DNA from: Zobellia barbeyronii
GTDB lineage: Bacteria > Bacteroidota > Bacteroidia > Flavobacteriales > Flavobacteriaceae
Reading direction: 5' to 3'
DNA length: 64,000 nt
Assembly: GCF_018603515.1 (NCBI RefSeq)
Contig: NZ_JACATN010000004.1
Coordinates: 744,001 to 808,000 of the forward strand
The position numbers and the translations under genes are program-made. Of the stretch, positions 1 to 64,000 are shown piece by piece (the stretch's first letter is position 1; each line of letters opens with the position of its first letter). The notes under the pieces were generated by a model. It did no database searches, had not been told where the DNA came from, and saw only the letters and a list, made by a program, of their open reading frames with translations.

Positions 1-2079
1 CTCTGGATTATCGGAAGCCAACAATTTATCTACAAGGTTTTTAGAAATGAAAATTGGGTTGTTACTTATAAGTTCTGCATGAAACTTTTCAACTTCATCT
101 CTATCATAAAACTCATCTGCTTGCGTTATTTCAAACCGCACTTTGTAAACAAAAGCACTAGTACCAGTTATCATACCCTGATTAATCAGCTTTTTAGCAA
201 ACTCATCTTTGGGCACCAAACCTTTATCGAACATAAACTTCTGCCAGAAACGGCTGTACAGCAAGTGGCCTGTAGCGTGCTCACTACCACCAATATATAA
301 ATCTACATCTTGCCAGTAGTCAATTGCTTCCTTAGAGAAAATTTCATTCTCATTGTGTGGATCCATGTAGCGGTTAAAGTACTGTGAACTACCAGCCCAA
401 CCCGGCATGGTATTCAATTCCAACGGAAACACAGTGCTATTATTTATTTCACTATTGTTTACAACGGTATTGGTTACCGTATCCCAAGCCCAAACCTCAG
501 CATTGCCTAATGGCGGTTCTCCTGTCTCTGTGGGCAAGTATTTTTCAACTTCTGGCAACGCAATAGGCAAGAATTCTTTTTCAATCATTTGAGGCATCCC
601 GTCTACATAATACACTGGGAAAGGTTCTCCCCAATATCTTTGACGACTAAATACGGCATCACGTAATCTGTAATTTATTTTTCCTTCGCCTTGCCCTAAT
701 TTCTCTAATTCATAGATAGCTAATTTCATAGCTTTCTTATACGGTAATCCGTTTAGGAAATCAGAATTCGCAATAACCGTTTTATCTTTATCAGCATGTG
801 CTTCTTCAGAAATATCTACACCTTCAAATATGTTAGGAATAGGAATATTGAAATGCTTTGCGAAGTCATAATCTCTTTGATCACCACATGGTACGGACAT
901 AACCGCACCAGTTCCATAACCTGCCAATACATAGTCCCCAATCCAAATTGGAATAGGTTCTTTTGTAAATGGATGTTCTGCATATGCACCGGTAAAAGCA
1001 CCTGAAATAGTCTTCACATCTGCCATACGATCACGTTCCGAACGTTTTGCAGTTGCTTCTATATACGCTTCTACCTCAGCTTTTTGAACTTCAGTCGTTA
1101 TTTTAGAAACCAACTCATGCTCTGGCGCCAAAGTCATAAAACTTACCCCAAAAATAGTATCGGGTCTAGTTGTAAAAACATCTATTTTTTCATCATGGTC
1201 CTTTACGTTGAAAACTGCTGAAGCTCCTTGAGAACGACCAATCCAATTGGTCTGCGAATCTTTTAATGGTTGTGGCCAATCTACCGTATTCAATCCGTCT
1301 AATAAACGTTGTGCATACGCAGAAATACGCATACTCCATTGGGTCATCTTTTTACGTATTACAGTGTGACCACCACGTTCTGACACACCGTTTACTATTT
1401 CGTCATTCGCCAATACCGTACCTAGCGCAGGGCACCAGTTTACCTCGGTATCTGCCAAGTACGTTAATCTATATTGTAATAATATTTCTTGTTTTTTAAC
1501 ATCAGAGAAAGCTTTCCAATCAGCTGCAGAAAATGATTCAATATCATCGTCACAAACAGCGTTTACATTGGCATTGCCATCCGCAGAAAATTTAGCAATC
1601 AACGTTTCTACATCTTCCGCCTTATCCGTATCCTTGTTATACCAAGAATTAAAAATTTGTATGAATATCCATTGCGTCCATTTGTAATATTCGGGACTAG
1701 AAGTACGTACCTCTCTGCTCCAATCAAAAGAAAAACCTAATTGGTCTAACTGTCTTCTGTATGTTTTAATATTAGCAGCGGTAGTTACTGCCGGATGCTG
1801 ACCTGTTTGAATTGCATACTGTTCTGCAGGTAAACCAAAAGAATCATACCCCTGTGGATGCAAAACATTAAAACCTTTATGCCTTTTGTAGCGTGCATAA
1901 ATATCACTGGCTATATAACCAAGCGGATGCCCCACGTGCAATCCGGCACCCGAAGGGTAAGGAAACATATCCAAAACATAGTATTTTGGCTTATCGGAAT
2001 TGTTTTTGGCTTTGAACGTTTCGTTTTTGGCCCAAAAGTCTTGCCAATTTTTCTCTATTTCCTTGAAATCGTAGTGCAT
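1..2079 (-). CDS. leuS: Leucine--tRNA ligase (C-terminal part outside window)
   Basis: Charges tRNA-Leu with leucine in the cytoplasm (class I aminoacyl-tRNA synthetase). Read on the minus strand from ATG at 2079, the protein opens MHYDFKEIEKNWQDFWAK and soon shows YPSGAGLHVGHPLGY, which contains the HIGH-type signature (HVGH), followed by the conserved HPQGYDSFGLPAEQYA stretch. The window holds about 693 residues, covering the catalytic fold and the CP1 editing insertion. The KMSKS loop and anticodon-binding domain lie beyond position 1, so the gene is cut by the window edge and not broken. It is divergent from ftsX. A TAnnTTTG box lies 28-35 bp upstream of the start. Confidence 0.95.
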   Translation of the reverse strand, partial: MHYDFKEIEKNWQDFWAKNETFKAKNNSDKPKYYVLDMFPYPSGAGLHVGHPLGYIASDIYARYKRHKGFNVLHPQGYDSFGLPAEQYAIQTGQHPAVTTAANIKTYRRQLDQLGFSFDWSREVRTSSPEYYKWTQWIFIQIFNSWYNKDTDKAEDVETLIAKFSADGNANVNAVCDDDIESFSAADWKAFSDVKKQEILLQYRLTYLADTEVNWCPALGTVLANDEIVNGVSERGGHTVIRKKMTQWSMRISAYAQRLLDGLNTVDWPQPLKDSQTNWIGRSQGASAVFNVKDHDEKIDVFTTRPDTIFGVSFMTLAPEHELVSKITTEVQKAEVEAYIEATAKRSERDRMADVKTISGAFTGAYAEHPFTKEPIPIWIGDYVLAGYGTGAVMSVPCGDQRDYDFAKHFNIPIPNIFEGVDISEEAHADKDKTVIANSDFLNGLPYKKAMKLAIYELEKLGQGEGKINYRLRDAVFSRQRYWGEPFPVYYVDGMPQMIEKEFLPIALPEVEKYLPTETGEPPLGNAEVWAWDTVTNTVVNNSEINNSTVFPLELNTMPGWAGSSQYFNRYMDPHNENEIFSKEAIDYWQDVDLYIGGSEHATGHLLYSRFWQKFMFDKGLVPKDEFAKKLINQGMITGTSAFVYKVRFEITQADEFYDRDEVEKFHAELISNNPIFISKNLVDKLLASDNPE

Positions 2080-2106
2080 GCTGATATCTTTCTTTTCAAT
2101 GTTGCC

Positions 2107-2114
2107 CAAAAATA
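2107..2114 (-). promoter_or_regulatory. Candidate -7 promoter box of leuS
   Basis: On the minus strand this reads TATTTTTG, a match to the Bacteroidota -7 consensus TAnnTTTG. It would place transcription start near 2101, about 22 nt before the leuS ATG. I see no convincing -33 TTG at the usual spacing, so this is a candidate only. Confidence 0.4.
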
Positions 2115-2160
2115 AGTTTATTCAATTTACTTTCCTAAATTTACGGTCGCATACACGCTT

Positions 2161-3039
2161 ATGGGCAAGTCTTTTGAACAGTATCAGAAACAAAAATTAA
2201 TATCATCGTATTTTTCGGTGATACTGAGCATTGCTTTGGTTTTATTTTTACTAGGTATTTTGGGGCTTTTGGTTATCAATACCAAAAAAATGGCAGATCA
2301 CTTTAAGGAGCAGATCACCATTTCTATTTTCTTAAAAGACGAAGCCAAAGAGTCTGAAATAGACCAACTCCAAAAAAATCTCTTACAGCAAGAACACACC
2401 AAGAGCGCTGTCTTCGTTTCCAAAGAAGATGCCGCCAAACAGCATAGCGAGGAAATAGGCGAGGATTTTCAGAATTTCTTAGGCTACAATCCGCTTAAAA
2501 ACTCCATTGATGTGCAGTTACGAGCAGATTTTGTTACGCCTCAAGAAATAGATTCTTTAGCTACCAATCTTGCCAAAAAGACGTATGTGGAAGAAGTTAG
2601 CTATGACAAACCTCTAGTTGGTCTACTGAGTGAAAACGTAAAACGCATTAGTTTTTGGATTTTGATTGCCAGTGGTATTCTTACTTTTATTGCCATTTTG
2701 CTTATCAATAGCTCCATCCGTTTAAGCATTTACTCCAAACGTTTTATCATTAAAACCATGCAAATGGTAGGTGCTACCAAAACTTTTATACGTAGGCCTT
2801 TTATATGGATGAATATTAAACTGGGGATCTTAGGCGCATTAACTGCACTTTTAGCGTTAACGGGAGCATTATATTATTTAGACCAAAACTTTCCCGAACT
2901 AGAGCTTTTTAAGGACCTTGAGCAACTGGGTATACTCTACGGAGCCATCTTTGTTTTGGGGATATTCATCTCTTTGATCAGTACGTTTTTTGCAACACAA
3001 CGGTTTCTGAATCTCAGAACCGATGAACTTTACTATTAA
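2161..3039 (+). CDS. ftsX: Cell division protein FtsX
   Basis: Inner-membrane permease-like partner of the ATPase FtsE. The FtsEX complex relays ATP hydrolysis to peptidoglycan hydrolases at the septum. The 292-residue protein has the FtsX layout: a cytoplasmic N-terminus (MGKSFEQYQKQKLISSYFS), TM1 at about 18-40, a periplasmic domain to about 165 including FKEQITISIFLKDEAKE, then three C-terminal membrane segments near 168-188, 220-240 and 258-280. Length is typical. ftsE is not adjacent, which is usual in Bacteroidota. It is divergent from leuS and followed by the DUF3098 gene and uppP, an envelope-biogenesis neighbourhood. Confidence 0.92.
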   Translation: MGKSFEQYQKQKLISSYFSVILSIALVLFLLGILGLLVINTKKMADHFKEQITISIFLKDEAKESEIDQLQKNLLQQEHTKSAVFVSKEDAAKQHSEEIGEDFQNFLGYNPLKNSIDVQLRADFVTPQEIDSLATNLAKKTYVEEVSYDKPLVGLLSENVKRISFWILIASGILTFIAILLINSSIRLSIYSKRFIIKTMQMVGATKTFIRRPFIWMNIKLGILGALTALLALTGALYYLDQNFPELELFKDLEQLGILYGAIFVLGIFISLISTFFATQRFLNLRTDELYY

Positions 3040-3106
3040 GACCATCCTAACAATAAACCTTTACGACCATAAACTTTTTTAAGTAGAACTTCGTTAAATT
3101 TGCAGC

Positions 3107-3376
3107 ATGGGTAAGAAACAAGTAGAACATACAGGCCAGCAGGGTAAACAAGAATTCATTTTTCAGAAAAAGAACTATACCTTCTTTTTTGTGGGTCTTG
3201 CATTTATAGCCTTAGGCTTTATACTTATGAGTGGTGGTGGCAGTGATGACCCTAATGCATTTAATGAAGACATCTATAGCTTTAGAAGAATACGCTTAGC
3301 ACCTACCCTAGTATTAATTGGATTAGGTATTGAGATATATGCCATATTGTTGAATCCGCACAAGAAGAAAAAATAA
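3107..3376 (+). CDS. DUF3098 family small membrane protein
   Basis: An 89-residue protein with two hydrophobic segments (about 25-43 and 66-82). They are separated by a short loop containing GGGSDDPNAFNEDIYSFRR, and the tail is lysine-rich (NPHKKKK). This is the DUF3098 family, whose gene commonly lies between ftsX and uppP in Bacteroidota; its function is unknown. The position suggests a role in envelope or division. The stop is 2 bp before the TTG start of uppP, so the two are surely cotranscribed. A TAAATTTG box ends only 5 bp before the ATG, so a promoter there would give an almost leaderless mRNA. Confidence 0.85.
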   Translation: MGKKQVEHTGQQGKQEFIFQKKNYTFFFVGLAFIALGFILMSGGGSDDPNAFNEDIYSFRRIRLAPTLVLIGLGIEIYAILLNPHKKKK

Positions 3377-3378
3377 TT

Positions 3379-4173
3379 TTGGAGACGCTAGACGCAATCA
3401 TTCTCGGTATCATTCAAGGATTGACCGAATTTTTACCAGTATCATCAAGTGGGCATTTAGAATTAGGAAAAGCTATTTTAGGTGACAATTCCGTTCCTGA
3501 AGAAAGCCTTTTATTTACAGTTGTACTTCATGCAGCAACCGCTTTGAGTACTATTGTAGTTTTTAGAAAGGATATATGGGAAATTATTAGTGGACTCCTT
3601 ACCTTTAAATGGAACGAAGAAGCTCAATTCTCTGTAAAAATTATCATATCTATGTTACCTGCAGTTTTTGTAGGTCTTTTTTTTGAAGAACAACTGGAAG
3701 CCTTTTTTGGCGGGAATGTTCGTTTCGTAGGCTTTATGCTTTTGATAACGGCTGTTCTTTTATACTTTGCTGACAAAGCAAAAGACACCGATAAAAAAGT
3801 AAGCTTTAAGAACGCCTTTATTGTAGGTGTATCTCAGGCCATTGCTATGTTACCAGGTATTTCTAGAAGTGGTGCTACCATTTCTACATCAGTATTACTA
3901 GGTGTTGACAAAACCAAAGCAGCTCGTTTTTCATTTTTAATGGTCGTACCTCTTATTTTTGGTAAAATAGGAAAAGACCTTATGAGTGGCGACCTAAACT
4001 TTGACGGCGGAAACAATGTTGCCATGGGTGCAGGTTTTATTGCCGCTTTCTTAGCCGGTCTTGCTGCCTGTACTTGGATGATCCAATTAGTAAAAAAGAG
4101 CAAACTTTCTTACTTTGCCATTTACTGCTTTGTTGTTGGACTGATCGCTATTGCCTACGGTTATTTAGGCTAG
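3379..4173 (+). CDS. uppP: Undecaprenyl-diphosphatase UppP (BacA family)
   Basis: Integral membrane phosphatase that converts undecaprenyl diphosphate to undecaprenyl phosphate, recycling the lipid carrier for peptidoglycan and O-antigen. The 264-residue protein carries both family signatures: GLTEFLPVSSSGHL near residue 14 and PGISRSGATIS near residue 160, which include the catalytic Glu, Ser, His and Arg residues. About eight hydrophobic helices are visible. The start is TTG at 3379, two bases after the preceding stop; the first residues METLDAIILGIIQGLTEFL match the family N-terminus well, so this start is preferred. Confidence 0.95.
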   Translation: METLDAIILGIIQGLTEFLPVSSSGHLELGKAILGDNSVPEESLLFTVVLHAATALSTIVVFRKDIWEIISGLLTFKWNEEAQFSVKIIISMLPAVFVGLFFEEQLEAFFGGNVRFVGFMLLITAVLLYFADKAKDTDKKVSFKNAFIVGVSQAIAMLPGISRSGATISTSVLLGVDKTKAARFSFLMVVPLIFGKIGKDLMSGDLNFDGGNNVAMGAGFIAAFLAGLAACTWMIQLVKKSKLSYFAIYCFVVGLIAIAYGYLG

Positions 4174-4215
4174 ACGGTTTTCAGTTATTCGCAACAGAGA
4201 TTAATACTTATTTAT

Positions 4216-4929
4216 ATGGATTCGCGCACCCAAGAAGACTTTCTTGATGGACAAATATTACTTATAGACAAACCACTGGGTTGGTCTTCTTTTCAGGCGG
4301 TAAATAAATTAAAATGGGCTATTCGCACCAAGTTCAAACTCAAGAAGTTTAAGATTGGGCATGCCGGAACTTTAGATCCTTTAGCAACCGGACTACTTAT
4401 TATTTGCTCGGGTAAATTCACCAAGAGAATTACAGAACTTCAAGGACAAGTAAAAGAATACACAGGTACGATTACCTTAGGTGGCACAACTCCTTCTTAT
4501 GATTTGGAAACCGAAGTAGATAAAACTTACCCTACCGAACATATCACGGAAGCACTACTAAAAGAAACCCTTCCCCAGTTTATTGGTGATATTGAACAAC
4601 GTCCACCTGTATTTTCAGCATTAAAAAAAGATGGCAAACGTCTATACGAATATGCTAGGGAAGGTAAAGAAGTAGAGATAAAACTGAGAAGCGTTAACGT
4701 TTCCGTCTTTGAGATTACCGAAATGAAGCTACCAGATGTTAAATTTAGAATTGTTTGCAGCAAAGGCACTTATATTAGATCTTTGGCACATGATTTGGGG
4801 CAAGCATTACAGAGTGGAGGGCATTTATCTGAACTTAGGAGAACCAAAATAGGTGACTATAACGTAAATAATGCCATTGACCCCAGTGTATTTGCGGAAA
4901 ACCTACTAGGAAAAACATCAGAATCATAA
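4216..4929 (+). CDS. truB: tRNA pseudouridine(55) synthase TruB
   Basis: Isomerises uridine 55 in the T-loop of tRNAs. The 237-residue protein shows the catalytic motif KIGHAGTLDPLATGLL with the nucleophilic aspartate at about residue 54. Family motifs KPLGWSS, RPPVFSALKKDGKRLYEYAR and SKGTYIRSLAHDLG are also present. It is shorter than E. coli TruB because the C-terminal PUA-like domain is largely missing, as is normal for this phylum. It lies 42 bp after uppP, probably in the same operon (ftsX, DUF3098, uppP, truB). Confidence 0.95.
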   Translation: MDSRTQEDFLDGQILLIDKPLGWSSFQAVNKLKWAIRTKFKLKKFKIGHAGTLDPLATGLLIICSGKFTKRITELQGQVKEYTGTITLGGTTPSYDLETEVDKTYPTEHITEALLKETLPQFIGDIEQRPPVFSALKKDGKRLYEYAREGKEVEIKLRSVNVSVFEITEMKLPDVKFRIVCSKGTYIRSLAHDLGQALQSGGHLSELRRTKIGDYNVNNAIDPSVFAENLLGKTSES

Positions 4930-4998
4930 AAAGAGTACCCTAGCCTTTCCGTTCAACGAATAATTAAAATATTTTTTTAAAATTGTGGTTATATCACT

Positions 4999-5730
4999 AT
5001 GACCTTGAACCGTAAACATTTAGCGTTCCTTATTACCTTTTTTTCGATGTCTATTATCGTGTTGGCACTGTACAACATACACTTAGGCCAAGATAAAAAG
5101 GTAGACGACTATGTGGTAGAAATGGTGCTTGAGGAAGATATTGAAGAGCTTCTTAAAGAAAAGGAAGAGTTAGAGCGGGAAAGTCAAAAATTAGACCCTG
5201 TAAAAAGCCACATGGCTTATAACGAAACTGCAAAACCAAGCTACGGTAATCCAGAGCCTTTAAAAACACTTGAGGAGATATTAGAGGAAAAAATGGCTGC
5301 CGAAAATAGCGACGACCCTAATGAACTACTTTCTGATTCAGAATATGCGGAGCGCGTAAAAGAACTGAAAAAGAAACGTAAGGAAGCCAAGCAGCTACTA
5401 GGCGAAAAAGAAGCACAGAAGAAAGAATTCACCAATAATTTAGCAAAAAGAAATACATCGGTTTCCTACTCACTTGTAAACCGTAGTAATTATAGATTAC
5501 CTCCCCCAATATACACTTGTATTGTTGGTGGAAAGGTTGTTGTAAACATTCAAGTAGATGCAATGGGCAACGTTGTGGATGCCGATTACAACTCCAAAAG
5601 CTCTGGCACTTCTAACGGTTGTTTGATAGACAATGCCATTGCTTACGCTTATAAAGCTAAATTTAGTTCTGGTGAAAAATCGGTTCAAAAAGGAACTATC
5701 ACCTACCTATTTCAAGGGAAAGCTCGCTAA
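4999..5730 (+). CDS. Membrane-anchored coiled-coil protein with TonB-like C-terminus
   Basis: A 243-residue protein with one N-terminal membrane anchor (about residues 8-25, LAFLITFFSMSIIVLALYN). It is followed by a strongly charged region of probable coiled coil (about 38-155, rich in Glu and Lys) and a small C-terminal domain. That domain, VGGKVVVNIQVDAMGNVVDADY followed by AIAYAYKAKFSS, resembles the energy-transducer TonB C-terminal fold. This suggests a periplasmic adaptor that transmits energy to, or scaffolds, an outer-membrane partner, but no exbBD genes are nearby and the canonical proline-rich spacer is missing. Its 3' end overlaps the convergent thioredoxin gene by 24 bp. Confidence 0.6.
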   Translation: MTLNRKHLAFLITFFSMSIIVLALYNIHLGQDKKVDDYVVEMVLEEDIEELLKEKEELERESQKLDPVKSHMAYNETAKPSYGNPEPLKTLEEILEEKMAAENSDDPNELLSDSEYAERVKELKKKRKEAKQLLGEKEAQKKEFTNNLAKRNTSVSYSLVNRSNYRLPPPIYTCIVGGKVVVNIQVDAMGNVVDADYNSKSSGTSNGCLIDNAIAYAYKAKFSSGEKSVQKGTITYLFQGKAR

Positions 5731-6333
5731 TACTTCTTTAAGCGTTGATTGCCCCTTATCTTTATTATACCATTGTTGAATTTCCTCTTTAATCTCAGGT
5801 AACAATTGGCCGTGTTTTGCTTTATGGTCTGCTACCAATTTTGCAGCAAGCTTTGGTCTTGGCCCCCAATCTGCAAGTACTTCTTGGTTTTCCTCATCCC
5901 AAAAAATCAACTTAGGAATAGACATTCCCCCATTGGTCAAGAAACGGTTCATTAGGTCTACATTTTCATCCCTCAAAACCACTTTAAGATTTATATTATC
6001 ATTCAACTGCGCCACTTTGTTAATTACAGGTAAAGCCGGAGCAGCATCTCCACACCAACTTTCGGTTAAGACTATCAGTTGTACTTTTCTAACAAGCTTG
6101 GCAATCGTAGCTGCATCTTCTGGACTCACCTTTACCGTTTTATCAAAACGCTTCATACGGCGGTCATTAAGCATTGTATAATTAGCCAAGGCTTCTGTTT
6201 GCTCTGGTCCCGTTGCTTTTCCTTCAAGAACCAACTGGCTTACCATTGCACGGTAATCTTCGTATGAAATAGCTTGAGAAAGCGCTTTTCCTATTAACTC
6301 TTGTGTACTGTTTTCTGTTGTAGGTAATGCCAT
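5707..6333 (-). CDS. Thioredoxin-family protein with single active-site cysteine
   Basis: A 208-residue cytoplasmic-looking protein of the thioredoxin_9 type. The active-site region reads LTESWCGDAAPALP: the usual WCxxC has become WCGDA, so only the first cysteine remains. The cis-proline loop is present as GGMSIPKLIFWD. With one cysteine it cannot act as a classical dithiol oxidoreductase and may work through mixed disulfides or as a binding protein. No signal peptide is seen. It overlaps the preceding convergent gene tail to tail by 24 bp. The function is not established for this family. Confidence 0.75.
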   Translation of the reverse strand: MALPTTENSTQELIGKALSQAISYEDYRAMVSQLVLEGKATGPEQTEALANYTMLNDRRMKRFDKTVKVSPEDAATIAKLVRKVQLIVLTESWCGDAAPALPVINKVAQLNDNINLKVVLRDENVDLMNRFLTNGGMSIPKLIFWDEENQEVLADWGPRPKLAAKLVADHKAKHGQLLPEIKEEIQQWYNKDKGQSTLKEVLASFPLK

Positions 6334-6464
6334 TTTAATCTTCTTTAAAATTTGATAACAAAGTTAACACTCTGCTATTTCTGACTTGGTAACATGGGTC
6401 ACATTGGTAGTATTTTATTGCAAGAACTTACAAAACTCTAGCTCAACAACCTTTTTAAGACGAG

Positions 6465-6496
6465 AAAGTCCGTTATACCATAGTACAACGGACTTT
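6465..6496 (-). terminator. Hairpin terminator downstream of the esterase-like gene
   Basis: Perfect 10-bp inverted repeat (AAAGTCCGTT and AACGGACTTT) with a 12-nt loop, 20 bp downstream of the minus-strand esterase-like gene. The T-rich tail is short, so termination strength is uncertain. Confidence 0.7.
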
Positions 6497-6516
6497 ACAC
6501 AACTTTATTTAATCTC

Positions 6517-7647
6517 TTATTTTACTTCAAGAAGTATGAATTGATTCAATTGCGGGCCAAATGCACTAAAGTTATTATCCGCCACCAAGACCAATGAACG
6601 ATTTCCATTTTCTAATTCAGGGCCAAAAGTAATTCCCTCAATGTTATCTACTACCCCATCCGTTAATTGATTTCTAACACTTTCAAAATCGAATAACAAC
6701 TTCTTGCTCGCTTTTATATAGTCAGCATCTTTAAGACTATCCATACCGCTTACGTCCGCAGCTTTAGAAGCATCCACATCATAAATCTTTACGTTGTTAC
6801 CACCATCTGCATAGCCAGTTGAAAACGAACGTTCCAATACCAAAAACTTATCGGTATCATATTCTAGAATTTCTACAACGCCATTTACTGTAAAAGCAGT
6901 TTCATCAAACTTTCTAGCAATTGGATCTAACTCATAAGCAAACTCTTTTCCGAATGCACCCGAAGCATTTATATAAGCTATTCTTACTGGAGAATCCGTA
7001 TCCTCCACTATTGGTTCAACCCCGTCTTGAGCAAGAGGCAGTTCCATTGAAGCCCAATAGCCCACTTTATCATAAGCAACAGAAAGACCTTCAATAACCC
7101 CATTATGTCTTGGACCTCGGTTTTCATCATCGGATACTTTAAATTTTTCGGATAAGGAAATACTCGATTTATAAGAACCATCGGCACTTGCCAATCTCAC
7201 AAAAGGATCAATACCGCTTTTGATGTTTCCTTCACTAGACCACAACAAGCTACCACCTGGAGTAACCCGTATAGACTCTGGATCTACCTCACCATCTGCA
7301 AAAGGCAAATTACTGCCGTTCAACAATTCCGTAACCCCATTAATAACTACGTTTTCAAATCCGTTTTCATTAAATTGAATGTCTGCCGTGTAAAACCGAA
7401 TGGGTGCTTTGGCATCATCACTAATCATGTACCACTTTCCATCTGCATAGTCTATTGCAGACAATCCGCCAACAATTGTCCCTGCATATATAGAACCATC
7501 AGGTAATACATATTCATCCACAAACTGTAGACTGGTTATATCTTCTCCTTGCGATTTTGCATCGCCCATAATCTCATCTATATGCTCACATGAGATAACC
7601 GTGGTTAATATTAGTAGCCCTAAAATTTCTAATGTAAAGTCCTTCAT
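6517..7647 (-). CDS. Phytase-like / esterase-like lipoprotein
   Basis: Probable outer-membrane or periplasmic lipoprotein of the esterase-like, phytase-like beta-propeller family (PF13449 type). From ATG at 7647 it opens MKDFTLEILGLLILTTVISC, a signal peptide ending in a lipobox (VIS-Cys). An upstream TTG-initiated extension to 7680 exists but would bury the signal, so the ATG is chosen. Repeated blade-like strands include SAIDYADGKWYMISDD, RHNGVIEGLSVAYD and NIEGITFGPELENGNRSLVLVADNNF, the last being typical of the family. The substrate is unknown; some relatives release phosphate from organic phosphate esters. It is monocistronic, with its own terminator. Confidence 0.75.
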   Translation of the reverse strand: MKDFTLEILGLLILTTVISCEHIDEIMGDAKSQGEDITSLQFVDEYVLPDGSIYAGTIVGGLSAIDYADGKWYMISDDAKAPIRFYTADIQFNENGFENVVINGVTELLNGSNLPFADGEVDPESIRVTPGGSLLWSSEGNIKSGIDPFVRLASADGSYKSSISLSEKFKVSDDENRGPRHNGVIEGLSVAYDKVGYWASMELPLAQDGVEPIVEDTDSPVRIAYINASGAFGKEFAYELDPIARKFDETAFTVNGVVEILEYDTDKFLVLERSFSTGYADGGNNVKIYDVDASKAADVSGMDSLKDADYIKASKKLLFDFESVRNQLTDGVVDNIEGITFGPELENGNRSLVLVADNNFSAFGPQLNQFILLEVK

Positions 7648-7801
7648 TTTAATGTATGTTTTGGTCTGGCAAGATCTCACTTAGATTGCATTAGGAGTTT
7701 AACTCTAGATTACGATTATATTACGGTTATATTATCTGTTGAGATTTAGAGTTGCTAGATCTGCTTGTATATTCATACCTTTAAATGTAGATAAACTGAA
7801 C

Positions 7802-8368
7802 ATGGAAAAACAAAGATGCGGTTGGTGCAAAGGCGATACACTTTATGAAGCTTATCATGATGAAGAATGGGGCTCACCCGTAAAAGACGATGCCTTATTG
7901 TTTGAATTTTTAGTATTGGAAACCTTCCAAGCTGGATTAAGCTGGATTACCATTTTAAAAAAGCGCGAAAATTTCAGGAAAGCATTCGACAATTTCGACT
8001 ATAAGAAGATAGTTGCTTATGAGGAGGATAAAATTCAGGAATTACTTCAAAATGCTGGAATTATTCGAAACAAATTAAAGGTTCGTGCAACAGTTTCTAA
8101 TGCTTTAGCGTTTATAAAAGTGCAAGATGAGTTTGGAAGTTTCAGTAACTATGTTTGGGGATTCGTTAATGAAACACCCTTAAAGAATAGTGTTGAGAAT
8201 TACAAAAATGCCCCCCCTGCAAACACAGAGCTTTCTGATGCACTCAGTAAAGACCTAAAGAAGAGAGGTTTTAAATTTGTGGGCAGCACTGTGGTCTATG
8301 CTTTTATGCAGGCAGTGGGCATGGTTAATGACCATGAAATTTCTTGCTTCAGGTATAACGAAGTATAG
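7802..8368 (+). CDS. tag: DNA-3-methyladenine glycosylase I
   Basis: Base-excision repair enzyme that removes 3-methyladenine from alkylated DNA. The chosen ATG at 7802 gives MEKQRCGWCKGD, the family N-terminus with zinc-ligand cysteines. The upstream in-frame TTG extension is rejected. Motifs DEEWGSPV, FEFLVLETFQAGLSW, KFVGSTVVYAFMQAVGMVNDH and the terminal HEISC complete the helix-hairpin-helix glycosylase fold and the Cys/His zinc site. Length (188 aa) is normal. A secreted protein gene follows 22 bp downstream. Confidence 0.93.
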   Translation: MEKQRCGWCKGDTLYEAYHDEEWGSPVKDDALLFEFLVLETFQAGLSWITILKKRENFRKAFDNFDYKKIVAYEEDKIQELLQNAGIIRNKLKVRATVSNALAFIKVQDEFGSFSNYVWGFVNETPLKNSVENYKNAPPANTELSDALSKDLKKRGFKFVGSTVVYAFMQAVGMVNDHEISCFRYNEV

Positions 8369-8390
8369 TTGAAGCTAATTATTAAAGTGT

Positions 8391-8978
8391 ATGAATTTTA
8401 AGTCTGTTTTGTTTTTAGTCCTATGTATCACCCTCAGTACCAATAGCGCTTTCGCTCAAGTAAAAAACGAACGCGAACATCGTATTCGTAAATCGCAATT
8501 TCCTGAACAAGCACTTACTCTAGTAAAAGAAAAGTTGGCCAATGCCAGACGTATTCGCTTTTATAAAGAAATAGACAGCAGTAAAATTAGTTATGAAGCT
8601 AAATTCAAAAAAGACCGTTTACAATACAGTGTTAAATTTAACGCCAAAGGAAAATTAGAAGATGTTGAAATCATAATAAAACCAGTAGATATTCCAAATG
8701 ATGCATATTCTAAAATTACTACCTATCTAGAAGAGAATTTTATAAAGTATAAAATACGAAAAATACAACAGCAGTATATTACGGACGGTGACAATGTAGA
8801 TCAAACTTTAAAAGAGGCTTTTCAAAACCTCATGCTACCCTCTATTAAGTACGTGTTTCTAATTAATGGAAAAAACGATAACGGTTCTGAGAAATTTGAA
8901 ATACTTTTTAATTCCGAAGGTAAATTTGAACTGATGAAGAATGCATTGCCCCCTAATTATGACCATGTACTATACTAG
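8391..8978 (+). CDS. Secreted PepSY-like protein
   Basis: A 195-residue exported protein with signal peptide MNFKSVLFLVLCITLSTNSAFA and cleavage probably before QVKNE. Two similar halves can be recognised, each resembling the PepSY-like fold (PF11396 type). An example is SSKISYEAKFKKDRLQYSVKFNAKGKLEDVEI, where alternating strands end in a glycine turn followed by an acidic strand. No enzyme motif is visible. The fold resembles the C-terminal part of the five small secreted proteins at 23-27 kb, but the sequence is clearly divergent. It is 22 bp after tag and convergent with aat. Confidence 0.55.
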   Translation: MNFKSVLFLVLCITLSTNSAFAQVKNEREHRIRKSQFPEQALTLVKEKLANARRIRFYKEIDSSKISYEAKFKKDRLQYSVKFNAKGKLEDVEIIIKPVDIPNDAYSKITTYLEENFIKYKIRKIQQQYITDGDNVDQTLKEAFQNLMLPSIKYVFLINGKNDNGSEKFEILFNSEGKFELMKNALPPNYDHVLY

Positions 8979-8982
8979 TACA

Positions 8983-9669
8983 TTATTCTCTGTTTTCTAA
9001 CTTATTTTCAGTCTGTAAAATTTTAATGAATTCGTTACGAGGAATTTCTTCTGCGCCTAGACTCTCAAGATGATCGGTATGTATTTGGCAATCGATAAGT
9101 TTGTAGTTCTTACCCTCTAATTCTTGCGCTAGTTTAATAAACGCAAATTTTGAGGCGTTACTCACCGTACTGAACATACTTTCTCCGCAAAAAACAGACC
9201 CCAAATCAATACCGTAAAGTCCACCTACAAGTACATCGTTTTCCCAAACTTCATAAGATGTTGCAAATCCCTTTTCATGCATTAGCAAATAGGCATTTTT
9301 CATTTTTTGGGTAATCCAAGTGCCATCTTGATCTTCTCTTTCTATACTGGAACAGGCATCAATTACCGCTTTAAAACAGGTGTTTTTTGTTAATCGAAAA
9401 CGACCATCACGCAGTACTTTACGCATGCTTTTGGATACTTTTATTTTATGTGGATATAAAACCATTCGTGGATCTGGGCTCCACCATAAAATTAAGGCAT
9501 CATCATTAAACCACGGAAATATTCCGCTTTTATAAGCCAACAGCAAACGCTCCACAGACAAATCACCACCTGCCGCCAAAAGACCTTCGTAATTAGCATT
9601 CTCTACGGAAGGAAATACCAATGCGTCAGATAAAACAATTAATGAATTCTCTTGTTCGTAGCTCACCAC
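8983..9669 (-). CDS. aat: Leucyl/phenylalanyl-tRNA--protein transferase
   Basis: N-end rule enzyme that transfers Leu or Phe from aminoacyl-tRNA to proteins with N-terminal Arg or Lys, marking them for ClpAP degradation. Conserved family blocks are ENANYEGLLAAGGDLSVERLLLAYKSGIFPWF, WWSPDPRMVL and GGLYGIDLGSVFCGESMFS, followed by LIDCQIHTDHLESLGAEEIPR. The start is GTG at 9669. Because the conserved region begins only about 17 residues in, the start may vary slightly. Length (228 aa) is standard. Confidence 0.93.
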   Translation of the reverse strand: MVSYEQENSLIVLSDALVFPSVENANYEGLLAAGGDLSVERLLLAYKSGIFPWFNDDALILWWSPDPRMVLYPHKIKVSKSMRKVLRDGRFRLTKNTCFKAVIDACSSIEREDQDGTWITQKMKNAYLLMHEKGFATSYEVWENDVLVGGLYGIDLGSVFCGESMFSTVSNASKFAFIKLAQELEGKNYKLIDCQIHTDHLESLGAEEIPRNEFIKILQTENKLENRE

Positions 9670-9702
9670 TTTCTGTTTTTAATATATTTCAAAAATAAGA
9701 AA

Positions 9703-9733
9703 AGCCCCGCTAGGTATACATACCTACGGGGCT
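9703..9733 (-). terminator. Strong hairpin terminator after the DUF3127 gene
   Basis: Inverted repeat AGCCCCG-C-TAGGTAT ... ATACCTA-CGGGGCT with one bulged C and a 2-nt loop. On the minus strand it is followed by TTTTCTTATTTTT. It separates the DUF3127 gene from aat. Confidence 0.85.
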
Positions 9734-9762
9734 TCTCAAGTTTTCATCAATCGATTATTCGC

Positions 9763-10140
9763 TTAGAAAGGCAAATCGTCGTGATCTTCTTCGTTAAGAT
9801 TATCAGCTGGCTGAAAAGCTTCTGCTGGTGGTACAGGAGGCATTCCTGCTGCACTTTGCTCAGCTTGTGCACCTTCAATTCTCCAACCTTGGATAGAGTT
9901 AAAATACTTCACCTCACCTTGTGGGTTTGTCCATTCTCTACCTCTTAAGTTGATGCTAACTTTTACATCCTGACCAACTTTAAAGTTGTTTAACAAGTCC
10001 GTTTTATCCTGTACGAACTCTACCATTATATGTTGCGGATACTGCTCATCTGTAGTTAATACAATCTCGCGCTTTCTGAACCCATTGTTACCAAACGTTT
10101 GGGTTTCTCCTACCATTTTTACTTTTCCTTGAACTTCCAT
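9763..10140 (-). CDS. DUF3127 OB-fold-like protein with SSB-type acidic tail
   Basis: A 125-residue cytoplasmic protein of the DUF3127 family. Residues 1-85 show an OB-fold-like strand pattern (MEVQGKVKMVGETQTFGNNGFRKREIVL), then a flexible Pro/Gln/Ala linker (about 88-112). The acidic tip ends DHDDLPF, closely resembling the C-terminal protein-interaction peptide of single-stranded DNA-binding protein (DDIPF). This suggests an SSB-like nucleic-acid binder that recruits replication or repair partners. That role is inference; the family has no assigned function that I know of. It has its own terminator. Confidence 0.8.
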   Translation of the reverse strand: MEVQGKVKMVGETQTFGNNGFRKREIVLTTDEQYPQHIMVEFVQDKTDLLNNFKVGQDVKVSINLRGREWTNPQGEVKYFNSIQGWRIEGAQAEQSAAGMPPVPPAEAFQPADNLNEEDHDDLPF

Positions 10141-10241
10141 GATTATGAATTATATGTGCACTAATTATTTATAGGGATAAAATTACTTTTTATACTATAA
10201 ATCACCTAGAAAAATAAGCAGAAGTTATTAAAGGTTATTAG

Positions 10242-10910
10242 CTATAGTTTATAATAAAACTTTACTCCTAAAGAAGGATTAGGCCTAAAATCGCTCTCCT
10301 CTTTTTCGTAAATAGTCCTAAAACCATGTCTTGGGCGCTCCGCGCTTCCCTCGCGAGCATTTACCAAATTCCCGAACGTAACATCTTTAAATCGGAAACC
10401 GAGACCTCCGTAAAAATTGAATCCCAATCGACTACCTAAATTCAAGAACAGCCCAAACTTTAAATGCATTCCATATTTCTGTCGATTAAAATCGGCCTTG
10501 TCATAAAGAAAATCAACACCATCTTTTCGCTGGTATCCATCGTTCAACAATGTTATTGATTCATCAATGTAAAAAAATTCGGCAGAGATATACTTAGGCG
10601 TTCTTGAACCTTTTCCTAATCTATAGTATATTTCTGGACGTACCTCAAAGAGTGAACCATCTTCGGACTCTCTCTGTGAAAACAGACCTGTTCCCCCACC
10701 TGCACCCAAGTCAAGACCTAGTTTCCAATGCCCTCCTAAGTGTTGAATATAGCCCACACGTAACCTGGGCGAATAGATATCTAATAAAGAAAGTGGACTG
10801 AAAGTAAGATACGAATTGATATCAGAGCTTTTGTTTCTGTAATCATCTTGAGAAAACACATGCTGGACGGACAAAGAAAAAATAATAAACGCAAGTATAT
10901 AAACTCTCAT
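10242..10910 (-). CDS. Probable small outer-membrane beta-barrel protein
   Basis: A 222-residue exported protein with signal peptide MRVYILAFIIFSLSVQHVFS. The mature part shows alternating hydrophobic/polar strands and glycine-aromatic turns (LRVGYIQHLGGHWKLGLDLGAG, LGFNFYGGLGFRF) and ends in GVKFYYKL. A C-terminal aromatic strand of this type is typical of outer-membrane beta-barrels. No specific family is recognised with certainty. It is flanked by minus-strand genes but is not close enough to be an obvious operon member. Confidence 0.55.
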   Translation of the reverse strand: MRVYILAFIIFSLSVQHVFSQDDYRNKSSDINSYLTFSPLSLLDIYSPRLRVGYIQHLGGHWKLGLDLGAGGGTGLFSQRESEDGSLFEVRPEIYYRLGKGSRTPKYISAEFFYIDESITLLNDGYQRKDGVDFLYDKADFNRQKYGMHLKFGLFLNLGSRLGFNFYGGLGFRFKDVTFGNLVNAREGSAERPRHGFRTIYEKEESDFRPNPSLGVKFYYKL

Positions 10911-11000
10911 AAGGTGTGTTGGTTTTTAGTTTATTCTAGTTTTAACTAGAACACTTCCCAACTATTTAAACCCTACTAAAATACTGGTTTTCCAGTAGTT

Positions 11001-11885
11001 TTACTTCGCTAATAGTATCTTCCAAGCAGACAGTACATCATTTTGCTGTAAAAGCTCTTTTGCTTTTTCTTCTAACATCCCTCTATCTCCTCCACTAATA
11101 ATAGATCGTATTTCTACATGTGATGAAACAAATTCTTCTACAGCTTTGTGGTCGGGAATTTCTTCCACATTACCCAACATACCCAAATCATTACCGGTCA
11201 AAACTTTACTTAACCTTATATGTTCAGGAATCTGATCAATACCAATACCCAAAGAAGATAAAGGTTTAGGCACTTCAAACAAACCTAAGTTGGCCCTACT
11301 ATACCAATTACCTCCCATACGGGCTACTTGATCTATCTTACGTTGGTCAATAACTCCATTCTCATCTAAAACGTCTGGATCTACATGAACTTTGACTACT
11401 TCTGCAAAAATTAAATTACCAGCTCCACCTTCACGGCCTAATGCTTCAACCTTTGTCACTTTACATTCAAATTGTACCGGAGACTCTGCTACTCTAAAAG
11501 GTTTTACAATATCCGAAGGCAACATTGTTAATCCAGATTTCTCAAACTCATTTACATCCTTTCCGTATTCCGTGCTAGAAAGTGACATCTGCTGCACCAT
11601 TTTATAATTAACAATATTTATGACCACTTCCATAGTCAGCAAAACATTTTGCAACGTATGCTTGGTAGTATTATCACGCACTCTACGTGCTGGAGAAAAT
11701 ATTAGAATTGGCGGGTTGGCACTAAACACATTAAAAAAACTAAAAGGAGATAAATTGGGATTGCCTTTTTCATCCACAGTGCTCGCAAATGCAATTGGTC
11801 TTGGACCTACAGCTCCTAAAAGGTAACCGTGTAATTGTGCAGTAGTTACCGCCTCTGGAAGTATTGAAATCATTTCTTTTGCCAT
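11001..11885 (-). CDS. Flavin reductase family protein (FMN-binding)
   Basis: A 294-residue protein of the flavin reductase / flavoredoxin-like (DIM6/NTAB) family with a split-barrel FMN site. Motifs include GPRPIAFASTVDEKGNPNLSPFSFFNVFSANPP, the FMN-binding loop, and a late MGGNWYSRANLGLFEVP. The C-terminal 80 residues are an extra helical region common in the Bacteroidota branch. The physiological substrate is unknown; relatives reduce flavins for monooxygenases. Start at 11885 (MAKEMISIL) or the internal ATG 12 bp later. Confidence 0.85.
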   Translation of the reverse strand: MAKEMISILPEAVTTAQLHGYLLGAVGPRPIAFASTVDEKGNPNLSPFSFFNVFSANPPILIFSPARRVRDNTTKHTLQNVLLTMEVVINIVNYKMVQQMSLSSTEYGKDVNEFEKSGLTMLPSDIVKPFRVAESPVQFECKVTKVEALGREGGAGNLIFAEVVKVHVDPDVLDENGVIDQRKIDQVARMGGNWYSRANLGLFEVPKPLSSLGIGIDQIPEHIRLSKVLTGNDLGMLGNVEEIPDHKAVEEFVSSHVEIRSIISGGDRGMLEEKAKELLQQNDVLSAWKILLAK

Positions 11886-11963
11886 AGGATAAAGGTAAGA
11901 AAATTGAATGCATTAAAAACACGCCCGTAAACAGGGTGTACTATAATTTCCTCATATTTACGT

Positions 11964-11971
11964 TATCTTTG
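11964..11971 (+). promoter_or_regulatory. Candidate -7 promoter box of the histidine kinase gene
   Basis: TATCTTTG matches TAnnTTTG and lies 59 bp before the ATG at 12031, giving a leader of about 50 nt. The -33 box is not evident. Confidence 0.35.
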
Positions 11972-12030
11972 ATGAGTTCTTCCTATAATGAAACTCAGGC
12001 ACGAACGGATTCTAAAAGCTATTTATTCGG

Positions 12031-13179
12031 ATGAATTTTAATCCTAAGAACAGGTCTTCCAATCTTACTTTACTCATTGCATCGTTTGCTATTGTGAGCC
12101 TCATCTTGCTGAATACCAATAGTTTTTTTAAGAAATTTAAAGAAGAAGAGCGCCTGAAAATGGAAATCTGGGCCACGGCTCAATCAGAATTTCAACAGTC
12201 TTCAGAAGACACTGACCTAGGAAACCTTCACCTTAAAGTTTTTCAGAACAACACCTCTACCCCAATGATCTTGGTGAATAAAGATGGATCTGTCAAGACC
12301 AATAATATAGACCCAGAAAAGAGTATTGATTCTGTTTATGTACAACGACAGATATTAAAGTTTCAAAGTGAGAACATTCCGATTTCTATTGATCAACAAG
12401 GGGAGCATTTAGCTACTTTATACTATGGTAATTCTGAGGTTTTGAACAAACTAAAGTATTACCCCATAGCCCTTTTGCTAATTATATTTCTGTTCGCTGC
12501 GGTAATTTTCTTCTTTTTTAAAACCAACAAAGCTTCGGAACAGAATAAAGTATGGGCAGGTATGGCCAAAGAAACGGCTCATCAAATTGGCACACCTCTT
12601 TCTTCTTTATTAGGCTGGAACGAACTTTTGAAAACGGAAAATATCAACCCGGAAATCACCAAAGAGATAGCAAAAGACATTACAAGACTTGAAACTATTA
12701 CTGAACGGTTCTCTAAAATTGGGTCATTACCCAAATTAGACACCTATGACATTGTTAAAGAGACCAAGGATGCCTATGAATACCTTAAATTGCGAAGCTC
12801 TAAACTTATAGAATTCTCTTTCACTTCAGATGAGGAAGAAATTCCGGTGATGCTTAACCACACCCTTTTTAACTGGACTATTGAAAATCTTGTAAAAAAT
12901 GGTATTGATGCTATGAAAGGCAAGGGAAGCATTCATATTAAAATCATCAATGAAGGGAAACAGGTTCACATTCAAGTTTCGGATACAGGTCATGGCATAC
13001 CTAAAAGCAACTTCCAAGCAATTTTTAATCCAGGGGTAACTAGCAAAAAAAGAGGTTGGGGGTTAGGTCTTTCATTGGTCAAAAGAATCGTTGAAGAGTA
13101 CCATAAGGGGAAAATAAAAGTACTTTCGTCGAATAAACAGGGTACAGTTATGCAACTTACTTTAAAGACACTAAGTTAG
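12031..13179 (+). CDS. Membrane-bound sensor histidine kinase
   Basis: A 382-residue inner-membrane kinase. TM1 is at about 12-28 and TM2 at about 147-168, framing a periplasmic sensor of about 115 residues. The phospho-acceptor box KETAHQIGTPLSSLLGW has His at residue 184. The HATPase domain follows with N-box ENLVKNGIDAM, G1 box DTGHGIP and G2-like KRGWGLGLSLVKRI. The AHQIGTPLSSL variant of the H-box is frequent in Bacteroidota. No response regulator gene is adjacent, so its partner is unknown. The next gene, 51 bp downstream, encodes a small membrane protein. Confidence 0.88.
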   Translation: MNFNPKNRSSNLTLLIASFAIVSLILLNTNSFFKKFKEEERLKMEIWATAQSEFQQSSEDTDLGNLHLKVFQNNTSTPMILVNKDGSVKTNNIDPEKSIDSVYVQRQILKFQSENIPISIDQQGEHLATLYYGNSEVLNKLKYYPIALLLIIFLFAAVIFFFFKTNKASEQNKVWAGMAKETAHQIGTPLSSLLGWNELLKTENINPEITKEIAKDITRLETITERFSKIGSLPKLDTYDIVKETKDAYEYLKLRSSKLIEFSFTSDEEEIPVMLNHTLFNWTIENLVKNGIDAMKGKGSIHIKIINEGKQVHIQVSDTGHGIPKSNFQAIFNPGVTSKKRGWGLGLSLVKRIVEEYHKGKIKVLSSNKQGTVMQLTLKTLS

Positions 13180-13230
13180 AAGGTTCAATTAAGAGGATAG
13201 TATAATTTTATATTTTTGATACGCAGTAAA

Positions 13231-13572
13231 ATGGCAAATGAAAAGTTAGTGATTATAAAAGAGGCGGACCTGACAAACAACTGTCCGGAATGTTTTAGTC
13301 AAGATTTAAAGCTTTCATTTTATCAAAAGCACAAGCAAGGCAAACTTTTCAACTCCATTACCAATGAAGTTACTTCTAAAATTGTCTGCAACAAATGTGG
13401 AACTGATATCTACCCCGTAAGTTGGACTGACGATATTGAACGAAGCTTTAAATACTACCAAAAAATGGTGGTACCAGATAGAAGTACAGTAACATTTACC
13501 TCTTTATTCTGGATACTTACTCTTTTGTTAGTGGCTGTAGTGGCTGCTGGTGTTTATTTCTTGCTGCAATAA
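13231..13572 (+). CDS. Small membrane protein with two CxxC zinc-ribbon motifs
   Basis: A 113-residue protein from ATG 13231 (MANEKLVIIKEADL); the longer TTG start at 13216 is less likely. It has two CxxC pairs, CPEC near residue 17 and CNKC near residue 51, consistent with one zinc ribbon. A single C-terminal membrane helix follows (about 91-112, FWILTLLLVAVVAAGVYFLL). This is a tail-anchored zinc-ribbon protein of unknown function. It may be cotranscribed with the histidine kinase upstream. Confidence 0.65.
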   Translation: MANEKLVIIKEADLTNNCPECFSQDLKLSFYQKHKQGKLFNSITNEVTSKIVCNKCGTDIYPVSWTDDIERSFKYYQKMVVPDRSTVTFTSLFWILTLLLVAVVAAGVYFLLQ

Positions 13573-13578
13573 AGACTA

Positions 13579-13968
13579 TTACAGTGCGGCTATAATCTTA
13601 GCAGCCGTTTCCTTAAATTCTTCTTCAGAAAGTGAAACCTTATTTTGAAAAGTTGCATCCTGCATATTCGTAAGCGGAATAAGATGCACATGAACGTGAG
13701 GAACTTCTAAACCAATAACGGTCATACCTACCCTTTTACACTCAATAGAAGCCTCTATAGCTTTTCCTATTTTACGTGAAAAAGCCATAAGACCCATATA
13801 TAAATCTTCGTCTAGGTCCATAATCTTATCAACCTCTTTTTTAGGAATACACAAGGTGTGCCCCTTAGCATTTGGGTTGATGTCCAAAAAAGCAAAATAA
13901 TTCTCGTCTTCCGCTATTTTATAACAGGGAATTTCGCCGTTTATGATTTTTGTGAAGATGGAGGCCAT
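13579..13968 (-). CDS. HIT family protein
   Basis: Histidine-triad nucleotide hydrolase or transferase of the HinT type, which typically cleaves AMP-linked substrates. The 129-residue protein has the family start FTKIINGEIPCYKIAEDENYFAFLDINP and the triad HVHVHLIP (His-x-His-x-His) near residue 97, including the nucleophilic histidine. It lies 11 bp downstream of greA on the same strand, so the two form an operon. Length is standard. Confidence 0.92.
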   Translation of the reverse strand: MASIFTKIINGEIPCYKIAEDENYFAFLDINPNAKGHTLCIPKKEVDKIMDLDEDLYMGLMAFSRKIGKAIEASIECKRVGMTVIGLEVPHVHVHLIPLTNMQDATFQNKVSLSEEEFKETAAKIIAAL

Positions 13969-13979
13969 AACTATTTTTT

Positions 13980-14456
13980 TTAAGCTCTTGTAATCTCTAA
14001 GATTTCAAATTTTAAAGTACCGTTTGGCACCGTTATCTCTGCAGTTTCGCCTACTTTTTTACCAAGTAGACCTCTACCGATAGGAGAATTAACAGATATT
14101 TTTCCTGTTTTAATGTCGGCCTCACTTTCAGCGACCAACGTATACTTCATTTCCATACCATTATTTTGGTTCTTCAACTTTACGGTTGACAACACCAAAA
14201 CTTTAGACGTGTCTAGTTGCGACTCATCTATAAGACGGGCATTAGACAGGGTTTCTTCCATCTTTGAAATTTTCATTTCCAACAGACCCTGTGCTTCTTT
14301 AGCAGCATCATACTCGGCGTTTTCAGATAAATCACCTTTATCTCTAGCTTCGCCTATAGCTTGAGAAGCTTTTGGACGTTCAATATCTTTTAAGTGATTG
14401 ACCTCGTCCCTTAATTTTTGTAATCCTTCTTTTGTATAGTAAGATACGTTACTCAT
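13980..14456 (-). CDS. greA: Transcription elongation factor GreA
   Basis: Binds the secondary channel of RNA polymerase and stimulates cleavage of backtracked transcripts. The 158-residue protein shows the N-terminal coiled coil with its acidic tip (GDLSENAEYDAAKEAQ, the D and E residues that act at the polymerase active site). The C-terminal FKBP-like domain contains INSPIGRGLLGKKVGETAEI-type strands (SVNSPIGRGLLGKKVG). Upstream, arms at 14490-14498 and 14531-14539 (AAATCCTCT and AGAGGATTT) form a widely spaced inverted repeat of unknown meaning. Confidence 0.95.
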   Translation of the reverse strand: MSNVSYYTKEGLQKLRDEVNHLKDIERPKASQAIGEARDKGDLSENAEYDAAKEAQGLLEMKISKMEETLSNARLIDESQLDTSKVLVLSTVKLKNQNNGMEMKYTLVAESEADIKTGKISVNSPIGRGLLGKKVGETAEITVPNGTLKFEILEITRA

Positions 14457-14601
14457 GTTATACTCGTTTAATAATCCTGTAAAATAAGAAAATCCTCTAC
14501 ATAAGACGATATATAACCGACTATTTTTAGAGAGGATTTAACGCAAATATACATAATTTTTGATCACTTTTGTTGGACGTATTTTAAATGACAATACCCG
14601 T

Positions 14602-15039
14602 ATGAAGCATTTTTGGAGCATTTTTCTTATCCTATTACTTTTTTCGTGTAGTAATGATGGTGTAGTACGTAATCCTTATATACAGGAACTTGGATTTCGG
14701 TTTGATATGAATCTTAACTTACCCCTTTATAGTGGCCTAACTAATCTGGGAAGTGTAGTATATATAGACAATTCCGGAATAGGTAACAGAGGAGTATATG
14801 TTATTAAATCAAGTTTTGACCAATTCCGAGCGTTTGAAGCAAGTTGTCCAAATCACGTACCCAATGAATGCTCTACTATGACCTTAAAAGGGCAGAACGT
14901 TACTTGCTCTTGCGAAGACTATGAGTACAGCCTTTTTACCGGACAATTACTGAACCGGCCAGATGATGGGAAAAGATATTACGACATGCTAGAATACCGT
15001 GCTACACAAAGTGGCAACATAGTTCTGGTCACGAATTAA
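14602..15039 (+). CDS. Rieske-like lipoprotein
   Basis: A 145-residue lipoprotein from ATG 14602 (MKHFWSIFLILLLFSC, lipobox at the Cys). The upstream ATG at 14560 would hide the signal and is rejected. The C-terminal half resembles a Rieske fold: EASCPNHVPNECSTM followed 20 residues later by CSCEDYEYSLFTGQLL. In a true Rieske protein the ligands would be CxH ... CxxH. Here the spacing is CPNH and CSCEDY, so the second histidine is missing and an iron-sulfur cluster may not form. It is divergent from greA. Confidence 0.6.
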   Translation: MKHFWSIFLILLLFSCSNDGVVRNPYIQELGFRFDMNLNLPLYSGLTNLGSVVYIDNSGIGNRGVYVIKSSFDQFRAFEASCPNHVPNECSTMTLKGQNVTCSCEDYEYSLFTGQLLNRPDDGKRYYDMLEYRATQSGNIVLVTN

Positions 15040-15046
15040 ACCAAAG

Positions 15047-15706
15047 TTATTCATTTCGATATCTATCCATAATTACCTTAAATAATTCTCCCGTGCTTGG
15101 TGGCGTATAGGAAATGGCATTTGCACCAGCTTCTATTGCTGCTAAAATAGATTCATCTGTTTTTCCTCCTGTAGCAATTATTGCCACTTCATCATTAATA
15201 TCGCGAATGCGCTTTATGATGTCTGTAGTTTTACCAGCTCCAGAAACATTAAAAATATCTATCCCAGCCTTTATCCGCCCCTTTATATCGTCTTTTTCCG
15301 AGACAATGGTAATGGTGACAGGAATATCTATTCTATCCTTTAACTGCCTTATAAGGTCATTAGGCGCCGGTTTGTTAAGCACTACACCCAACGCTCCTTG
15401 AAAATCTGCATGAACTGCCAATTCAACCGATCGGTTACCTGTGGTAATTCCCCCTCCTACTCCGCAGAAAATAGGCTTATCTGCCGCTAAAATCAGTGCA
15501 TTGGAAATGGTGGGCTGTGGTGTAAACGGATATACGGCAATAATGGCATTTGCATTCGTATTCCGAATAATGGCAACATCTGTGCTAAAGAGGAAAGACT
15601 TTAGCAATTGACCAAAAACACGAATACCAGAGCATTCGTCAATAATTTCAGGTACAGCAACGATATTCTTGCGCAGCTTGCTACCAAAAGCAGGTATTTT
15701 TTTCAT
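15047..15706 (-). CDS. TIM-barrel protein of uncertain function
   Basis: A 219-residue protein with a beta/alpha-barrel pattern. Phosphate-binding-like loops are GVGGGITTGNRS near residue 83 and ATGGKTDESILAAIEAGANAISYTPP near residue 175. The family is often labelled hydrolase in Flavobacteriaceae, with no defined substrate that I know. The loops resemble those of phosphosugar-binding barrels. Its stop is close to the downstream Rieske-like gene on the opposite strand, and it starts 7 bp after the Gfo/Idh/MocA gene, so those two form an operon. Confidence 0.55.
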   Translation of the reverse strand: MKKIPAFGSKLRKNIVAVPEIIDECSGIRVFGQLLKSFLFSTDVAIIRNTNANAIIAVYPFTPQPTISNALILAADKPIFCGVGGGITTGNRSVELAVHADFQGALGVVLNKPAPNDLIRQLKDRIDIPVTITIVSEKDDIKGRIKAGIDIFNVSGAGKTTDIIKRIRDINDEVAIIATGGKTDESILAAIEAGANAISYTPPSTGELFKVIMDRYRNE

Positions 15707-15712
15707 CTTAAC

Positions 15713-16702
15713 TTATAAATTACCCAAAATGCTATCCATTACCCAACTGGTATGCACTGCCGTTTTACCGGTTGAAGGATGAGTTTGTTTCCCTAATAAA
15801 TCCTTTTTCAAGTTTTCTACATGGAATTTTTGCACATGTTCAGGGTGTTCAATGAACAGCTTTTCTTCACCTTTTGTATTAGCTAATACAACATCGGCCT
15901 CTTCAAAAACGGCGAAACTGATTTTACCTTCGCTACCGTAAATCTCAACTAAATCTTCTCTTTGGTGAGTGCCAAAATTCCATGTACCTGAACCTGTAAT
16001 TCCATTTTCATGAAGCCAATGCCCCGTAATGGCATCTTTAGCAGAGTATAATCCTTGTTGATTTAGCGCCGTACCGGAAACACTTTTAAAATCGCCCAAT
16101 AAATACGCGAAGAGGTCTAGTCCGTGACTAGCCAAATCATCAAAATAACCTGCAGGAGCCACTTTAGCATCCGTACGCCAATTGTACTCTCCACTCAAAT
16201 CTATATCGTTAGGTGGCTTACCTAAAAACCATCTAATATGGCGCACTTGTCCAATTTCATTAGCATCTAACCATTCCTTTACCTTTAAAAAACGAGGTAA
16301 AGAACGGCGATAATAAGCAACAAATAGTGGTAATTTCTTTAGTTCAAAAGCTTTTTGGATTTCAAGACTATCAGCATAGCTTGGAGCCATTGGCTTTTCA
16401 ATACAACAAGGCTTACCCGCTGCGGCAACTTTTAGAGCATATAGTTTATGACTGTCGGGAGGTGTGGCTATATAAACCGCGTCTACCTCATCATCATTTA
16501 TAAGTGCATCCGCATCTGAATAGTATTTGGACACGCCATGCCTTTTAGCATAGTCAGCGGCTTTGTTGGCATCACGGCGCATTACGGCCACTACTTCAAA
16601 ACCATCTGTTTTTTGATAAGCTGGTCCGCTTTTGATTTCAGTTACATTACCGCAACCTAAAATACCCCAGCGGATTTTAGTTTTATTCATCGTTTCACTC
16701 AT
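15713..16702 (-). CDS. Gfo/Idh/MocA family oxidoreductase
   Basis: NAD(P)-dependent oxidoreductase, probably acting on a sugar or polyol. The N-terminal Rossmann fold has IRWGILGCGNVTEIKSGPAY (GxGxxT type). The nucleotide-binding and catalytic region DAVYIATPPDSHKLYALKVAAAGKPCCIEKPMA holds the conserved EKP lysine near residue 100. The C-terminal alpha/beta domain follows, with a DLASHGLDLFAYLLG segment that holds the catalytic His/Asp region. 329 residues is typical. It is cotranscribed with the TIM-barrel gene. The substrate cannot be read from sequence. Confidence 0.88.
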   Translation of the reverse strand: MSETMNKTKIRWGILGCGNVTEIKSGPAYQKTDGFEVVAVMRRDANKAADYAKRHGVSKYYSDADALINDDEVDAVYIATPPDSHKLYALKVAAAGKPCCIEKPMAPSYADSLEIQKAFELKKLPLFVAYYRRSLPRFLKVKEWLDANEIGQVRHIRWFLGKPPNDIDLSGEYNWRTDAKVAPAGYFDDLASHGLDLFAYLLGDFKSVSGTALNQQGLYSAKDAITGHWLHENGITGSGTWNFGTHQREDLVEIYGSEGKISFAVFEEADVVLANTKGEEKLFIEHPEHVQKFHVENLKKDLLGKQTHPSTGKTAVHTSWVMDSILGNL

Positions 16703-16822
16703 ATAGCCATTACTTTGAATCCGTAGTAAAAATAACGGATTTAAGCACAGCTTGCGAAGCCCGATGAAACTAATTCAACAAGTTTTTAATGCAATCCGTT
16801 TACGCGTAAATGACTAGTACCA

Positions 16823-19051
16823 TTAAAACCTAACAGTGGCTCCTAATAGAAAATTGGTTCCTGCTTGTGGATAATAGCCAGCACCCTCAATAGTCTGAAC
16901 TGAGCCCGAAGAATCATCATCATATGTATAGAAATAGCCATTAGAAACTATATCCTCATCAAAAATATTGTTTACTAAACCAGATAAAGTGATGCTCTTA
17001 ATAACTGATTTAAAATTAAGGACGTACTGTATATTTAAATCCGTTTGTGAATAGGCATCCAACACAGAATTTTCTGAATCTATATTACCCATATACTGCT
17101 CACCCACATATTTAGACAATGCAGATATTTGAAAATTCTTAACTGGCGAAAAAGCCAAACGGTTACCTATGACCACATTTGGAGAATATGCAATATTAGT
17201 ATTCCCTAAGTCCTGAAGCACCCCGTCTCTTTCAAAAAAGAATTCTAAATTCTTATTAGAACTGATTGCAACATTAGGTTGTATTTGCCATTTTTCACCT
17301 AGAAAAATATTAGCATCCAACTCAATACCGGCACGGTAACTATCCCCCACATTTTCGCGTAATGGAGCGCCAGAATCATTGAGCCCACCTGTTAAAACTA
17401 ACTGATCTTTGTAACGCATATAATATGCGTTAGCATTCAACTGAAAAGCATTGGACACATAACGCCAACCCAGCTCAAAGTCATTCAGTTTTTCTGGCTT
17501 AGGATCACCGTTTTCATAATCACTTCTATTAGGCTCCCTATTGGCTACAGCATAACTGAAATAGAAGTTATTGTTTGCGTTCAAATCAAACACCACACCT
17601 GCTTTTGGATTAAAAAAGTGAAACGTATCATCTACAAGTCCTGTTTCTTCTCCATTTGCCAAGTACCCTACTCTCCTATATTGAAGATCTGCGAAGAGAT
17701 TCCATTTATCGTTTAGGCCGTAATTTGCTTTAGTGTAAAAATTGAAATCCGTTTTATTGGAATCATCTTCATAATACCGATCACGAATCTGACTATCAGC
17801 AGCGTAATCCGCCCAAATAACTTCCCCAAAGTGATCACCCTGGTAGGAGTTCCATCCTCCACCTAAGATAACATTCAAACGATCTTTTGTATAATCCGCA
17901 GAAAAAACAGTTCCGTAAAAATTATTTTCTAACCAACGACGCCTAATGTAGTCCGTGGAAGTAATTTCTTCACCATTTAACGTAAAGCTATCTAGACCAA
18001 TAAAATTCAATTGCGAATCGCCTTTATTTAACACATTGGTATAATACCAGTCATCAACGTATTCCTCAAAATATCCTCGGCCTTTTGTATAGTGTAATGC
18101 CAGATTAAAGCTCCATAAATTCGATAATTTTTCATTCCAAAGAAATTGGGCATGATTTTGCTTATAATTATCTACCTGTCGATCATAGAACCCCTCTAAA
18201 TCGCCATTGTCATCAAGTTTTACACCCCCAATATTAAAAGAACGATTCGAATCAATGTTACCATCTTGACCAATGAGATTAATTGGCGAAGGGTCAAATC
18301 CAAACCAAGATTGATAAGTAACTTCATGACCACCAAAAAGCAAGGCTTTTAATTGTGTTTTATCATCCGTGTAGGCCGCTTGTAAAAAGTAGGAATCTAA
18401 ATCTGAGGAAGCCCTATCTACATAACCATCTGAAGTTATTCTAGACAATCGCCCTGAAATTTCAATATGGTCATTTAATAGTCCTGTACTAAATTTAATA
18501 TTGTTACGAAGTGTTTTAAAACTACCTACAGAAGATGAAATCTGAGCAAAAGCTTCATCCGCAACAGCATCCGTTAATAAATTAAGACTAGCACCAAAAG
18601 CTCCCGAGCCATTTGTAGACGTACCCACACCACGTTGTAATTGCAAGCTTTCCGTAGATGAAGCAAAATCCGGCATATTCACCCAAAAGGTACCATGAGA
18701 TTCAGAATCGTTATAAGGAATACCATTAATGGTCACATTTACACGGGTATTATCACTACCACGCACACGAATACCAGTATAACCAACACCTGCGCCAGCA
18801 TCTGAAGTAGTTACTACACCTGGCAAAAAATTCATAAGAATTGGAATATCCTGACCTAAATTACGAGAGGCAAATTCTTCTTTATTAAGGTTTGAAAAGG
18901 TTACAGGAGTTGTTTTATTGACCCTAATAGCCGAAACAAAAACCTCATCTAGGTTTATTTTTTTTCCGGTAACGGAATCAATTTCCTTTTCTTGAGCGGA
19001 TATTTGGCTGGTAATTACTAAACAAACCAAAAACATTACAAAGTACTTCAT
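16823..19051 (-). CDS. TonB-dependent outer-membrane receptor under TPP riboswitch control
   Basis: A 742-residue outer-membrane receptor that imports its ligand using TonB energy. Signal peptide MKYFVMFLVCLVITSQISA; TonB-box-like LDEVFVSAIRV near residue 35. The plug domain (about 45-160) has VGYTGIRVRGSDNTRVNVTINGIPYND, and a 22-strand-type barrel ends in TNFLLGATVRF. No carboxypeptidase-like extension is present. The leader carries a TPP riboswitch, so the ligand is most likely thiamine or a thiamine precursor or phosphate. In Bacteroidota, TPP-controlled receptors are a recognised class of thiamine transporters. The gene stands alone; the candidate inner-membrane partner is at 29.3-29.9 kb. 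Confidence 0.9.
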   Translation of the reverse strand: MKYFVMFLVCLVITSQISAQEKEIDSVTGKKINLDEVFVSAIRVNKTTPVTFSNLNKEEFASRNLGQDIPILMNFLPGVVTTSDAGAGVGYTGIRVRGSDNTRVNVTINGIPYNDSESHGTFWVNMPDFASSTESLQLQRGVGTSTNGSGAFGASLNLLTDAVADEAFAQISSSVGSFKTLRNNIKFSTGLLNDHIEISGRLSRITSDGYVDRASSDLDSYFLQAAYTDDKTQLKALLFGGHEVTYQSWFGFDPSPINLIGQDGNIDSNRSFNIGGVKLDDNGDLEGFYDRQVDNYKQNHAQFLWNEKLSNLWSFNLALHYTKGRGYFEEYVDDWYYTNVLNKGDSQLNFIGLDSFTLNGEEITSTDYIRRRWLENNFYGTVFSADYTKDRLNVILGGGWNSYQGDHFGEVIWADYAADSQIRDRYYEDDSNKTDFNFYTKANYGLNDKWNLFADLQYRRVGYLANGEETGLVDDTFHFFNPKAGVVFDLNANNNFYFSYAVANREPNRSDYENGDPKPEKLNDFELGWRYVSNAFQLNANAYYMRYKDQLVLTGGLNDSGAPLRENVGDSYRAGIELDANIFLGEKWQIQPNVAISSNKNLEFFFERDGVLQDLGNTNIAYSPNVVIGNRLAFSPVKNFQISALSKYVGEQYMGNIDSENSVLDAYSQTDLNIQYVLNFKSVIKSITLSGLVNNIFDEDIVSNGYFYTYDDDSSGSVQTIEGAGYYPQAGTNFLLGATVRF

Positions 19052-19135
19052 TCGTATACGTTAGCTACGAATAAAAGGGGCGTTATTCTTATTTTTAAAT
19101 TGAATTTTGCCCGATTGCGGACAGACATAAAAATT

Positions 19136-19164
19136 CCAAGAAGTGAAAAATCACTATCCCTTGG
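19136..19164 (-). terminator. Riboswitch expression-platform terminator
   Basis: On the minus strand CCAAG ... CTTGG encloses a second stem AGTGA-TTTT-TCACT and is followed by AATTTTTATG. The 5' arm CCAAG overlaps the 3' end of the TPP aptamer (CCAAGGGA), so forming this hairpin and holding the aptamer 3' segment free would compete. The T-tract is short. Confidence 0.55.
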
Positions 19165-19266
19165 CAGCATTACCCGCCCAGGTTCATTGGGTATGATCTC
19201 AGCTTATCTTGTATTTAGTTTAAACATTACTCCGCTTAACCACAATAACAAGAGTTCGCACCCCTT
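19155..19266 (-). ncRNA. TPP riboswitch (THI element)
   Basis: Minus-strand leader of the TonB-dependent receptor with all conserved blocks in order: GGGGTGC near 19264, GCTGAGATCATACCC near 19203-19189, GAACCTGGGCGGGTAATGCTG near 19184-19165, and CCAAGGGA at 19164-19157. These are the pyrimidine-sensing (CTGAGA) and diphosphate-sensing (GAACCTG ... GGGTAATGC) parts of the thiamine diphosphate aptamer. The aptamer starts about 5 nt after the predicted transcription start and is followed by a hairpin that overlaps its 3' end, suggesting transcriptional repression by TPP. Confidence 0.93.
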
Positions 19267-19276
19267 TGAGATTCGG

Positions 19277-19284
19277 CAAATATA
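19277..19284 (-). promoter_or_regulatory. -7 promoter box for the riboswitch-receptor transcript
   Basis: TATATTTG on the minus strand (TAnnTTTG consensus) just upstream of the TPP aptamer. A weak -33 (ATG in place of TTG) lies 19 nt further upstream. The remaining stretch 19285-19437, between this promoter and the hybrid kinase gene, shows nothing else I can identify. Confidence 0.6.
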
Positions 19285-19437
19285 GGTCTAGGCTTTCACA
19301 TTTCATAACTAATTCAACCAAAAGACCTACTACAGGCGGTCTTTGAGATATATGAGTCAAACAATTAACGCTTATTTATAAACCCTATCAGCTTTATATC
19401 CGTATTTTTAGAAACACTTTTTGTGCAAAAAAAGAAC

Positions 19438-21918
19438 ATGGTAAACGCTTCCAAAAAATCAAAAAACAAGTTCACCTTAAAAATTGTCACTAGCTACCTT
19501 ATTTTGGCACTATTGGCAACAAGTGTTGGCTATTTTGTATATACAGAAATACAGACCTATATTTCTACCGAGGCTTCTGATGTAAACGATGAAAAGCTGC
19601 TACGCACAAGCTCATTGATGACCAATCTTTATGAGGCAGAAAGTCTATCAAAATTAGCATTGCAAAGCAACGAGAAAATCAATTTTGATGGGTATGCCCT
19701 TAAAATTGATTCTATTCAGGTGGAAATTGACACGTTAAAACAGCTGATGTTAGGTGAAGAGCAGAAAAGCTTATTGGATAGCCTTCAAATATTATTGGGT
19801 CAAAAAGTTAACAACAACAATGAATTACGTAGCCTGAAGGTCAAAAATAATTCAGCACACTCACTAGACCAAGCCCTTAAAGAATTTGAAAAAATAGAAG
19901 AATCTTTTGGTAAGTTTTCTGCAGAAAACCTATTCACCAATTTTGACCAATTATCTCCTAAAGTACAGAAGTCCCTGCGAGAATATGCCGTACTAATTAG
20001 TAAAAACGTACCGGAATCAGACAATACCGTCAAGAATGCAGCTTATGTAGATTCTATATTGAACGTTTCAAAATCTATCCTGAGAAAAGCAAAATTAGCG
20101 GATTATAGATCACAGCGTTCATTGGCACAAAAAGAAATTGAGGTAAACCGTAATGATCTAGAATTGTCTCGTCAGCTTCAAAATATCATTGCTGCGTTTG
20201 AAAAAGAGATTATATCTAGTAGTTACAATACCAGTATTGTAAAAAGGGAAACTTTAAAAAGAACAACGCGAATAGCAGGAATAGCTGCATTACTCGGTTT
20301 TTTAATCGTTGGGATATTTTCTTTCTTGATTACCAAGGATTACTGGAAAGTACAGACATACCGAGTGCGATTGGAGAAAGAAAAGAAATTTTCGGAATCA
20401 ATATTAAAAAGTCGCGAGCAACTCATTTCAACCGTAAGCCATGATCTTCGTACTCCTCTTAATACTATTAGCGGTTATTCCGAACTACTGGAAAGTACGG
20501 AGTTATCAAAGAAACAAAGCGGTTATATTAAGAATGTAAAATCCGCTTCGGAATACGTGGGTAATCTAGTGAACGACCTAATGGATTTTTCCAAGCTAGA
20601 AGCCGGCAAACTCAAAATTGAAAAAGTACCATTTATTCCAGCGCATCTTATTCAAGAAACTGCTGAGAATCTTCAAGCTATTCATGCCAACAAGGGATTA
20701 AAACTCATTCTGGAAATAGCACCACAGTTACAACAAACGGTCTTGGGAGACCCTTTTAGAATTAGGCAGATAATTACTAATCTTATGGGCAATGCCTTTA
20801 AGTTTACTGAAGATGGCTCAATAAGAATTACTGCAACCGCAGAAAAAGGAAAGGATAAAGCTATAACTGCGCGAATTCAAGTAGCGGATACAGGTATTGG
20901 TATTGCCAAGGACAAACAGCATCTAATATTCAGAGAATTTACACAGGCCGAAAAAACTACTGAAAAGAAATTCGGCGGGCATGGATTGGGTCTCACCATA
21001 TCTAAAAAATTGGCTGAGCTCCTTAAAGGTAAGTTGACTCTTGAAAGTAAGCTGGGTGCCGGAAGTACTTTTACCTTGCGATTACCCCTAGAAATTACCG
21101 ATGCCGTTGAAAAACCAGGTGAGGAAATGCCTTATATGGCGCCAAAACTGCGTATGCTAATTATAGACGATGATACCGCTCTGTTGCATATGCTACGCGA
21201 ACTAGCGGAAAGCATGGGTATTACTGCACATACTTTTACCAATTTCCTTTCTATTGAGAAAGACTCTCACCTAGCTTATGATATTGTTCTAACGGATATT
21301 CAAATGCCACAGGTAACTGGCTTTGAAGTGCTGAAAAAGTTGCAATCTGGTGCATACAAACATTACTCGAACCAACCAATAGTAGCCATGACGGGAAGAA
21401 GAGATTTGGGCCCAGAGGCCTACATAGGGGTTGGTTTTTCTCAAGTTTTACAAAAACCTTTTACAAGAGGTGAACTCATAGCTACCCTAAAATTACTAGG
21501 TATAGCTACCCAAAATCAAGAGCCGAAAGAAGAAGAAATAAAAATACCGGAGCAAGAGCCAAAACTATATAATCTAGATATTATACATTCCTTTTTAGGA
21601 AAGAACGAAGATGCCATTCAAGATGTATTAGGTACTTTTTTAAGTGACACGGAAACCAACATGAAACTTCTTGAAGAAACGGTTTCTGCAAAAGATTACC
21701 AGCAAGTAAACCATGTAGCACACCGTATGCTGCCTATGTTCAGACAGCTAAAAGTTGAGAATTGTGTGACCATATTAGAAAGAATGGAACTGGGCACACC
21801 AGAAAATCTTGACCCAGATATCCTTGCAAGCTCCTTTGTAGTCTTAAAACACAGTGTTAAAGAACTAGTAGCAGAACTAGAAGAACGCTTGGCTACAAAT
21901 CCAGATTATAATGGTTGA
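19438..21918 (+). CDS. Hybrid sensor histidine kinase (HisKA-HATPase-REC-HPt)
   Basis: An 826-residue membrane kinase from ATG 19438; a GTG at 19423 adds five residues and is possible. Domains in order: TM1 (about 14-33); periplasmic helical sensor (about 35-275); TM2 (about 280-300); HisKA box STVSHDLRTPLNTISGYSELL with His near 338; HATPase with NAFKFTEDG and DTGIGIAKDK; a receiver domain (LIIDDDTALL, phospho-Asp in VLTDIQMP near 620); and a C-terminal HPt domain with VAHRML (His near 762). This is a complete phosphorelay chain in one protein. Its natural final target is the convergent NtrC-type regulator, whose 3' end overlaps it by 26 bp. Confidence 0.93.
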   Translation: MVNASKKSKNKFTLKIVTSYLILALLATSVGYFVYTEIQTYISTEASDVNDEKLLRTSSLMTNLYEAESLSKLALQSNEKINFDGYALKIDSIQVEIDTLKQLMLGEEQKSLLDSLQILLGQKVNNNNELRSLKVKNNSAHSLDQALKEFEKIEESFGKFSAENLFTNFDQLSPKVQKSLREYAVLISKNVPESDNTVKNAAYVDSILNVSKSILRKAKLADYRSQRSLAQKEIEVNRNDLELSRQLQNIIAAFEKEIISSSYNTSIVKRETLKRTTRIAGIAALLGFLIVGIFSFLITKDYWKVQTYRVRLEKEKKFSESILKSREQLISTVSHDLRTPLNTISGYSELLESTELSKKQSGYIKNVKSASEYVGNLVNDLMDFSKLEAGKLKIEKVPFIPAHLIQETAENLQAIHANKGLKLILEIAPQLQQTVLGDPFRIRQIITNLMGNAFKFTEDGSIRITATAEKGKDKAITARIQVADTGIGIAKDKQHLIFREFTQAEKTTEKKFGGHGLGLTISKKLAELLKGKLTLESKLGAGSTFTLRLPLEITDAVEKPGEEMPYMAPKLRMLIIDDDTALLHMLRELAESMGITAHTFTNFLSIEKDSHLAYDIVLTDIQMPQVTGFEVLKKLQSGAYKHYSNQPIVAMTGRRDLGPEAYIGVGFSQVLQKPFTRGELIATLKLLGIATQNQEPKEEEIKIPEQEPKLYNLDIIHSFLGKNEDAIQDVLGTFLSDTETNMKLLEETVSAKDYQQVNHVAHRMLPMFRQLKVENCVTILERMELGTPENLDPDILASSFVVLKHSVKELVAELEERLATNPDYNG

Positions 21919-23275
21919 TTTTATTATAAAGAGTCTTTCTAGTAACCTGAAGTAATTTGGCCGCTTTCGATTTATTGAAATTGGTCTTTTTTAAAGCTTT
22001 TATTATGCGGTCTTTTTCGAATTCTGATTTTGAAAAATTCTCTACTGTAGCTTCTCTTTCTTTAGGTTGAAGTACCTCTCGCGGTAAAGCATCCATTTGA
22101 ACTTCATCACCAGTAGTCAGCAGTACAGCCCGTTTAATGACATTCTGTAATTCACGAAGGTTACCAGGCCAATGATACTCTTGAAAAGCCTCCCAAACTT
22201 CTGGCGAGAAACCGCCTACGTTTTTATCTAAACTGGCATTCGCCTTATTCAAAAAGTTCTCTGCAAATAGCATTAAATCTTCAAATCGCTCTTCCAGAGA
22301 AGGTATTTGAATCGAAAATTCATTCAACCTATGAAAAAGATCTTCCCTAAAAGTTCCTTTTTCAACGGCTTCTGTTAAATCCTCGTTAGTAGCGGTGATA
22401 ATACGTAAATCAACATCAATCTCTTTGGTACTACCTACACGTTTTATTTTTCTTTCTTGAAGCGCACGAAGCAATTGTATTTGATTCTCGTAAGACAGAT
22501 TGCCCACCTCGTCCAAGAACAAAGTACCTTTATTAGCAGCTTCAAAATTTCCTATTTTATCTTCTACAGCACCCGTAAAACTCCCTTTTATATGACCAAA
22601 AAACTCACTTGTAGCCAATTCTTTAGGTATCGCACCACAATCTACGGCTATAAAGTTGAAGTCTTTTCTTTTGCTGTTATCGTGAATAGCCTTAGCCGTC
22701 ACTTCCTTACCCGTACCACTTTCGCCAGTTATTAATACCGACATATTTGTAGGGGCTACCAGTTTTATATAATCCTCCAATTTCTTAGAAGCATCACTAA
22801 CGCCTTTAACAATGGACTTTAAGTCTACTTTTTCAGCAGCTGGATTTGCACTTTTTTGTTTTGAGTTCTCCTTTATCTCCTGTACTACAGAAGTAGCAAC
22901 TTGGGTTGGATTAGCCTCTACCTTTAAGGCATTGTCTAAAATCATTACAATTTCATCCGGAGTAAAAGGTTTTGAAATATAGTCGAACGCACCTTTTTTC
23001 ATGGCATTTACAGCCGTGCCCACCTCTGCATAACCCGTCATTACTACTACTTGAGTTTTTGGGCTTACCTCTTTTATATCGGATAACAATTGTATTCCGT
23101 CATAATCGGGCAAACGCAAGTCTGTCAATATCAAATCAAAATTAGTTTTTCCAAATTTTGATTTGGCATCTGGGGCAGTGAAGCTGGTCTCTACTTCGTA
23201 ACCGTGTTTTGTCAAAAACTTTTGGAGCATCTGACAAAATGCGGCATCATCTTCAATGATTAAAAGGTTTGGCAT
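21893..23275 (-). CDS. Sigma-54-dependent NtrC-family response regulator
   Basis: A 460-residue enhancer-binding protein. The receiver domain has LLIIEDDAAF and the phospho-acceptor LILTDLRLPDYDG (Asp near 52). The AAA+ domain has Walker A GESGTGKEVTAKAIH, sigma-54 contact loop GSFTGA (Ser for the usual Ala), Walker B TLFLDEVGNL and arginine-finger region FREDLFHRLNEFSI. The C-terminal Fis-type helix-turn-helix is NKSKAAKLLQVTRKTLYNKI. It activates promoters read by RpoN polymerase. It converges with the hybrid kinase and sits beside the small secreted protein genes, which are its most likely targets. Confidence 0.93.
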   Translation of the reverse strand: MPNLLIIEDDAAFCQMLQKFLTKHGYEVETSFTAPDAKSKFGKTNFDLILTDLRLPDYDGIQLLSDIKEVSPKTQVVVMTGYAEVGTAVNAMKKGAFDYISKPFTPDEIVMILDNALKVEANPTQVATSVVQEIKENSKQKSANPAAEKVDLKSIVKGVSDASKKLEDYIKLVAPTNMSVLITGESGTGKEVTAKAIHDNSKRKDFNFIAVDCGAIPKELATSEFFGHIKGSFTGAVEDKIGNFEAANKGTLFLDEVGNLSYENQIQLLRALQERKIKRVGSTKEIDVDLRIITATNEDLTEAVEKGTFREDLFHRLNEFSIQIPSLEERFEDLMLFAENFLNKANASLDKNVGGFSPEVWEAFQEYHWPGNLRELQNVIKRAVLLTTGDEVQMDALPREVLQPKEREATVENFSKSEFEKDRIIKALKKTNFNKSKAAKLLQVTRKTLYNKINHYNLDL

Positions 23276-23384
23276 AAAAGCATTCTAATGTTCTGTATCT
23301 ATCTACGTAAAAATAGCACAAGAAAGCTCTTTCTCTTCTAATTTTATCATAAAAGATACTTTTAGAAAAAGGCCAAAACGCAAA

Positions 23385-23412
23385 AAAGGAACCGTTATAT
23401 CACGGTTCCTTT
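23385..23412 (-). terminator. Hairpin terminator after the tandem small-protein genes
   Basis: Perfect 11-bp stem AAAGGAACCGT / ACGGTTCCTTT with a 6-nt loop, 42 bp downstream of the last tandem copy. A-rich on one side and T-rich on the other, so it could work for the minus-strand unit. Confidence 0.8.
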
Positions 23413-23454
23413 CTTAAAATTGGTTCGGAATTACTTCCTACAATTTAACTTTTC

Positions 23455-23766
23455 TTACTGCTCAATAGCGTTTCCTTCTTCGTCAACGATTAGTGCACCT
23501 GAAGTACCATCTTCTAAAGAAACTTCCAATTTGTACTGATTAGCTTCGTTTTTGTGTGCTGCATTGATAGTAGCACCTGGGTAGTTAGTTGCAACCATTG
23601 CAGTTACTGCTTCTGGAACTTCTTCCAATGCAACCTCAGCAAAAGCATCTTGCTCTTGTGCTACAGCTTCAGTAGCTGTTTCTGCAGCCTCAGCAGCTTG
23701 CTCTTCTTGAGCGAATGCAGTTAAACTTCCTAATGCGAATACAGACGTGATAAATAATTTTTTCAT
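23455..23766 (-). CDS. Small secreted acidic PepSY-like protein, tandem copy 3
   Basis: A 103-residue exported protein with signal peptide MKKLFITSVFALGSLTAFA. The low-complexity Glu/Ala/Thr segment after it (about 21-47) reads AAEAAETATEAVAQEQ. The C-terminal domain (about 48-103) has EVPEAVTAMVATNYPGATI, YKLEVSLEDG and a final DEEGNAIEQ, which resembles PepSY-like folds. It is nearly identical to the two upstream copies; differences sit mostly in the acidic linker. It lacks the upstream TTGGYATCAT box and is probably cotranscribed with the other copies. Function unknown. Confidence 0.8.
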   Translation of the reverse strand: MKKLFITSVFALGSLTAFAQEEQAAEAAETATEAVAQEQDAFAEVALEEVPEAVTAMVATNYPGATINAAHKNEANQYKLEVSLEDGTSGALIVDEEGNAIEQ

Positions 23767-23837
23767 AATATTTTATTTTTATATGTGTATATAATTAATG
23801 GTAATAGTATTATTTGGGGGAACTAATAAACTTATTC

Positions 23838-24149
23838 TTACTGCTCTATAGCGTTTCCTTCTTCGTCAACGATAAGCGCACCTGAAGTACCATCTTCTAA
23901 AGAAACTTCCAATTTGTACTGGTTAGCTTCATTTTTATGTGCTGCATTAATAGTAGCACCTGGGTAGTTAGTTGCAACCATTGTAGTTACTGCTTCTGGA
24001 ACTTCTTCCAACGCAACCTCAGCAAAAGCATCTTGCTCTTGTGCTACAGCTTCAGTAGCCGTTTCAACAGCTTCAGTAGCTTGCTCTTCTTGAGCGAATG
24101 CAGTTAAACTTCCTAATGCGAATACAGATGTGATAAATAATTTTTTCAT
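23838..24149 (-). CDS. Small secreted acidic PepSY-like protein, tandem copy 2
   Basis: 103 residues, same architecture as its neighbours: signal peptide ending LTAFA, acidic Glu/Ala/Thr linker (ATEAVETATEAVAQEQ), and a C-terminal PepSY-like domain ending DEEGNAIEQ. It differs from the third copy in the linker and in AVTTMV versus AVTAMV. The 71-bp spacer to the next copy carries no conserved promoter box, so it is likely read from the promoter upstream of copy 1. Confidence 0.8.
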   Translation of the reverse strand: MKKLFITSVFALGSLTAFAQEEQATEAVETATEAVAQEQDAFAEVALEEVPEAVTTMVATNYPGATINAAHKNEANQYKLEVSLEDGTSGALIVDEEGNAIEQ

Positions 24150-24219
24150 AATGTTCTATTTTTATATGTGTATAATTAATGGTAAAATGCTTTGTCTTTG
24201 GGGACTTTTAAGCTAATTC

Positions 24220-24531
24220 TTACTGCTCAATAGCGTTTCCTTCTTCGTCAACGATAAGTGCACCTGAAGTACCATCTTCTAAAGAAACTTCCAATTTGTA
24301 CTGGTTAGCTTCATTTTTGTGTGCTGCATTAATAGTAGCACCTGGGTAGTTAGTTGCAACCATTGTAGTTACTGCTTCCGGAACTTCTTCCAACGCAACC
24401 TCAGAAAAAGCATCTTGCTCTTGTGCTACAGCTTCAGTAGCCGTTTCAACAGCTTCGGTAGCTTGTTCTTCTTGAGCGAATGCAGTTAAACTTCCTAATG
24501 CGAATACAGACGTGATAAATAATTTTTTCAT
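24220..24531 (-). CDS. Small secreted acidic PepSY-like protein, tandem copy 1 (promoter-proximal)
   Basis: 103 residues from ATG 24531 (MKKLFITSVFALG); an upstream in-frame start at 24594 is rejected because it would precede the signal peptide and overlap the promoter box. Same layout as copies 2 and 3, with Ser for Ala before EVALEEVPEA. A 17-nt TTGGTATCAT box lies 47 bp upstream and a GTGTGTA element about 127 bp upstream, shared with two more distant paralogs. Function unknown; the export signal and acidic linker suggest a periplasmic or secreted role. Confidence 0.8.
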   Translation of the reverse strand: MKKLFITSVFALGSLTAFAQEEQATEAVETATEAVAQEQDAFSEVALEEVPEAVTTMVATNYPGATINAAHKNEANQYKLEVSLEDGTSGALIVDEEGNAIEQ

Positions 24532-24577
24532 GATATAGTGTATTAAGTTTATTACTAATTGATTTCCCTTAGTACAT

Positions 24578-24594
24578 AGAAAATATGATACCAA
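24578..24594 (-). promoter_or_regulatory. Shared TTGGYATCAT promoter-type box (tandem copy 1)
   Basis: Minus strand TTGGTATCATATTTTCT. It aligns without gaps to boxes at 26364-26380 and 27048-27064. The TTGG and the TC near the end are separated like the -24 GG and -12 GC of sigma-54 promoters (10 nt between), although the -12 element reads TTTC instead of TTGC. Confidence 0.55.
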
Positions 24595-24617
24595 TATTCA
24601 TAAAAACATTTAATTAA

Positions 24618-24664
24618 CTGATAAACAATGTATTACATTTTTTGTCGATTTTTAAAAGTGTGTA
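24618..24664 (-). promoter_or_regulatory. Upstream elements of tandem copy 1 (TGATAAACA and GTGTGTA)
   Basis: CTGATAAACA at 24618-24627 and AAAGTGTGTA at 24655-24664 (+ strand). Both lie at exactly the same distances from the TTGG box (24 and 61 bp) as the matching elements upstream of the gene at 26009. Beyond them, the stretch to 24834 holds a TACACAG half-site near 24708 and otherwise nothing I recognise. Confidence 0.45.
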
Positions 24665-24834
24665 TTATTGTAAAATTCTGTTTCCTTTGAGTAATAATTC
24701 CACAGTATACACAGTACAGAATTCGTACATATATTTTAGAAGAACCTTAATTTTTCACTTTCAAAACTAAGGTTACTATAACTTTCAAGTAATTACTATT
24801 ATAAAAAGGAACCTTATACCTAGAAAACAAAAAA

Positions 24835-24855
24835 CCGGTCGAATATATTCGCCGG
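24835..24855 (-). terminator. Hairpin terminator after the cupin gene
   Basis: CCGG-T-CGAATATATTCG-C-CGG inverted repeat. On the minus strand it is followed by TTTTTTGTTTTC. It ends the cupin transcript. Confidence 0.8.
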
Positions 24856-24886
24856 AAGGTTTTATTTAAATAGGTTCTGTTGTATT

Positions 24887-25237
24887 TCAATTTTGCCTTA
24901 AAAAGTCGCCATCAATGATTAATAGTTTTACTCCTTTTTTAGAAATTGAACGATGAGAGCTTAAACCATCAGAAACAACATAAGTCATTCCTTTAGTCAA
25001 AGTTATTATCACCCCACTTTTTAGCTCGTTCTCACAAGTACCTTCCAAACATTGAACGATATGACCTTTTTCACACCAGTGGTCTGCAAAGTAATCCTTA
25101 GAATACTCAACCATCCGAATGCGCAATCCATTATATTGAGTTGTTTGCCAGTATGCCATTCCTGTTTCTCCAACATGTTCAGTTTTCGGAATTTTAGTCC
25201 AGTCTATTGATTGGAAAGGAATATTTTCTGTTGACAT
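24887..25237 (-). CDS. DHCW-motif cupin fold protein
   Basis: A 116-residue single-domain cupin without signal peptide. The sequence YFADHWCEKGHIVQCLEGTCENEL carries the DHWC motif and a metal-site-like His-x-x-x-x-His spacing; the second cupin motif includes GMTYVVSDGLSSHRS. The family is annotated only by fold, and no substrate is known to me. It lies between members of the small secreted protein family and has its own terminator, so a functional link to them is not shown. Confidence 0.8.
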   Translation of the reverse strand: MSTENIPFQSIDWTKIPKTEHVGETGMAYWQTTQYNGLRIRMVEYSKDYFADHWCEKGHIVQCLEGTCENELKSGVIITLTKGMTYVVSDGLSSHRSISKKGVKLLIIDGDFLRQN

Positions 25238-25353
25238 ATATCTTAGGATTTACTTTTCCGGTTAGTTAGTTAATGTTTTAGCAATAAATAGTACGGGAAT
25301 AAACTAGCACTTCCTTTACACCTTACACGTAGTTAAATCTTTTGGTTTTGGTT

Positions 25354-25902
25354 TTACTCCATTCGTTTTAAATAACTACCGTCATCATTTTTAATAAATT
25401 GGATTCCAATTAAAGGTGAGTAAATTATAAATCCAGAATGACTTCCAGAGTTTAATACAAAAACATTATTAAATTCATATCCGTCCGAGCTGAAATCCGC
25501 AAGTGCTTCTTCTAAATTTTCAGTATTTAGACTATCTATTCCATAAAACCCAGGACCATCAGCAACAACGATGTGAGATTTATTTTCATCCCTTTTTTCT
25601 ATTATAGTAGTAAACGTTCTCCCTAAATCTTCAAATATCAACTCATTTTCCTGACTTTCAGCCAACACAACGACGCAGCTATCATCGTCCGAAGAATTAA
25701 GGCTTCGATTTTCAGTTATTTTGACAGTAACTTTAGCAGTTTGCATTTCTTGTTCGTTGTTAATAAACTGAATGTTATCTTGAGCTATTGTACTCATCGC
25801 AGATGATTCAAACTCATTAAGATTGTAGTTGATAGTTTCATCATCTGAGCAACCACACCCATATATTATCGTAAAGCAAAGAATTCCAACAAGTATTTTC
25901 AT
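25354..25902 (-). CDS. Hypothetical lipoprotein
   Basis: A 182-residue protein with a short signal peptide and lipobox (MKILVGILCFTIIYGCGC, two candidate lipid-acceptor cysteines). The mature part is acidic and shows no domain I recognise. It contains a Ser/Asp-rich stretch NSSDDDSC and hydrophobic strands FNNVFVLNSG and GFIIYSPLIGIQFI. A periplasmic or outer-membrane location is likely. It lies among the small secreted protein genes, but its leader lacks the TTGGYATCAT box. Confidence 0.6.
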   Translation of the reverse strand: MKILVGILCFTIIYGCGCSDDETINYNLNEFESSAMSTIAQDNIQFINNEQEMQTAKVTVKITENRSLNSSDDDSCVVVLAESQENELIFEDLGRTFTTIIEKRDENKSHIVVADGPGFYGIDSLNTENLEEALADFSSDGYEFNNVFVLNSGSHSGFIIYSPLIGIQFIKNDDGSYLKRME

Positions 25903-25938
25903 TTCTAAAATATTTAGTTAACAAACTTATTTAAATAT

Positions 25939-25968
25939 AGAAAGGGGCTGCAAATGCAACCCCTTTCT
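25939..25968 (-). terminator. Hairpin after small secreted protein gene 26009
   Basis: AGAAAGGGG / CCCCTTTCT 9-bp stem with a further TGCA pairing inside the loop, 41 bp downstream of the gene. No long T-tract, so moderate confidence. Confidence 0.6.
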
Positions 25969-26008
25969 GACCAAACCAACTTGATACAAAACAAATAACT
26001 CAAGTTAT

Positions 26009-26326
26009 TTACATTTCAATCCAGTTACCATTTTCGTCAGCATACAAAGTACCAGCAGTACCATCTTCTAGAGATACTTCTAGTTTGAACTGATTTGCTT
26101 CGTTTGTGTATGCTTTATCTATTGATGCAGTAGGATAGTTTTTAGAAACTGCAGCAGTTACTGCTTCAGGTAGCTCTTCTGATGATACTTCAGAAAAATC
26201 ATCTTGTGTAGCTACTACCTCTGTTGCTTCTGTAGCCTCAGTTGTTTCAATAACTGTTACTTCTTCCTGAGCAAAAGCCGAAAGACTTCCTATTGCAAAA
26301 ATTGCTGTGATAAATATTTTTTTCAT
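26009..26326 (-). CDS. Small secreted acidic PepSY-like protein (divergent paralog)
   Basis: 105 residues from ATG 26326; an upstream start at 26395 is rejected since it would cover the promoter box. Signal peptide MKKIFITAIFAIGSLSAFA, then an acidic Glu/Thr/Val linker and the domain EELPEAVTAAVSKNYPTASI, FKLEVSLEDGTAGTLYADENGNWIEM. About half of the residues match the tandem copies. Its leader carries the same box and upstream elements at the same spacing as tandem copy 1, indicating a common regulator. Confidence 0.8.
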   Translation of the reverse strand: MKKIFITAIFAIGSLSAFAQEEVTVIETTEATEATEVVATQDDFSEVSSEELPEAVTAAVSKNYPTASIDKAYTNEANQFKLEVSLEDGTAGTLYADENGNWIEM

Positions 26327-26363
26327 AATCGTGTACTTTACATTAATATTCTGATTACTGTAA

Positions 26364-26380
26364 AGAAATAATGATACCAA
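26364..26380 (-). promoter_or_regulatory. Shared TTGGYATCAT promoter-type box (gene 26009)
   Basis: Minus strand TTGGTATCATTATTTCT, 37 bp upstream of the ATG at 26326. Twelve of seventeen positions are invariant among the three copies in this window. Confidence 0.55.
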
Positions 26381-26403
26381 AAAACAAAATAACATTCAAA
26401 TAA

Positions 26404-26492
26404 TTGATAATCAGATATTTAGTAATATTTTCATTTATTTAAAGTGTGTAATAGTGTGTATTTGTTGGTATAACTTGTGTAAAATATACACG
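26404..26492 (-). promoter_or_regulatory. Upstream elements of gene 26009 (TTGATAATCA, GTGTGTA repeats)
   Basis: TTGATAATCA at 26404-26413, two direct GTGTGTA copies at 26444-26450 and 26454-26460, and an inverted pair TGTGTA-N5-TACACG at 26476-26492. These resemble binding sites for a dimeric activator upstream of the TTGG box. The rest of the interval to 26616 shows nothing I recognise. Confidence 0.45.
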
Positions 26493-26616
26493 AATAGCCA
26501 AGAGGCAGCCAAACAAGCCTATACACTCGCAATTACCCTAATTAAAATCTTATAGAACTTATCAATCTCAAATAAAACTGCACCCTTATCCTATTGAATA
26601 GAACTAGCGTAAAACA

Positions 26617-26650
26617 AAAAGTCCCGTCTTCATGTGAAGACGGGACTTTT
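26617..26650 (-). terminator. Perfect long hairpin terminator
   Basis: 16-bp perfect stem AAAAGTCCCGTCTTCA / TGAAGACGGGACTTTT with a 2-nt loop, A-rich before and T-rich after, 41 bp downstream of the gene at 26691. It would work on either strand. Confidence 0.88.
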
Positions 26651-26690
26651 CTACTAACTTTTTTAACTATATAGTTAAATAAGGATAATC

Positions 26691-26999
26691 TTATTTTTCA
26701 ATCCAGTTACCTTCAGCGTCTGCATACAATTCAGCAGTTTCACCGTCCTCTTTAGCAACTTCTAATTTATACTCAGCTTCTTCGCTTAAGTAAGCTTTAG
26801 AGATAGTTGCACCTGGGTGAGCAGCCTCTAGAGCTTCAGAGATAGCAGCAGGAACTTCTTCAACAGCAACTTCAGCATAAGCATCTTGAGCTTCAACTAC
26901 TTCAGTTACTACTTCTTCTGCAACTACAGTTTCTTCTTCTTGAGCAAAAGCAGTCATTGTACCTAAAGACAATACTGCAGCAAACATTAAATTTTTCAT
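26691..26999 (-). CDS. Small secreted acidic PepSY-like protein (most divergent paralog)
   Basis: 102 residues with signal peptide MKNLMFAAVLSLGTMTAFA, a Glu/Val-rich linker (EETVVAEEVVTEVVEAQD), and the domain EEVPAAISEALEAAHPGATI, YKLEVAKEDGETAELYADAEGNWIEK. It is the most distant of the five paralogs but keeps the same order of parts and length. Its leader has the TTGGCATCAT box, a TTGATTATCA element and GTGTGTA repeats, though spaced further apart. Monocistronic, with a strong terminator. Confidence 0.8.
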   Translation of the reverse strand: MKNLMFAAVLSLGTMTAFAQEEETVVAEEVVTEVVEAQDAYAEVAVEEVPAAISEALEAAHPGATISKAYLSEEAEYKLEVAKEDGETAELYADAEGNWIEK

Positions 27000-27047
27000 T
27001 TTGTGTGTTTTAAAATTATTATTTGTTTTGATAATCGATTAGTATAG

Positions 27048-27064
27048 AGAGAAAATGATGCCAA
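27048..27064 (-). promoter_or_regulatory. Shared TTGGYATCAT promoter-type box (gene 26691)
   Basis: Minus strand TTGGCATCATTTTCTCT, 48 bp upstream of the ATG. With TTGGCA it is the closest of the three to the sigma-54 -24 consensus. Confidence 0.55.
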
Positions 27065-27098
27065 CAAGTCTAGCACCCCTTAGAAACACATTAGTATG

Positions 27099-27157
27099 TT
27101 GATTATCAATGTTTTAATTTAAAACCAAACCTACATCAAAATGTATACAGGTGTGTA
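27099..27157 (-). promoter_or_regulatory. Upstream elements of gene 26691 (TTGATTATCA, GTGTGTA)
   Basis: TTGATTATCA at 27099-27108 and GTGTGTA at 27151-27157, lying 35 and 87 bp from the TTGG box. Relative to the other two promoters the elements are shifted by 11 and 23 bp, roughly one and two DNA helical turns. Confidence 0.4.
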
Positions 27158-27165
27158 AAAACAAA

Positions 27166-27194
27166 AAAAAGTGTGTAAAAAATACACACTTTTT
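27166..27194 (-). terminator. Perfect 12-bp palindrome: terminator and possible activator site
   Basis: AAAAAGTGTGTA-N5-TACACACTTTTT. Read on the minus strand it is followed by a T-rich tail and lies 36 bp after the DUF4301 stop, so it can act as that gene's terminator. The same GTGTGTA-N5-TACACAC symmetry recurs upstream of gene 26009, so it may also be a binding site for a regulator of gene 26691. Confidence 0.7.
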
Positions 27195-27229
27195 GGGTAA
27201 TTATTAATTTGAGTTACTCCTATACCTAC

Positions 27230-28768
27230 TTACTTTACTTGATGTGCAGGTCGTAATAGGTCGTTTACAGTCTTAACAGGGTTGAAGGTAGAAGAAGGTA
27301 CTTCTACAAAAATGGTGTTCCAGAAAGCCATTGCACCGTTCCATAAACCTGGAAGCTCTAATGCTTTTAACTCTCTACCTTCTTTTGTCTTCCCAGTAAT
27401 GAAACCTTGCTTAACATCTACAAAGTTCATAAGATTATACTTTTCTCCTTTATAATTCTTAACAGCGCAAACCAAATCTACAGGATTAAAGTGCGTAGAA
27501 TTCTTAAGAATACTAGCCTGCTGACTCTTATCCATATCTATTTGAGCCGACTCTATAATCTGAAGTGATATATTACCTTTTCTGTCATTAATCCAAAACG
27601 GACCACCACCAGGCTCACCTTCATTCTTGACCATACCACATATGCGTATTGGTCTATTGATTTTATCTTTCAATATTTCAATCTGCTCGCCAATGCTAAA
27701 ACCAGAGAAACTATCCGAGAAACGAACATTAAGATCATTCTCTAAGAAGCTCTTAATTTCATCTAACTGATTAGATGATAACTCATCATTGTCTAAACTC
27801 TTGGCATAAGCAAATGCTTTTTCCTGAGCGGTTATTAGAACACCAGCCAATACCTTCTTACTATCTGCAACCTCGGTAGCAAATTTTGGTACCGTAACAT
27901 TATCTATATTCTTTATAAAAATAATATCTGCATCTTGCTCATTAAGGTTCTCTATTAATGCACCGTGGCCACCTGGTCTAAATAGAACAGAGCCGTCACT
28001 ATTTCTAAAAGGTTCATTTTGCATATCTACAGCAATAGTATCTGAAGATGGCTTTTGATTGGAATAGCTTACTTTAAAAGAAGTATTGGTGGCTGCAGAA
28101 ACTCGTTCGCTAACATCATTGAATTCTTTATTAAACATATCACCATGCTGCTCGCTAATGGTAAAATGCAATTCTGCGGTATCGCCAGTTTTTGCATACA
28201 CTGATGCTTCGGTCAAATGCTCTTCAAAAGGTGTAGCTGTATGATCACCATAATTATGGAAGGGCAATAAACCTTTTGGAAAAAAGCCATAGTTTAAAGC
28301 ATCTTCTGACATCATCTCTTTTACAAAAAGATAAACCTCTTCATCTTTTGAGGAAGTTTTGCCTGCAATACGTTGCTTTACTAAATCATAAAAAGCAAAG
28401 TTGGTCATCCCTTCAGAAAACTCTTTTAGGGCTTTGTCATTCGTGCGTTCAAAATAACTTTCAAGTGTTTCATTAGCCGGATTGTAGGCATCCAAGAAAT
28501 TGAACAAAGCCTTAAACATACGGGATGCAGCTCCTGATGCAGGAACGAACTTCAATAAAGACAAGTTACTTTGCGAAGCATCAAACTTCTGTATCAATCC
28601 TTTTTCTTCAGCATCGGTAAATTTTGAAAGACCTTCACCCACAGTGGCAGCCTTTTCTAATTGTACAAATGGAATACCTTCTTTAAAAGTTTCTATTTGA
28701 TCGTGTACCTTTTTTTCTGAAATTCCTTTTTTAGCCAGTAAGGCCAAATCCTTTTCTGTTAGTGTCAT
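27230..28768 (-). CDS. DUF4301 family protein
   Basis: A 512-residue cytoplasmic protein of the DUF4301 family. The N-terminal region has FVPASGAASRMFKALF, a glycine-rich loop like that of nucleotidyltransferases, followed by a long alpha/beta body with PGGHGALIENLNEQDADIIFIKNIDNV. The late part contains ICGMVKNEGEPGGGPFWI. A sugar-nucleotide or NTP-binding role is plausible, but no activity is established to my knowledge. Its start overlaps the stop of the NadR-like kinase gene by 4 bp, and it is the last gene of the thiamine-binding protein / PnuC / kinase operon. Confidence 0.8.
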   Translation of the reverse strand: MTLTEKDLALLAKKGISEKKVHDQIETFKEGIPFVQLEKAATVGEGLSKFTDAEEKGLIQKFDASQSNLSLLKFVPASGAASRMFKALFNFLDAYNPANETLESYFERTNDKALKEFSEGMTNFAFYDLVKQRIAGKTSSKDEEVYLFVKEMMSEDALNYGFFPKGLLPFHNYGDHTATPFEEHLTEASVYAKTGDTAELHFTISEQHGDMFNKEFNDVSERVSAATNTSFKVSYSNQKPSSDTIAVDMQNEPFRNSDGSVLFRPGGHGALIENLNEQDADIIFIKNIDNVTVPKFATEVADSKKVLAGVLITAQEKAFAYAKSLDNDELSSNQLDEIKSFLENDLNVRFSDSFSGFSIGEQIEILKDKINRPIRICGMVKNEGEPGGGPFWINDRKGNISLQIIESAQIDMDKSQQASILKNSTHFNPVDLVCAVKNYKGEKYNLMNFVDVKQGFITGKTKEGRELKALELPGLWNGAMAFWNTIFVEVPSSTFNPVKTVNDLLRPAHQVK

Positions 28769-29331
28769 TTAATCTTCAATAAGTTATCTATATGTTCTAC
28801 AGCTGCAGTTAAGCGTTCTTGTTTATTACCGGTTAATATAACAAATTTCCTATTATATTTTTCCAGGGTTTCTTTAAAATAGGCAAACATTCGTTCGCGT
28901 TCTTGCGGCTTATCCCTTAAATCATCGCCCACCCATGGCACATCTATATAAGTAAGGAAATATAAATCATAATGATTATTTAACGCGTGCTTCTCCAAAG
29001 CTGGATCACAGTACCCAAGATAATACGCTTCGGAATATACTTTGGTCTCAAGCAAATCCGTGTCACAAATAAGAACATTGGTAGCCTTTTTTGCTAGTTG
29101 GTTTTCTAGCCTCATCTGTCCTTCTGCAATTGGCAAAAGGTCTTTGGGCTCGCAAGTTTTGCGTTCGTTGTTCCACTTATCCTGCAAGTACTCTCTTGCA
29201 TACTCAGCAACCCAGACCGTATTATAATGTCGTGCTAACTGATCAGAGAGCGTTGTTTTACCCGTAGACTCAGGACCAAACAATACTACTTTAATAACGT
29301 CTGAGGGCTCTTGTTCAAACTTTTTTTCCAT
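28765..29331 (-). CDS. NadR-like P-loop kinase (ribosylnicotinamide kinase type)
   Basis: A 188-residue ATPase from ATG 29331 (MEKKFEQEPSDVIKVVLFG); the longer start at 29406 lies deep in pnuC and is rejected. Walker A GPESTGKTTLS, VAEYAREYL and LICDTDLLETKVYSE match the kinase domain of NadR, which phosphorylates nicotinamide riboside after uptake by PnuC. The adenylyltransferase domain of NadR is absent. Because the operon starts with a thiamine-binding protein, phosphorylation of thiamine or of another vitamin cannot be excluded. It overlaps pnuC by 46 bp. Confidence 0.8.
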   Translation of the reverse strand: MEKKFEQEPSDVIKVVLFGPESTGKTTLSDQLARHYNTVWVAEYAREYLQDKWNNERKTCEPKDLLPIAEGQMRLENQLAKKATNVLICDTDLLETKVYSEAYYLGYCDPALEKHALNNHYDLYFLTYIDVPWVGDDLRDKPQERERMFAYFKETLEKYNRKFVILTGNKQERLTAAVEHIDNLLKIK

Positions 29332-29924
29332 GCGAGATAACCGTAAACTGCAACAATTGTAAACAAGAAATATTGCAGGGAGGTAAATATAAGGCCTTTG
29401 TACCAATAAAGGGGGACGCTAATGACGTCACCTATAATCCAATAGACCCAGTTTTCTAATTTCTTTTTTGCCATAAGCCACATGCCTACAAAGAAAATAG
29501 CAGTGGTAATGGTATCTACGTATGCTGTCCAATTATTGAATTTATCAAAATACAGATAAATTAAACATACCAGCACAACAGTTAAGACGAATAGCAAAAC
29601 AGACCATTTCTTCTCGCTGTTCGTCGTACGGGTAATGGGTATAAAATGGGTAGCATCTATTTTACGTGTCCAGATGTACCAACCATATATACTCATAGAA
29701 AAGTAATATGCATTTATAAGCATATCACCTAAAAGACCAAAAACCAAAAGGATATAAACAAAAATTGCCGTGCTAATTATTCCTGTAGGGAAAACTAATA
29801 TGTTTTCCTTTTTTGAAAACCAAACACTAAGAAAGCCAAAGACTACCCCAATAATTTCCAACACTACAAGATGTACGGGCGTACCTTGGTACTGGGCAAA
29901 TATCCAATCAAAAAAATGGTTCAT
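29286..29924 (-). CDS. pnuC: PnuC-family vitamin transporter (nicotinamide riboside or thiamine)
   Basis: A 212-residue inner-membrane protein with about seven helices. Motifs LEIIGVVFGFLSVWFSKKENILVFPTGIIST and LLGDMLINAYYFSMSIYGWYIWTR are those of PnuC transporters, which facilitate diffusion of a vitamin that is then trapped by phosphorylation. In Bacteroidota a PnuC branch (PnuT) is predicted to carry thiamine. The first gene of this operon codes for a thiamine-binding protein, and a TPP-controlled receptor lies 10 kb away, so thiamine is a serious candidate. The downstream NadR-like kinase argues for nicotinamide riboside. Confidence 0.85.
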   Translation of the reverse strand: MNHFFDWIFAQYQGTPVHLVVLEIIGVVFGFLSVWFSKKENILVFPTGIISTAIFVYILLVFGLLGDMLINAYYFSMSIYGWYIWTRKIDATHFIPITRTTNSEKKWSVLLFVLTVVLVCLIYLYFDKFNNWTAYVDTITTAIFFVGMWLMAKKKLENWVYWIIGDVISVPLYWYKGLIFTSLQYFLFTIVAVYGYLAWKKSLNKSPQTLLK

Positions 29925-30168
29925 ACTCGCTTCGGTCAGACTTTACAATTTTCATAAACAACAGACCTTTATCCATTAGTTCAAAAGCTTCTTTAATGTC
30001 GTTTTTGAGAATGTCCATTACCTCATTATACTCACCAAAAACTTGTGTACTTAATGGGTTCTCCAAAACAGTAAGGCCAGAAGTACGTAGTTTTTTTATA
30101 AAATTGATGATATGCTCCTCAAAATCGTCCTGTAGAGGGGAAAAGGTAAGTTCTACCGATATGTTCAT
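29908..30168 (-). CDS. Thiamine-binding protein, MTH1187/YqgV family
   Basis: An 86-residue cytoplasmic ferredoxin-fold protein. MNISVELTFSPLQDDFEEHI and LTVLENPLSTQVFGEYNEVMDIL match the thiamine-binding (DUF77, PF01910) family; members bind thiamine, as do related YkoF domains. Its role in the cell may be to sense or buffer thiamine. It overlaps pnuC by 17 bp, so transport and binding are cotranscribed. No TPP aptamer is visible in the 65 bp upstream. Confidence 0.8.
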   Translation of the reverse strand: MNISVELTFSPLQDDFEEHIINFIKKLRTSGLTVLENPLSTQVFGEYNEVMDILKNDIKEAFELMDKGLLFMKIVKSDRSEYEPFF

Positions 30169-30233
30169 TTTCTTTGATTATTTATTAAAAGGAATAAAGT
30201 TCATTGTAGTCTTTACTATTGAAATACTAGATT

Positions 30234-30866
30234 TTAGCTCCTTAAAGCGTAGACACAGGTAAAACCTTCAAACTCCATAAACCTAATTTGATAAGTAGAT
30301 AAATCTCCGTGGTATAAAATATCGGCAGTAGTAGCCGCACTATCAAAAGTAAAATCCTTCACATTAATATGATGTATAAAACTTAGACCCTGCTGAGCAT
30401 ATATTTTATAAAGTGCCTCTTTGCTACCCCAAACAATAGTAAGTTTTCGTATTAAAGCGTCGGTATTGGCAATAGTTCGGTATTCTTCAATAGGCGTAAA
30501 TTTGTGCGCAATTCGCAGTATTTTTTCCCTTTGCATCTCAACATCTATCCCTACTTCATTCTTGGTACTAACGATAATTCCTGTAAAGTGGTTGGAATGG
30601 GTAATACTTATTTTATTACCATCTTTTAAATGGGGTTTTCCAAATTCATCATAACGCAAATCCGCATCAACATAGCCAGCTTCGGCCATTAAATGTCTGA
30701 TACTTAAGAACCCCCTGCGGTGCATCTCAGATTTCATACCCAGCATTCGGTTTTGGCAATATTGGGTCAGGTCTATAGCTTTAGAAAGTTCCTGTTCTGA
30801 TTCAGTAACCTTCCAGATATACACTTTAGTGTCCTTATTTACCTTTACTATCTTATAAAGAGGCAT
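30234..30866 (-). CDS. 4'-phosphopantetheinyl transferase superfamily protein
   Basis: Transfers 4'-phosphopantetheine from coenzyme A to a conserved serine of carrier proteins. The 210-residue protein has the two signature motifs, VGIDVEMQ near residue 108 (Mg-binding Asp) and WGSKEALYKIY near residue 145, in the Sfp-type pseudo-dimeric arrangement. It is the only such enzyme in the window and could activate the two ACPs of the pigment cluster at 50.8 and 60.7 kb, or the housekeeping ACP. It lies 65 bp upstream of the thiamine-binding operon. Confidence 0.88.
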   Translation of the reverse strand: MPLYKIVKVNKDTKVYIWKVTESEQELSKAIDLTQYCQNRMLGMKSEMHRRGFLSIRHLMAEAGYVDADLRYDEFGKPHLKDGNKISITHSNHFTGIIVSTKNEVGIDVEMQREKILRIAHKFTPIEEYRTIANTDALIRKLTIVWGSKEALYKIYAQQGLSFIHHINVKDFTFDSAATTADILYHGDLSTYQIRFMEFEGFTCVYALRS

Positions 30867-30886
30867 ACGGTTCTATACGTTTTTCT

Positions 30887-30894
30887 TAACTTTG
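30887..30894 (+). promoter_or_regulatory. Candidate -7 promoter box of ahcY
   Basis: TAACTTTG (TAnnTTTG), 54 bp before the ATG. No clear -33 box and no SAH riboswitch blocks can be seen in this leader. Confidence 0.4.
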
Positions 30895-30948
30895 CAACCA
30901 CAAATAGCTGTTTAGCTAATATAACGAAAGTAAAAAATAAAAAAGAAT

Positions 30949-32265
30949 ATGGATACCAAAACTGTTTCTTATGTACCTTATAAGGTAAAAGATATTTCTT
31001 TGGCGGATTATGGAAGGAAAGAAATAGAACTTGCAGAAGCCGAAATGCCAGGTCTTATGGCATTACGTGAAGAATATGGAAAAGAACAACCTTTAAAAGG
31101 TTCTAGAATTGCCGGATGTCTTCACATGACCATTCAAACTGCTGTTCTTATTGAAACGTTGGTAGCCTTGGGTGCCGATGTTACTTGGAGTTCTTGTAAC
31201 ATTTTCTCTACACAAGATCATGCCGCTGCTGCAATTGCCGCTGCTGGCATACCTGTTTATGCTTGGAAAGGAATGACCGAAGAAGAGTTTAGCTGGTGTA
31301 TTGAGCAAACTTTGTTCTTTGGAGAGGACCGCAAGCCATTAAATATGATTTTGGATGATGGTGGTGACCTTACAAATATGGTATTGGACGATTATCCTGA
31401 ATTAGCGAAAGCTATTAAAGGTCTTTCTGAAGAAACTACAACTGGAGTTCACCGTTTATACGAGCGTGTGAAAAAGGGAACTTTACCTATGCCAGCCATT
31501 AATGTAAATGATTCGGTTACTAAATCGAAATTCGATAATAAATACGGATGTCGCGAAAGTGCAGTTGATGCTATTCGTCGTGCTACAGATACCATGCTTG
31601 CAGGTAAAAAAGTTGTAGTTGCAGGTTACGGTGATGTTGGTAAAGGTACTGCCGCTTCTTTTAGAGGTGCTGGATCAATTATTACCGTTACTGAAATTGA
31701 CCCAATATGTGCTCTTCAAGCATGTATGGACGGATTTGAAGTTAAAAAGTTGGAAAATGTTGTTGGTAAAGCTGATATTATCATCACCACTACAGGTAAC
31801 AAAGACATCATTCGCCCAGAGCATTTTGAAGCTATGAAAGACAAAGTCATAGTTTGTAACATTGGCCATTTTGACAATGAGATAGACATGACTTGGCTAA
31901 ACAGCACCCATGGAGCCTCTAAAGATGAAATCAAGCCACAGGTAGACAAATATACTATTGATGGTAAAGATATTATTGTATTGGCAGAAGGTCGCTTAGT
32001 GAACCTTGGTTGTGCTACAGGCCACCCAAGTTTTGTTATGAGTAATTCATTCACAAACCAAACTCTAGCACAAATAGAGCTTTGGAAAAACAGCGCTAAT
32101 TACAAGAACGAGGTATACATGCTACCAAAACATTTAGATGAGAAAGTAGCTGCTTTACACCTATCTCGTTTAGGTGCTGAGCTTACAGAACTTAAACAAG
32201 AACAAGCCGAATATATTGGTGTAACCGTAGAAGGCCCATTTAAGCCCGAGTATTACAGATACTAG
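30949..32265 (+). CDS. ahcY: Adenosylhomocysteinase
   Basis: Hydrolyses S-adenosylhomocysteine to adenosine and homocysteine with bound NAD, keeping methylation reactions running. The 438-residue protein has [30 protein letters not shown], the NAD site [21 protein letters not shown] near residue 222, [13 protein letters not shown], and the C-terminal KPEYYRY tail with the conserved Lys-x-x-x-Tyr-x-Tyr residues. Length fits the shorter bacterial form. It is monocistronic with a terminator. Confidence 0.97.
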
Positions 32266-32301
32266 GCCTTTTCACTGAGTTCAGGCTTATAGATTAAACT
32301 T

Positions 32302-32332
32302 AAAGACCCTTACAGCAATGTGAGGGTCTTTT
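32302..32332 (+). terminator. Hairpin terminator of ahcY
   Basis: AAAGACCCTTACA / TGTGAGGGTCTTT (one T-G wobble) with a 5-nt loop, then TTGTTTTC; 37 bp after the ahcY stop. Confidence 0.85.
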
Positions 32333-32431
32333 GTTTTCTAAAACATAACATTTTCTTATTATTGAAAGAAAAAGCTTTCATTATATTGCGAGGATTACAA
32401 TACCTTTAAACAACTTATCTCAAGACTTATA

Positions 32432-33049
32432 ATGAAAAATTGGATTATTTCTGAATCCCTGTCAACGAAGACTTATTTCATAGCCAGTCCAAAATCTATA
32501 TGGATAACAGAGCAGCACAATGATGCTAATATTACTGAGCTCATTGAAACCAGGAGTTTAGGAGCCATTAAAAGTATCCCTTATGCTAGTCTAAAGGAAA
32601 TTGTATTCATAGACTCTGATGCAATTATTGAATGCCGATATATTGATGATAAGACAACTGATGTAGAATTTGAATTAGAAAGAAATATCTACTCAGAGAT
32701 TAAATCATATCTAAAATCCAATTTAAAGGGAACGGAAATAAAAAACTTCTCTCTATTCAAACAAATTGCTCCTAACCTGATTCTTTTGAGCGCAGCTATC
32801 GTAATTAGCACTTTAACCTATACAACTGCTATAAGCTTGGAACAAGGAGATGAAATACGCACAGGTGGCAGAAGAGGCTTGATAAAACTAATTATCACTT
32901 GGATTGCAGAATTACTAGGAGCAACGGGAACGTTAATAGCTGGTTCTTTGATTATAATATTTTTCATTTACTTAGTAATCAAAGCTATTCAGAATCCAAA
33001 AAAAGGAGAGCTTCTAAAAATCAAGACCTCTCCACAATTGACAACTTGA
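32432..33049 (+). CDS. Hypothetical membrane protein
   Basis: A 205-residue protein. The N-terminal 110 residues form a soluble region that looks like a PH-like or small beta domain (KTYFIASPKSIWITEQ, IPYASLKEIVFIDSDAIIECRYID). Two membrane helices follow (about 114-133 and 164-187). Similar layouts occur in membrane proteins with a cytoplasmic lipid-binding domain, but I do not recognise the family. It stands alone between two terminators. Confidence 0.55.
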   Translation: MKNWIISESLSTKTYFIASPKSIWITEQHNDANITELIETRSLGAIKSIPYASLKEIVFIDSDAIIECRYIDDKTTDVEFELERNIYSEIKSYLKSNLKGTEIKNFSLFKQIAPNLILLSAAIVISTLTYTTAISLEQGDEIRTGGRRGLIKLIITWIAELLGATGTLIAGSLIIIFFIYLVIKAIQNPKKGELLKIKTSPQLTT

Positions 33050-33145
33050 TTCTAAAACTATACTATTAATTAGACTTAATTATCTGACTACTTCTTAAAG
33101 ATAAGAAAGCCACTAACCTAGTCCAGCCCATAAATATTTAAACAC

Positions 33146-33180
33146 AAAAAACCCTGTCCAAAAAATTGGAAAGGGTTTTT
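33146..33180. terminator. Bidirectional hairpin terminator
   Basis: AAAAACCCT-N-TCCAA ... TTGGA-N-AGGGTTTTT stem followed by further Ts, placed between the membrane protein gene (+) and rpmA (-); it suits both transcripts. Confidence 0.88.
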
Positions 33181-33202
33181 TTTACGATAAAAGAAAGACT
33201 TC

Positions 33203-33463
33203 TTAAGCCTCAAAAGGCTCAATGGAAACAAAAGATTTCCCTCCTGCTTTCTTTTCAAACTTTACTAGTCCGTCTACACGGGCATGTAATGTATGATCTT
33301 TACCGGCATACACATTCTCACCTGGATTGTGTCTTGTACCACGTTGTCTAACGATGATATTTCCGGCAATAGCAGCTTGGCCACCAAAAATCTTAACGCC
33401 TAAACGTTTGGATTCCGATTCCCTACCGTTTTTAGAACTACCTACACCTTTTTTGTGTGCCAT
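33203..33463 (-). CDS. rpmA: 50S ribosomal protein L27
   Basis: Component of the large ribosomal subunit whose N-terminus reaches the peptidyl transferase centre. The 86-residue protein begins [24 protein letters not shown], the family signature, and needs no N-terminal processing, unlike in Firmicutes. It is cotranscribed with rplU, 79 bp upstream. Confidence 0.98.
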
Positions 33464-33542
33464 GATATTAGTTTTTAAATAGTGCTTCCGTCAGTAAAAC
33501 TTTAGGATGCACGTTATTGATTATACTTTAAGGGGTTAGCAA

Positions 33543-34190
33543 TTATGCTTTACCACCGTCTAATTCGTCTTGCCATTTCTTCAACTCATCCCATTTACCT
33601 TCAGCAGCTAATTTAGCTTGTGCAGGCCATGTATCAGTTACGTGGTTACCACGTACATCTGCGATGATTTCAGAAATCTTAGCGGCATCAGCTTTTGCCA
33701 ATTCAGCAAATGTAGAAATACCTGCAGCGATTAAAGTCTCGGCAATTTTTGGTCCGATACCTTCAACTTTTTTCAAGTCGTCTGCTTTTTCAGATTTTTT
33801 AGGAGCAGCAGCTTTTGGCGCAGCTTCCTTTTTAGCAGGCTTCTCCTCTTTCTTAGGAGCAGCAGCTTTCTTACCACCTTTCGCAACGATACTCTCGATT
33901 ACGATTTCGGTCAAAGCTTGACGGTGACCATTTTTAACTTGGTACCCTTTACGTCTCTTTTTCTTGAAGACGATTACTTTGTCACCTCTTAGGTGTTTAA
34001 CGACTTTTGCCTCAATAGTGGCTCCGTCTATAGCCGGGGCGCCTACAGTAATGTCCGATCCGTCTGCTAAAAGAAGTACATTGTCAAAAGTTACCTTTTT
34101 TCCTTCTTCAGCTTGTAAACGGTGAACATACACTTTTTGGTCTTTCGCAACTTTAAATTGCTGCCCTGCCATCTCTACGATTGCGTACAT
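33543..34190 (-). CDS. rplU: 50S ribosomal protein L21 with C-terminal helix-hairpin-helix domain
   Basis: Residues 1-104 are a complete L21 (MYAIVEMAGQQFKVAKDQKV, KHLRGDKVIVFKKKRRKGYQVKNGHRQ), which binds 23S rRNA. The protein then continues with a Lys/Ala/Pro linker (about 105-136) and a domain of about 75 residues, KKVEGIGPKIAETLIAAGISTFAELAKAD, a double helix-hairpin-helix of the kind that binds nucleic acids. At 215 residues it is twice the normal length. The extension is seen in other Flavobacteriaceae, from memory. No stop or frameshift separates the parts. Confidence 0.95.
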   Translation of the reverse strand: MYAIVEMAGQQFKVAKDQKVYVHRLQAEEGKKVTFDNVLLLADGSDITVGAPAIDGATIEAKVVKHLRGDKVIVFKKKRRKGYQVKNGHRQALTEIVIESIVAKGGKKAAAPKKEEKPAKKEAAPKAAAPKKSEKADDLKKVEGIGPKIAETLIAAGISTFAELAKADAAKISEIIADVRGNHVTDTWPAQAKLAAEGKWDELKKWQDELDGGKA

Positions 34191-34218
34191 AATTGTGTAT
34201 ATATTAGTTTATTGTTTT

Positions 34219-34239
34219 CGCTAATTTTTTCAATTAGCG
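34219..34239 (-). promoter_or_regulatory. Hairpin at the 5' end of the rplU-rpmA leader
   Basis: CGCTAATT / AATTAGCG 8-bp stem with a 5-nt loop, beginning at or just after the predicted transcription start and 29 bp before the rplU ATG. It could stabilise the mRNA or be a site for autoregulation by L21. Confidence 0.45.
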
Positions 34240-34243
34240 GATG

Positions 34244-34273
34244 CAAATATACGTCTAAATCGTTAACCCACAA
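34244..34273 (-). promoter_or_regulatory. Promoter of rplU-rpmA
   Basis: Minus strand TTG at 34273-34271, 19-nt spacer, TATATTTG at 34251-34244. This is the best full match in the window to the Bacteroidota promoter TTTG-N19-TAnnTTTG. Confidence 0.75.
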
Positions 34274-34323
34274 GTGTTTTTTATAAATTTTACCCTCGTT
34301 TTATGGGCAAAAACGACAAAAAT

Positions 34324-34350
34324 AAAGCTGCAAATCATCTTTGCAGCTTT
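34324..34350 (-). terminator. Hairpin terminator after the DUF4199 gene
   Basis: AAAGCTGCAAA / TTTGCAGCTTT 11-bp perfect stem, 5-nt loop, followed on the minus strand by ATTTTTG. Confidence 0.85.
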
Positions 34351-34375
34351 AACTTCATTTTATTCCAAGTATTTA

Positions 34376-34840
34376 TCACGTATTGTTGACCAATTTTCTT
34401 TTTAGATTACGGCTAGTTTTAAACAGTTGCATGAACGATAATGTCAGCACCACCGTTGTTGCAAAACCCATAACGGCAACAGTAAAAAATACAATACCTT
34501 CAAAACTTTTATAATCTTTAAACCAAACTGTTGAAAGCTGTTCTAAAAACAACATATTAACCTCTGTACTGTATAATGCAAAGAAAATAGTAAATGTAAA
34601 GGTTGCCACAAAACCGGTTATAAGTCCCGCAGTAAAACCTTTTCCGTAATCAAAACTATCTGGGTCCTTTAACTTAAAAGCCTTTATAGCTTCGTAAATT
34701 CCTCCTGCCGTAATAATACCATTAAACAGACTAAAGAAAATATTGGTATGCAAGTTGAATAATGAGAGAATCAAAAAATAAGCAATTAAGCAACCGCTAG
34801 TAGCGATTCCAAATCGAATGGGTTGTGCGAATTGTTTCAT
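34376..34840 (-). CDS. DUF4199 family membrane protein
   Basis: A 154-residue inner-membrane protein with four hydrophobic helices (about 10-30, 36-53, 69-90 and 113-137). It carries the family hallmark GIYEAIKAFKLKDPDSFDYGKGFTAGLITGFVATFTFTIFFALY. The function of DUF4199 proteins is unknown. The gene is monocistronic. Confidence 0.8.
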   Translation of the reverse strand: MKQFAQPIRFGIATSGCLIAYFLILSLFNLHTNIFFSLFNGIITAGGIYEAIKAFKLKDPDSFDYGKGFTAGLITGFVATFTFTIFFALYSTEVNMLFLEQLSTVWFKDYKSFEGIVFFTVAVMGFATTVVLTLSFMQLFKTSRNLKRKLVNNT

Positions 34841-35007
34841 TTTCTAAGTTTTTGAAGTTCAATTCTTTAAGGTAGTAAATTTTTCAAAACAACACTACAA
34901 AAACTTGTTAAAGGATTCTACGGGAAGTAATTTTTCTTACAAAAAAGATATATTCGTGTAACAATCCTAAATGCTCGGCTACTAACTTAGCATCTAAACA
35001 CTATACT

Positions 35008-36330
35008 ATGAAAAATAAATTACTATCAGGAGGTTTCCTCCTCCTAGCCGGGTTTTGCCTTCAAGCGCAAGAGGTAACGTACGAAGAGTACGAACTGGAC
35101 AATGGTCTTCACGTCATACTCCATCAAGATAAAACTGCGCCCTTGGTTACCACATCTGTAATGTACCATGTGGGCGGTAAGGACCGTACTGACGGGCGCA
35201 CTGGTTTTGCCCACTTTTTTGAACACCTCCTTTTTGAAGGTACTGATAATATAGAACGTGGAAAATGGTTTGAAATCGTTTCTTCTCATGGCGGTAAGAA
35301 TAACGCCAATACCTCTCAAGACCGCACCTATTACTACGAAGTCTTTCCTTCTAACAACCTAAAACTAGGACTCTGGCTCGAATCTGAGCGTATGCTGCAC
35401 CCCGTGATTGACCAAAAAGGAATAAACACCCAACAAGAAGTGGTAAAAGAAGAAAAACGACTGCGATATGATAATAGGCCTTACGGCCAACTGATTACGG
35501 AAGTTGGCAAGAATTTATTTAAAAAACATCCTTATAAAGACCCTAACATTGGGTACATGAAAGATTTGGACGCTGCAACCTTGGAAGATGTAATTGCTTA
35601 TAATCACAAGTATTATGTGCCCAACAATGCAGTCCTAGTAGTTGCCGGAGATATTAATGTGCCGGATACCAAAAAAATGATAGAAGACTATTTCGGCCCC
35701 ATACCTAAAGGAGAAGACGTAACCCGTAGTTATCCTAAAGAAGACCCTATTCTAACCGAAGTTAGAGCCAAGGCTTACGACGCCAACATACAGATTCCCG
35801 CCTCTGTTATCTCCTATAGAACTCCAGGTTTTAAGGAAAGAGACGCTTATGTACTAGATATGATATCTACTTATTTAAGTGACGGGCGCAGTTCAAAACT
35901 GTATAAGAAAATGGTGGATGACCAAAAGCAGGCATTACAAGTTGGCGCTTTTAATGTAGGGCAAGAAGATTATGGCATGTATTTGGTTTATGCGCTTCCA
36001 GTAGGAGAAACTGGTTTAGAAACTCTGGTTACCGAAATGGAAGAAGAGATTGCTAAAGTTAGAGACAGTCTAATTTCCGAGAGAGACCATCAAAAACTAT
36101 TGAATAAGTTCGAGAACCAATTTGTAAACTCAAACTCTAGCGTTGAGGGTATTGCAAATTCATTGGCCCGTAATTATTTACTTTATGGTGATACTGAATT
36201 GATCAATAAAGAAATTGACATCTTTAGATCTATTACACGTGAAGAAATTATGGAAGTAGCTAATAAGTATTTGAGACCAGATCAGCGGGTAATTATAGAT
36301 TACCTTCCTGAAGAACCTCAATCTAACTAA
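35008..36330 (+). CDS. M16 family zinc peptidase (catalytic subunit)
   Basis: A 440-residue exported metallopeptidase with signal peptide MKNKLLSGGFLLLAGFCLQA. The inverted zinc motif HFFEH is at residues 69-73 (His69, Glu72, His73), and the third ligand Glu lies in the QQEVVKEEKR helix near 146. Two M16 half-domains are present, as in the short M16B type, so it needs a partner half. The next gene, 31 bp downstream, encodes that partner. Degradation of periplasmic peptides is likely. Confidence 0.92.
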   Translation: MKNKLLSGGFLLLAGFCLQAQEVTYEEYELDNGLHVILHQDKTAPLVTTSVMYHVGGKDRTDGRTGFAHFFEHLLFEGTDNIERGKWFEIVSSHGGKNNANTSQDRTYYYEVFPSNNLKLGLWLESERMLHPVIDQKGINTQQEVVKEEKRLRYDNRPYGQLITEVGKNLFKKHPYKDPNIGYMKDLDAATLEDVIAYNHKYYVPNNAVLVVAGDINVPDTKKMIEDYFGPIPKGEDVTRSYPKEDPILTEVRAKAYDANIQIPASVISYRTPGFKERDAYVLDMISTYLSDGRSSKLYKKMVDDQKQALQVGAFNVGQEDYGMYLVYALPVGETGLETLVTEMEEEIAKVRDSLISERDHQKLLNKFENQFVNSNSSVEGIANSLARNYLLYGDTELINKEIDIFRSITREEIMEVANKYLRPDQRVIIDYLPEEPQSN

Positions 36331-36360
36331 TTCATTCGCTTTAAAGTAAAAACACTATAC

Positions 36361-38430
36361 ATGAAAAATATATTTACAACCCTATTCTTTCTTGCTTTTG
36401 CCCTAGTTGCAGAGGCACAGGTAGACCGTACCCAAATGCCGGAAGCAGGTCCTGCACCGGAAATAAATCTAAAAGACCCACAGACTTTTGAACTTAGAAA
36501 CGGACTTAAAGTTTTAGTAGTAGAAAACCATAAACTTCCAAGAGTATCTATTCAATTGAGTATTGACAACCCTCCTGTTCTAGAAGGAGCTAAAGCAGGG
36601 GTTTCAACACTAACAGGTAGTCTTTTAGGAAAAGGTTCCAAGAATATCAAAAAAGACGATTTTAATGAAGAAGTAGACTTTTTAGGCGCCCGCATTAATT
36701 TTGGTTCACAGAGTGCTTTTGCCAGTTCGCTTTCAAAATATTTTCCAAGAATATTGGAACTGATGGCAGATGCCGGTTTAAACCCAAACTTCACTCAGGT
36801 TGAATTTGATAAAGAAAAACAGAAGATTTTAACGGGATTAAAATCGGAAGAAAAAAGTGTTACTGCCATTTCAGGAAGAGTTGGCTTGGCTTTGGCTTAC
36901 AGTAAAAAGCACCCTTATGGCGAATTCATGACCGAAGAGAGCATCAACAAGGTTACCCTTACAGATGTTATTCAGTTTTATGAAGACTATTTTGTTCCTG
37001 CCAACGCTTATTTAGTGGTTGTAGGCGATATAAAATTTGATGATGTAAAAACTTTGGTCGAAGAACAGTTTACCCCGTGGACAAAAGCAGTACCACCTTC
37101 ATTTGGCTTCTCTAAACCTGCAGATGCACAATATGCACAAATCAACTTTGTAGATGTGCCCAATGCTGTTCAATCAGAAATCACAGTAGAGAACTTGGTA
37201 AGCCTTCAGAAAAAAGACCCTGATTACCTTTCTGCACTTATGGCAAATGAAATCTTAGGCGGCGGCGGTGAAGGACGTTTATTCTTAAACCTCCGTGAAG
37301 ACAAAGCATACACTTACGGCTCCTACTCAAGTCTAGGTAACGACAAGTATGTACCTGCTCGTTTTAGAGCTACTGCAAGTGTTAGAAATGCCGTTACCGA
37401 TAGCTCTGTTGTAGAAATTCTAAAAGAAATTGAACGTATCCGTACTGAGCCGGTTACCAAGGAAGAGTTAGAAAACACCAAAGCTAAATATACCGGTCGG
37501 TTTGTGATGGCGTTAGAAGACCCTTCTACTATAGCAGACTATGCGTTAGAGATAGAAACCGAAAATTTACCTAAGGATTTTTACAAAACGTATCTTGAAA
37601 AAATCAACGCTATTACTATTGAAGATGTACAGCAGGCAGCACAGAAATATATAAAGCCTGATAATGTTCGTATTGTAGTAGCAGGTAAAGGTAGCGAAGT
37701 CCTTGGAAATCTTGAAAACGTAACTTTTAAAGGCCGAAAAGTTCCTATTAAGTATTTTGACAAATATGCGAATGCTACAGAAAAGCAAGATTACAATACT
37801 AGTGTACCCACAGATGTAACGGCCAATACCGTATTGAACAAATACATTGAAGCCATTGGCGGAAAAGAAAAATTAGAAGCCGTAACGTCTTATTCTCTCC
37901 TGGCTGAAGCCGAATTGCAAGGCATGAAACTAAACTTAGAGGTTAAAAAAACCAATAAGGACCAGTTTATGCAAGATGTAAAAATGTCCGGAAACTCAAT
38001 GAGCAAGCAAGTCTTTAATGGAGACAAGGGCTACATGGTGATGCAGGGACAGAAAAAGGATATGGGTCCAGATGAAATAGAAAAAGTAAAAGGTGAATCT
38101 GCTCCTTTTCCAGAACTGAATTACCTCAACACTGATATTACTTTGGAAGGCACAGAAAGTATTGACGGCAAAAAGGCCTACAAGCTGAAAATATCCGAAG
38201 AGAAAACAGCTTTCTATGATGTTGAAACTGGTTTGAAAGTACAAGAAGCTACCACAGCTGAAATGGGCGGACAGAGCATCACTAGTATTATAAACTACTT
38301 AGACTACAAAGAGGTATCAGGAATACAGTTCCCATTTACCATGGCGCAGACCGTAGGTCCTCAGAGTTTTGAATTTAAAGTTTCAGAAATAAAAGTAAAT
38401 GAAGGTACTTCAGATACGGATTTTGAATAG
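36361..38430 (+). CDS. M16-like non-catalytic subunit with C-terminal beta domain
   Basis: A 689-residue exported protein (signal peptide MKNIFTTLFFLAFALVAEA). The first half (about 45-440) is an M16 fold without the HxxEH motif; the corresponding region reads LTGSLLGKGSKNIKKDDF. This is typical for the partner that supplies an Arg/Tyr pair to the active peptidase. Residues about 480-689 form a separate domain (YIEAIGGKEKLEAVTSYSLLAEAELQGMKLNLEV, KKAYKLKI, FDFE-like tail) resembling outer-membrane lipoprotein-sorting folds. Such fusions occur in Bacteroidota. Confidence 0.88.
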   Translation: MKNIFTTLFFLAFALVAEAQVDRTQMPEAGPAPEINLKDPQTFELRNGLKVLVVENHKLPRVSIQLSIDNPPVLEGAKAGVSTLTGSLLGKGSKNIKKDDFNEEVDFLGARINFGSQSAFASSLSKYFPRILELMADAGLNPNFTQVEFDKEKQKILTGLKSEEKSVTAISGRVGLALAYSKKHPYGEFMTEESINKVTLTDVIQFYEDYFVPANAYLVVVGDIKFDDVKTLVEEQFTPWTKAVPPSFGFSKPADAQYAQINFVDVPNAVQSEITVENLVSLQKKDPDYLSALMANEILGGGGEGRLFLNLREDKAYTYGSYSSLGNDKYVPARFRATASVRNAVTDSSVVEILKEIERIRTEPVTKEELENTKAKYTGRFVMALEDPSTIADYALEIETENLPKDFYKTYLEKINAITIEDVQQAAQKYIKPDNVRIVVAGKGSEVLGNLENVTFKGRKVPIKYFDKYANATEKQDYNTSVPTDVTANTVLNKYIEAIGGKEKLEAVTSYSLLAEAELQGMKLNLEVKKTNKDQFMQDVKMSGNSMSKQVFNGDKGYMVMQGQKKDMGPDEIEKVKGESAPFPELNYLNTDITLEGTESIDGKKAYKLKISEEKTAFYDVETGLKVQEATTAEMGGQSITSIINYLDYKEVSGIQFPFTMAQTVGPQSFEFKVSEIKVNEGTSDTDFE

Positions 38431-38455
38431 AAGTCGTATTTGAATACTATTTTAT

Positions 38456-38504
38456 GTGCGGTCGTAGCGTTTGGGAAATTACCTCCCCTACCTTACGACC
38501 GTAC
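38456..38504. terminator. Possible long-stem hairpin after the M16 operon
   Basis: GTGCGGTCGTA / TACGACCGTAC (one mismatch) flanks a 27-nt loop that has pairing of its own (GGGAAATT, ACCTCCC). It lies between the convergent M16 and imelysin genes. No T-tract, so the assignment is weak. Confidence 0.35.
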
Positions 38505-38591
38505 TTCATTTTACGTTCACACTAAACCAGCCTACCTCATACACACTGCTATTGATCAGGTAATTATACTATAAAAATACCATTCAGTTTT

Positions 38592-39698
38592 TTAATCTCC
38601 ATCATTGTCGTTAAACGTTACTACAATGTTAGCAGCACTTGAATAATCGTTTTTCAATAAAGCAATAATCTCGGTAACCGCATCTCTTAACTCTACAATT
38701 TTTTCGGGATTATTGACGGCTAGGTTTTGTAAGCTTTCATCGGTTTCATTGAATAAGGCAATAGCCTCATGAAATTCGTCAAGAATTAAATCATTCAAGT
38801 CAGCTCGATCTAAAACATCAACTAAGTAATCTTCCATTCCAAAACCTTCTCCTTCAAAATTACCTGTATAGGTTTTCTGTAATACTTCTAAATTGACAAG
38901 TATAGCTTCTCTTGATGTTCCACTATAAAATGCCTCTAAACGTAATTCTGGACTTTCTGCATTGTTTATTATCTGTTCTAACTTCTTTAATTTAATTGTC
39001 TCCAATTCTGCTATTACGGCATTTACAGTTAAATTTTGACTTCCGTTCACACCGCTTTCAAGCCTCGTTTTAAAGGAAGATTCCGTAGCAACCCACAACT
39101 CCTGCAGACTCTTGGCATTCGTATTTAGATTTTTGGCCAATGACACCAAATAATCCAAACGATTTTGTGCGTTTTCATCGGCACTCATTTCATCTAAAAC
39201 CTTAGCTTCCGTAGTATGAAAAAGCAAATATTCAATAGCACCATATCCTTTTGACAAAACTCCCAAATTAGCAATATAGTCTTCATCAATAACTGTCTCA
39301 CCTGCAATGCTTCCTTTAATTGCATCAACGTTTACCGGCCACTCATGAATTTGAGAGTGAACAAAAGAATTTCTTACAACCCCTATATTGTAAGCTTCTG
39401 CCTGTTCCCAAAACATAAAGGCTTCTGACCAAGTGTTTTTAAGGTCTGTCAAAGATTTTTCCGTAGGAAGCTCTTTAAACGCATTCACCGCTTCCATTAA
39501 TTTTTGAGTCAGCGCAATATGCTCTGCCTGTAATGGTTCTATTTGCGCATCGTACAAATTCTCAATTTGCAACCTACGTCCTTCTTCAATACTGATGGTT
39601 TCCACTACTGCCTGATTATCGTCAGACCCACAAGAAATATTCAGGGCAAGAGCGCCACAAAATAGACTTACATATACTATTGCCTTTTGGTATTTCAT
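38592..39698 (-). CDS. Imelysin-family lipoprotein
   Basis: A 368-residue lipoprotein (MKYQKAIVYVSLFCGALALNISC, lipobox). The all-helical body belongs to the imelysin / EfeO-M75 group: WSEAFMFWEQAEAYNIG, IHEWPVNVDAI, and GYGAIEYLLFH, which takes the place of the GxHxxE motif (here GAIEYLLF without the His). Such proteins bind iron or iron carriers in the periplasm or outer membrane. The operon order here is imelysin (41212), di-haem oxidoreductase (39712), then this gene. It may be a non-metal-binding paralog. Confidence 0.82.
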   Translation of the reverse strand: MKYQKAIVYVSLFCGALALNISCGSDDNQAVVETISIEEGRRLQIENLYDAQIEPLQAEHIALTQKLMEAVNAFKELPTEKSLTDLKNTWSEAFMFWEQAEAYNIGVVRNSFVHSQIHEWPVNVDAIKGSIAGETVIDEDYIANLGVLSKGYGAIEYLLFHTTEAKVLDEMSADENAQNRLDYLVSLAKNLNTNAKSLQELWVATESSFKTRLESGVNGSQNLTVNAVIAELETIKLKKLEQIINNAESPELRLEAFYSGTSREAILVNLEVLQKTYTGNFEGEGFGMEDYLVDVLDRADLNDLILDEFHEAIALFNETDESLQNLAVNNPEKIVELRDAVTEIIALLKNDYSSAANIVVTFNDNDGD

Positions 39699-39711
39699 TT
39701 TACTAATTGGA

Positions 39712-41142
39712 TTATAATGTTTTAATAAATGCTATAATTTTAGTGCGTTCCTCTTTATTTAGAGCCATAAAACTGTTCTTTACCGATTCCGCTTCACCTC
39801 CATGCCATAATATGGCTTCTTCAATATTTCTTGCTCGTCCGTCATGCAACAAATTAGTATGGTCGTTTACAGTCTCAATGAGGCCAACACCCCACAAAGG
39901 CGGTGTTCTCCATTCATTCCCCGTTGCTCTAAATTCTGGAGCATCATCACCTAAACCATCTCCCATGTCGTGCAGAAGCAAATCTGTATAAGGTCTAATA
40001 GTTTGGTTTGCTAAAGCATCTATACTAGAAGTCCCTGTTTCATAAATCGCAACATGACAGCCAGTACAGTTTATAGAGGTAAAAAGTTCCTTACCCTGAA
40101 GTACTTCCTCTTCATCAAAATCACGTCTGGCAGGCACAGATAAGGTAGCCGCATAAAAAGCAACATTATCTAAATTATCATCAGGAATTTCTGGGCTTCC
40201 GCCATTAGGAATTTGATTACAGTCTAACTCTGGATTACAGTTTTCTTCAGGAAACAAAGAAGAAGTAATACCCAAATCTCCAGAAAATGCTGCCGCTACT
40301 TGTTGTTTTACCGTAGGCTGATTAGCTTTCCAACCAAACCTTCCTAATTTTAGATCGGCAGTTTCAACATCATAAACATAATTAGGACGACCTGAGATTC
40401 CATCACCATCCGAATCATTTTCATCGGCATAACTTAAAAGAACCACCTCGGGAATTGCATCTAATAATCCAAGACCTATCATTTGATTAGCAACTCTAGG
40501 TGATACCTGAACCGCTGCATTCATAGCGCCGTAGTTTAAATCTATCATTTCATAAATAGGTTTTTGTAAATCTACCGAGCTACCGTCAGGATAAGTTACT
40601 GCCACCGTTTCATAAGTGACCCTTAGGACTCCTTCTCTATTAATACCAAAAACACTATTATCTTGAAATTGCCCACCATAAATGGGATCAGGGACAGTAC
40701 CTCCGTTTGCACCGATTTCTGGCAAAGTCAATCGCAGTAACAGGCCATGCGCCAGCTCCCCTTCAAAAGCAGGAGGACGACCTCTACCATCTTTGAAATG
40801 ACAACCCGAACAAGAACGAGAATTGAAAAAAGGTCCTAGACCATCTCTTGCAGTTGTGGATGCCGGAGCTGTAACCCAACTCTGATTGAACAACGAATTA
40901 CCCACTCCAAAAGTAATCTGCTCATCTAATGATAGGCCGTCTACAGAAAAACCAAAAGCATCAGGAGAAAATATAAAAGAAGTTGCACTACCCCCAGAAA
41001 GCTCTTCATCTTCTTCCGGAATCAAAGGGGTATAATCATCCGTATTGCTACACGAAGCCGTAATTACAAGCAACCATAACAGACCGAACTTGAGTAAGAA
41101 ATTACGTTTACTACCCTTTATTTTACCACTTAATAAGTTCAT
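39712..41142 (-). CDS. Di-haem oxidoreductase lipoprotein (DUF1111)
   Basis: A 476-residue lipoprotein from ATG 41142 (a TTG at 41172 would add ten residues), with lipobox LVITASC. Two c-type haem sites are CSGCH near residue 118 and CTGCH near residue 350, each in a cytochrome-c-like fold, with the conserved CHFKDGRGRPP and ATGNEWRTPPLWGVGL blocks. DUF1111 proteins are labelled thiol oxidoreductases and often sit with imelysins; a role in iron uptake or redox change is likely. It is the middle gene of a three-gene operon. Confidence 0.88.
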   Translation of the reverse strand: MNLLSGKIKGSKRNFLLKFGLLWLLVITASCSNTDDYTPLIPEEDEELSGGSATSFIFSPDAFGFSVDGLSLDEQITFGVGNSLFNQSWVTAPASTTARDGLGPFFNSRSCSGCHFKDGRGRPPAFEGELAHGLLLRLTLPEIGANGGTVPDPIYGGQFQDNSVFGINREGVLRVTYETVAVTYPDGSSVDLQKPIYEMIDLNYGAMNAAVQVSPRVANQMIGLGLLDAIPEVVLLSYADENDSDGDGISGRPNYVYDVETADLKLGRFGWKANQPTVKQQVAAAFSGDLGITSSLFPEENCNPELDCNQIPNGGSPEIPDDNLDNVAFYAATLSVPARRDFDEEEVLQGKELFTSINCTGCHVAIYETGTSSIDALANQTIRPYTDLLLHDMGDGLGDDAPEFRATGNEWRTPPLWGVGLIETVNDHTNLLHDGRARNIEEAILWHGGEAESVKNSFMALNKEERTKIIAFIKTL

Positions 41143-41211
41143 AATAGAATAAAATAGTAAACAGGGCCGCAACTAAGCAACCCTGTTTTTCAATATTGTA
41201 AAAGACTTTTA

Positions 41212-42387
41212 CTAGTTAATTTCTAAAGGTGTTTTAGCCTCTAAAAGTTTATTTCCAAAAGCCTGAAGAGCAACAACCGCTTCTTGTACTTTAGCTCCTT
41301 CAACACCTGTTTTACCCTGTGCAATAGCAAAATCAAAAGGTATTGCCGTTGCGTTCACCGCTGTTTCAGCAGCAGCAAGCAAAGTATCTAATTCAGAAGC
41401 CAAATCTGCATCGACCTCTGCAATCAAATCAGCTAATGAAAGTCCATTTACAGAACCGTAAGCACCTGTATATACATTTTTAACACCCTCAAGATTTAAT
41501 CTAATATCGCGGTGTGTATTATCACTAAAACAAGAATGTTCATCTTCTTGATCCTGATTGTTTAATGCAACTGCCATACGCTCTACGGCCAATTCGCTGC
41601 TTGATAACTCTGCAATACTACCCAGCATATTATTTAATGCCTCTTTTTCAGATAAGGCTAAAAACGTGGCCTTGTAACTTGTTGACCAAGTATCTACAAC
41701 TTCTTGAAGGTTATCTACCAATAATTCTGCTACTACTTGTAAATATGTTCTTCTTCTATCTTGATTAGCTGCGGTGCCTCCATCTACAAAATCTGTAAAA
41801 GGTCTTTGTCCGCTTATTTTTTCAGATGGATTGGTAAGATCTTGGCCCCAAAGCAAAAACTCAATCGCATGGTAACCAACGGAAACATTTTCTTCCGTAT
41901 CACCTTCACCATTCTTAACGACCAAATTAGCCTTGGTAATCTCAAAAGTGGCATCCGTATCATTTATTAGACCTGCTGTAGCATCGCCCTCAACATAGTC
42001 TACATAAGCCTCATCCATTGGCCATGAATTCAATAAACCTTCTAAATCCTCTGTATCGCCTGTATCAATTGGTCCGTTTGCAAAACGAAAAGCCTCTGTA
42101 GTTCCATAAGATTCCCGAGAAGCCAACCAAGCTATTTTTGAAGCTTCAAAATTAACCTCAGTTGGATCGGCAACGAATGTGTCAATTGCAGTTTGTAATG
42201 CCTGAGCATCTGCAAGTGCCGCAGCGTAATTAGCCTGTACAACATCAGCATAATTTTCCATTACCTCTGCACGCACCAAAACTTCTTTTTCATCAACCTC
42301 ACTAGTACCATTATCATCATTTGAACAAGCAGATAAAATAAGGGCAAAAGCACTTAATACATATAACTTTGAAATTGGTCTTTTCAT
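41212..42387 (-). CDS. Imelysin-family lipoprotein with GxHxxE motif
   Basis: A 391-residue lipoprotein from ATG 42387 (MKRPISKLYVLSAFALILSAC, lipobox). The longer ATG start at 42438 precedes the signal and overlaps the promoter, so it is rejected. It has the imelysin motif VGYHAIEFLLWGQDL (GxHxxE, the putative metal site) and the helical repeat WLASRESYGTTEAFRFANGPID. A periplasm-facing iron-binding role is likely. It is the first gene of the operon; a promoter and a palindrome are upstream. Confidence 0.88.
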   Translation of the reverse strand: MKRPISKLYVLSAFALILSACSNDDNGTSEVDEKEVLVRAEVMENYADVVQANYAAALADAQALQTAIDTFVADPTEVNFEASKIAWLASRESYGTTEAFRFANGPIDTGDTEDLEGLLNSWPMDEAYVDYVEGDATAGLINDTDATFEITKANLVVKNGEGDTEENVSVGYHAIEFLLWGQDLTNPSEKISGQRPFTDFVDGGTAANQDRRRTYLQVVAELLVDNLQEVVDTWSTSYKATFLALSEKEALNNMLGSIAELSSSELAVERMAVALNNQDQEDEHSCFSDNTHRDIRLNLEGVKNVYTGAYGSVNGLSLADLIAEVDADLASELDTLLAAAETAVNATAIPFDFAIAQGKTGVEGAKVQEAVVALQAFGNKLLEAKTPLEIN

Positions 42388-42421
42388 TCGATTATTATTT
42401 AGACTGTTTTTAAATAGTCCG

Positions 42422-42452
42422 CAAATATATTTTTTCAAAATGAAACCGACAA
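42422..42452 (-). promoter_or_regulatory. Promoter of the imelysin operon
   Basis: Minus strand TTG at 42452-42450, 20-nt spacer, TATATTTG at 42429-42422; predicted leader about 30 nt. Confidence 0.65.
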
Positions 42453-42456
42453 CGTT

Positions 42457-42471
42457 TATTTAGATTAAATA
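42457..42471 (-). promoter_or_regulatory. Palindrome just upstream of the imelysin promoter
   Basis: TATTTA-GAT-TAAATA, a perfect 6-bp inverted repeat abutting the -33 box. Its place suits a regulator site, for example iron-responsive Fur, but the match to a known box is not established. Confidence 0.35.
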
Positions 42472-42548
42472 CAAATAATTTTATGAGTACTAGCAGTACA
42501 TTACGGATATAAACCGTAACCCACACAAGCAGAGAAGATTAAATTGAT

Positions 42549-43424
42549 TTACTTTTTTCGCCTGTTAACCATCCAGACACCCAACAAAATTACTACACCA
42601 CCAATAAGTTGGTAAGCGTTTAAAGATTCCCCGTCTAACACTCCCCAAAAAATAGCCACAAGAGGAATTAAATAAGTAACCGATGCCGCAAAGACAGGGC
42701 TAGACAACTGTATTAATTTATTGAAAAATATATTGGCAATTGCGGTTCCTACAATAGCCAGTATTAAAAGATACCAAAGCGAAGATTGCATGGTTATATT
42801 CCCTTGAACTTCATTGAAAAATCCCGAGTAAAAAACTAACGCTAAAGCAGGCAGAAAAGCTATGGAAAAACTAGCTGTTGTGACTGCCAATGGGCTTAGG
42901 TGATTTAAATGCTTCTTTATAATATTAATATTCAAGGCATACGCCAAAGCTGATAGCAGGATAAAGATAGCGTACCAATAATTTTGATTAGGATTGAAAT
43001 CCATTCCTGCAACAACCAATGCTAATGTTCCCGCCAAACCAATAAATACGCCTCCTACTTGTTTTTTGGTTATTAAAGCGCCAAAAAGGAGCACGCCTAC
43101 TAGCGTAGTTAATAAGGGTACTACAGAATTTAAAATAGAAGTCACACCGCTATCAATCTGGGTCTGCGCAAGAGCGAACAGAAAAGGAGGGAAAAAGGAA
43201 CTCAACAAACCTGCCCATGTAACCCATTTCCAATCTTTAACACTCAAAGTACGAATGCTTCTAAAGCCGAATAAAAAAAGAATAAGAGACGCGAATACAA
43301 TTCGCAAACCACCCAATTGTATAGGTGTAAGTCCAATCAAAGCTTTCTTTATCAGGATAAACGAAGAGCCCCACACCAACGATAACAAAATCAGATAAAG
43401 CCACTTTTTATTATAATCGTTCAA
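42549..43424 (-). CDS. EamA-family (DMT) transporter
   Basis: A 291-residue inner-membrane protein with ten hydrophobic helices in two repeats of the EamA domain. Conserved parts are WGSSFILIKKALIGLTPIQLGGLRIVFASLILF near the N-terminus and LIPLVAIFWGVLDGESLNAYQLIGGVVILLGVWMVNRRKK at the end. Members export small metabolites; the substrate is unknown. Single gene. Confidence 0.9.
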   Translation of the reverse strand: MNDYNKKWLYLILLSLVWGSSFILIKKALIGLTPIQLGGLRIVFASLILFLFGFRSIRTLSVKDWKWVTWAGLLSSFFPPFLFALAQTQIDSGVTSILNSVVPLLTTLVGVLLFGALITKKQVGGVFIGLAGTLALVVAGMDFNPNQNYWYAIFILLSALAYALNINIIKKHLNHLSPLAVTTASFSIAFLPALALVFYSGFFNEVQGNITMQSSLWYLLILAIVGTAIANIFFNKLIQLSSPVFAASVTYLIPLVAIFWGVLDGESLNAYQLIGGVVILLGVWMVNRRKK

Positions 43425-43616
43425 GGTCTTGTTGGGTTAAGGTTGATTGAAACCAAAAAGTAAAGGTGGGGATTTTTTGGAAAAAATTGAATAAAACTAT
43501 CACATCATATTTCTCACTAGTTTAAATCTTATTAAATTCATACATCGGTAAAATAAAATCCAAGAACTGCAGCCTAATTTGATTTCAAACAGCTGTTTTA
43601 ACCGTCACGGGAGTAT

Positions 43617-43624
43617 TATATTTG
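43617..43624 (+). promoter_or_regulatory. Candidate -7 promoter box of gene 43638
   Basis: TATATTTG, 13 bp before the ATG, which implies a very short leader. Confidence 0.35.
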
Positions 43625-43637
43625 CAAAAAACATAAC

Positions 43638-44048
43638 ATGAAAAAAATAATCATATTAATGGTACTCGCTTTTGCCGCTTTTACCATTTCGTGTAATTCA
43701 AAAACAGATGGCACCCAAATGAAAACCGTTATGGCCGTTCATGACGAAGTAATGCCAGAAATGGGCAAAATGGGTAAATTGGTAGGTGAACTTAGCAGTA
43801 AAGAAGATAGTACCGCAGTCGGACTAAAATACAAAGAAGCACGTATGGACTTACAGGAAGCTCATAAATCTATGATGACTTGGATGCAAAATTTTGGTAC
43901 TCGTTTTACTTCCGATGAGATTCTTAATGGCGCTGAACTATCTGATGAGAAGCAGGTATGGCTAAACGAAGAGCAAGTAAAAATTGAAGATTTACGCGAG
44001 CAAATCAACGGAAGCATCAAAACCGCTGAAGAACTGTTGAAGAAATAA
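43638..44048 (+). CDS. Small helical lipoprotein (tandem paralog A)
   Basis: A 136-residue protein with signal peptide and lipobox (MKKIIILMVLAFAAFTISC). The rest is predicted helical, with a Met-rich first helix (MKTVMAVHDEVMPEMGKMGKLVGEL) and the motif AHKSMMTWMQNFGTRFTSDEI. The next gene encodes a relative with a plain signal peptide. Function unknown; the His and many Met residues in the first helix would suit binding of a metal such as copper, but this is speculation. Confidence 0.7.
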   Translation: MKKIIILMVLAFAAFTISCNSKTDGTQMKTVMAVHDEVMPEMGKMGKLVGELSSKEDSTAVGLKYKEARMDLQEAHKSMMTWMQNFGTRFTSDEILNGAELSDEKQVWLNEEQVKIEDLREQINGSIKTAEELLKK

Positions 44049-44159
44049 GTTAAATCACGCAGTATACCGAAAAAACACAGCGTTAGCAGATAAATAGAAG
44101 TATCTGAGGTAGTTAACCTGTATTTTTACAGAGTACATTATTACAAAAGTTTTATTGCT

Positions 44160-44579
44160 ATGAAGAATTTATTTTTAACACTTGCTACAGTTTTGGTTTT
44201 GGGTACAGCTACAATCAGCGCACAAGATGCCGCTGTTGAGCCTACTAAAATGGAACAGGTAATGGCATCTCATGACGTAGTTATGGATAAAATGCCGTTA
44301 ATTTCCAAGCTTATAAATCAATTACAGACCAAAGCCAACGCTTCTTACGAAAAGAAAAAATACGAAGACGCTATCGCAGACCTTAAAAATGCCAACAAGT
44401 CTATGATGACTTGGATGGAGAGTTTTGGTAAGCGTTTTAATGCAGATGAAATGTTGAAAGGTAAACAGCTAAATCCTCAAAAACAAGATTGGATACTTGA
44501 AGAAGAAATAAACGTTGAGGAATTAGACGAAGAAATAAACTTAAGTATTGACCAAGCAGAAGCTGTTTTGAACAACTAA
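44160..44579 (+). CDS. Small helical secreted protein (tandem paralog B)
   Basis: A 139-residue paralog of the preceding gene product. The signal peptide MKNLFLTLATVLVLGTATISA has no lipobox, so it is probably soluble in the periplasm. The shared core is MEQVMASHDVVMDKMPLISKL and NANKSMMTWMESFGKRFNADEM. The pair thus offers a membrane-anchored and a free form of one fold. It converges with the halogenase-like gene. Confidence 0.7.
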   Translation: MKNLFLTLATVLVLGTATISAQDAAVEPTKMEQVMASHDVVMDKMPLISKLINQLQTKANASYEKKKYEDAIADLKNANKSMMTWMESFGKRFNADEMLKGKQLNPQKQDWILEEEINVEELDEEINLSIDQAEAVLNN

Positions 44580-44623
44580 AATTCGAGCAACACTTTTCAT
44601 TTAGAACACAACTACGCGTTATT

Positions 44624-45877
44624 TCAAGAATCTTTTTTTGCTTCCATTTCCATATCTGCAATATGGGCTACGGTTTTCACTAACCTATTATGTTTCTTAA
44701 CGAACGGGTTTGTTTTATCCCATACATAACCAGCTAAGACCGCACAAATTTGTTCTTTTATCACTGGGTTTTCAGTACTGTGAAAGAAAATAGTCTGCAA
44801 ATTACCCGTATACCACTCCTTAACATATGTAGAGAAAACATTTACGCCTTCTATCATATAATCATTATACTCTGTTTGCCAATCTACTTTTTCACCTTTT
44901 AGTTCCTTTGTAATCAATTGGGAAGCCAAATGAGCGGATTCCACAGCAAAAGTTACTCCTGAAGAAAATACGGGATCTAAGAATTCTGCACTGTTCCCAG
45001 TTAGCACATATCCTTTTCCACAAAGTTGCTTAACTGACTTGGCAATGTTCTTTATCATGCGAGGTTCAAACGTGTAATCCACGCCGTCAAACCTATCAAA
45101 ATAATAACTAGAAAGCTTCATCATCTGTTGAAGTTTCTCTGTATTCGTTCCCTCAAAAGATTCCAAATACTCAGTCTTCCCTACATAACCAATACTTGTA
45201 GAACCATTAGAAAAAGGAATAACCCACAGCCAGGTATCCGTATCAATTACATCAAAAGTGATTATGGTACCTTCCTCTCCTTCAGGTCTTTTAACATCTT
45301 CTACATGGGTAAATATGGAAGAATGTTTAGGTATTTCTGAAGGTTTCTCTAAATCTAATAATCTAGGTAACACTCTACCAAAACCACTAGAGTCAACTAT
45401 AAACTTAGCCTGAACGGTAGATTCATTTCCGTCTATATCCTTTATGGTCGTAACAGATGTACCATCCTCAGAAAAATCTACAGCAGTTACTTCTTGTTGA
45501 AAAGCTATATCTACGCCCCAAGATTGCAACTCATCGGTCAAGGCTTTATCAAAATCAGCTCTGGGCACTTGCCATGTCCAATCCCAACCATTTCCGTGTT
45601 TCTTACTAAAATCAAAATTACAGACCACCCCTTTATTATTCATAAAACGGGCGCCACCTTTCACTTCAAAGTTCATAGCTTTAAGACAATCCAACAAACC
45701 CACCGCTTCAAAATTATCCATGCAGCGCGGTATAAGACTTTCGCCTATTACAAAGCGAGGAAATTTACTCTTTTCAACCACCTTTACTTTTAGCCCTTGT
45801 TTGTGAAGGTATGCGGATGCAACAGAACCTGACGGACCTGCTCCAATAACCAAAACATCTACTTTCTCTTGCTGCAT
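44624..45877 (-). CDS. FAD-dependent oxidoreductase of the flavin halogenase group
   Basis: A 417-residue flavoprotein, likely tailoring the flexirubin pigment. N-terminal FAD site VLVIGAGPSGSVASAYL (GxGxxG); second FAD motif VLTGNSAEFLDPVFSSGV; and WLWVIP, which matches the WxWxIP signature of flavin-dependent halogenases. A lysine in FEVKGGARFM lies near where phenolic halogenases keep their catalytic lysine, to be confirmed by alignment. Hydroxylation or halogenation of the aryl ring are both possible. It is transcribed away from the main cluster, sharing a 207-bp divergent region with TAL. Confidence 0.8.
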   Translation of the reverse strand: MQQEKVDVLVIGAGPSGSVASAYLHKQGLKVKVVEKSKFPRFVIGESLIPRCMDNFEAVGLLDCLKAMNFEVKGGARFMNNKGVVCNFDFSKKHGNGWDWTWQVPRADFDKALTDELQSWGVDIAFQQEVTAVDFSEDGTSVTTIKDIDGNESTVQAKFIVDSSGFGRVLPRLLDLEKPSEIPKHSSIFTHVEDVKRPEGEEGTIITFDVIDTDTWLWVIPFSNGSTSIGYVGKTEYLESFEGTNTEKLQQMMKLSSYYFDRFDGVDYTFEPRMIKNIAKSVKQLCGKGYVLTGNSAEFLDPVFSSGVTFAVESAHLASQLITKELKGEKVDWQTEYNDYMIEGVNVFSTYVKEWYTGNLQTIFFHSTENPVIKEQICAVLAGYVWDKTNPFVKKHNRLVKTVAHIADMEMEAKKDS

Positions 45878-45989
45878 TTACTAGATTTAATGTTAACCTT
45901 CTACAAGTACCGACACTAATAAATTAAAGATACCTTGCTAAAAGAAGTGTATTGTCTGCTAAATTAAGACATTGATTCACTAATTATTA

Positions 45990-45997
45990 TAAATTTG
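45990..45997 (+). promoter_or_regulatory. Candidate -7 promoter box of the flexirubin operon
   Basis: TAAATTTG, 87 bp before the TAL start codon. A TTG lies 14 nt further upstream, closer than the usual 19. This would drive the TAL to WG-repeat and following genes. Confidence 0.45.
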
Positions 45998-46084
45998 CAA
46001 TCCAAAATCGCTAATTTTAGGTTACCAAGTCTTATTTACAGACGTCACTAAAATATTACAAATACCTCATAGAATCAATCATAG

Positions 46085-47623
46085 ATGCCGAAAATAAAAG
46101 GAAAGTTAGGAATTGAAGAGTTTTACAGTATCATTTTCAAGGGAGAACCTTTATCAATAGATGACAAAGTAATTAAGACTGTAAAAGACAGTTTTGATTT
46201 CCTAAAAGAATTTTCAAAGAATAAAGTTATTTACGGAGTTAACACGGGTTTTGGACCCATGGCTCAGTATAAAATCAAAGATTCTGAAACTATTCAGCTA
46301 CAATATAACTTAATTCGCAGTCATGCTTCAGGTACAGGTAATGCCATACCACCTCAATATGTTAAGGCTGCCATGTTAGCAAGATTGAACACCTTGAGCT
46401 TAGGTAATTCAGGAATTCATCCGTCTGTTTTAGTCGTCATGACCTCCTTGATTAATGAAGACGTTACCCCTCTTATTTTTGAACATGGTGGTGTAGGCGC
46501 TAGTGGCGATTTGGTTCAACTTGCACATTTAGCTCTTGTTCTAATTGGCGAAGGCGAAGTTTTTTACAAAGGAGAAAGAAGACCTACCCAAGATGTTTTT
46601 AAAGAATTAAACATCACACCTATAAAAGTTGAATTACGAGAAGGTTTAGGTTTAATAAACGGTACTTCTGTAATGACCGGTATAGGAATAGTAAATGCGA
46701 TCTATACGCGTAGGTTATTAGAATGGACTATCTGTTGCTCTTCTGCTATAAATGAAATTGTACAAGCTTACGACGATCATTTATCAGAAGAACTCAACCA
46801 CACAAAAAGACATAAAGGGCAACGCGAAATTGCACGAGCAATGCGAAGCCACTTAGAGGATAGCACGCTTACTCGCAAAAGAGAACATCATTTATATGTT
46901 GATAATAATGGGGTTTCGGTTTTTGAGGAAAAAGTGCAAGAATATTATTCCATACGTTGTGTACCGCAAATCTTAGGACCCGTATTAGACACTTTGCAAA
47001 ATGTAGAAAAAACACTCATAGCAGAGGTGAATTCTGCCAATGACAATCCTATTGTTGATGTTGAAAAAAAGAACGTGTATCATGGCGGTAATTTCCACGG
47101 AGATTATATTTCCTTGGAAATGGATAAGCTAAAACTTGTTGTAACCAAAATGACCATGTTAGCGGAAAGACAACTTAACTATCTCTTAAATTCAAAACTG
47201 AACGATATCTTGCCTCCTTTTGTTAACTTAGGAACTCTAGGTCTTAACTTTGGTATGCAAGGGGTACAGTTTACGGCCACATCAACTACCGCCGAAAACC
47301 AAATGCTGTCAAACCCAATGTATGTTCATAGTATTCCGAACAACAATGACAACCAAGATATTGTTAGTATGGGTACGAATGCCGCCAATATTACTAAGCA
47401 AGTAATTGAAAATGCTTTTGAAGTAATAGCTATAGAAATGATTACCGTAGTCCAAGCTATAGAATATTTAGACTTAAAGGACAAGGTTTCTTCTAAGACA
47501 AGAATGATGTACGACGCGGTTCGTAAAATAGTTCCCCCGTTTAAAGATGACACTATCATGTATCCCTACGTAAACGAGGTAAAGGACTATATTATTAACC
47601 ATCAAAATAAAGAAGTAAAATGA
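46085..47623 (+). CDS. Tyrosine ammonia-lyase (HAL/PAL/TAL family)
   Basis: Deaminates tyrosine to 4-coumarate, the aryl starter of flexirubins. The 512-residue protein contains the self-formed MIO cofactor triad Ala139-Ser140-Gly141 in GGVGASGDLVQLAHL, the substrate loop VIYGVNTGFGPMAQYKIK with the catalytic tyrosine, and LIRSHASGTG in the selectivity region. Long stretches (NGTSVMTGIG, YHGGNFHGDYISLEMDKLK, LPPFVNLGTLGLNFGMQG) agree with the F. johnsoniae TAL as I remember it. Its stop overlaps the next start by 4 bp. Confidence 0.92.
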   Translation: MPKIKGKLGIEEFYSIIFKGEPLSIDDKVIKTVKDSFDFLKEFSKNKVIYGVNTGFGPMAQYKIKDSETIQLQYNLIRSHASGTGNAIPPQYVKAAMLARLNTLSLGNSGIHPSVLVVMTSLINEDVTPLIFEHGGVGASGDLVQLAHLALVLIGEGEVFYKGERRPTQDVFKELNITPIKVELREGLGLINGTSVMTGIGIVNAIYTRRLLEWTICCSSAINEIVQAYDDHLSEELNHTKRHKGQREIARAMRSHLEDSTLTRKREHHLYVDNNGVSVFEEKVQEYYSIRCVPQILGPVLDTLQNVEKTLIAEVNSANDNPIVDVEKKNVYHGGNFHGDYISLEMDKLKLVVTKMTMLAERQLNYLLNSKLNDILPPFVNLGTLGLNFGMQGVQFTATSTTAENQMLSNPMYVHSIPNNNDNQDIVSMGTNAANITKQVIENAFEVIAIEMITVVQAIEYLDLKDKVSSKTRMMYDAVRKIVPPFKDDTIMYPYVNEVKDYIINHQNKEVK

Positions 47624-48747
47624 AAAAGCTAGCATTTTTATTGGTACTTATCGTAAACACATTTACTCTTTTCGCACAAGAATATGCCTTGGTCCGAGAA
47701 GATGACAAATTTGGTTTTATTGACAAAACAGGCGCTTATGTAATTGAACCACAGTTTGAAAAAGCAGGTAGCTTTTCTGACGGGTTAGCAGCAGTCTTAG
47801 AAGGTGACTTCTGGGGATTTATTGACACCAAAGGCGAATGGATAATTAAACCCGACTATGATCGTGTAAAAATGTTTAATTCAGGTTATGCTTTGGTTTT
47901 AAGAGATGACCAGTGGAGTTACATTGATACGACAGGGAAAAAACTTGAAACTCCAAACAGCGAAAAGTATTATGATTTTGAAGATGGAGTCGCCCTTTTT
48001 CGCGCAGGAGAAAAAGTTGGTCTTTTAGGAACCAGCGGCAAACTGGTATTAGAGCCTACTTATGACGTTATAAAAAAATTCAGAAATGGCCACGCTAAAG
48101 TGAATAATGGCGAACTATGGGGAATGATAGATGCTTCTGGCAAAGAGATTATTCCCGTGGAATACGAAGAAATAGGAAACACGTTTAGCGAGGCAGGCGT
48201 CTACGGTAAAAAAGATGGCACTTTTGGCATTATACACAACGGAAGTTTTAATCCAATTGATAACGCTACCAAAGTGCATAACTTCTATAAAGACTCAAAA
48301 CTTACCTATGCTTCTCGTGACAAAAAAACAGGCTTCGTAAATAGCAAAGGAGAGTGGGTTCTTGAACCTACATTTGATAAGGCCAGAGCTTTTTCTAATG
48401 GTTTAGCTCCTGTTTCAGAAGGCAAAAAGTGGGGTTACATTAACGAAAAAGGAGAGATGGTCATAGAACCACAATTCCGTGATGCAGAAGTGTTTTCTGC
48501 AAGTGGTTTTGCTCCTGTAAAAGATAAAGCCTGGGGTTTCATAAATACTTCTGGCGAAGTCATTATCCCTATGGAATATGGTATTTCAGGAAATTTTGCT
48601 TTCTTAAAAGGTTCTGAAGAAAAAGGTTTTGTAAACGGTATTGCTAGAGTAAAATCTAAAAAGGGCTGGGGCTTCTTTAACGAAAAAGGTGAATTACTGG
48701 GTGATAAATGGTTTCAGAATGCAGAACCATTTGTATCTGTTAAATAA
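47620..48747 (+). CDS. WG-repeat secreted protein
   Basis: A 375-residue protein with signal peptide MKKLAFLLVLIVNTFTLFA and about eight to nine WG repeats of around 35 residues. Examples are FGFIDKTGAYVIEPQFEKA, WGFIDTKGEWIIKPDYDRV, WGYINEKGEMVIEPQFRDA and WGFFNEKGELLGDKWF. Such repeats form beta-rich binding scaffolds. Its start overlaps the TAL stop (ATGA), so it is translated with the pigment starter enzyme, yet it has no obvious catalytic role. It may bind product at the cell surface. Confidence 0.85.
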   Translation: MKKLAFLLVLIVNTFTLFAQEYALVREDDKFGFIDKTGAYVIEPQFEKAGSFSDGLAAVLEGDFWGFIDTKGEWIIKPDYDRVKMFNSGYALVLRDDQWSYIDTTGKKLETPNSEKYYDFEDGVALFRAGEKVGLLGTSGKLVLEPTYDVIKKFRNGHAKVNNGELWGMIDASGKEIIPVEYEEIGNTFSEAGVYGKKDGTFGIIHNGSFNPIDNATKVHNFYKDSKLTYASRDKKTGFVNSKGEWVLEPTFDKARAFSNGLAPVSEGKKWGYINEKGEMVIEPQFRDAEVFSASGFAPVKDKAWGFINTSGEVIIPMEYGISGNFAFLKGSEEKGFVNGIARVKSKKGWGFFNEKGELLGDKWFQNAEPFVSVK

Positions 48748-48810
48748 TATTATTTCGTTTTTTAACTACAAAATATCGCTAGCTTTAAATACTAACTAGC
48801 AAACCAAACG

Positions 48811-48827
48811 CTCCGTATTTACCGGAG
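48811..48827 (+). terminator. Weak hairpin after the WG-repeat gene
   Basis: CTCCG / CGGAG stem with a 7-nt loop, then TTTTG. It could limit read-through from TAL-WG into fabG. Confidence 0.35.
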
Positions 48828-48850
48828 TTTTGAAAACTTACAATTCTTAG

Positions 48851-49606
48851 ATGGAAGAAAAGAAAGCGGAAAAGCAAAAATATGCATTGGTAACTGGTGG
48901 TTCTAGAGGAATAGGCCGTGCAGTATGTGTACAACTAGCCAAGGACCTAGACTACCAAATTCTTATCAATTACAATAGCAATAAGGCAGCTGCCGAAGAA
49001 ACGCTTAAACTTGTAGAAGAAGCTGGTGGAAAAGGAGAATTACTGCCTTTTAATGTTACGGATGCCGAAGCTGTGAAGTCCGCTTTGGAAAACTGGCAGG
49101 AAGCTCATGAAAAAGATATCATAGAGGTAATCGTGAACAATGCCGGAATTACACAAGACGGTATGTTCATGTGGATGAAATATGAAGACTGGTCCAAAGT
49201 TATAGACACTAGCCTTCATGGTTTCTTTAATGTCACCAACGCCCTTATTCAAAAACTTTTGGTCAACAAATATGGCCGTGTCATCAATATGGTTTCCGTT
49301 TCTGGACTTAAGGGCACACCTGGTCAGACCAACTATTCCGCAGCTAAAGGAGCAGTTATTGGGGCAACTAAAGCACTTGCACAAGAAATTGCAAAAAGAA
49401 ACGTTACAGTAAATGCTGTTGCACCTGGTTTTATTAAAACTGATATGACCAATGACCTAGATGAAAAGGAATTAAAACGAATGATTCCCGCAAATAGGTT
49501 TGGCGAAGCAGAAGAAGTAGCACATGTTGTATCTTTTCTAGCTTCAAAAAAATCGGGTTATATTACTGGTGAGGTCATCAATATAAACGGCGGTATTTAT
49601 TCTTAA
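48851..49606 (+). CDS. 3-oxoacyl-ACP reductase (FabG-like SDR)
   Basis: Reduces the beta-keto group of the growing acyl-ACP with NAD(P)H in each elongation cycle of the aryl polyene. The 251-residue short-chain dehydrogenase has TGGSRGIG (residues 15-22), NNAGIT, and the catalytic Ser-Tyr-Lys set with Tyr162 and Lys166 (YSAAK), plus PGFIKTDMT. Length is typical. It begins a close run of genes, with 17 bp to the ketosynthase. Specificity for the polyene rather than for fatty acids is inferred from context. Confidence 0.9.
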   Translation: MEEKKAEKQKYALVTGGSRGIGRAVCVQLAKDLDYQILINYNSNKAAAEETLKLVEEAGGKGELLPFNVTDAEAVKSALENWQEAHEKDIIEVIVNNAGITQDGMFMWMKYEDWSKVIDTSLHGFFNVTNALIQKLLVNKYGRVINMVSVSGLKGTPGQTNYSAAKGAVIGATKALAQEIAKRNVTVNAVAPGFIKTDMTNDLDEKELKRMIPANRFGEAEEVAHVVSFLASKKSGYITGEVININGGIYS

Positions 49607-49623
49607 ACATTACAGAAGGGGCA

Positions 49624-50841
49624 ATGAGAAGAGTAGTAATCACAGGTATGGGCATATATTCTTGTATAGGTAAAAACCTAGACGAGGTTAAGACATCCCT
49701 GTATGAAGGAAAATCAGGTATCGTTAATGACCAAGAACGTCTTGATTTTGGCTATCGCTCTGGGCTCACAGGAATGGTAGATGAACCTGAACTGAAGAAA
49801 CTACTATCAAGAAGACAACGACTTAGTCTTGGCGAAGAAGGCCGTTATGCCTACATGGCTACAATTGAAGCTTTAAAGAATGCCAAGATCGAAGACAGTT
49901 TTTTTGACGAGAATGAAGTTGGCGTAATTTACGGTAACGATAGTACTGCACGATCGGTTGTAGAATCTACAGATATTTTAAGAGAAAAAAAGGATACCAC
50001 GCTGGTAGGTTCAGGAGCTATTTTTAAAGCCATGAACTCTACTATAACCATGAACCTTTCCACTATATTCAGGCTAAGGGGCGTTAATTTTACGATTAGT
50101 GCTGCATGTGCAAGTGGGTCCCACTCTATTGGTATGGGTTACCACCTTATAAAAAGTGGACTTCAAGATTGCATTATAACAGGTGGAGCGCAAGAAATAA
50201 ATAAATTGGCCATGGGTAGTTTTGATGGCCTTGGAGTATTTGCCACAGTAGATGGCGACCCTGCTAAAGCATCAAGACCTTTTGACCAAGCCAGAAACGG
50301 GTTAGTACCTAGCGGTGGCGGAGCTACTCTAATTTTAGAAAGCTACGAGTCCGCAGTTAAAAGAGGTGCGCCTATTTTAGGTGAAATTATAGGATATGGT
50401 TTTTCATCGAATGGAGGGCATATATCCACACCAAATGTTGATGGACCTTCACGGGCAATGCGTAATGCATTACATGATGCAAATATTGATGCTTCGGTTA
50501 TAGATTACGTAAATGCTCATGCAACTTCTACTCCGGTAGGCGACAGCAATGAAGCAAAGGCTATTTATGAAGTCTTTGGCGAGAGCAATACTCCGGTAAG
50601 CTCTACCAAATCTATGACAGGCCATGAATGTTGGATGGCAGGCGCAAGTGAGGTTATTTACGGTATGATTATGATGCAGAATTCGTTTGTTGCACCCAAC
50701 ATTAATCTTGAAAATGTTGATGAGGATGCAGCGAAATTAAACATAGTTAAGGAAACGTTAAATAAAAAAATTGACGTATTTTTGTCGAATTCATTCGGAT
50801 TTGGTGGTACAAATTCCGCTTTGATATTAAAAAAATGCTAG
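49624..50841 (+). CDS. Beta-ketoacyl-ACP synthase (FabF type)
   Basis: Elongates acyl-ACP by decarboxylative Claisen condensation. The 405-residue protein has the full catalytic triad: nucleophile Cys162 in SAACASGSHSIG, His in VNAHATSTPVGD, and His in STKSMTGHECWMAG. The N-terminus MRRVVITGMGIYSCIG and the terminal SFGFGGTNSALIL are those of the FabF family. It is followed after 6 bp by its likely ACP partner. Confidence 0.92.
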   Translation: MRRVVITGMGIYSCIGKNLDEVKTSLYEGKSGIVNDQERLDFGYRSGLTGMVDEPELKKLLSRRQRLSLGEEGRYAYMATIEALKNAKIEDSFFDENEVGVIYGNDSTARSVVESTDILREKKDTTLVGSGAIFKAMNSTITMNLSTIFRLRGVNFTISAACASGSHSIGMGYHLIKSGLQDCIITGGAQEINKLAMGSFDGLGVFATVDGDPAKASRPFDQARNGLVPSGGGATLILESYESAVKRGAPILGEIIGYGFSSNGGHISTPNVDGPSRAMRNALHDANIDASVIDYVNAHATSTPVGDSNEAKAIYEVFGESNTPVSSTKSMTGHECWMAGASEVIYGMIMMQNSFVAPNINLENVDEDAAKLNIVKETLNKKIDVFLSNSFGFGGTNSALILKKC

Positions 50842-50847
50842 AGAAAG

Positions 50848-51096
50848 ATGGTGATGACCAAAGAAGATATAATTCAAAAAATAGATGATTTCCTAATCGA
50901 CGAATTTGAAGTTGAGGAAGAGGATATCGCTGCTGATGCTAATCTTAAAGACACTCTAGGTCTAGATAGTTTGGACTTCGTTGATCTTGTAGTGGCTGTA
51001 GAAAGCAATTTTGGTGTAAAATTAGTGGGTGAAGACTTTGTAAACGTTACCACTCTACAGAATTTTTACGACCTTATTGAGCGAAAACTTCACTGA
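50848..51096 (+). CDS. Acyl carrier protein
   Basis: An 82-residue carrier protein with the phosphopantetheine attachment motif LGLDSLDFVDLV (Ser41) and the usual four-helix acidic sequence. It may start at ATG 50848 or at the ATG 6 bp later. It carries acyl intermediates for the ketosynthase just upstream. Its serine would be modified by a transferase such as the one at 30.2 kb. Confidence 0.93.
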   Translation: MVMTKEDIIQKIDDFLIDEFEVEEEDIAADANLKDTLGLDSLDFVDLVVAVESNFGVKLVGEDFVNVTTLQNFYDLIERKLH

Positions 51097-51119
51097 TATC
51101 TCCCAGACAAAACCCAAAA

Positions 51120-52007
51120 ATGGCAACAGAATGGGAAGGTAAATCCAAAGGCACCGTTTTAGGATATAGAATCTATATTTTCTTTATCAAAAAACTAGGA
51201 CTAAGCGCTTCTTATGCACTCCTTCATTTCGTAGTTCTTTACTACTGTATTTTTTCAGTGGCGAGCACAAGAGCTATTTTCTACTATTTTCATAAGAGAC
51301 TAAGACAATCTACTTTAAAAAGTCTTTTCAATGTATACCGGAACTATTATGTTTTTGGTCAAACTATAATTGACAAGGCCGCTATATCAGCAGGACTTAG
51401 AGATAGGTTTACCTACGATTTTGATGGAATAGATAAGATTGAAGACCTACTTTCTCAAAAAAAAGGTGGTATCCTTTTAAGTGCGCATATTGGGAACTTT
51501 GAAGTAGCACAACATTTTCTACAAGACGTCAATGCTTTTTCTTCTATCAATTTAGTTACTTGGGACCGTGAACACGAAGAAATCAAAGCCTATTTAGATA
51601 GTGTTACGTCAAAATCTAACATCAAGCTCATTTTAATTAAAGAAGATATGTCTCATATCTTTGAAATACATACCGCACTAACCAATGGGGAGCTTGTTTG
51701 CTTTACAGGTGACCGCTATATTGAAGGTACAAAATTCTTAGAGCAGCAGTTTTTGGGTGCTACTGCCAAATTCCCAATGGGGCCCTACCTATTGGCCTCT
51801 CGCCTAAAAGTTCCTGTCTTGTTCGTTTACGTGATGAAGGAATCCAAAAAACATTATCATTTATACGCACGAACTGCCGAAGTAAAACGCGGTGATGCCC
51901 AAGGTCTACTAGAAAAATATACCGACAACTTGGAATGGATCATTGAAAAATATCCATTACAATGGTTTAATTATTTTGATTTCTGGGGAGATAAGGCAAA
52001 TAAGTAA
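51120..52007 (+). CDS. LpxL/HtrB-like acyltransferase
   Basis: A 295-residue membrane-associated acyltransferase of the lipid A acyltransferase family (PF03279 type). One hydrophobic segment (about 28-48) precedes the HX4E motif in LSAHIGNFEVAQHFL (His and Glu near 121-126). The following FTGDRYIEG is also typical. In this cluster it most likely moves an acyl or aryl-polyene chain from ACP to an acceptor or anchors the pigment in the membrane. Which is not shown. Confidence 0.85.
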   Translation: MATEWEGKSKGTVLGYRIYIFFIKKLGLSASYALLHFVVLYYCIFSVASTRAIFYYFHKRLRQSTLKSLFNVYRNYYVFGQTIIDKAAISAGLRDRFTYDFDGIDKIEDLLSQKKGGILLSAHIGNFEVAQHFLQDVNAFSSINLVTWDREHEEIKAYLDSVTSKSNIKLILIKEDMSHIFEIHTALTNGELVCFTGDRYIEGTKFLEQQFLGATAKFPMGPYLLASRLKVPVLFVYVMKESKKHYHLYARTAEVKRGDAQGLLEKYTDNLEWIIEKYPLQWFNYFDFWGDKANK

Positions 52008-52078
52008 GATATTTGATCTATCCCTAAAGCGCCTGCGAATAGTTATTTGTTCAATGGCCGTATCATAACCTGAAGCAA

Positions 52079-53002
52079 ATGAAAGAAGTACTCGTTGTAT
52101 ATTACTCTCAAACAGGACAATTACGTACCATTATAGATTCTGTGCTATCTCCTTTAGACCAGGAAACCGCTAACATTACTTATCATCAAATTATTCCTGA
52201 CGAGCCTTATGAGTTTCCATGGAAGAAAGAACGATTCTTTGATGTTTTCCCAGAATCCTTCCTTCAAATTCCTACGCCAATCAACAAACCAGATGCATCT
52301 GTCTTGTCAAAAAAATATGACTTGGTTATCTTAGGCCATCAAGTTTGGTACCTAACTCCTTCCATCCCCTTAAATTCCTTTTTAAAATCAGAAGAAGCCA
52401 AAATAGTATTGAACGATACCCCTGTAATCACAGTAATCGGTGTTCGTAATATGTGGGCCATGTCTCAAGAAAAGGTAAAAAAAATGCTCATAGGCTTAAA
52501 TGCAAAACTTGTAGGGAATATAGCTTTAGTAGATAAAAACCCTAACCATGTTAGTGTAATTACTATTGTGCATTGGATGTTAAAGGGAAAAAAAGACCGT
52601 CTGTGGGGTATTTTCCCAAAACCTGGTGTTTCGGATAACACCATTTCATCTGCAGATAAATTTGGCCATCCGATCAAGGAAGCCCTTTTGGCTTCTGACT
52701 TTTCTTCCTTACAAGAAAAACTGAATGATTTAGATGCATCAAAAATCAGTAACGTACTGGTTCAGATGGACAAACGTGGTAACATACTATTCTCTAAATG
52801 GGCAAACCTCATCAAAAAGAAGGGAGACCAAGGAGATCCTGCCCGAAAAAAATGGCTACGTTTATTCAACTATTACCTGATATTTGCCATTTGGTTAATC
52901 GCACCTATAGTTTTTATCGTATTTTTGTTGACTTATATCCCTATGTACAGAAAGATTCAAAGGGAAAACAAATATTACGCCTCTGTAGCCTATAAGGAGT
53001 AA
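52079..53002 (+). CDS. darA: Dialkylresorcinol-forming enzyme DarA (flavodoxin-like)
   Basis: A 307-residue protein of the group annotated as dialkylresorcinol condensing enzyme. The N-terminus VLVVYYSQTGQLRTIID is a flavodoxin-like FMN loop, consistent with a flavin oxidase role. From memory of the Dar/Stl literature, DarA aromatises the cyclohexanedione made by DarB. The C-terminus holds a membrane helix (about 267-290, LIFAIWLIAPIVFIVFLLTYI) that would place the enzyme at the inner membrane. darB follows after 9 bp. Confidence 0.85.
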   Translation: MKEVLVVYYSQTGQLRTIIDSVLSPLDQETANITYHQIIPDEPYEFPWKKERFFDVFPESFLQIPTPINKPDASVLSKKYDLVILGHQVWYLTPSIPLNSFLKSEEAKIVLNDTPVITVIGVRNMWAMSQEKVKKMLIGLNAKLVGNIALVDKNPNHVSVITIVHWMLKGKKDRLWGIFPKPGVSDNTISSADKFGHPIKEALLASDFSSLQEKLNDLDASKISNVLVQMDKRGNILFSKWANLIKKKGDQGDPARKKWLRLFNYYLIFAIWLIAPIVFIVFLLTYIPMYRKIQRENKYYASVAYKE

Positions 53003-53011
53003 GACTGACAC

Positions 53012-54145
53012 ATGAAAAACGCTTACATTACCAGAATATCCAAGTTTCTGCCCAACTCACCTGTCGAAAATGACCAAATTGAAGAAAAATTAGGGTTTAT
53101 TGACGGGCAAAAGTCAAGGGCAAAAAGCATAATTCTACGCAACAATAAGATTAAAACAAGGTACTATGCCATTGACGAAGATGGCAACGTAACCCATAAC
53201 AATGCCCAGCTTACTGCGGCAGCGATAGAAGAACTTTGCGATGCTGATTTCAACAAAGAAAATATAGAACTCCTTTCCTGCGGAACTTCTACACCGGATC
53301 AACTTTTGCCGTCTCATGCTGCTATGGTTCATGGTGTATTGAAAAACGGGAACATGGAGATAAATTCTGCCTCGGGAGTTTGCTGCTCAGGTATGAATGC
53401 CTTAAAATATGGCTACATGGCCATACAGGTTGGCTCAGTAAATAATGCGGTATGTACCGGTTCGGAAAAAGTTTCGACTTGGACCAAAGCCGATTTCTAC
53501 CAAGAAGAAATTGAGCATCTAAAGGAATTGGAGGAAAACCCAATGATTGCTTTTGATAAAGATTTTTTACGATGGATGCTTTCTGATGGTTCGGGAGCTA
53601 TTTTAGTAGAAAACGAACCTAATGGAGACACCCCGTTAAAAATTGAGTGGATGGAAGGTTTTTCATACGCTTTTGAGATGGAAACTTGCATGTACGCCGG
53701 TGGCGAAAAACTAGAAAACGGTGAACTAAAACCATGGAGCGAATTTGCACCTGAAGATTGGGCAAAGAAATCTGTTTTTGCTATTAAACAAGATGTGAAA
53801 CTATTAGGTGAAAACATCTTGAAAAAAGGAGTAGACTGCCTAAAACTCGTATACGAAAAATACGGTATTGGCCCTGATGATGTTGATTACTACTTACCTC
53901 ATATTTCTTCATATTTCTTTAAACAAGGACTATATGATGAAATGAAAGATAGAGGTGTAGAAATGCCTTGGGACAAATGGTTTTTAAATCTTCAATCCGT
54001 AGGTAATGTTGGTGCTGCATCCATATATCTTATGTTAGAAGAATTGGTTGGATCTGGCAAATTAAAAAAAGGGGATAGAATTTTATTACATGTACCAGAA
54101 AGCGCACGTTTTTCTTATACCTATGCCTATTTAACTGTTTGCTAG
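53012..54145 (+). CDS. darB: Ketosynthase DarB (KAS III-like, cyclohexanedione-forming)
   Basis: A 377-residue condensing enzyme of the FabH-like fold. Nucleophile Cys125 lies in SGVCCSGMNALKYG (two cysteines in a row), the catalytic His in LPHISSYFFKQGL, and Asn in QSVGNVGAASIYL. DarB and StlD enzymes join two beta-ketoacyl chains and cyclise them to the ring that becomes the dialkylresorcinol half of flexirubin. It is adjacent to darA, as in other producers. Confidence 0.9.
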   Translation: MKNAYITRISKFLPNSPVENDQIEEKLGFIDGQKSRAKSIILRNNKIKTRYYAIDEDGNVTHNNAQLTAAAIEELCDADFNKENIELLSCGTSTPDQLLPSHAAMVHGVLKNGNMEINSASGVCCSGMNALKYGYMAIQVGSVNNAVCTGSEKVSTWTKADFYQEEIEHLKELEENPMIAFDKDFLRWMLSDGSGAILVENEPNGDTPLKIEWMEGFSYAFEMETCMYAGGEKLENGELKPWSEFAPEDWAKKSVFAIKQDVKLLGENILKKGVDCLKLVYEKYGIGPDDVDYYLPHISSYFFKQGLYDEMKDRGVEMPWDKWFLNLQSVGNVGAASIYLMLEELVGSGKLKKGDRILLHVPESARFSYTYAYLTVC

Positions 54146-54146
54146 C

Positions 54147-54584
54147 ATGAACTTATTGAAAGAAACCATAACCGATCAAGAGTTTCTACAAAATCTCATT
54201 CCGCAGAAACCACCTTTTATAATGGTGGGTAAATTACTTCAATATTCAGACACTAAGATTGTATCTGGCTTTATCGTTCCAGAAGACAACTTATTCGTTT
54301 TTGAGAACCGATTCATGGCTCCAGGACTTATTGAAAATATGGCACAAACCGTTGCATTGCATACGGGATATAAATATTACCTAACTCAAAAACCAGCTCC
54401 TACAGGATATATTGGCGCTATAAAGAAAGCTACCGTAAACGCTTTACCATTTGTTGGCCAAGAATTAGAAACTACGGTAGAGATTCTACACGATATTATG
54501 GGCATTACCTTAGTATCCGCCACAGTAACCTGCGAAGGAATTGTATTGGCTTCAAGTGAAATGAAAACCGCATTGGCAAACTAA
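54147..54584 (+). CDS. Hotdog-fold dehydratase-like protein (FabZ/ApeP group)
   Basis: A 145-residue hotdog protein. Motifs NLIPQKPPFIMVGKLL and RFMAPGLIENMAQTVALH align with 3-hydroxyacyl-ACP dehydratases. However, the FabZ catalytic GHFPG histidine is not present, and the usual LPHRxP has Gln for His. It may act with the next hotdog protein as a heteromeric dehydratase for the polyene. It starts 1 bp after the darB stop. Confidence 0.75.
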   Translation: MNLLKETITDQEFLQNLIPQKPPFIMVGKLLQYSDTKIVSGFIVPEDNLFVFENRFMAPGLIENMAQTVALHTGYKYYLTQKPAPTGYIGAIKKATVNALPFVGQELETTVEILHDIMGITLVSATVTCEGIVLASSEMKTALAN

Positions 54585-54585
54585 T

Positions 54586-55038
54586 TTGGAAGCAAGAATT
54601 AACATAGACATTAAGAATTTTCTACCGCACCGTGAACCTATGCTCATGGCAAGCGTTACTCCGTATCTTGATGAAACCTCTGTTGAAACTCGCTTTAAAG
54701 TAGAAGAATCCTGCATTTTCGTTAAAGATGGATATTTATCAGAAACCGGACTTATTGAAAATGCTGCTCAAACCTGTGCTGCCATTGTTGGTCAAAGTTT
54801 TTTTGACGATGACGACAAGGACGGTAGCAAGAGTAAAGTCATAGGTTATATTAGTGCCGTAAAAAAAGTACACATCACAGCATTGCCAAAAGTAGGCGAA
54901 ACTATATCCACCAAAGGCGAACTTGTTTCTAGATATGATAACGACGCCTTTAGCAGCTGCACCATAGCTTCGGAGACTTTCAGAAACGGAGAATTAATCG
55001 TAGCTTGTACATTGAACTTTTTGATCCATGAAGTTTAA
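54586..55038 (+). CDS. Hotdog-fold dehydratase-like protein (ApeP-like)
   Basis: A 150-residue paralog of the previous gene product with TTG start at 54586, one base after the preceding stop. It keeps LPHREPMLMASV and GLIENAAQTCAAIVG with the conserved Glu and Gln, but also lacks GHFPG. The complementary losses (first protein without LPH, both without GHFPG) suggest a two-subunit enzyme or that this family uses other residues. Role: removal of water to form the conjugated double bonds, by inference. Confidence 0.75.
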   Translation: MEARINIDIKNFLPHREPMLMASVTPYLDETSVETRFKVEESCIFVKDGYLSETGLIENAAQTCAAIVGQSFFDDDDKDGSKSKVIGYISAVKKVHITALPKVGETISTKGELVSRYDNDAFSSCTIASETFRNGELIVACTLNFLIHEV

Positions 55039-55074
55039 GAGGGAAAATTTAATAATCCCCCAAAACAACGACCA

Positions 55075-55473
55075 GTGAAAAAAGAAGAAGTACCACAAGA
55101 TAAAGGCCTATTAGAAACTGCCCAGACCAAAGAACTCACCTATGCCGTAGATGAAAACGGTGAGTACACTACAGAATTAAGCTCTGGTTGGGACCCCAAG
55201 ACTATTGCCCTTAGCAATGCTATAAAAGACATAGAAGAACGCGTGGCGAATGCCAAAGAACGCGTTCAGAAAAACGAGACCAGTCCCATTGAATATTACA
55301 TGGAATTACATAAAATGGATTTACCCATTCTATCTAGCTATGTTGGTCTTTGGCAATGGCGTGTAAAGCGACATTTTAAGCCTAAGAATTTTCAAAAGAT
55401 AAATCAAAAGACCCTTCAAAAATATGCCGATGTTTTCGATATTAGCATTGAAGAACTGAAACACATTTCTTAA
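55075..55473 (+). CDS. Conserved hypothetical protein of flexirubin-type clusters
   Basis: A 132-residue soluble protein from GTG 55075. It is predicted mostly helical, with an amphipathic region IKDIEERVANAKERVQKNE and a C-terminal HMDLPILSSYVGLWQWRVKRHFKP-like segment (LWQWRVKRHFKP). No known domain is recognised. Placed 8 bp before the BtrH-like gene, it is probably its partner. From memory, equivalents occur in other flexirubin clusters without assigned function. Confidence 0.6.
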   Translation: MKKEEVPQDKGLLETAQTKELTYAVDENGEYTTELSSGWDPKTIALSNAIKDIEERVANAKERVQKNETSPIEYYMELHKMDLPILSSYVGLWQWRVKRHFKPKNFQKINQKTLQKYADVFDISIEELKHIS

Positions 55474-55481
55474 ACATCCCC

Positions 55482-56477
55482 ATGCAAATAGAATTCACTC
55501 ACAAACAATCGGCACATTGCGAAAATGGTGTGGTAAGCAACCTAATGCGCCACAACGGTTTTGAAGTAAGCGAGCCCATGGTTTTCGGCATAGGATCAGG
55601 CCTATTGTTCTGTTATATTCCCTTTTTAAAAGTGAACCACGCACCCGTAGTAACCTACAGGGCTATGCCAGGTTTTATTTTCAATAGGTTTGCAAAGAGA
55701 GTGGGCATCAAGATAAAACGTGAAAAATTCAGCAATCCTGAATCGGCAAAAGCTCGTTTAGATGAAAATCTAAAAAAGAATAATCCTGTTGGCTTACAGG
55801 TAGGAGTTTACAATCTGTTATACTTCCCGGATGAATATCGGTTTCACTTTAACGCGCATAATTTGGTAGTCTATGGTAAGGAGAACGACAATTACTTAAT
55901 TAGCGACCCTGTTATGGAACAGGTTACCACTTTAACCGAGAAACAACTAGAAAAGGTTCGTTTTGCCAAAGGAGCTTTTGCTCCTAAAGGCCACATTTAC
56001 TATCCTACTGCGTTTCCAGAAAAACTGGAATTAAAGAGTGCCATTATAAAAGGGATTAAACAAACCTGTCGTGAAATGACCGCCCCCTTCCCTATTGTGG
56101 GAACAAACGGAATAAAGACTATTTCAAAACTTATCCGCAAATGGCCTAAGAAAAAAGGTGCTAAAGTCGCCAACCATTATCTAGGTCAAATTGTACGTAT
56201 GCAAGAAGAAATAGGTACCGGAGGTGGTGGATTTCGCTACATATACGCTGCCTTTTTACAGGAAGCAAGCCAAATTCTTGAAAACGAAAAACTAAATGAA
56301 CTTTCTAAAGAAATGACTCAAATTGGTGACGATTGGCGTGATTTTGCAGTAAACGCATCACGTATCTATAAAAATCGTAGTGCTCAAGATGATGCTTACA
56401 ATAAAGTTGCAGATCAACTTGAGGCTATTGCCAATAGTGAAGCAGCCTTTTTCAAGAAGCTAAAAAAGGCAATTTAA
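55482..56477 (+). CDS. BtrH N-terminal domain protein, putative acyl-ACP transferase
   Basis: A 331-residue protein. Residues 1-165 resemble the N-terminal domain of butirosin protein BtrH, which moves an acyl group from ACP to an amine. Candidate catalytic residues are Cys13 in SAHCENGVV, His in FNAHNLVVYG near 126, and Asp in ISDPV near 139, a papain-like triad. The C-terminal half is helical (DUF4872-like). In a flexirubin cluster it could form the ester between the aryl polyene acid and the resorcinol; this is inference. Confidence 0.75.
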   Translation: MQIEFTHKQSAHCENGVVSNLMRHNGFEVSEPMVFGIGSGLLFCYIPFLKVNHAPVVTYRAMPGFIFNRFAKRVGIKIKREKFSNPESAKARLDENLKKNNPVGLQVGVYNLLYFPDEYRFHFNAHNLVVYGKENDNYLISDPVMEQVTTLTEKQLEKVRFAKGAFAPKGHIYYPTAFPEKLELKSAIIKGIKQTCREMTAPFPIVGTNGIKTISKLIRKWPKKKGAKVANHYLGQIVRMQEEIGTGGGGFRYIYAAFLQEASQILENEKLNELSKEMTQIGDDWRDFAVNASRIYKNRSAQDDAYNKVADQLEAIANSEAAFFKKLKKAI

Positions 56478-56552
56478 TCCCAACTTAAATTCTATCGCCC
56501 TAAATAGGAAAAATCATACTTTATCTTATAAATTTCGATTAGTTTTGACATC

Positions 56553-57296
56553 ATGATTCAGATTAATGAGCTTTCAAAAAAGTACAAAGGAGCGGACGAT
56601 TTTTCCGTCCGTGATTTGAACTTGACTATAGAGAACGGCGAGATTTTTGGACTTTTAGGCCCAAACGGTGCCGGCAAGACTACTTTAATCTCTATGCTCA
56701 GCTCATTGCTAAAACCAACTTCAGGCCATTTTACTATTGATGGATTGAACTACAAAGACAATAAAAACCAACTAAAGCAATTGATTGGAATTGTCCCTCA
56801 GGAATATGCCCTTTACCCTTCTTTGACCGCTTATGAAAACCTCATGTATTTTGGAAGTATGTATGGTTTAAAAGGCCAGTCATTGAAAGATGACGTCAAT
56901 ACACATCTTGAAGCGATGGGACTAGCAAAATTCGCACATAAAAAAATAGATGCCTTTTCTGGAGGAATGAAACGACGCATTAACCTAATATCAAGTATTC
57001 TGCATAATCCCAAAGTACTATTTTTAGACGAACCCACAGTGGGTGTTGATGTACAGTCTAAAAATGTGATTATGGCACATTTAAAAGAATTAAATACAGC
57101 AGGAACGACTATTATTTATACCTCTCACCATTTGAACGAAGCTGAGAAATTTTGTACCCGTGTGGGCATTATTGACCACGGAACGCTTATATGCTTAGGA
57201 AAACCACAAGAGCTTATAGCTCAAGAAGAAAATGCCGAAAACTTAGAAGGGGTATTCTTGGCCAAAACTGGTAAAGCACTTCGCGATCATGCATAA
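56553..57296 (+). CDS. ABC transporter ATP-binding protein
   Basis: A 247-residue ABC ATPase with Walker A GPNGAGKTT, Q-loop IVPQEYALYP, signature FSGGMKRR, Walker B VLFLDEPTVGVD and switch His in YTSHHLNE. It pairs with the permease that starts 8 bp before its stop. This class-2-type exporter could deliver the pigment or its precursors to the outer membrane. A TAGTTTTG box 6-13 bp upstream of the ATG is too close to be a firm promoter. Confidence 0.92.
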   Translation: MIQINELSKKYKGADDFSVRDLNLTIENGEIFGLLGPNGAGKTTLISMLSSLLKPTSGHFTIDGLNYKDNKNQLKQLIGIVPQEYALYPSLTAYENLMYFGSMYGLKGQSLKDDVNTHLEAMGLAKFAHKKIDAFSGGMKRRINLISSILHNPKVLFLDEPTVGVDVQSKNVIMAHLKELNTAGTTIIYTSHHLNEAEKFCTRVGIIDHGTLICLGKPQELIAQEENAENLEGVFLAKTGKALRDHA

Positions 57297-58557
57297 ACTC
57301 TGGGCATCTACATATAAAGAATTTTTACTCGTTACACGTGATCTTGGCGGACTGGCCGTTCTATTCCTAATGCCTTTGCTATTGGTTATTGTCATCACTA
57401 CAATTCAAGACAATTCATTCAAAAGCATAAAAGAAACCAAGTTGCCCATTCTTTTGGTAGATATGGATAAAGGAAAAGTATCCGAAGATATTCTAAAGAG
57501 CTTGGCAGACTCCAAATTGTTTCAAGTAGATATGGCTGCTAGTGACGAAGAAGCCAAACAGCAGGTATTGAAAGGCGATTACCAACTGGCCATAGTGATA
57601 CCGGAAAATCTATCATCGGACCTTCAGATTAAAATCAATGAAAATGTAGATGGTATTCTTTCCAAATTCAGCGATAACGAAGAAAGTATTCCAGAAGTAA
57701 AGTCCAAGATGATGCCCAAGGAGGTTAAGCTTTATTTTGACCCCGCCACACAACAGTCTTTTAAAAGTTCTGTTCGGAGTAATATTGATAAGATGATTTC
57801 TAAAATAGAAACAGAAACCATCTATACAGCCTTTCAAGAGCAATTAACAGATGACCCTTCCGAAGACATTTTTGAAACTGAAAAGTTTATCACCTTTACC
57901 GAAATTGTACCGAGCAAGTATAAAGAAGCCCTAATTCCCAACTCCACGCAGCATAATATTCCTGCATGGACACTCTTTGCTATATTTTTTATTATTCTGC
58001 CTTTGGCTATAAATATGGTGAAGGAAAAAAACCAGGGTACTTTTGTACGCTTAAGAACAAATCCTGTCTCATACGCCACAGTTCTTGGTGGAAAGACTAT
58101 TGTATTCTTAGTGGTTTCTCTAGTACAATTCGCACTTATGTTAGCAGTTGGAATTTTTCTCTTTCCACTAATTGGTTTACCTAAACTAGATGTAACAGGT
58201 AGACTGCCTCTATTATTTGTCGTAGCCTTCTTTGCTGGTTTAGCAGCTGTTGGCCTTGGTTTATTATTAGGGACTATTGCCAAGACCCAAGAACAATCGG
58301 CACCTTTTGGGGCTACTTTTGTGGTTATCCTTGCAGCAATTGGCGGTGTCTGGGTTCCGGTATTTGCAATGCCCAAATTTATGCAAGTACTGTCTAACCT
58401 ATCACCTATGAATTGGGGTCTAAGTGCATTTTATGATGTATTTTTGCGCAACGCAACCTTTGTTGAAATAATCCCCGAAATATCTCTTTTATTGATATTT
58501 TTCGTGGTCACCACGCTCATAGCAATTATCTATAACGAAAGAAAAAATGCCGTCTAA
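57289..58557 (+). CDS. ABC-2 type transporter permease
   Basis: A 422-residue permease. One N-terminal helix (about 18-38) is followed by a large extracytoplasmic domain (about 40-220), then five helices (about 223-420) in the ABC2_membrane_3 layout. MHKLWASTYKEFLLVTRDLGGLAVLFLMPLLLV and GLGLLLGTIAKTQEQSAPFG are typical. It overlaps the ATPase gene by 8 bp and the thioesterase gene by 11 bp. Export of flexirubin is likely from context. Confidence 0.9.
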   Translation: MHKLWASTYKEFLLVTRDLGGLAVLFLMPLLLVIVITTIQDNSFKSIKETKLPILLVDMDKGKVSEDILKSLADSKLFQVDMAASDEEAKQQVLKGDYQLAIVIPENLSSDLQIKINENVDGILSKFSDNEESIPEVKSKMMPKEVKLYFDPATQQSFKSSVRSNIDKMISKIETETIYTAFQEQLTDDPSEDIFETEKFITFTEIVPSKYKEALIPNSTQHNIPAWTLFAIFFIILPLAINMVKEKNQGTFVRLRTNPVSYATVLGGKTIVFLVVSLVQFALMLAVGIFLFPLIGLPKLDVTGRLPLLFVVAFFAGLAAVGLGLLLGTIAKTQEQSAPFGATFVVILAAIGGVWVPVFAMPKFMQVLSNLSPMNWGLSAFYDVFLRNATFVEIIPEISLLLIFFVVTTLIAIIYNERKNAV

Positions 58558-58984
58558 CACCAAAAAAGAAATTAGTTTCACTAGTGAAGTCCGCGTACGT
58601 TTTGCAGAAACGGACCCATTGGGCATTGTCTGGCACGGTAATTATATTCAATATTTTGAAGATGGTCGTGAAGCTTTTGGGCGTCACCATGGTATATCGT
58701 ACCTAGACCAAAAAGACCATAATTTCTCTACGCCAATCGTAAAATCGGCATGTGAGCATAAGCTTCCTTTGACTTATGGGGATGTGGCTACAATTAAAAC
58801 GACTTATATAGATTCTCAAGCAGCAAAACTGATTTTCAAATATGAAATCTACAATCCTAAGGGAGCTGTTGTTTGTACCGGACAGACCGTTCAGGTATTT
58901 GTAGAATTGGGAGGCGAACTATCTTTGGTAATCCCTGAGTTTTTTGCCGAATGGAAGAAAAAAGTAGGCCTTTTAGATGAATAA
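58547..58984 (+). CDS. 4HBT/YbgC-type acyl thioesterase
   Basis: A 145-residue hotdog thioesterase. The catalytic motif RFAETDPLGIVWHGNYIQYFEDGR holds the Asp of the 4-hydroxybenzoyl-CoA thioesterase family near residue 22. It could release the aryl polyene from its ACP or remove aborted chains. Overlapping coding ends on both sides (11 and 8 bp) show translational coupling with the transporter and the next ketosynthase. Confidence 0.88.
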   Translation: MPSNTKKEISFTSEVRVRFAETDPLGIVWHGNYIQYFEDGREAFGRHHGISYLDQKDHNFSTPIVKSACEHKLPLTYGDVATIKTTYIDSQAAKLIFKYEIYNPKGAVVCTGQTVQVFVELGGELSLVIPEFFAEWKKKVGLLDE

Positions 58985-60125
58985 TATTTACCTATCACAT
59001 AACAACATTGTTTCCGCTTACGGATTTGATAGTGCTTCTGCAGTTGATAGCATTAAAAACGAGGTATCTGGACTATCACTGGTAGATGATTCCAAAATTC
59101 TGCCAAATCCTTTTTATTCCTCCCTCATCCCACAAGACAACTTATCTAAAGCATTCCAAAAACTCAATCCACAAGAAGATTATACAAGACTAGAGCAAAT
59201 ACTTCTAGTTTCTTTAGCCAACACCCTTAAAGAATCAGGTTTAGAACTTACGGATAAAGTTGGTTTGATTGTATCCACCACAAAAGGTAATATTGATGTA
59301 TTGGATGCTGATAGCCCGTTTGATGAAAACAGGGCATATCTAAGTGAACTAGGTAAAAAAATAGAAACTTTTTTCGGTTTTAAAAATGAAGTTATTGTAC
59401 TATCTAACGCCTGTGTTTCGGGAGTTTTAGCGCTAGCCGTAGCTAAACGGTTTATTCATCAAAAACGTTATGATCACGTTTTTGTGGTTGCCGGAGATTT
59501 AGTGAGTCAATTTATTTTAACGGGTTTCAACTCGTTTCAAGCTTTGAGCGAACTACCATGCAGACCTTATTGTAAAACCCGTGCGGGAATTAACATTGGA
59601 GAAGTAGGTTGCAGCGTACTTGTTACTAAAGACGAAGACCATCTTGTAAACGAATCCGTACGTATTATAGGTGAGGCTTCATGCAATGATGCTAACCACA
59701 TATCTGGCCCTTCCCGAACCGGTGAAGGCCTATACCGTAGTGTTGTTTCAGCAATGAACCAAGCAAACATAGAAGCTGAAGCTATAGATTATATTTCTGC
59801 GCATGGTACAGCTACCATGTTCAATGATGAAATGGAAGCCATAGCGTTTAACCGGGCTAATTTGCAAAACACACCTTTAAATAGTTTAAAAGGATATTTT
59901 GGACACACCCTTGGTGCTTCCGGTCTTTTGGAAACCATTATCGGCATGTATTCCCTGCATTCAAATACACTTTTTGCCTCGTTGGGTTTTCAGGAACTGG
60001 GTGTATCCCAGCCTTTGAACATTATAACAGAAACTACAGCAAAAGAAAGCAGTATTTTTTTAAAGACCGCTTCTGGTTTTGGTGGTTGTAATACAGCTGC
60101 AATTTTTCAAAAAGTCAATTCATGA
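58977..60125 (+). CDS. Beta-ketoacyl synthase (second ketosynthase of the cluster)
   Basis: A 382-residue FabF-type ketosynthase with nucleophile Cys146 in LSNACVSGVLAL, His in SAHGTATMFNDE, and His in GYFGHTLGASG; the C-terminal ASGFGGCNTAAIF is normal. Divergent from the other ketosynthases here. It overlaps the following short ketosynthase-like gene by 4 bp, which suggests that the two products form a complex. Confidence 0.88.
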   Translation: MNNIYLSHNNIVSAYGFDSASAVDSIKNEVSGLSLVDDSKILPNPFYSSLIPQDNLSKAFQKLNPQEDYTRLEQILLVSLANTLKESGLELTDKVGLIVSTTKGNIDVLDADSPFDENRAYLSELGKKIETFFGFKNEVIVLSNACVSGVLALAVAKRFIHQKRYDHVFVVAGDLVSQFILTGFNSFQALSELPCRPYCKTRAGINIGEVGCSVLVTKDEDHLVNESVRIIGEASCNDANHISGPSRTGEGLYRSVVSAMNQANIEAEAIDYISAHGTATMFNDEMEAIAFNRANLQNTPLNSLKGYFGHTLGASGLLETIIGMYSLHSNTLFASLGFQELGVSQPLNIITETTAKESSIFLKTASGFGGCNTAAIFQKVNS

Positions 60126-60730
60126 GTACGCCAGACTACCATATAAAATCGTATTGCCGCATTTCTAACGGCAAGATTTCGAAAAACGGAGAAGTTCTCT
60201 TTTCTGATGATTCAGAAGAGTTTCCTGCTTTTATAAAGGCGGCTTACAAACATTTTGAAACCGATTATTCTAAGTTTTTCAAAATGGATAATCTCAGCAA
60301 ACTGGCTTTCATAGGTGCCGAGGTTTTATTAAAAGACAACAACGAAGAAAATACGGCTCTTGTTCTTTCAAACAGCGCTTCTAGTTTAGATACTGACCGA
60401 AAGCATCAAAACGCCATTAGTGACCAATCAGGCGCATATGCCAGTCCAGCCGTGTTTGTTTACACCCTTCCAAATATCTGTATGGGTGAAATTAGCATTC
60501 GCCACAAACTGTATTCTGAAAATAGTTTCTTTATCTTTGCCGAGTTTAACCCCCATTTATTGTCAGATTATGCCAATGATTTGCTAGAAACAGGTCAGGC
60601 AAATGAAGTACTTTGTGGTTGGGTTGATTATGACAAAGGAAAATATGATGCGTTTTTATACGTTATCGCTAAAAAAGGTCTATTACCCTTTGATACAGGA
60701 GAACTGACTAAATTATACAGAACAAAATGA
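60122..60730 (+). CDS. Short ketosynthase-like protein without active-site cysteine
   Basis: A 202-residue protein resembling only the N-terminal half of a ketosynthase. The sequence KLAFIGAEVLLKDNNEENTALVLSNSASSLDTDRK and VYTLPNICMGEISIRHKL follows the ketosynthase pattern, but the polypeptide ends near where the nucleophile strand would lie (NSFFIFAEFNPHL). No catalytic Cys or His is retained. It may be a structural or chain-length partner for a full ketosynthase. It is tightly coupled on both sides (4-bp overlaps). Confidence 0.65.
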   Translation: MSTPDYHIKSYCRISNGKISKNGEVLFSDDSEEFPAFIKAAYKHFETDYSKFFKMDNLSKLAFIGAEVLLKDNNEENTALVLSNSASSLDTDRKHQNAISDQSGAYASPAVFVYTLPNICMGEISIRHKLYSENSFFIFAEFNPHLLSDYANDLLETGQANEVLCGWVDYDKGKYDAFLYVIAKKGLLPFDTGELTKLYRTK

Positions 60731-60984
60731 GCGAACTTAAACTAGAATTGAAGGAAAAAATCATCGAGCAATTAAACTTAGAAGATGTTTCCGTTGACGA
60801 AATCGCAGATACCGATCCGCTTTTTGGTGAAGGCCTTGGTCTTGACTCTATTGACGCATTAGAACTTATTGTAATGCTCGATAAAGATTATGGCATTAGA
60901 TTGGCAGACCCTAAGGAAGGTCGCAAAATTTTTGAGTCTATCGATACCATGGCAGCTTATATTACTGCAAATCGTACGAACTAA
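60727..60984 (+). CDS. Acyl carrier protein (second of the cluster)
   Basis: An 85-residue ACP with GLGLDSIDALELIVML, phosphopantetheine site Ser41. Start ATG overlaps the preceding stop. Sequence differs clearly from the first ACP (50.8 kb), so the two probably serve different chains, for example aryl polyene versus dialkylresorcinol. A 114-bp gap follows. Confidence 0.93.
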   Translation: MSELKLELKEKIIEQLNLEDVSVDEIADTDPLFGEGLGLDSIDALELIVMLDKDYGIRLADPKEGRKIFESIDTMAAYITANRTN

Positions 60985-61098
60985 GAACTACATCGCTTTT
61001 AAGCATACCATCAAACAATCGTAAGCGCTATTTGAGAATCGCACTTAAGACCAATATTCGTATTTTTATTATTATATCTATAATACTTCCAAATTAAT

Positions 61099-62301
61099 AT
61101 GGGAAAGGGCGTAGCAATTACGGGCATGGGTGCTATTTCTGCCATTGGAGACAATGTGCAAGAAAACTATGATGCGTTGGTTTCTGGCAAGGTAGGTATT
61201 TCTAGAATTTCAAAAATAGATACCGTTCATAAGGACGATATTATGGTTGGCGAAATAGAAATGACCAATGACCAATTGAAGCAAAAATTGGGAATTCCTA
61301 AAGAAGACGCCGTATCAAGAACTGCTCTTTTGGCCATGCTTGCTGCTGATGAAGCTATTTCACAAGCGGGAGTTACCGATATAAACGATTGCGAAACCGG
61401 ACTCATTTCAGGAACTACCGTGGGCGGTATGGACCAATCTGAAAAATATTATTTTGAATACCTAGAAAGTGACGAGCATTGGGGGCATATAAACGGACTT
61501 CATGCAGGAGATTCTACCCAAAAACTGGCTGACCACCTAGGGCTGACGGAAAGTTTTGCATCAACCATAAGTACAGCTTGCTCCTCTGCAGCCAACGCAA
61601 TTATGTTGGGTGCACGTATGATACAATCAGGTCAATTAGACCGTGTTATTGTTGGCGGGACAGATAGTCTTTGCAAATTTACCATCAACGGTTTTAAGAC
61701 CTTGATGATTCTATCCGATACGCACAACACTCCATTTGATGATGAAAGAAAAGGGCTAAACCTTGGTGAAGCCGCTGCCTATCTAGTCTTAGAATCTGAT
61801 GAAATCGTTAAAAGAGATAACAAAAAAGTATTAGGCTACGTAACTGGTTATGGTAATGCCAATGATGCCTACCACCAAACTGCATCTTCCGAAAATGGAG
61901 ACGGAGCAGTTCTAGCCATGGAAAAAGCATTTAAAGTAGCAGGTTTAGACCCATCTGATATTGATTATGTGAATGCACATGGTACCGCAACCCCTAATAA
62001 TGACCTTTCCGAAGGTCGTGCGTTGCTAAGAACATTTGGAGGAAACGTACCAGAATTCAGCTCAACTAAAGCATTTACAGGCCACACATTGGCAGTAGCA
62101 GGGGGTATTGAAGCTGTTTATTCAGTTTTGGCATTACAGAACAATATAATTTACCCTAACCTGAACTTTACAACTCCAATGAAGGAGTTTACCCTGCTTC
62201 CGCAGACCACGGTAAAACAAAAAGAATTACGCCATGTACTCTCTAATTCATTTGGGTTTGGAGGGAATTGCTCTACTTTAATCTTTTCTAAAGAAGCCTA
62301 A
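61099..62301 (+). CDS. Beta-ketoacyl-ACP synthase (third ketosynthase)
   Basis: A 400-residue FabF-type enzyme starting MGKGVAITGMGAISAIGDN. It has nucleophile Cys161 in STACSSAANAIML, His in VNAHGTATPNND, and His in TKAFTGHTLAVAGG, so it should be active. Its last base is shared with the next gene's ATG, which encodes a ketosynthase-like protein without the cysteine. The pair looks like a KS/chain-length-factor heterodimer as in aryl polyene and type II polyketide systems. Confidence 0.9.
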   Translation: MGKGVAITGMGAISAIGDNVQENYDALVSGKVGISRISKIDTVHKDDIMVGEIEMTNDQLKQKLGIPKEDAVSRTALLAMLAADEAISQAGVTDINDCETGLISGTTVGGMDQSEKYYFEYLESDEHWGHINGLHAGDSTQKLADHLGLTESFASTISTACSSAANAIMLGARMIQSGQLDRVIVGGTDSLCKFTINGFKTLMILSDTHNTPFDDERKGLNLGEAAAYLVLESDEIVKRDNKKVLGYVTGYGNANDAYHQTASSENGDGAVLAMEKAFKVAGLDPSDIDYVNAHGTATPNNDLSEGRALLRTFGGNVPEFSSTKAFTGHTLAVAGGIEAVYSVLALQNNIIYPNLNFTTPMKEFTLLPQTTVKQKELRHVLSNSFGFGGNCSTLIFSKEA

Positions 62302-63365
62302 TGAAGCCAGTTTATATAAATAGCGTAGGTTCGGTTTCGGCCCAAAAAACTTTTGAAAACAACGAGTTTCTTAACGAGATTACGGACTATAACGACACCG
62401 TTATTCATGTAATTGACCCCAACTATAAAGAATACATTCCCCCAGCAGCTGCACGCCGTATGGCACGCGGTATAAAGATGAGCACAGTAAGCTCTAAAAA
62501 TGCCCTTACAGAAGCTGGTATAGAGAATGTAGACGCGATTATTGTAGGGACAGGATTAGGTTGCATTGGTGATTCTGAACGTTTCGTAAGCGACATCATC
62601 AAAAACGACGAACAATTTTTAACTCCTACTCGTTTTATACAATCCTCACACAATACCGTGGCCGGGCAAATTGCATTGGGCCTTGGCTGTAAAGGACATA
62701 ATTTTACCTTTGTACATTCGGCAGTTTCTTTTGAATCATCATTGATTGATGCCAAAATAATGCTCGAAAATAACGAAGTTAATACCGTGCTAGTTGGCGG
62801 AGTAGATGAGCTTGTTGAACATCACGTTACTACTCACCGTTTAATTGGTCATATTAAAAAAAAACCTATAGCATTAAAGGAACTTCTACAATCAAAGACC
62901 GAAGGCATGGTAATGGGTGAGGGGTCTCACTTTTTTGTGCTTTCCACAGAAAAATCGCCTTCTACGTATTCAGAATTGGTTGCCGTTAAAACGTTCAACA
63001 CCCTTTCTAAGGAACGTGTCGAAGGAAAAATAGTTGCTTTTCTAGAACGTCAACACCTTAGCATAAACGACATAGACCTGGTTATACTTGGTAACAATGG
63101 CGATGTTAACTATGATGGCTATTACGAACAACTCAGTACTACCCTATTTAACGATACGCCACAAGCATATTATAAACATCTTTCGGGTGAATTTGATACC
63201 GCAACTGGATTTGCATTTTGGTTGGCGAACAAAATCCTAAAGACACAGAATATTCCTGATGTTGTGAAACTAAACGCTATTGAACCATCCAACCTAAAGA
63301 CTGTATTGATTTATAATCAATACAGAGGAGAAAACCATAGCCTCACCTTAATTCGCAAATGTTAA
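62301..63365 (+). CDS. Ketosynthase-like protein, probable chain length factor
   Basis: A 354-residue ketosynthase homolog in which the nucleophile region reads THSAVSFESSLIDAK-like (VHSAVSFESSLID): the cysteine is replaced, so it cannot form the acyl thioester. The N-terminal MKPVYINSVGSVSAQ and the GGVDELVEHH segment keep the fold. It is translationally coupled to the active ketosynthase just upstream. It would set polyene chain length in a heterodimer; by comparison with aryl polyene clusters this is likely. Confidence 0.8.
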   Translation: MKPVYINSVGSVSAQKTFENNEFLNEITDYNDTVIHVIDPNYKEYIPPAAARRMARGIKMSTVSSKNALTEAGIENVDAIIVGTGLGCIGDSERFVSDIIKNDEQFLTPTRFIQSSHNTVAGQIALGLGCKGHNFTFVHSAVSFESSLIDAKIMLENNEVNTVLVGGVDELVEHHVTTHRLIGHIKKKPIALKELLQSKTEGMVMGEGSHFFVLSTEKSPSTYSELVAVKTFNTLSKERVEGKIVAFLERQHLSINDIDLVILGNNGDVNYDGYYEQLSTTLFNDTPQAYYKHLSGEFDTATGFAFWLANKILKTQNIPDVVKLNAIEPSNLKTVLIYNQYRGENHSLTLIRKC

Positions 63366-64000
63366 AGCGAAAAAAGGTAAATACCGCTGCTTTTTTTCTT
63401 TTGCTACCCTTGGTTGCATTACATTTTCTAGGTTACGTACCGTTATGGCCCATTTTTTCAATTTTCATTATTTGGTTCTTTATTACACTTTTTGGTTCGT
63501 TTTTTGTCCGATGGAACTATCACCTTACTTCATTAAGCTCCAATAAAAACACGCCTAATAATTGGATTTCAATAACGTTTGACGATGGCCCAAACAATGA
63601 ATTTACTCCCAGAGTGTTAGATTTATTAGCTAAATATGATGCAAAAGCCACTTTCTTTTGTGTTGGTCAACAGATTGAAAAGCATCCTGAAGTTTTAAAG
63701 CGAATACTATCTGAAGGTCATAGTATAGGTAATCACACCTACTCCCATTCCAAAAGCTTTGGGTTTTTTCCCTTTGATAAAATCCTAAACGAACTGAACC
63801 GAACGGGAAACCTGGTATCCTCTTTAATAGGAAAAAAATTAAAACTTTATCGTCCTGCTTTTGGCGTTACCAACCCGCAGATTGCAAAAGCGGCAGAGCA
63901 TAAAAAAATACATTCTATTGGCTGGAACGTGCGTTCATTAGACACCACTTTCAGGTCGGAAAAAACCATTTTGAAACGCATTACTCGTAAGGTTTCAAAG
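63359..64000 (+). CDS. Polysaccharide deacetylase family protein (NodB domain, 3' end outside window)
   Basis: Read from ATG 63359, overlapping the previous stop by 7 bp. About 214 residues are inside the window. Two membrane segments come first (about 11-30 and 32-50, FFLLLPLVALHFLGY and IFIIWFFITLFGSFF). The NodB domain follows with ISITFDDGPN (motif 1 with the two Asp), HSIGNHTYSHS (motif 2, zinc His pair) and RPAFGVTN (motif 3). In this cluster it may be a de-acylating or hydrolytic step or act on a lipid or sugar. Its place here is consistent with flexirubin clusters as I recall them. Confidence 0.85.
   Translation, partial: MLKRKKVNTAAFFLLLPLVALHFLGYVPLWPIFSIFIIWFFITLFGSFFVRWNYHLTSLSSNKNTPNNWISITFDDGPNNEFTPRVLDLLAKYDAKATFFCVGQQIEKHPEVLKRILSEGHSIGNHTYSHSKSFGFFPFDKILNELNRTGNLVSSLIGKKLKLYRPAFGVTNPQIAKAAEHKKIHSIGWNVRSLDTTFRSEKTILKRITRKVSK

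Follow-up and report, generated by a model that had tools for sequence, protein, structure and literature searches.

A two-component system beside PepSY-like genes

In Zobellia barbeyronii, a hybrid histidine kinase and an NtrC-type response regulator flank an array of genes for small secreted PepSY-like proteins (Table 1). We analyzed this locus within a window of 64,000 nucleotides (contig NZ_JACATN010000004.1, positions 744,001 to 808,000). The three copies in the array behind promoter P1 are mutually 96-100% alike, and two further PepSY-like genes each have a promoter of their own, P3 and P4. Longer open reading frame starts were rejected for the genes at 24220 and 26009, for which ATG 24531 and ATG 26326 are the likely starts. 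The PepSY-like proteins of the window match PF11396 (PepSY_like) below the Pfam cut-off, and a fold search with a protein model gave weak matches (best E 0.09).

The regulator resembles the NtrC/AtoC/ZraR type in having a receiver, an AAA+ sigma-54 interaction domain and a Fis-type helix-turn-helix, but in the regulators of PepSY loci one loop reads GSFTGA instead of GAFTGA, which holds for 90/90 motif matches in the loci fetched. Among the 25 NCBIfam matches listed of 114, no model reached its cut-off for the regulator. The original prediction placed an NtrC-type activator next door, and the gene at 21893 indeed encodes a complete one with its sigma-54 interaction domain. Synteny is well kept, with a response regulator match in 91 of 100 PepSY loci and a histidine kinase in 89 of 100. 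Autoregulation of the regulator was considered and rejected: the 180 bp upstream of its gene in the window hold no TGGYAY, TACACA or TGTGTA, and upstream of 85 orthologs TGGYAY occurs in 4 and GG-N10-TC in none.

Table 1. Genes and candidate regulatory elements of the PepSY-like locus (window coordinates)
Feature	Position	Strand	Details	Basis
Hybrid histidine kinase	19423..21918	plus	HisKA, HATPase, receiver, weak C-terminal Hpt	Pfam, Hpt below cut-off
NtrC-type response regulator	21893..23275	minus	Receiver, AAA+ sigma-54 interaction domain with GSFTGA, Fis-type HTH (HTH_8)	Pfam
PepSY-like small secreted protein, P1 array, third copy	23455..23766	minus	96% identical to first	
PepSY-like small secreted protein, P1 array, second copy	23838..24149	minus	99% identical to first	
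PepSY-like small secreted protein, P1 array, first gene	24220..24531	minus	Start ATG 24531	
P1 promoter box	24578..24594	minus	TTGGTATCATATTTTCT; -24/-12 type, GG-N10-TC	
P1 IHF-like site	24611..24623	minus	TATCAGTTAATTA; fits WATCARNNNNTTR	By eye and family statistics
P1 putative enhancer half-site	24658..24664	minus	TACACAC, 72 bp upstream of GG	
PepSY-like small secreted protein, P3 gene	26009..26326	minus		
P3 promoter box	26364..26380	minus	TTGGTATCATTATTTCT	
P3 IHF-like site	26397..26409	minus	TATCAATTATTTG	By eye and family statistics
P3 tandem half-sites	26444..26460	minus	TACACAC twice in tandem, at 72 and 82 bp upstream of GG (10 bp spacing)	
P3 putative enhancer palindrome	26477..26491	minus	GTGTA-N5-TACAC	
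PepSY-like small secreted protein, P4 gene	26691..26999	minus		
P4 promoter box	27048..27064	minus	TTGGCATCATTTTCTCT; GG-N10-TC, N9 register possible in relatives	
P4 IHF-like site	27092..27104	minus	AATCAACATACTA; one mismatch	By eye
P4 half-site	27151..27157	minus	TACACAC, 95 bp upstream of GG	
P4 putative enhancer palindrome	27171..27189	minus	GTGTGTA-N5-TACACAC	

Three promoters with a shared architecture

Each of P1, P3 and P4 has a box of the -24 type (TTGGYAT) with a C ten bases past the GG, along with an IHF-like site and upstream TACACAC repeats. The three boxes lie on the minus strand where the original prediction had put them and with the letters it quoted, at a frequency far above chance, and the predicted ten bases between GG and TC are correct. 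The 5-Mb genome has two matches to the pattern TTGGYATCATNNTTTCT, both in the window, and the third box of the window is one letter off. The -12 register is ambiguous for the promoter of the 26691 gene, as some relatives fit GG-N9-[TCG]C.

The consensus for binding of IHF is WATCARNNNNTTR. Elements ending in ATCA do lie, by eye, 24, 24 and 35 bases upstream of TTGG; these had been called TTGATWATCA-type, and although their distances stand, they are better described as IHF-like sites. The IHF consensus is matched between enhancer and promoter at P1 and P3 and with one mismatch at P4. Among 192 distinct lead promoters of the PepSY block in the Flavobacteriaceae, the strict form is present in only 60 (shuffled 2.45), and the distances of IHF-like sites cluster at 30-32 and 40-42.

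The genome has five occurrences of the putative enhancer palindrome GTGTA-N5-TACAC, and the window accounts for two (5 forward and 5 reverse matches, versus 3 and 3 for a control pattern). Across the family the palindrome is present in 72 of the 192 lead promoters, against 0.07 after shuffling. By eye, a second P4 half-site starts 115 bases upstream of the GG, and further upstream of the P1 half-site there is only a degenerate dyad. Half-site distances at PepSY loci recur every 10.4-10.5 bp, with a vector strength of 0.707 versus a null maximum of 0.203. The expectation that spacing shifts lie near whole helical turns thus extends to relatives. The P4 palindrome, which follows the DUF4301 gene, was also scored as a terminator-like hairpin.

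Conservation across the Flavobacteriaceae

By computation, these promoters are conserved, regular in spacing, helically phased, syntenic and nearly unique in the genus. A composite pattern recovered P1, P3 and P4 in 9/9 Zobellia genomes along with three unshared strays, and the reversed control gave 5. In the wider family, TGGYAY stands 45-95 nt from the ATG in 173 of the 192 lead promoters and is missing from that interval in 19 (shuffled mean 9.0), counts that are not independent, as PepSY loci share descent. Controls were empty or nearly so: the box was found before none of 23 internal PepSY genes, upstream of none of 77 DUF4301 genes, upstream of none of 64 histidine kinase genes and upstream of 4 of 85 response regulator genes. 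Of 16 held-out promoters, 11 were found at p <= 0.003; the other 5 reached only p 0.023-0.077, one of these at the wrong place. Less favorable is the count for the exact Zobellia 17-mer: of 199 genomes of the family, 21 contain it, at 25 sites in all, versus 8 control matches. A looser box, TTGGYAYNNNNNTTKC, has 65 matches in the Z. barbeyronii genome versus 26 for the control, but we do not take this excess as evidence because most of the 62 sites examined are inside long open reading frames.

Could the likeness of the promoters simply be the legacy of one duplicated promoter, with no selection to maintain it? The original prediction had cautioned that part of the similarity might be ancestral, and in one respect the caution holds: the genes are paralogues, and the three array copies are nearly identical. 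However, the box, its spacing from the ATG and the helical phase persist over 16 named genera and one unplaced strain while the flanks diverge (by eye), and the spacing changes are near whole turns, so duplication alone is insufficient. The internal PepSY copies also lack the box, and a box of the same kind precedes unrelated genes. As a full explanation, neutral duplication already fails on these comparisons, and we regard it as extremely improbable.

Which sigma factor reads the box?

We consider it very probable, judging from the sequence comparisons, that P1, P3 and P4 are enhancer-dependent, sigma-54-type promoters of a private RpoN/NtrC-type regulon. The small dedicated regulon with sigma-54-like architecture that was originally proposed has survived in relatives, in the conserved box, in all nine Zobellia genomes and in the phasing. 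Like canonical sigma-54 promoters, these have GG at -25/-24, a -12 C at 10 bp, enhancer-like repeats, an IHF-like site and an NtrC-type activator adjacent. The sigma-54 signature (TGG at -26 to -24, A at -22) is present wherever TGGYAY is. Among the 173 box-bearing lead promoters, T at -15 is invariant (173/173) and C at -12 is found in 150. Spacing from GG to -12 is strict in the main class, with GG-N10-TC in 123 of the 192, GG-N10-GC in 4 and N11-TC in 1; a subset also fits N9 (TC 18, CC 21, GC 3) or N8-TC (36), in categories that overlap.

A GC in the -12 element normally counts as a hallmark of a sigma-54 promoter; here the likeness ends. The base at -13 is T in 123 of the 173, C in 43 and G in only 7, and a GC at 10 bp after the GG is found in none of the three window promoters (0/3). 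The canonical consensus in the available text of PMC12316311 is TGGCACN5-7TTGCT. The PepSY promoters are therefore best called sigma-54-like in their likely working, not canonical, because most lack the GC of the -12 element. Since most promoters lack the -13 G, the box might instead be read by a factor of sigma-70 or ECF type, with TTGG as upstream element and a downstream element near TATACTAA, while the regulator acts without RpoN; partial conservation at -9 (T, 140/173) and -8 (A, 107/173) would suit such a reading. Against it, conservation after TGGYA is strongest at -15 and -12 (N10 from GG in the main class, N9 in the subset), and there is no invariant position 16-18 bp downstream. A sigma-70 scan of 21800-27300 found 18 sites versus 17.5 in shuffled sequence, using an E. 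coli-type model that leaves Bacteroidota promoter types uncovered. The adjacent regulator has a sigma-54 interaction domain, and the phased repeats lie far upstream. In all, we think a sigma-70 or ECF factor unlikely here and favor RpoN.

T at -13 and the RpoN helix

Caution over the TTTC at -12 was justified: T is the commonest base at -13, and it recurs at unrelated promoters. The same -24/TTTTC box lies upstream of ompH and tail-specific protease genes in the Flavobacteriaceae, so TTTTC at -12 is not private to PepSY promoters. This weakens the idea that the -12 variant is private and matched to the GSFTGA activator alone, as do the other strong sigma-54 activators. The genome has three of these, of which two read GAFTGA (the third had no match in the motif search).

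The TTTTC form occurs together with a change in RpoN itself, in the helix that reads -12. The RpoN gene is present in 60/60 genomes, and in 30/30 Flavobacteriales RpoNs examined the positions of E. coli H377-E378 are D and V/I, as they are in one Parabacteroides RpoN sequence; the RpoN box is intact. A strict switch from GC to TC is ruled out by GC-type boxes. The boxes TTGGCATTCTTATTGCT, TTGGTACATTTGTTGCT, TTGGCATAACATTTGCC and TTGGCATCCATTTTGCT retain GC at -13/-12 in one or two other Zobellia genomes examined, and groES is preceded by a GC-type box. The RpoN change does not force TC, because GC-type boxes are conserved between Zobellia species. By their sequences, the boxes with T at -13 mark a second -12 class in this Flavobacteriaceae clade, and the altered helix may plausibly be why T is tolerated.

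Such a class could matter for promoter prediction. For the 33-class sigma-54 scan described in the available part of PMC12316311, the initial seed matrix was built on 720 validated promoters of 56 species and then refined class by class. With such a start, a clade that conserves T at -13 in one of its promoter classes could be under-called. We found no literature on a noncanonical TTTC -12 element, though the class-wise logos of PMC12316311, of which part was available, may already show the variant. The class would also provide a natural setting in which to test how -12 is read by the helix-turn-helix of RpoN.

A proposed mechanism and the role of the PepSY-like proteins

We propose that the hybrid kinase senses something in the periplasm and phosphorylates the adjacent regulator, which would bind dyads and half-sites of the GTGTGTA/TACACAC type some 70-125 bp upstream of the GG. 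An IHF-like protein would bend the DNA between enhancer and promoter, allowing the AAA+ domain to open RpoN-carrying RNA polymerase at the TTGGYAY-N5-TTTC box. The output would be the small secreted PepSY-like proteins, which might in turn, by analogy, restrain the kinase as DbfQ does DbfS. In Vibrio cholerae, the PepSY protein DbfQ binds and restrains its kinase (PMC12714742, available in part). The likeness is that the genes for a histidine kinase and a response regulator have one for a small secreted PepSY protein as neighbor; unlike the DbfQRS system as described there, the Zobellia locus has an NtrC-type regulator, a hybrid kinase and a PepSY-like array whose PF11396 match is below cut-off. 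The full picture, in which a Bacteroidota RpoN with a rewired -12 helix serves a second class of TTGGCAYG-N3-TTTTC boxes and their relatives before envelope-related genes in the Flavobacteriaceae, and the array represents the DbfQRS feedback module in an NtrC/sigma-54 version, is tentative, with a chance we place a little short of even.

It is about equally conceivable, and likewise slightly under an even chance, that the regulon is of sigma-54 type and the proteins work as envelope chaperones, protease inhibitors or metal binders, effectors with no feedback on the kinase. The accessible text of PMC12714742 connects PepSY domains with the binding of metals and the inhibition of proteases, and the other TTTTC promoters of the family stand before ompH and a tail-specific protease gene. 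Feedback is favored instead by the conserved linkage of the PepSY-like genes to kinase and regulator and by the resemblance to DbfQRS.

Titles and abstract openings returned by a literature search for PepSY with sigma54 held nothing on a Zobellia-type PepSY regulon. The small PepSY-like proteins BT0922-BT0923 of Bacteroides, a genus of the same phylum, are environmentally regulated by iron, and the part of PMC10434189 available states no two-component or sigma-54 relation. A compact regulon of one kinase, one activator and three promoters would tie such proteins to two-component signaling in the Flavobacteriaceae.

The kinase appears, by eye, to have two transmembrane segments flanking a helical periplasmic region. 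A model of this sensor region (mean pLDDT 75.9) gave a weak Foldseek match to the McpS ligand-binding domain (best E 0.005, TM-score 0.35), so a McpS-like helical sensor is only a lead.

A conserved promoter box upstream of PepSY-like genes

The original prediction was that the promoters of three small secreted-like proteins share a multi-part, sigma-54-like architecture. We confirmed the three boxes: the pattern TTGGYATCATNNTTTCT has two matches in the whole 5-Mb genome, both in the window, and the third box is one letter off. The proteins behind them have, by eye, a signal-peptide-like N-terminus. Across the family, the pattern gave 25 matches in 21 of 199 genomes, versus 8 control matches.

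Promoter boxes and related elements, with positions in the window or loci (L numbers) fetched from relatives
Feature	Position	Strand	Context
promoter box TTGGTATCATATTTTCT	24578–24594	minus	upstream of small secreted-like protein
promoter box TTGGTATCATTATTTCT	26364–26380	minus	upstream of small secreted-like protein
promoter box TTGGCATCATTTTCTCT	27048–27064	minus	upstream of small secreted-like protein
TTTTC promoters TTGGCACGATATTTTC and TTGGCATGGTTTTTTC	L164, L188-L215, L333-L344		

A weight matrix built from five distinct Zobellia boxes was applied to 16 promoters of other genera, with p values from 300 dinucleotide shuffles per promoter. The expected conservation held clearly in 11 of the 16 (p ≤ 0.003) and fell short in the other five (0.023–0.077), one of which, L070, had its best match misplaced. 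We then added 79 named loci, giving 213 lead promoters, of which 192 distinct ones were retained. Of these, 173 carry TGGYAY at 45–95 nt from the ATG (shuffled mean, 9.0); the same rule found it before 0/23 internal PepSY genes, 4/85 regulator, 0/77 DUF4301, and 0/64 kinase genes. Among the 192, GG-N10 is followed by TC in 123, CC in 23, GC in 4, and AC in none; N11-TC spacing occurs once, and the registers that overlap the N10 classes count 18 (N9-TC), 21 (N9-CC), 3 (N9-GC), and 36 (N8-TC). Within the 173 TGGYAY promoters, −15 is always T, and −13 is T in 123, C in 43, G in 7, and never A; 150 have C at −12 and 140 have T at −9. GG-N10-TC was present at least once under all 17 labels (16 named genera and one unplaced strain) carried by 39 of the 79 named loci. 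On sequence grounds, the sigma-54-type reading is supported: a putative enhancer-dependent promoter set with a conserved, noncanonical −12 element and PepSY-like output.

Enhancers, phasing, and a dedicated regulon

TACACA lies upstream in 168/192 lead promoters (shuffled, 19.4), and the palindrome GTGTA-N5-TACAC in 72 (shuffled, 0.07). TACACA-to-GG distances peak at 71–72, 81–84, 93–94, 101–105, and 113–114. The suspected helical phasing is borne out, as promoters differ by about whole turns: a period of 10.4–10.5 bp fits the 271 distances best, with a vector strength of 0.707 against a maximum of 0.203 among 300 uniform random sets, a control that is only rough because the promoters are related. 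Between enhancer and box, an element matching the IHF consensus, WATCARNNNNTTR, is present in 60/192 lead promoters (shuffled, 2.45), at distances clustered at 30–32 and 40–42. An ATCA core aligns in 87 of the 173 promoters, set between a conserved A-rich stretch and TTA.

Genome-wide, the palindrome occurs in five places, two of them in the window. The composite TACACA-N60–90-TGGYAY-N5-TYTC recovers all three promoters in 9/9 Zobellia genomes, with three strays, each in a different genome (reversed control, 5). This near-exclusivity upholds the idea of a small dedicated regulon. Upstream of the regulator, there appears to be no sign of autoregulation through TGGYAY/TACACA-type elements. At 27166-27194, the enhancer palindrome of P4, the promoter of gene 26691, also scores as a hairpin of terminator type, placed behind the adjacent upstream gene, DUF4301. 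The two roles may fall to a single sequence; the region has 4 terminator-like hairpins versus 3.1 in shuffles.

The locus and its proposed mechanism

A hybrid histidine kinase gene and an NtrC-type regulator gene stand tail to tail. Next to them come the PepSY-like array and then a DUF4301 gene. The two convergent genes share a 26-bp overlap at their ends (21893-21918). Of 100 PepSY-like loci, 91 have the regulator, 89 the kinase, and 90 DUF4301; eight of the nine loci lacking the regulator end at a contig end, and the remaining one, L274, shares a contig with L275 and overlaps it. A PepSY-like match (E ≤ 0.001) was found in only 19/60 relatives, so the system is not universal. The regulator combines receiver, sigma-54 interaction, and HTH_8 domains, and its loop reads GSFTGA in 90/90 motif matches within PepSY-like loci; two other sigma-54 activators of the genome carry GAFTGA. 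The genome has four strong activator matches and eight weaker ones, the latter probably other AAA+ proteins.

The small proteins match PF11396 (PepSY_like) under its curated cut-off (E 6e-5 to 8e-3), and a profile of 21 relatives matched the solved periplasmic proteins 3db7 (3e-5) and 3due (4e-5). The structure model (mean pLDDT 72.9, ~87–90 across most of the folded domain) gave only weak matches to known structures. The kinase periplasmic region is modeled as all-helical (mean pLDDT 75.9), with a weak match to McpS. PepSY-like genes form three near-identical tandem copies at 23455-24531, and copy number is 2-4 among Zobellia loci uncut by contig ends. Between the PepSY blocks (24887-25902) lie a DHCW-motif cupin (NF038084) and, by eye, a 182-aa lipoprotein-like ORF, both variably present among Zobellia loci.

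How would these promoters be driven? In the best-supported scheme, the kinase would signal to the regulator, which would act at the enhancer repeats and, with an IHF-like protein bending the intervening DNA, activate RpoN-polymerase at the box. By analogy, the PepSY-like output may feed back on the kinase. Excerpts of PMC12714742 describe how DbfQ, the small PepSY protein whose gene adjoins dbfRS, binds the DbfS sensor domain and shifts DbfS toward phosphatase activity; they name PepSY/two-component neighborhoods in Proteobacteria, Terrabacteria, and Fusobacteria. The likeness is that a small PepSY(-like) gene adjoins kinase and regulator genes.

RpoN and the −12 element beyond the array

PF04552 matched in 60/60 genomes, with an extra weak fragment in two. 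According to passages of PMC9770992, HTH residues H377, S379, and R383 recognize the GC in the −12 element. In the 30 best-scoring RpoN loci of the 60 genomes, numbered by position relative to R383, S and R are retained, D-V or D-I replaces E. coli H377-E378, and the RpoN box ARRT[VI]AKYR[ED] is intact (30/30 each). Among eight plasmid-record genes fetched from 40 listed of 230 matching records, six non-Bacteroidota have HE at this position, Latilactobacillus has SS, and Parabacteroides (Bacteroidota) has DI, so the helix change appears, from these sequences, to predate the family. As far as such comparisons go, it only co-occurs with TTTTC.

Four boxes of the GC type stay conserved in one or two further Zobellia genomes. 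At L182:7268-10640, a GC-type −24/−12 box precedes a presumably groES-like gene, near another activator gene; this sigma-54 activator has no obvious receiver and lies behind a gene that we take from its sequence to be miaB-like. Parts of PMC12316311 report B. thetaiotaomicron groES and F. psychrophilum grpE as sigma-54-dependent.

TTGGCACG-N3-TTTNC had 55 matches in 45 Flavobacteriaceae genomes (control, 17), with −13 as T in 44, A in 8, C in 2, and G in 1, many of the T matches coming from a single orthologous promoter, TTGGCACGATATTTTC, present in 28/45 genomes. Over 60 genomes, TTGGCAYG-N3-TTTTC gave 89 matches versus 14 in the control, and TTGGCAYG-N3-TTTGC gave 6 versus 9. An OmpH-type motif lies within 900 nt downstream in 18/18 fetched loci carrying TTGGCACGATATTTTC, and the Zobellia gene was confirmed as PF03938. 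A second TTTTC promoter, TTGGCATGGTTTTTTC, occurs in 8/60 genomes and, in all five loci read, precedes a gene starting like the L338 tail-specific protease (PF17804 and S41). TTTTC is therefore not private to the PepSY array. A C-variant of TTGGCATGGTTTTTTC in L200 likewise precedes a tail-specific-protease-like gene.
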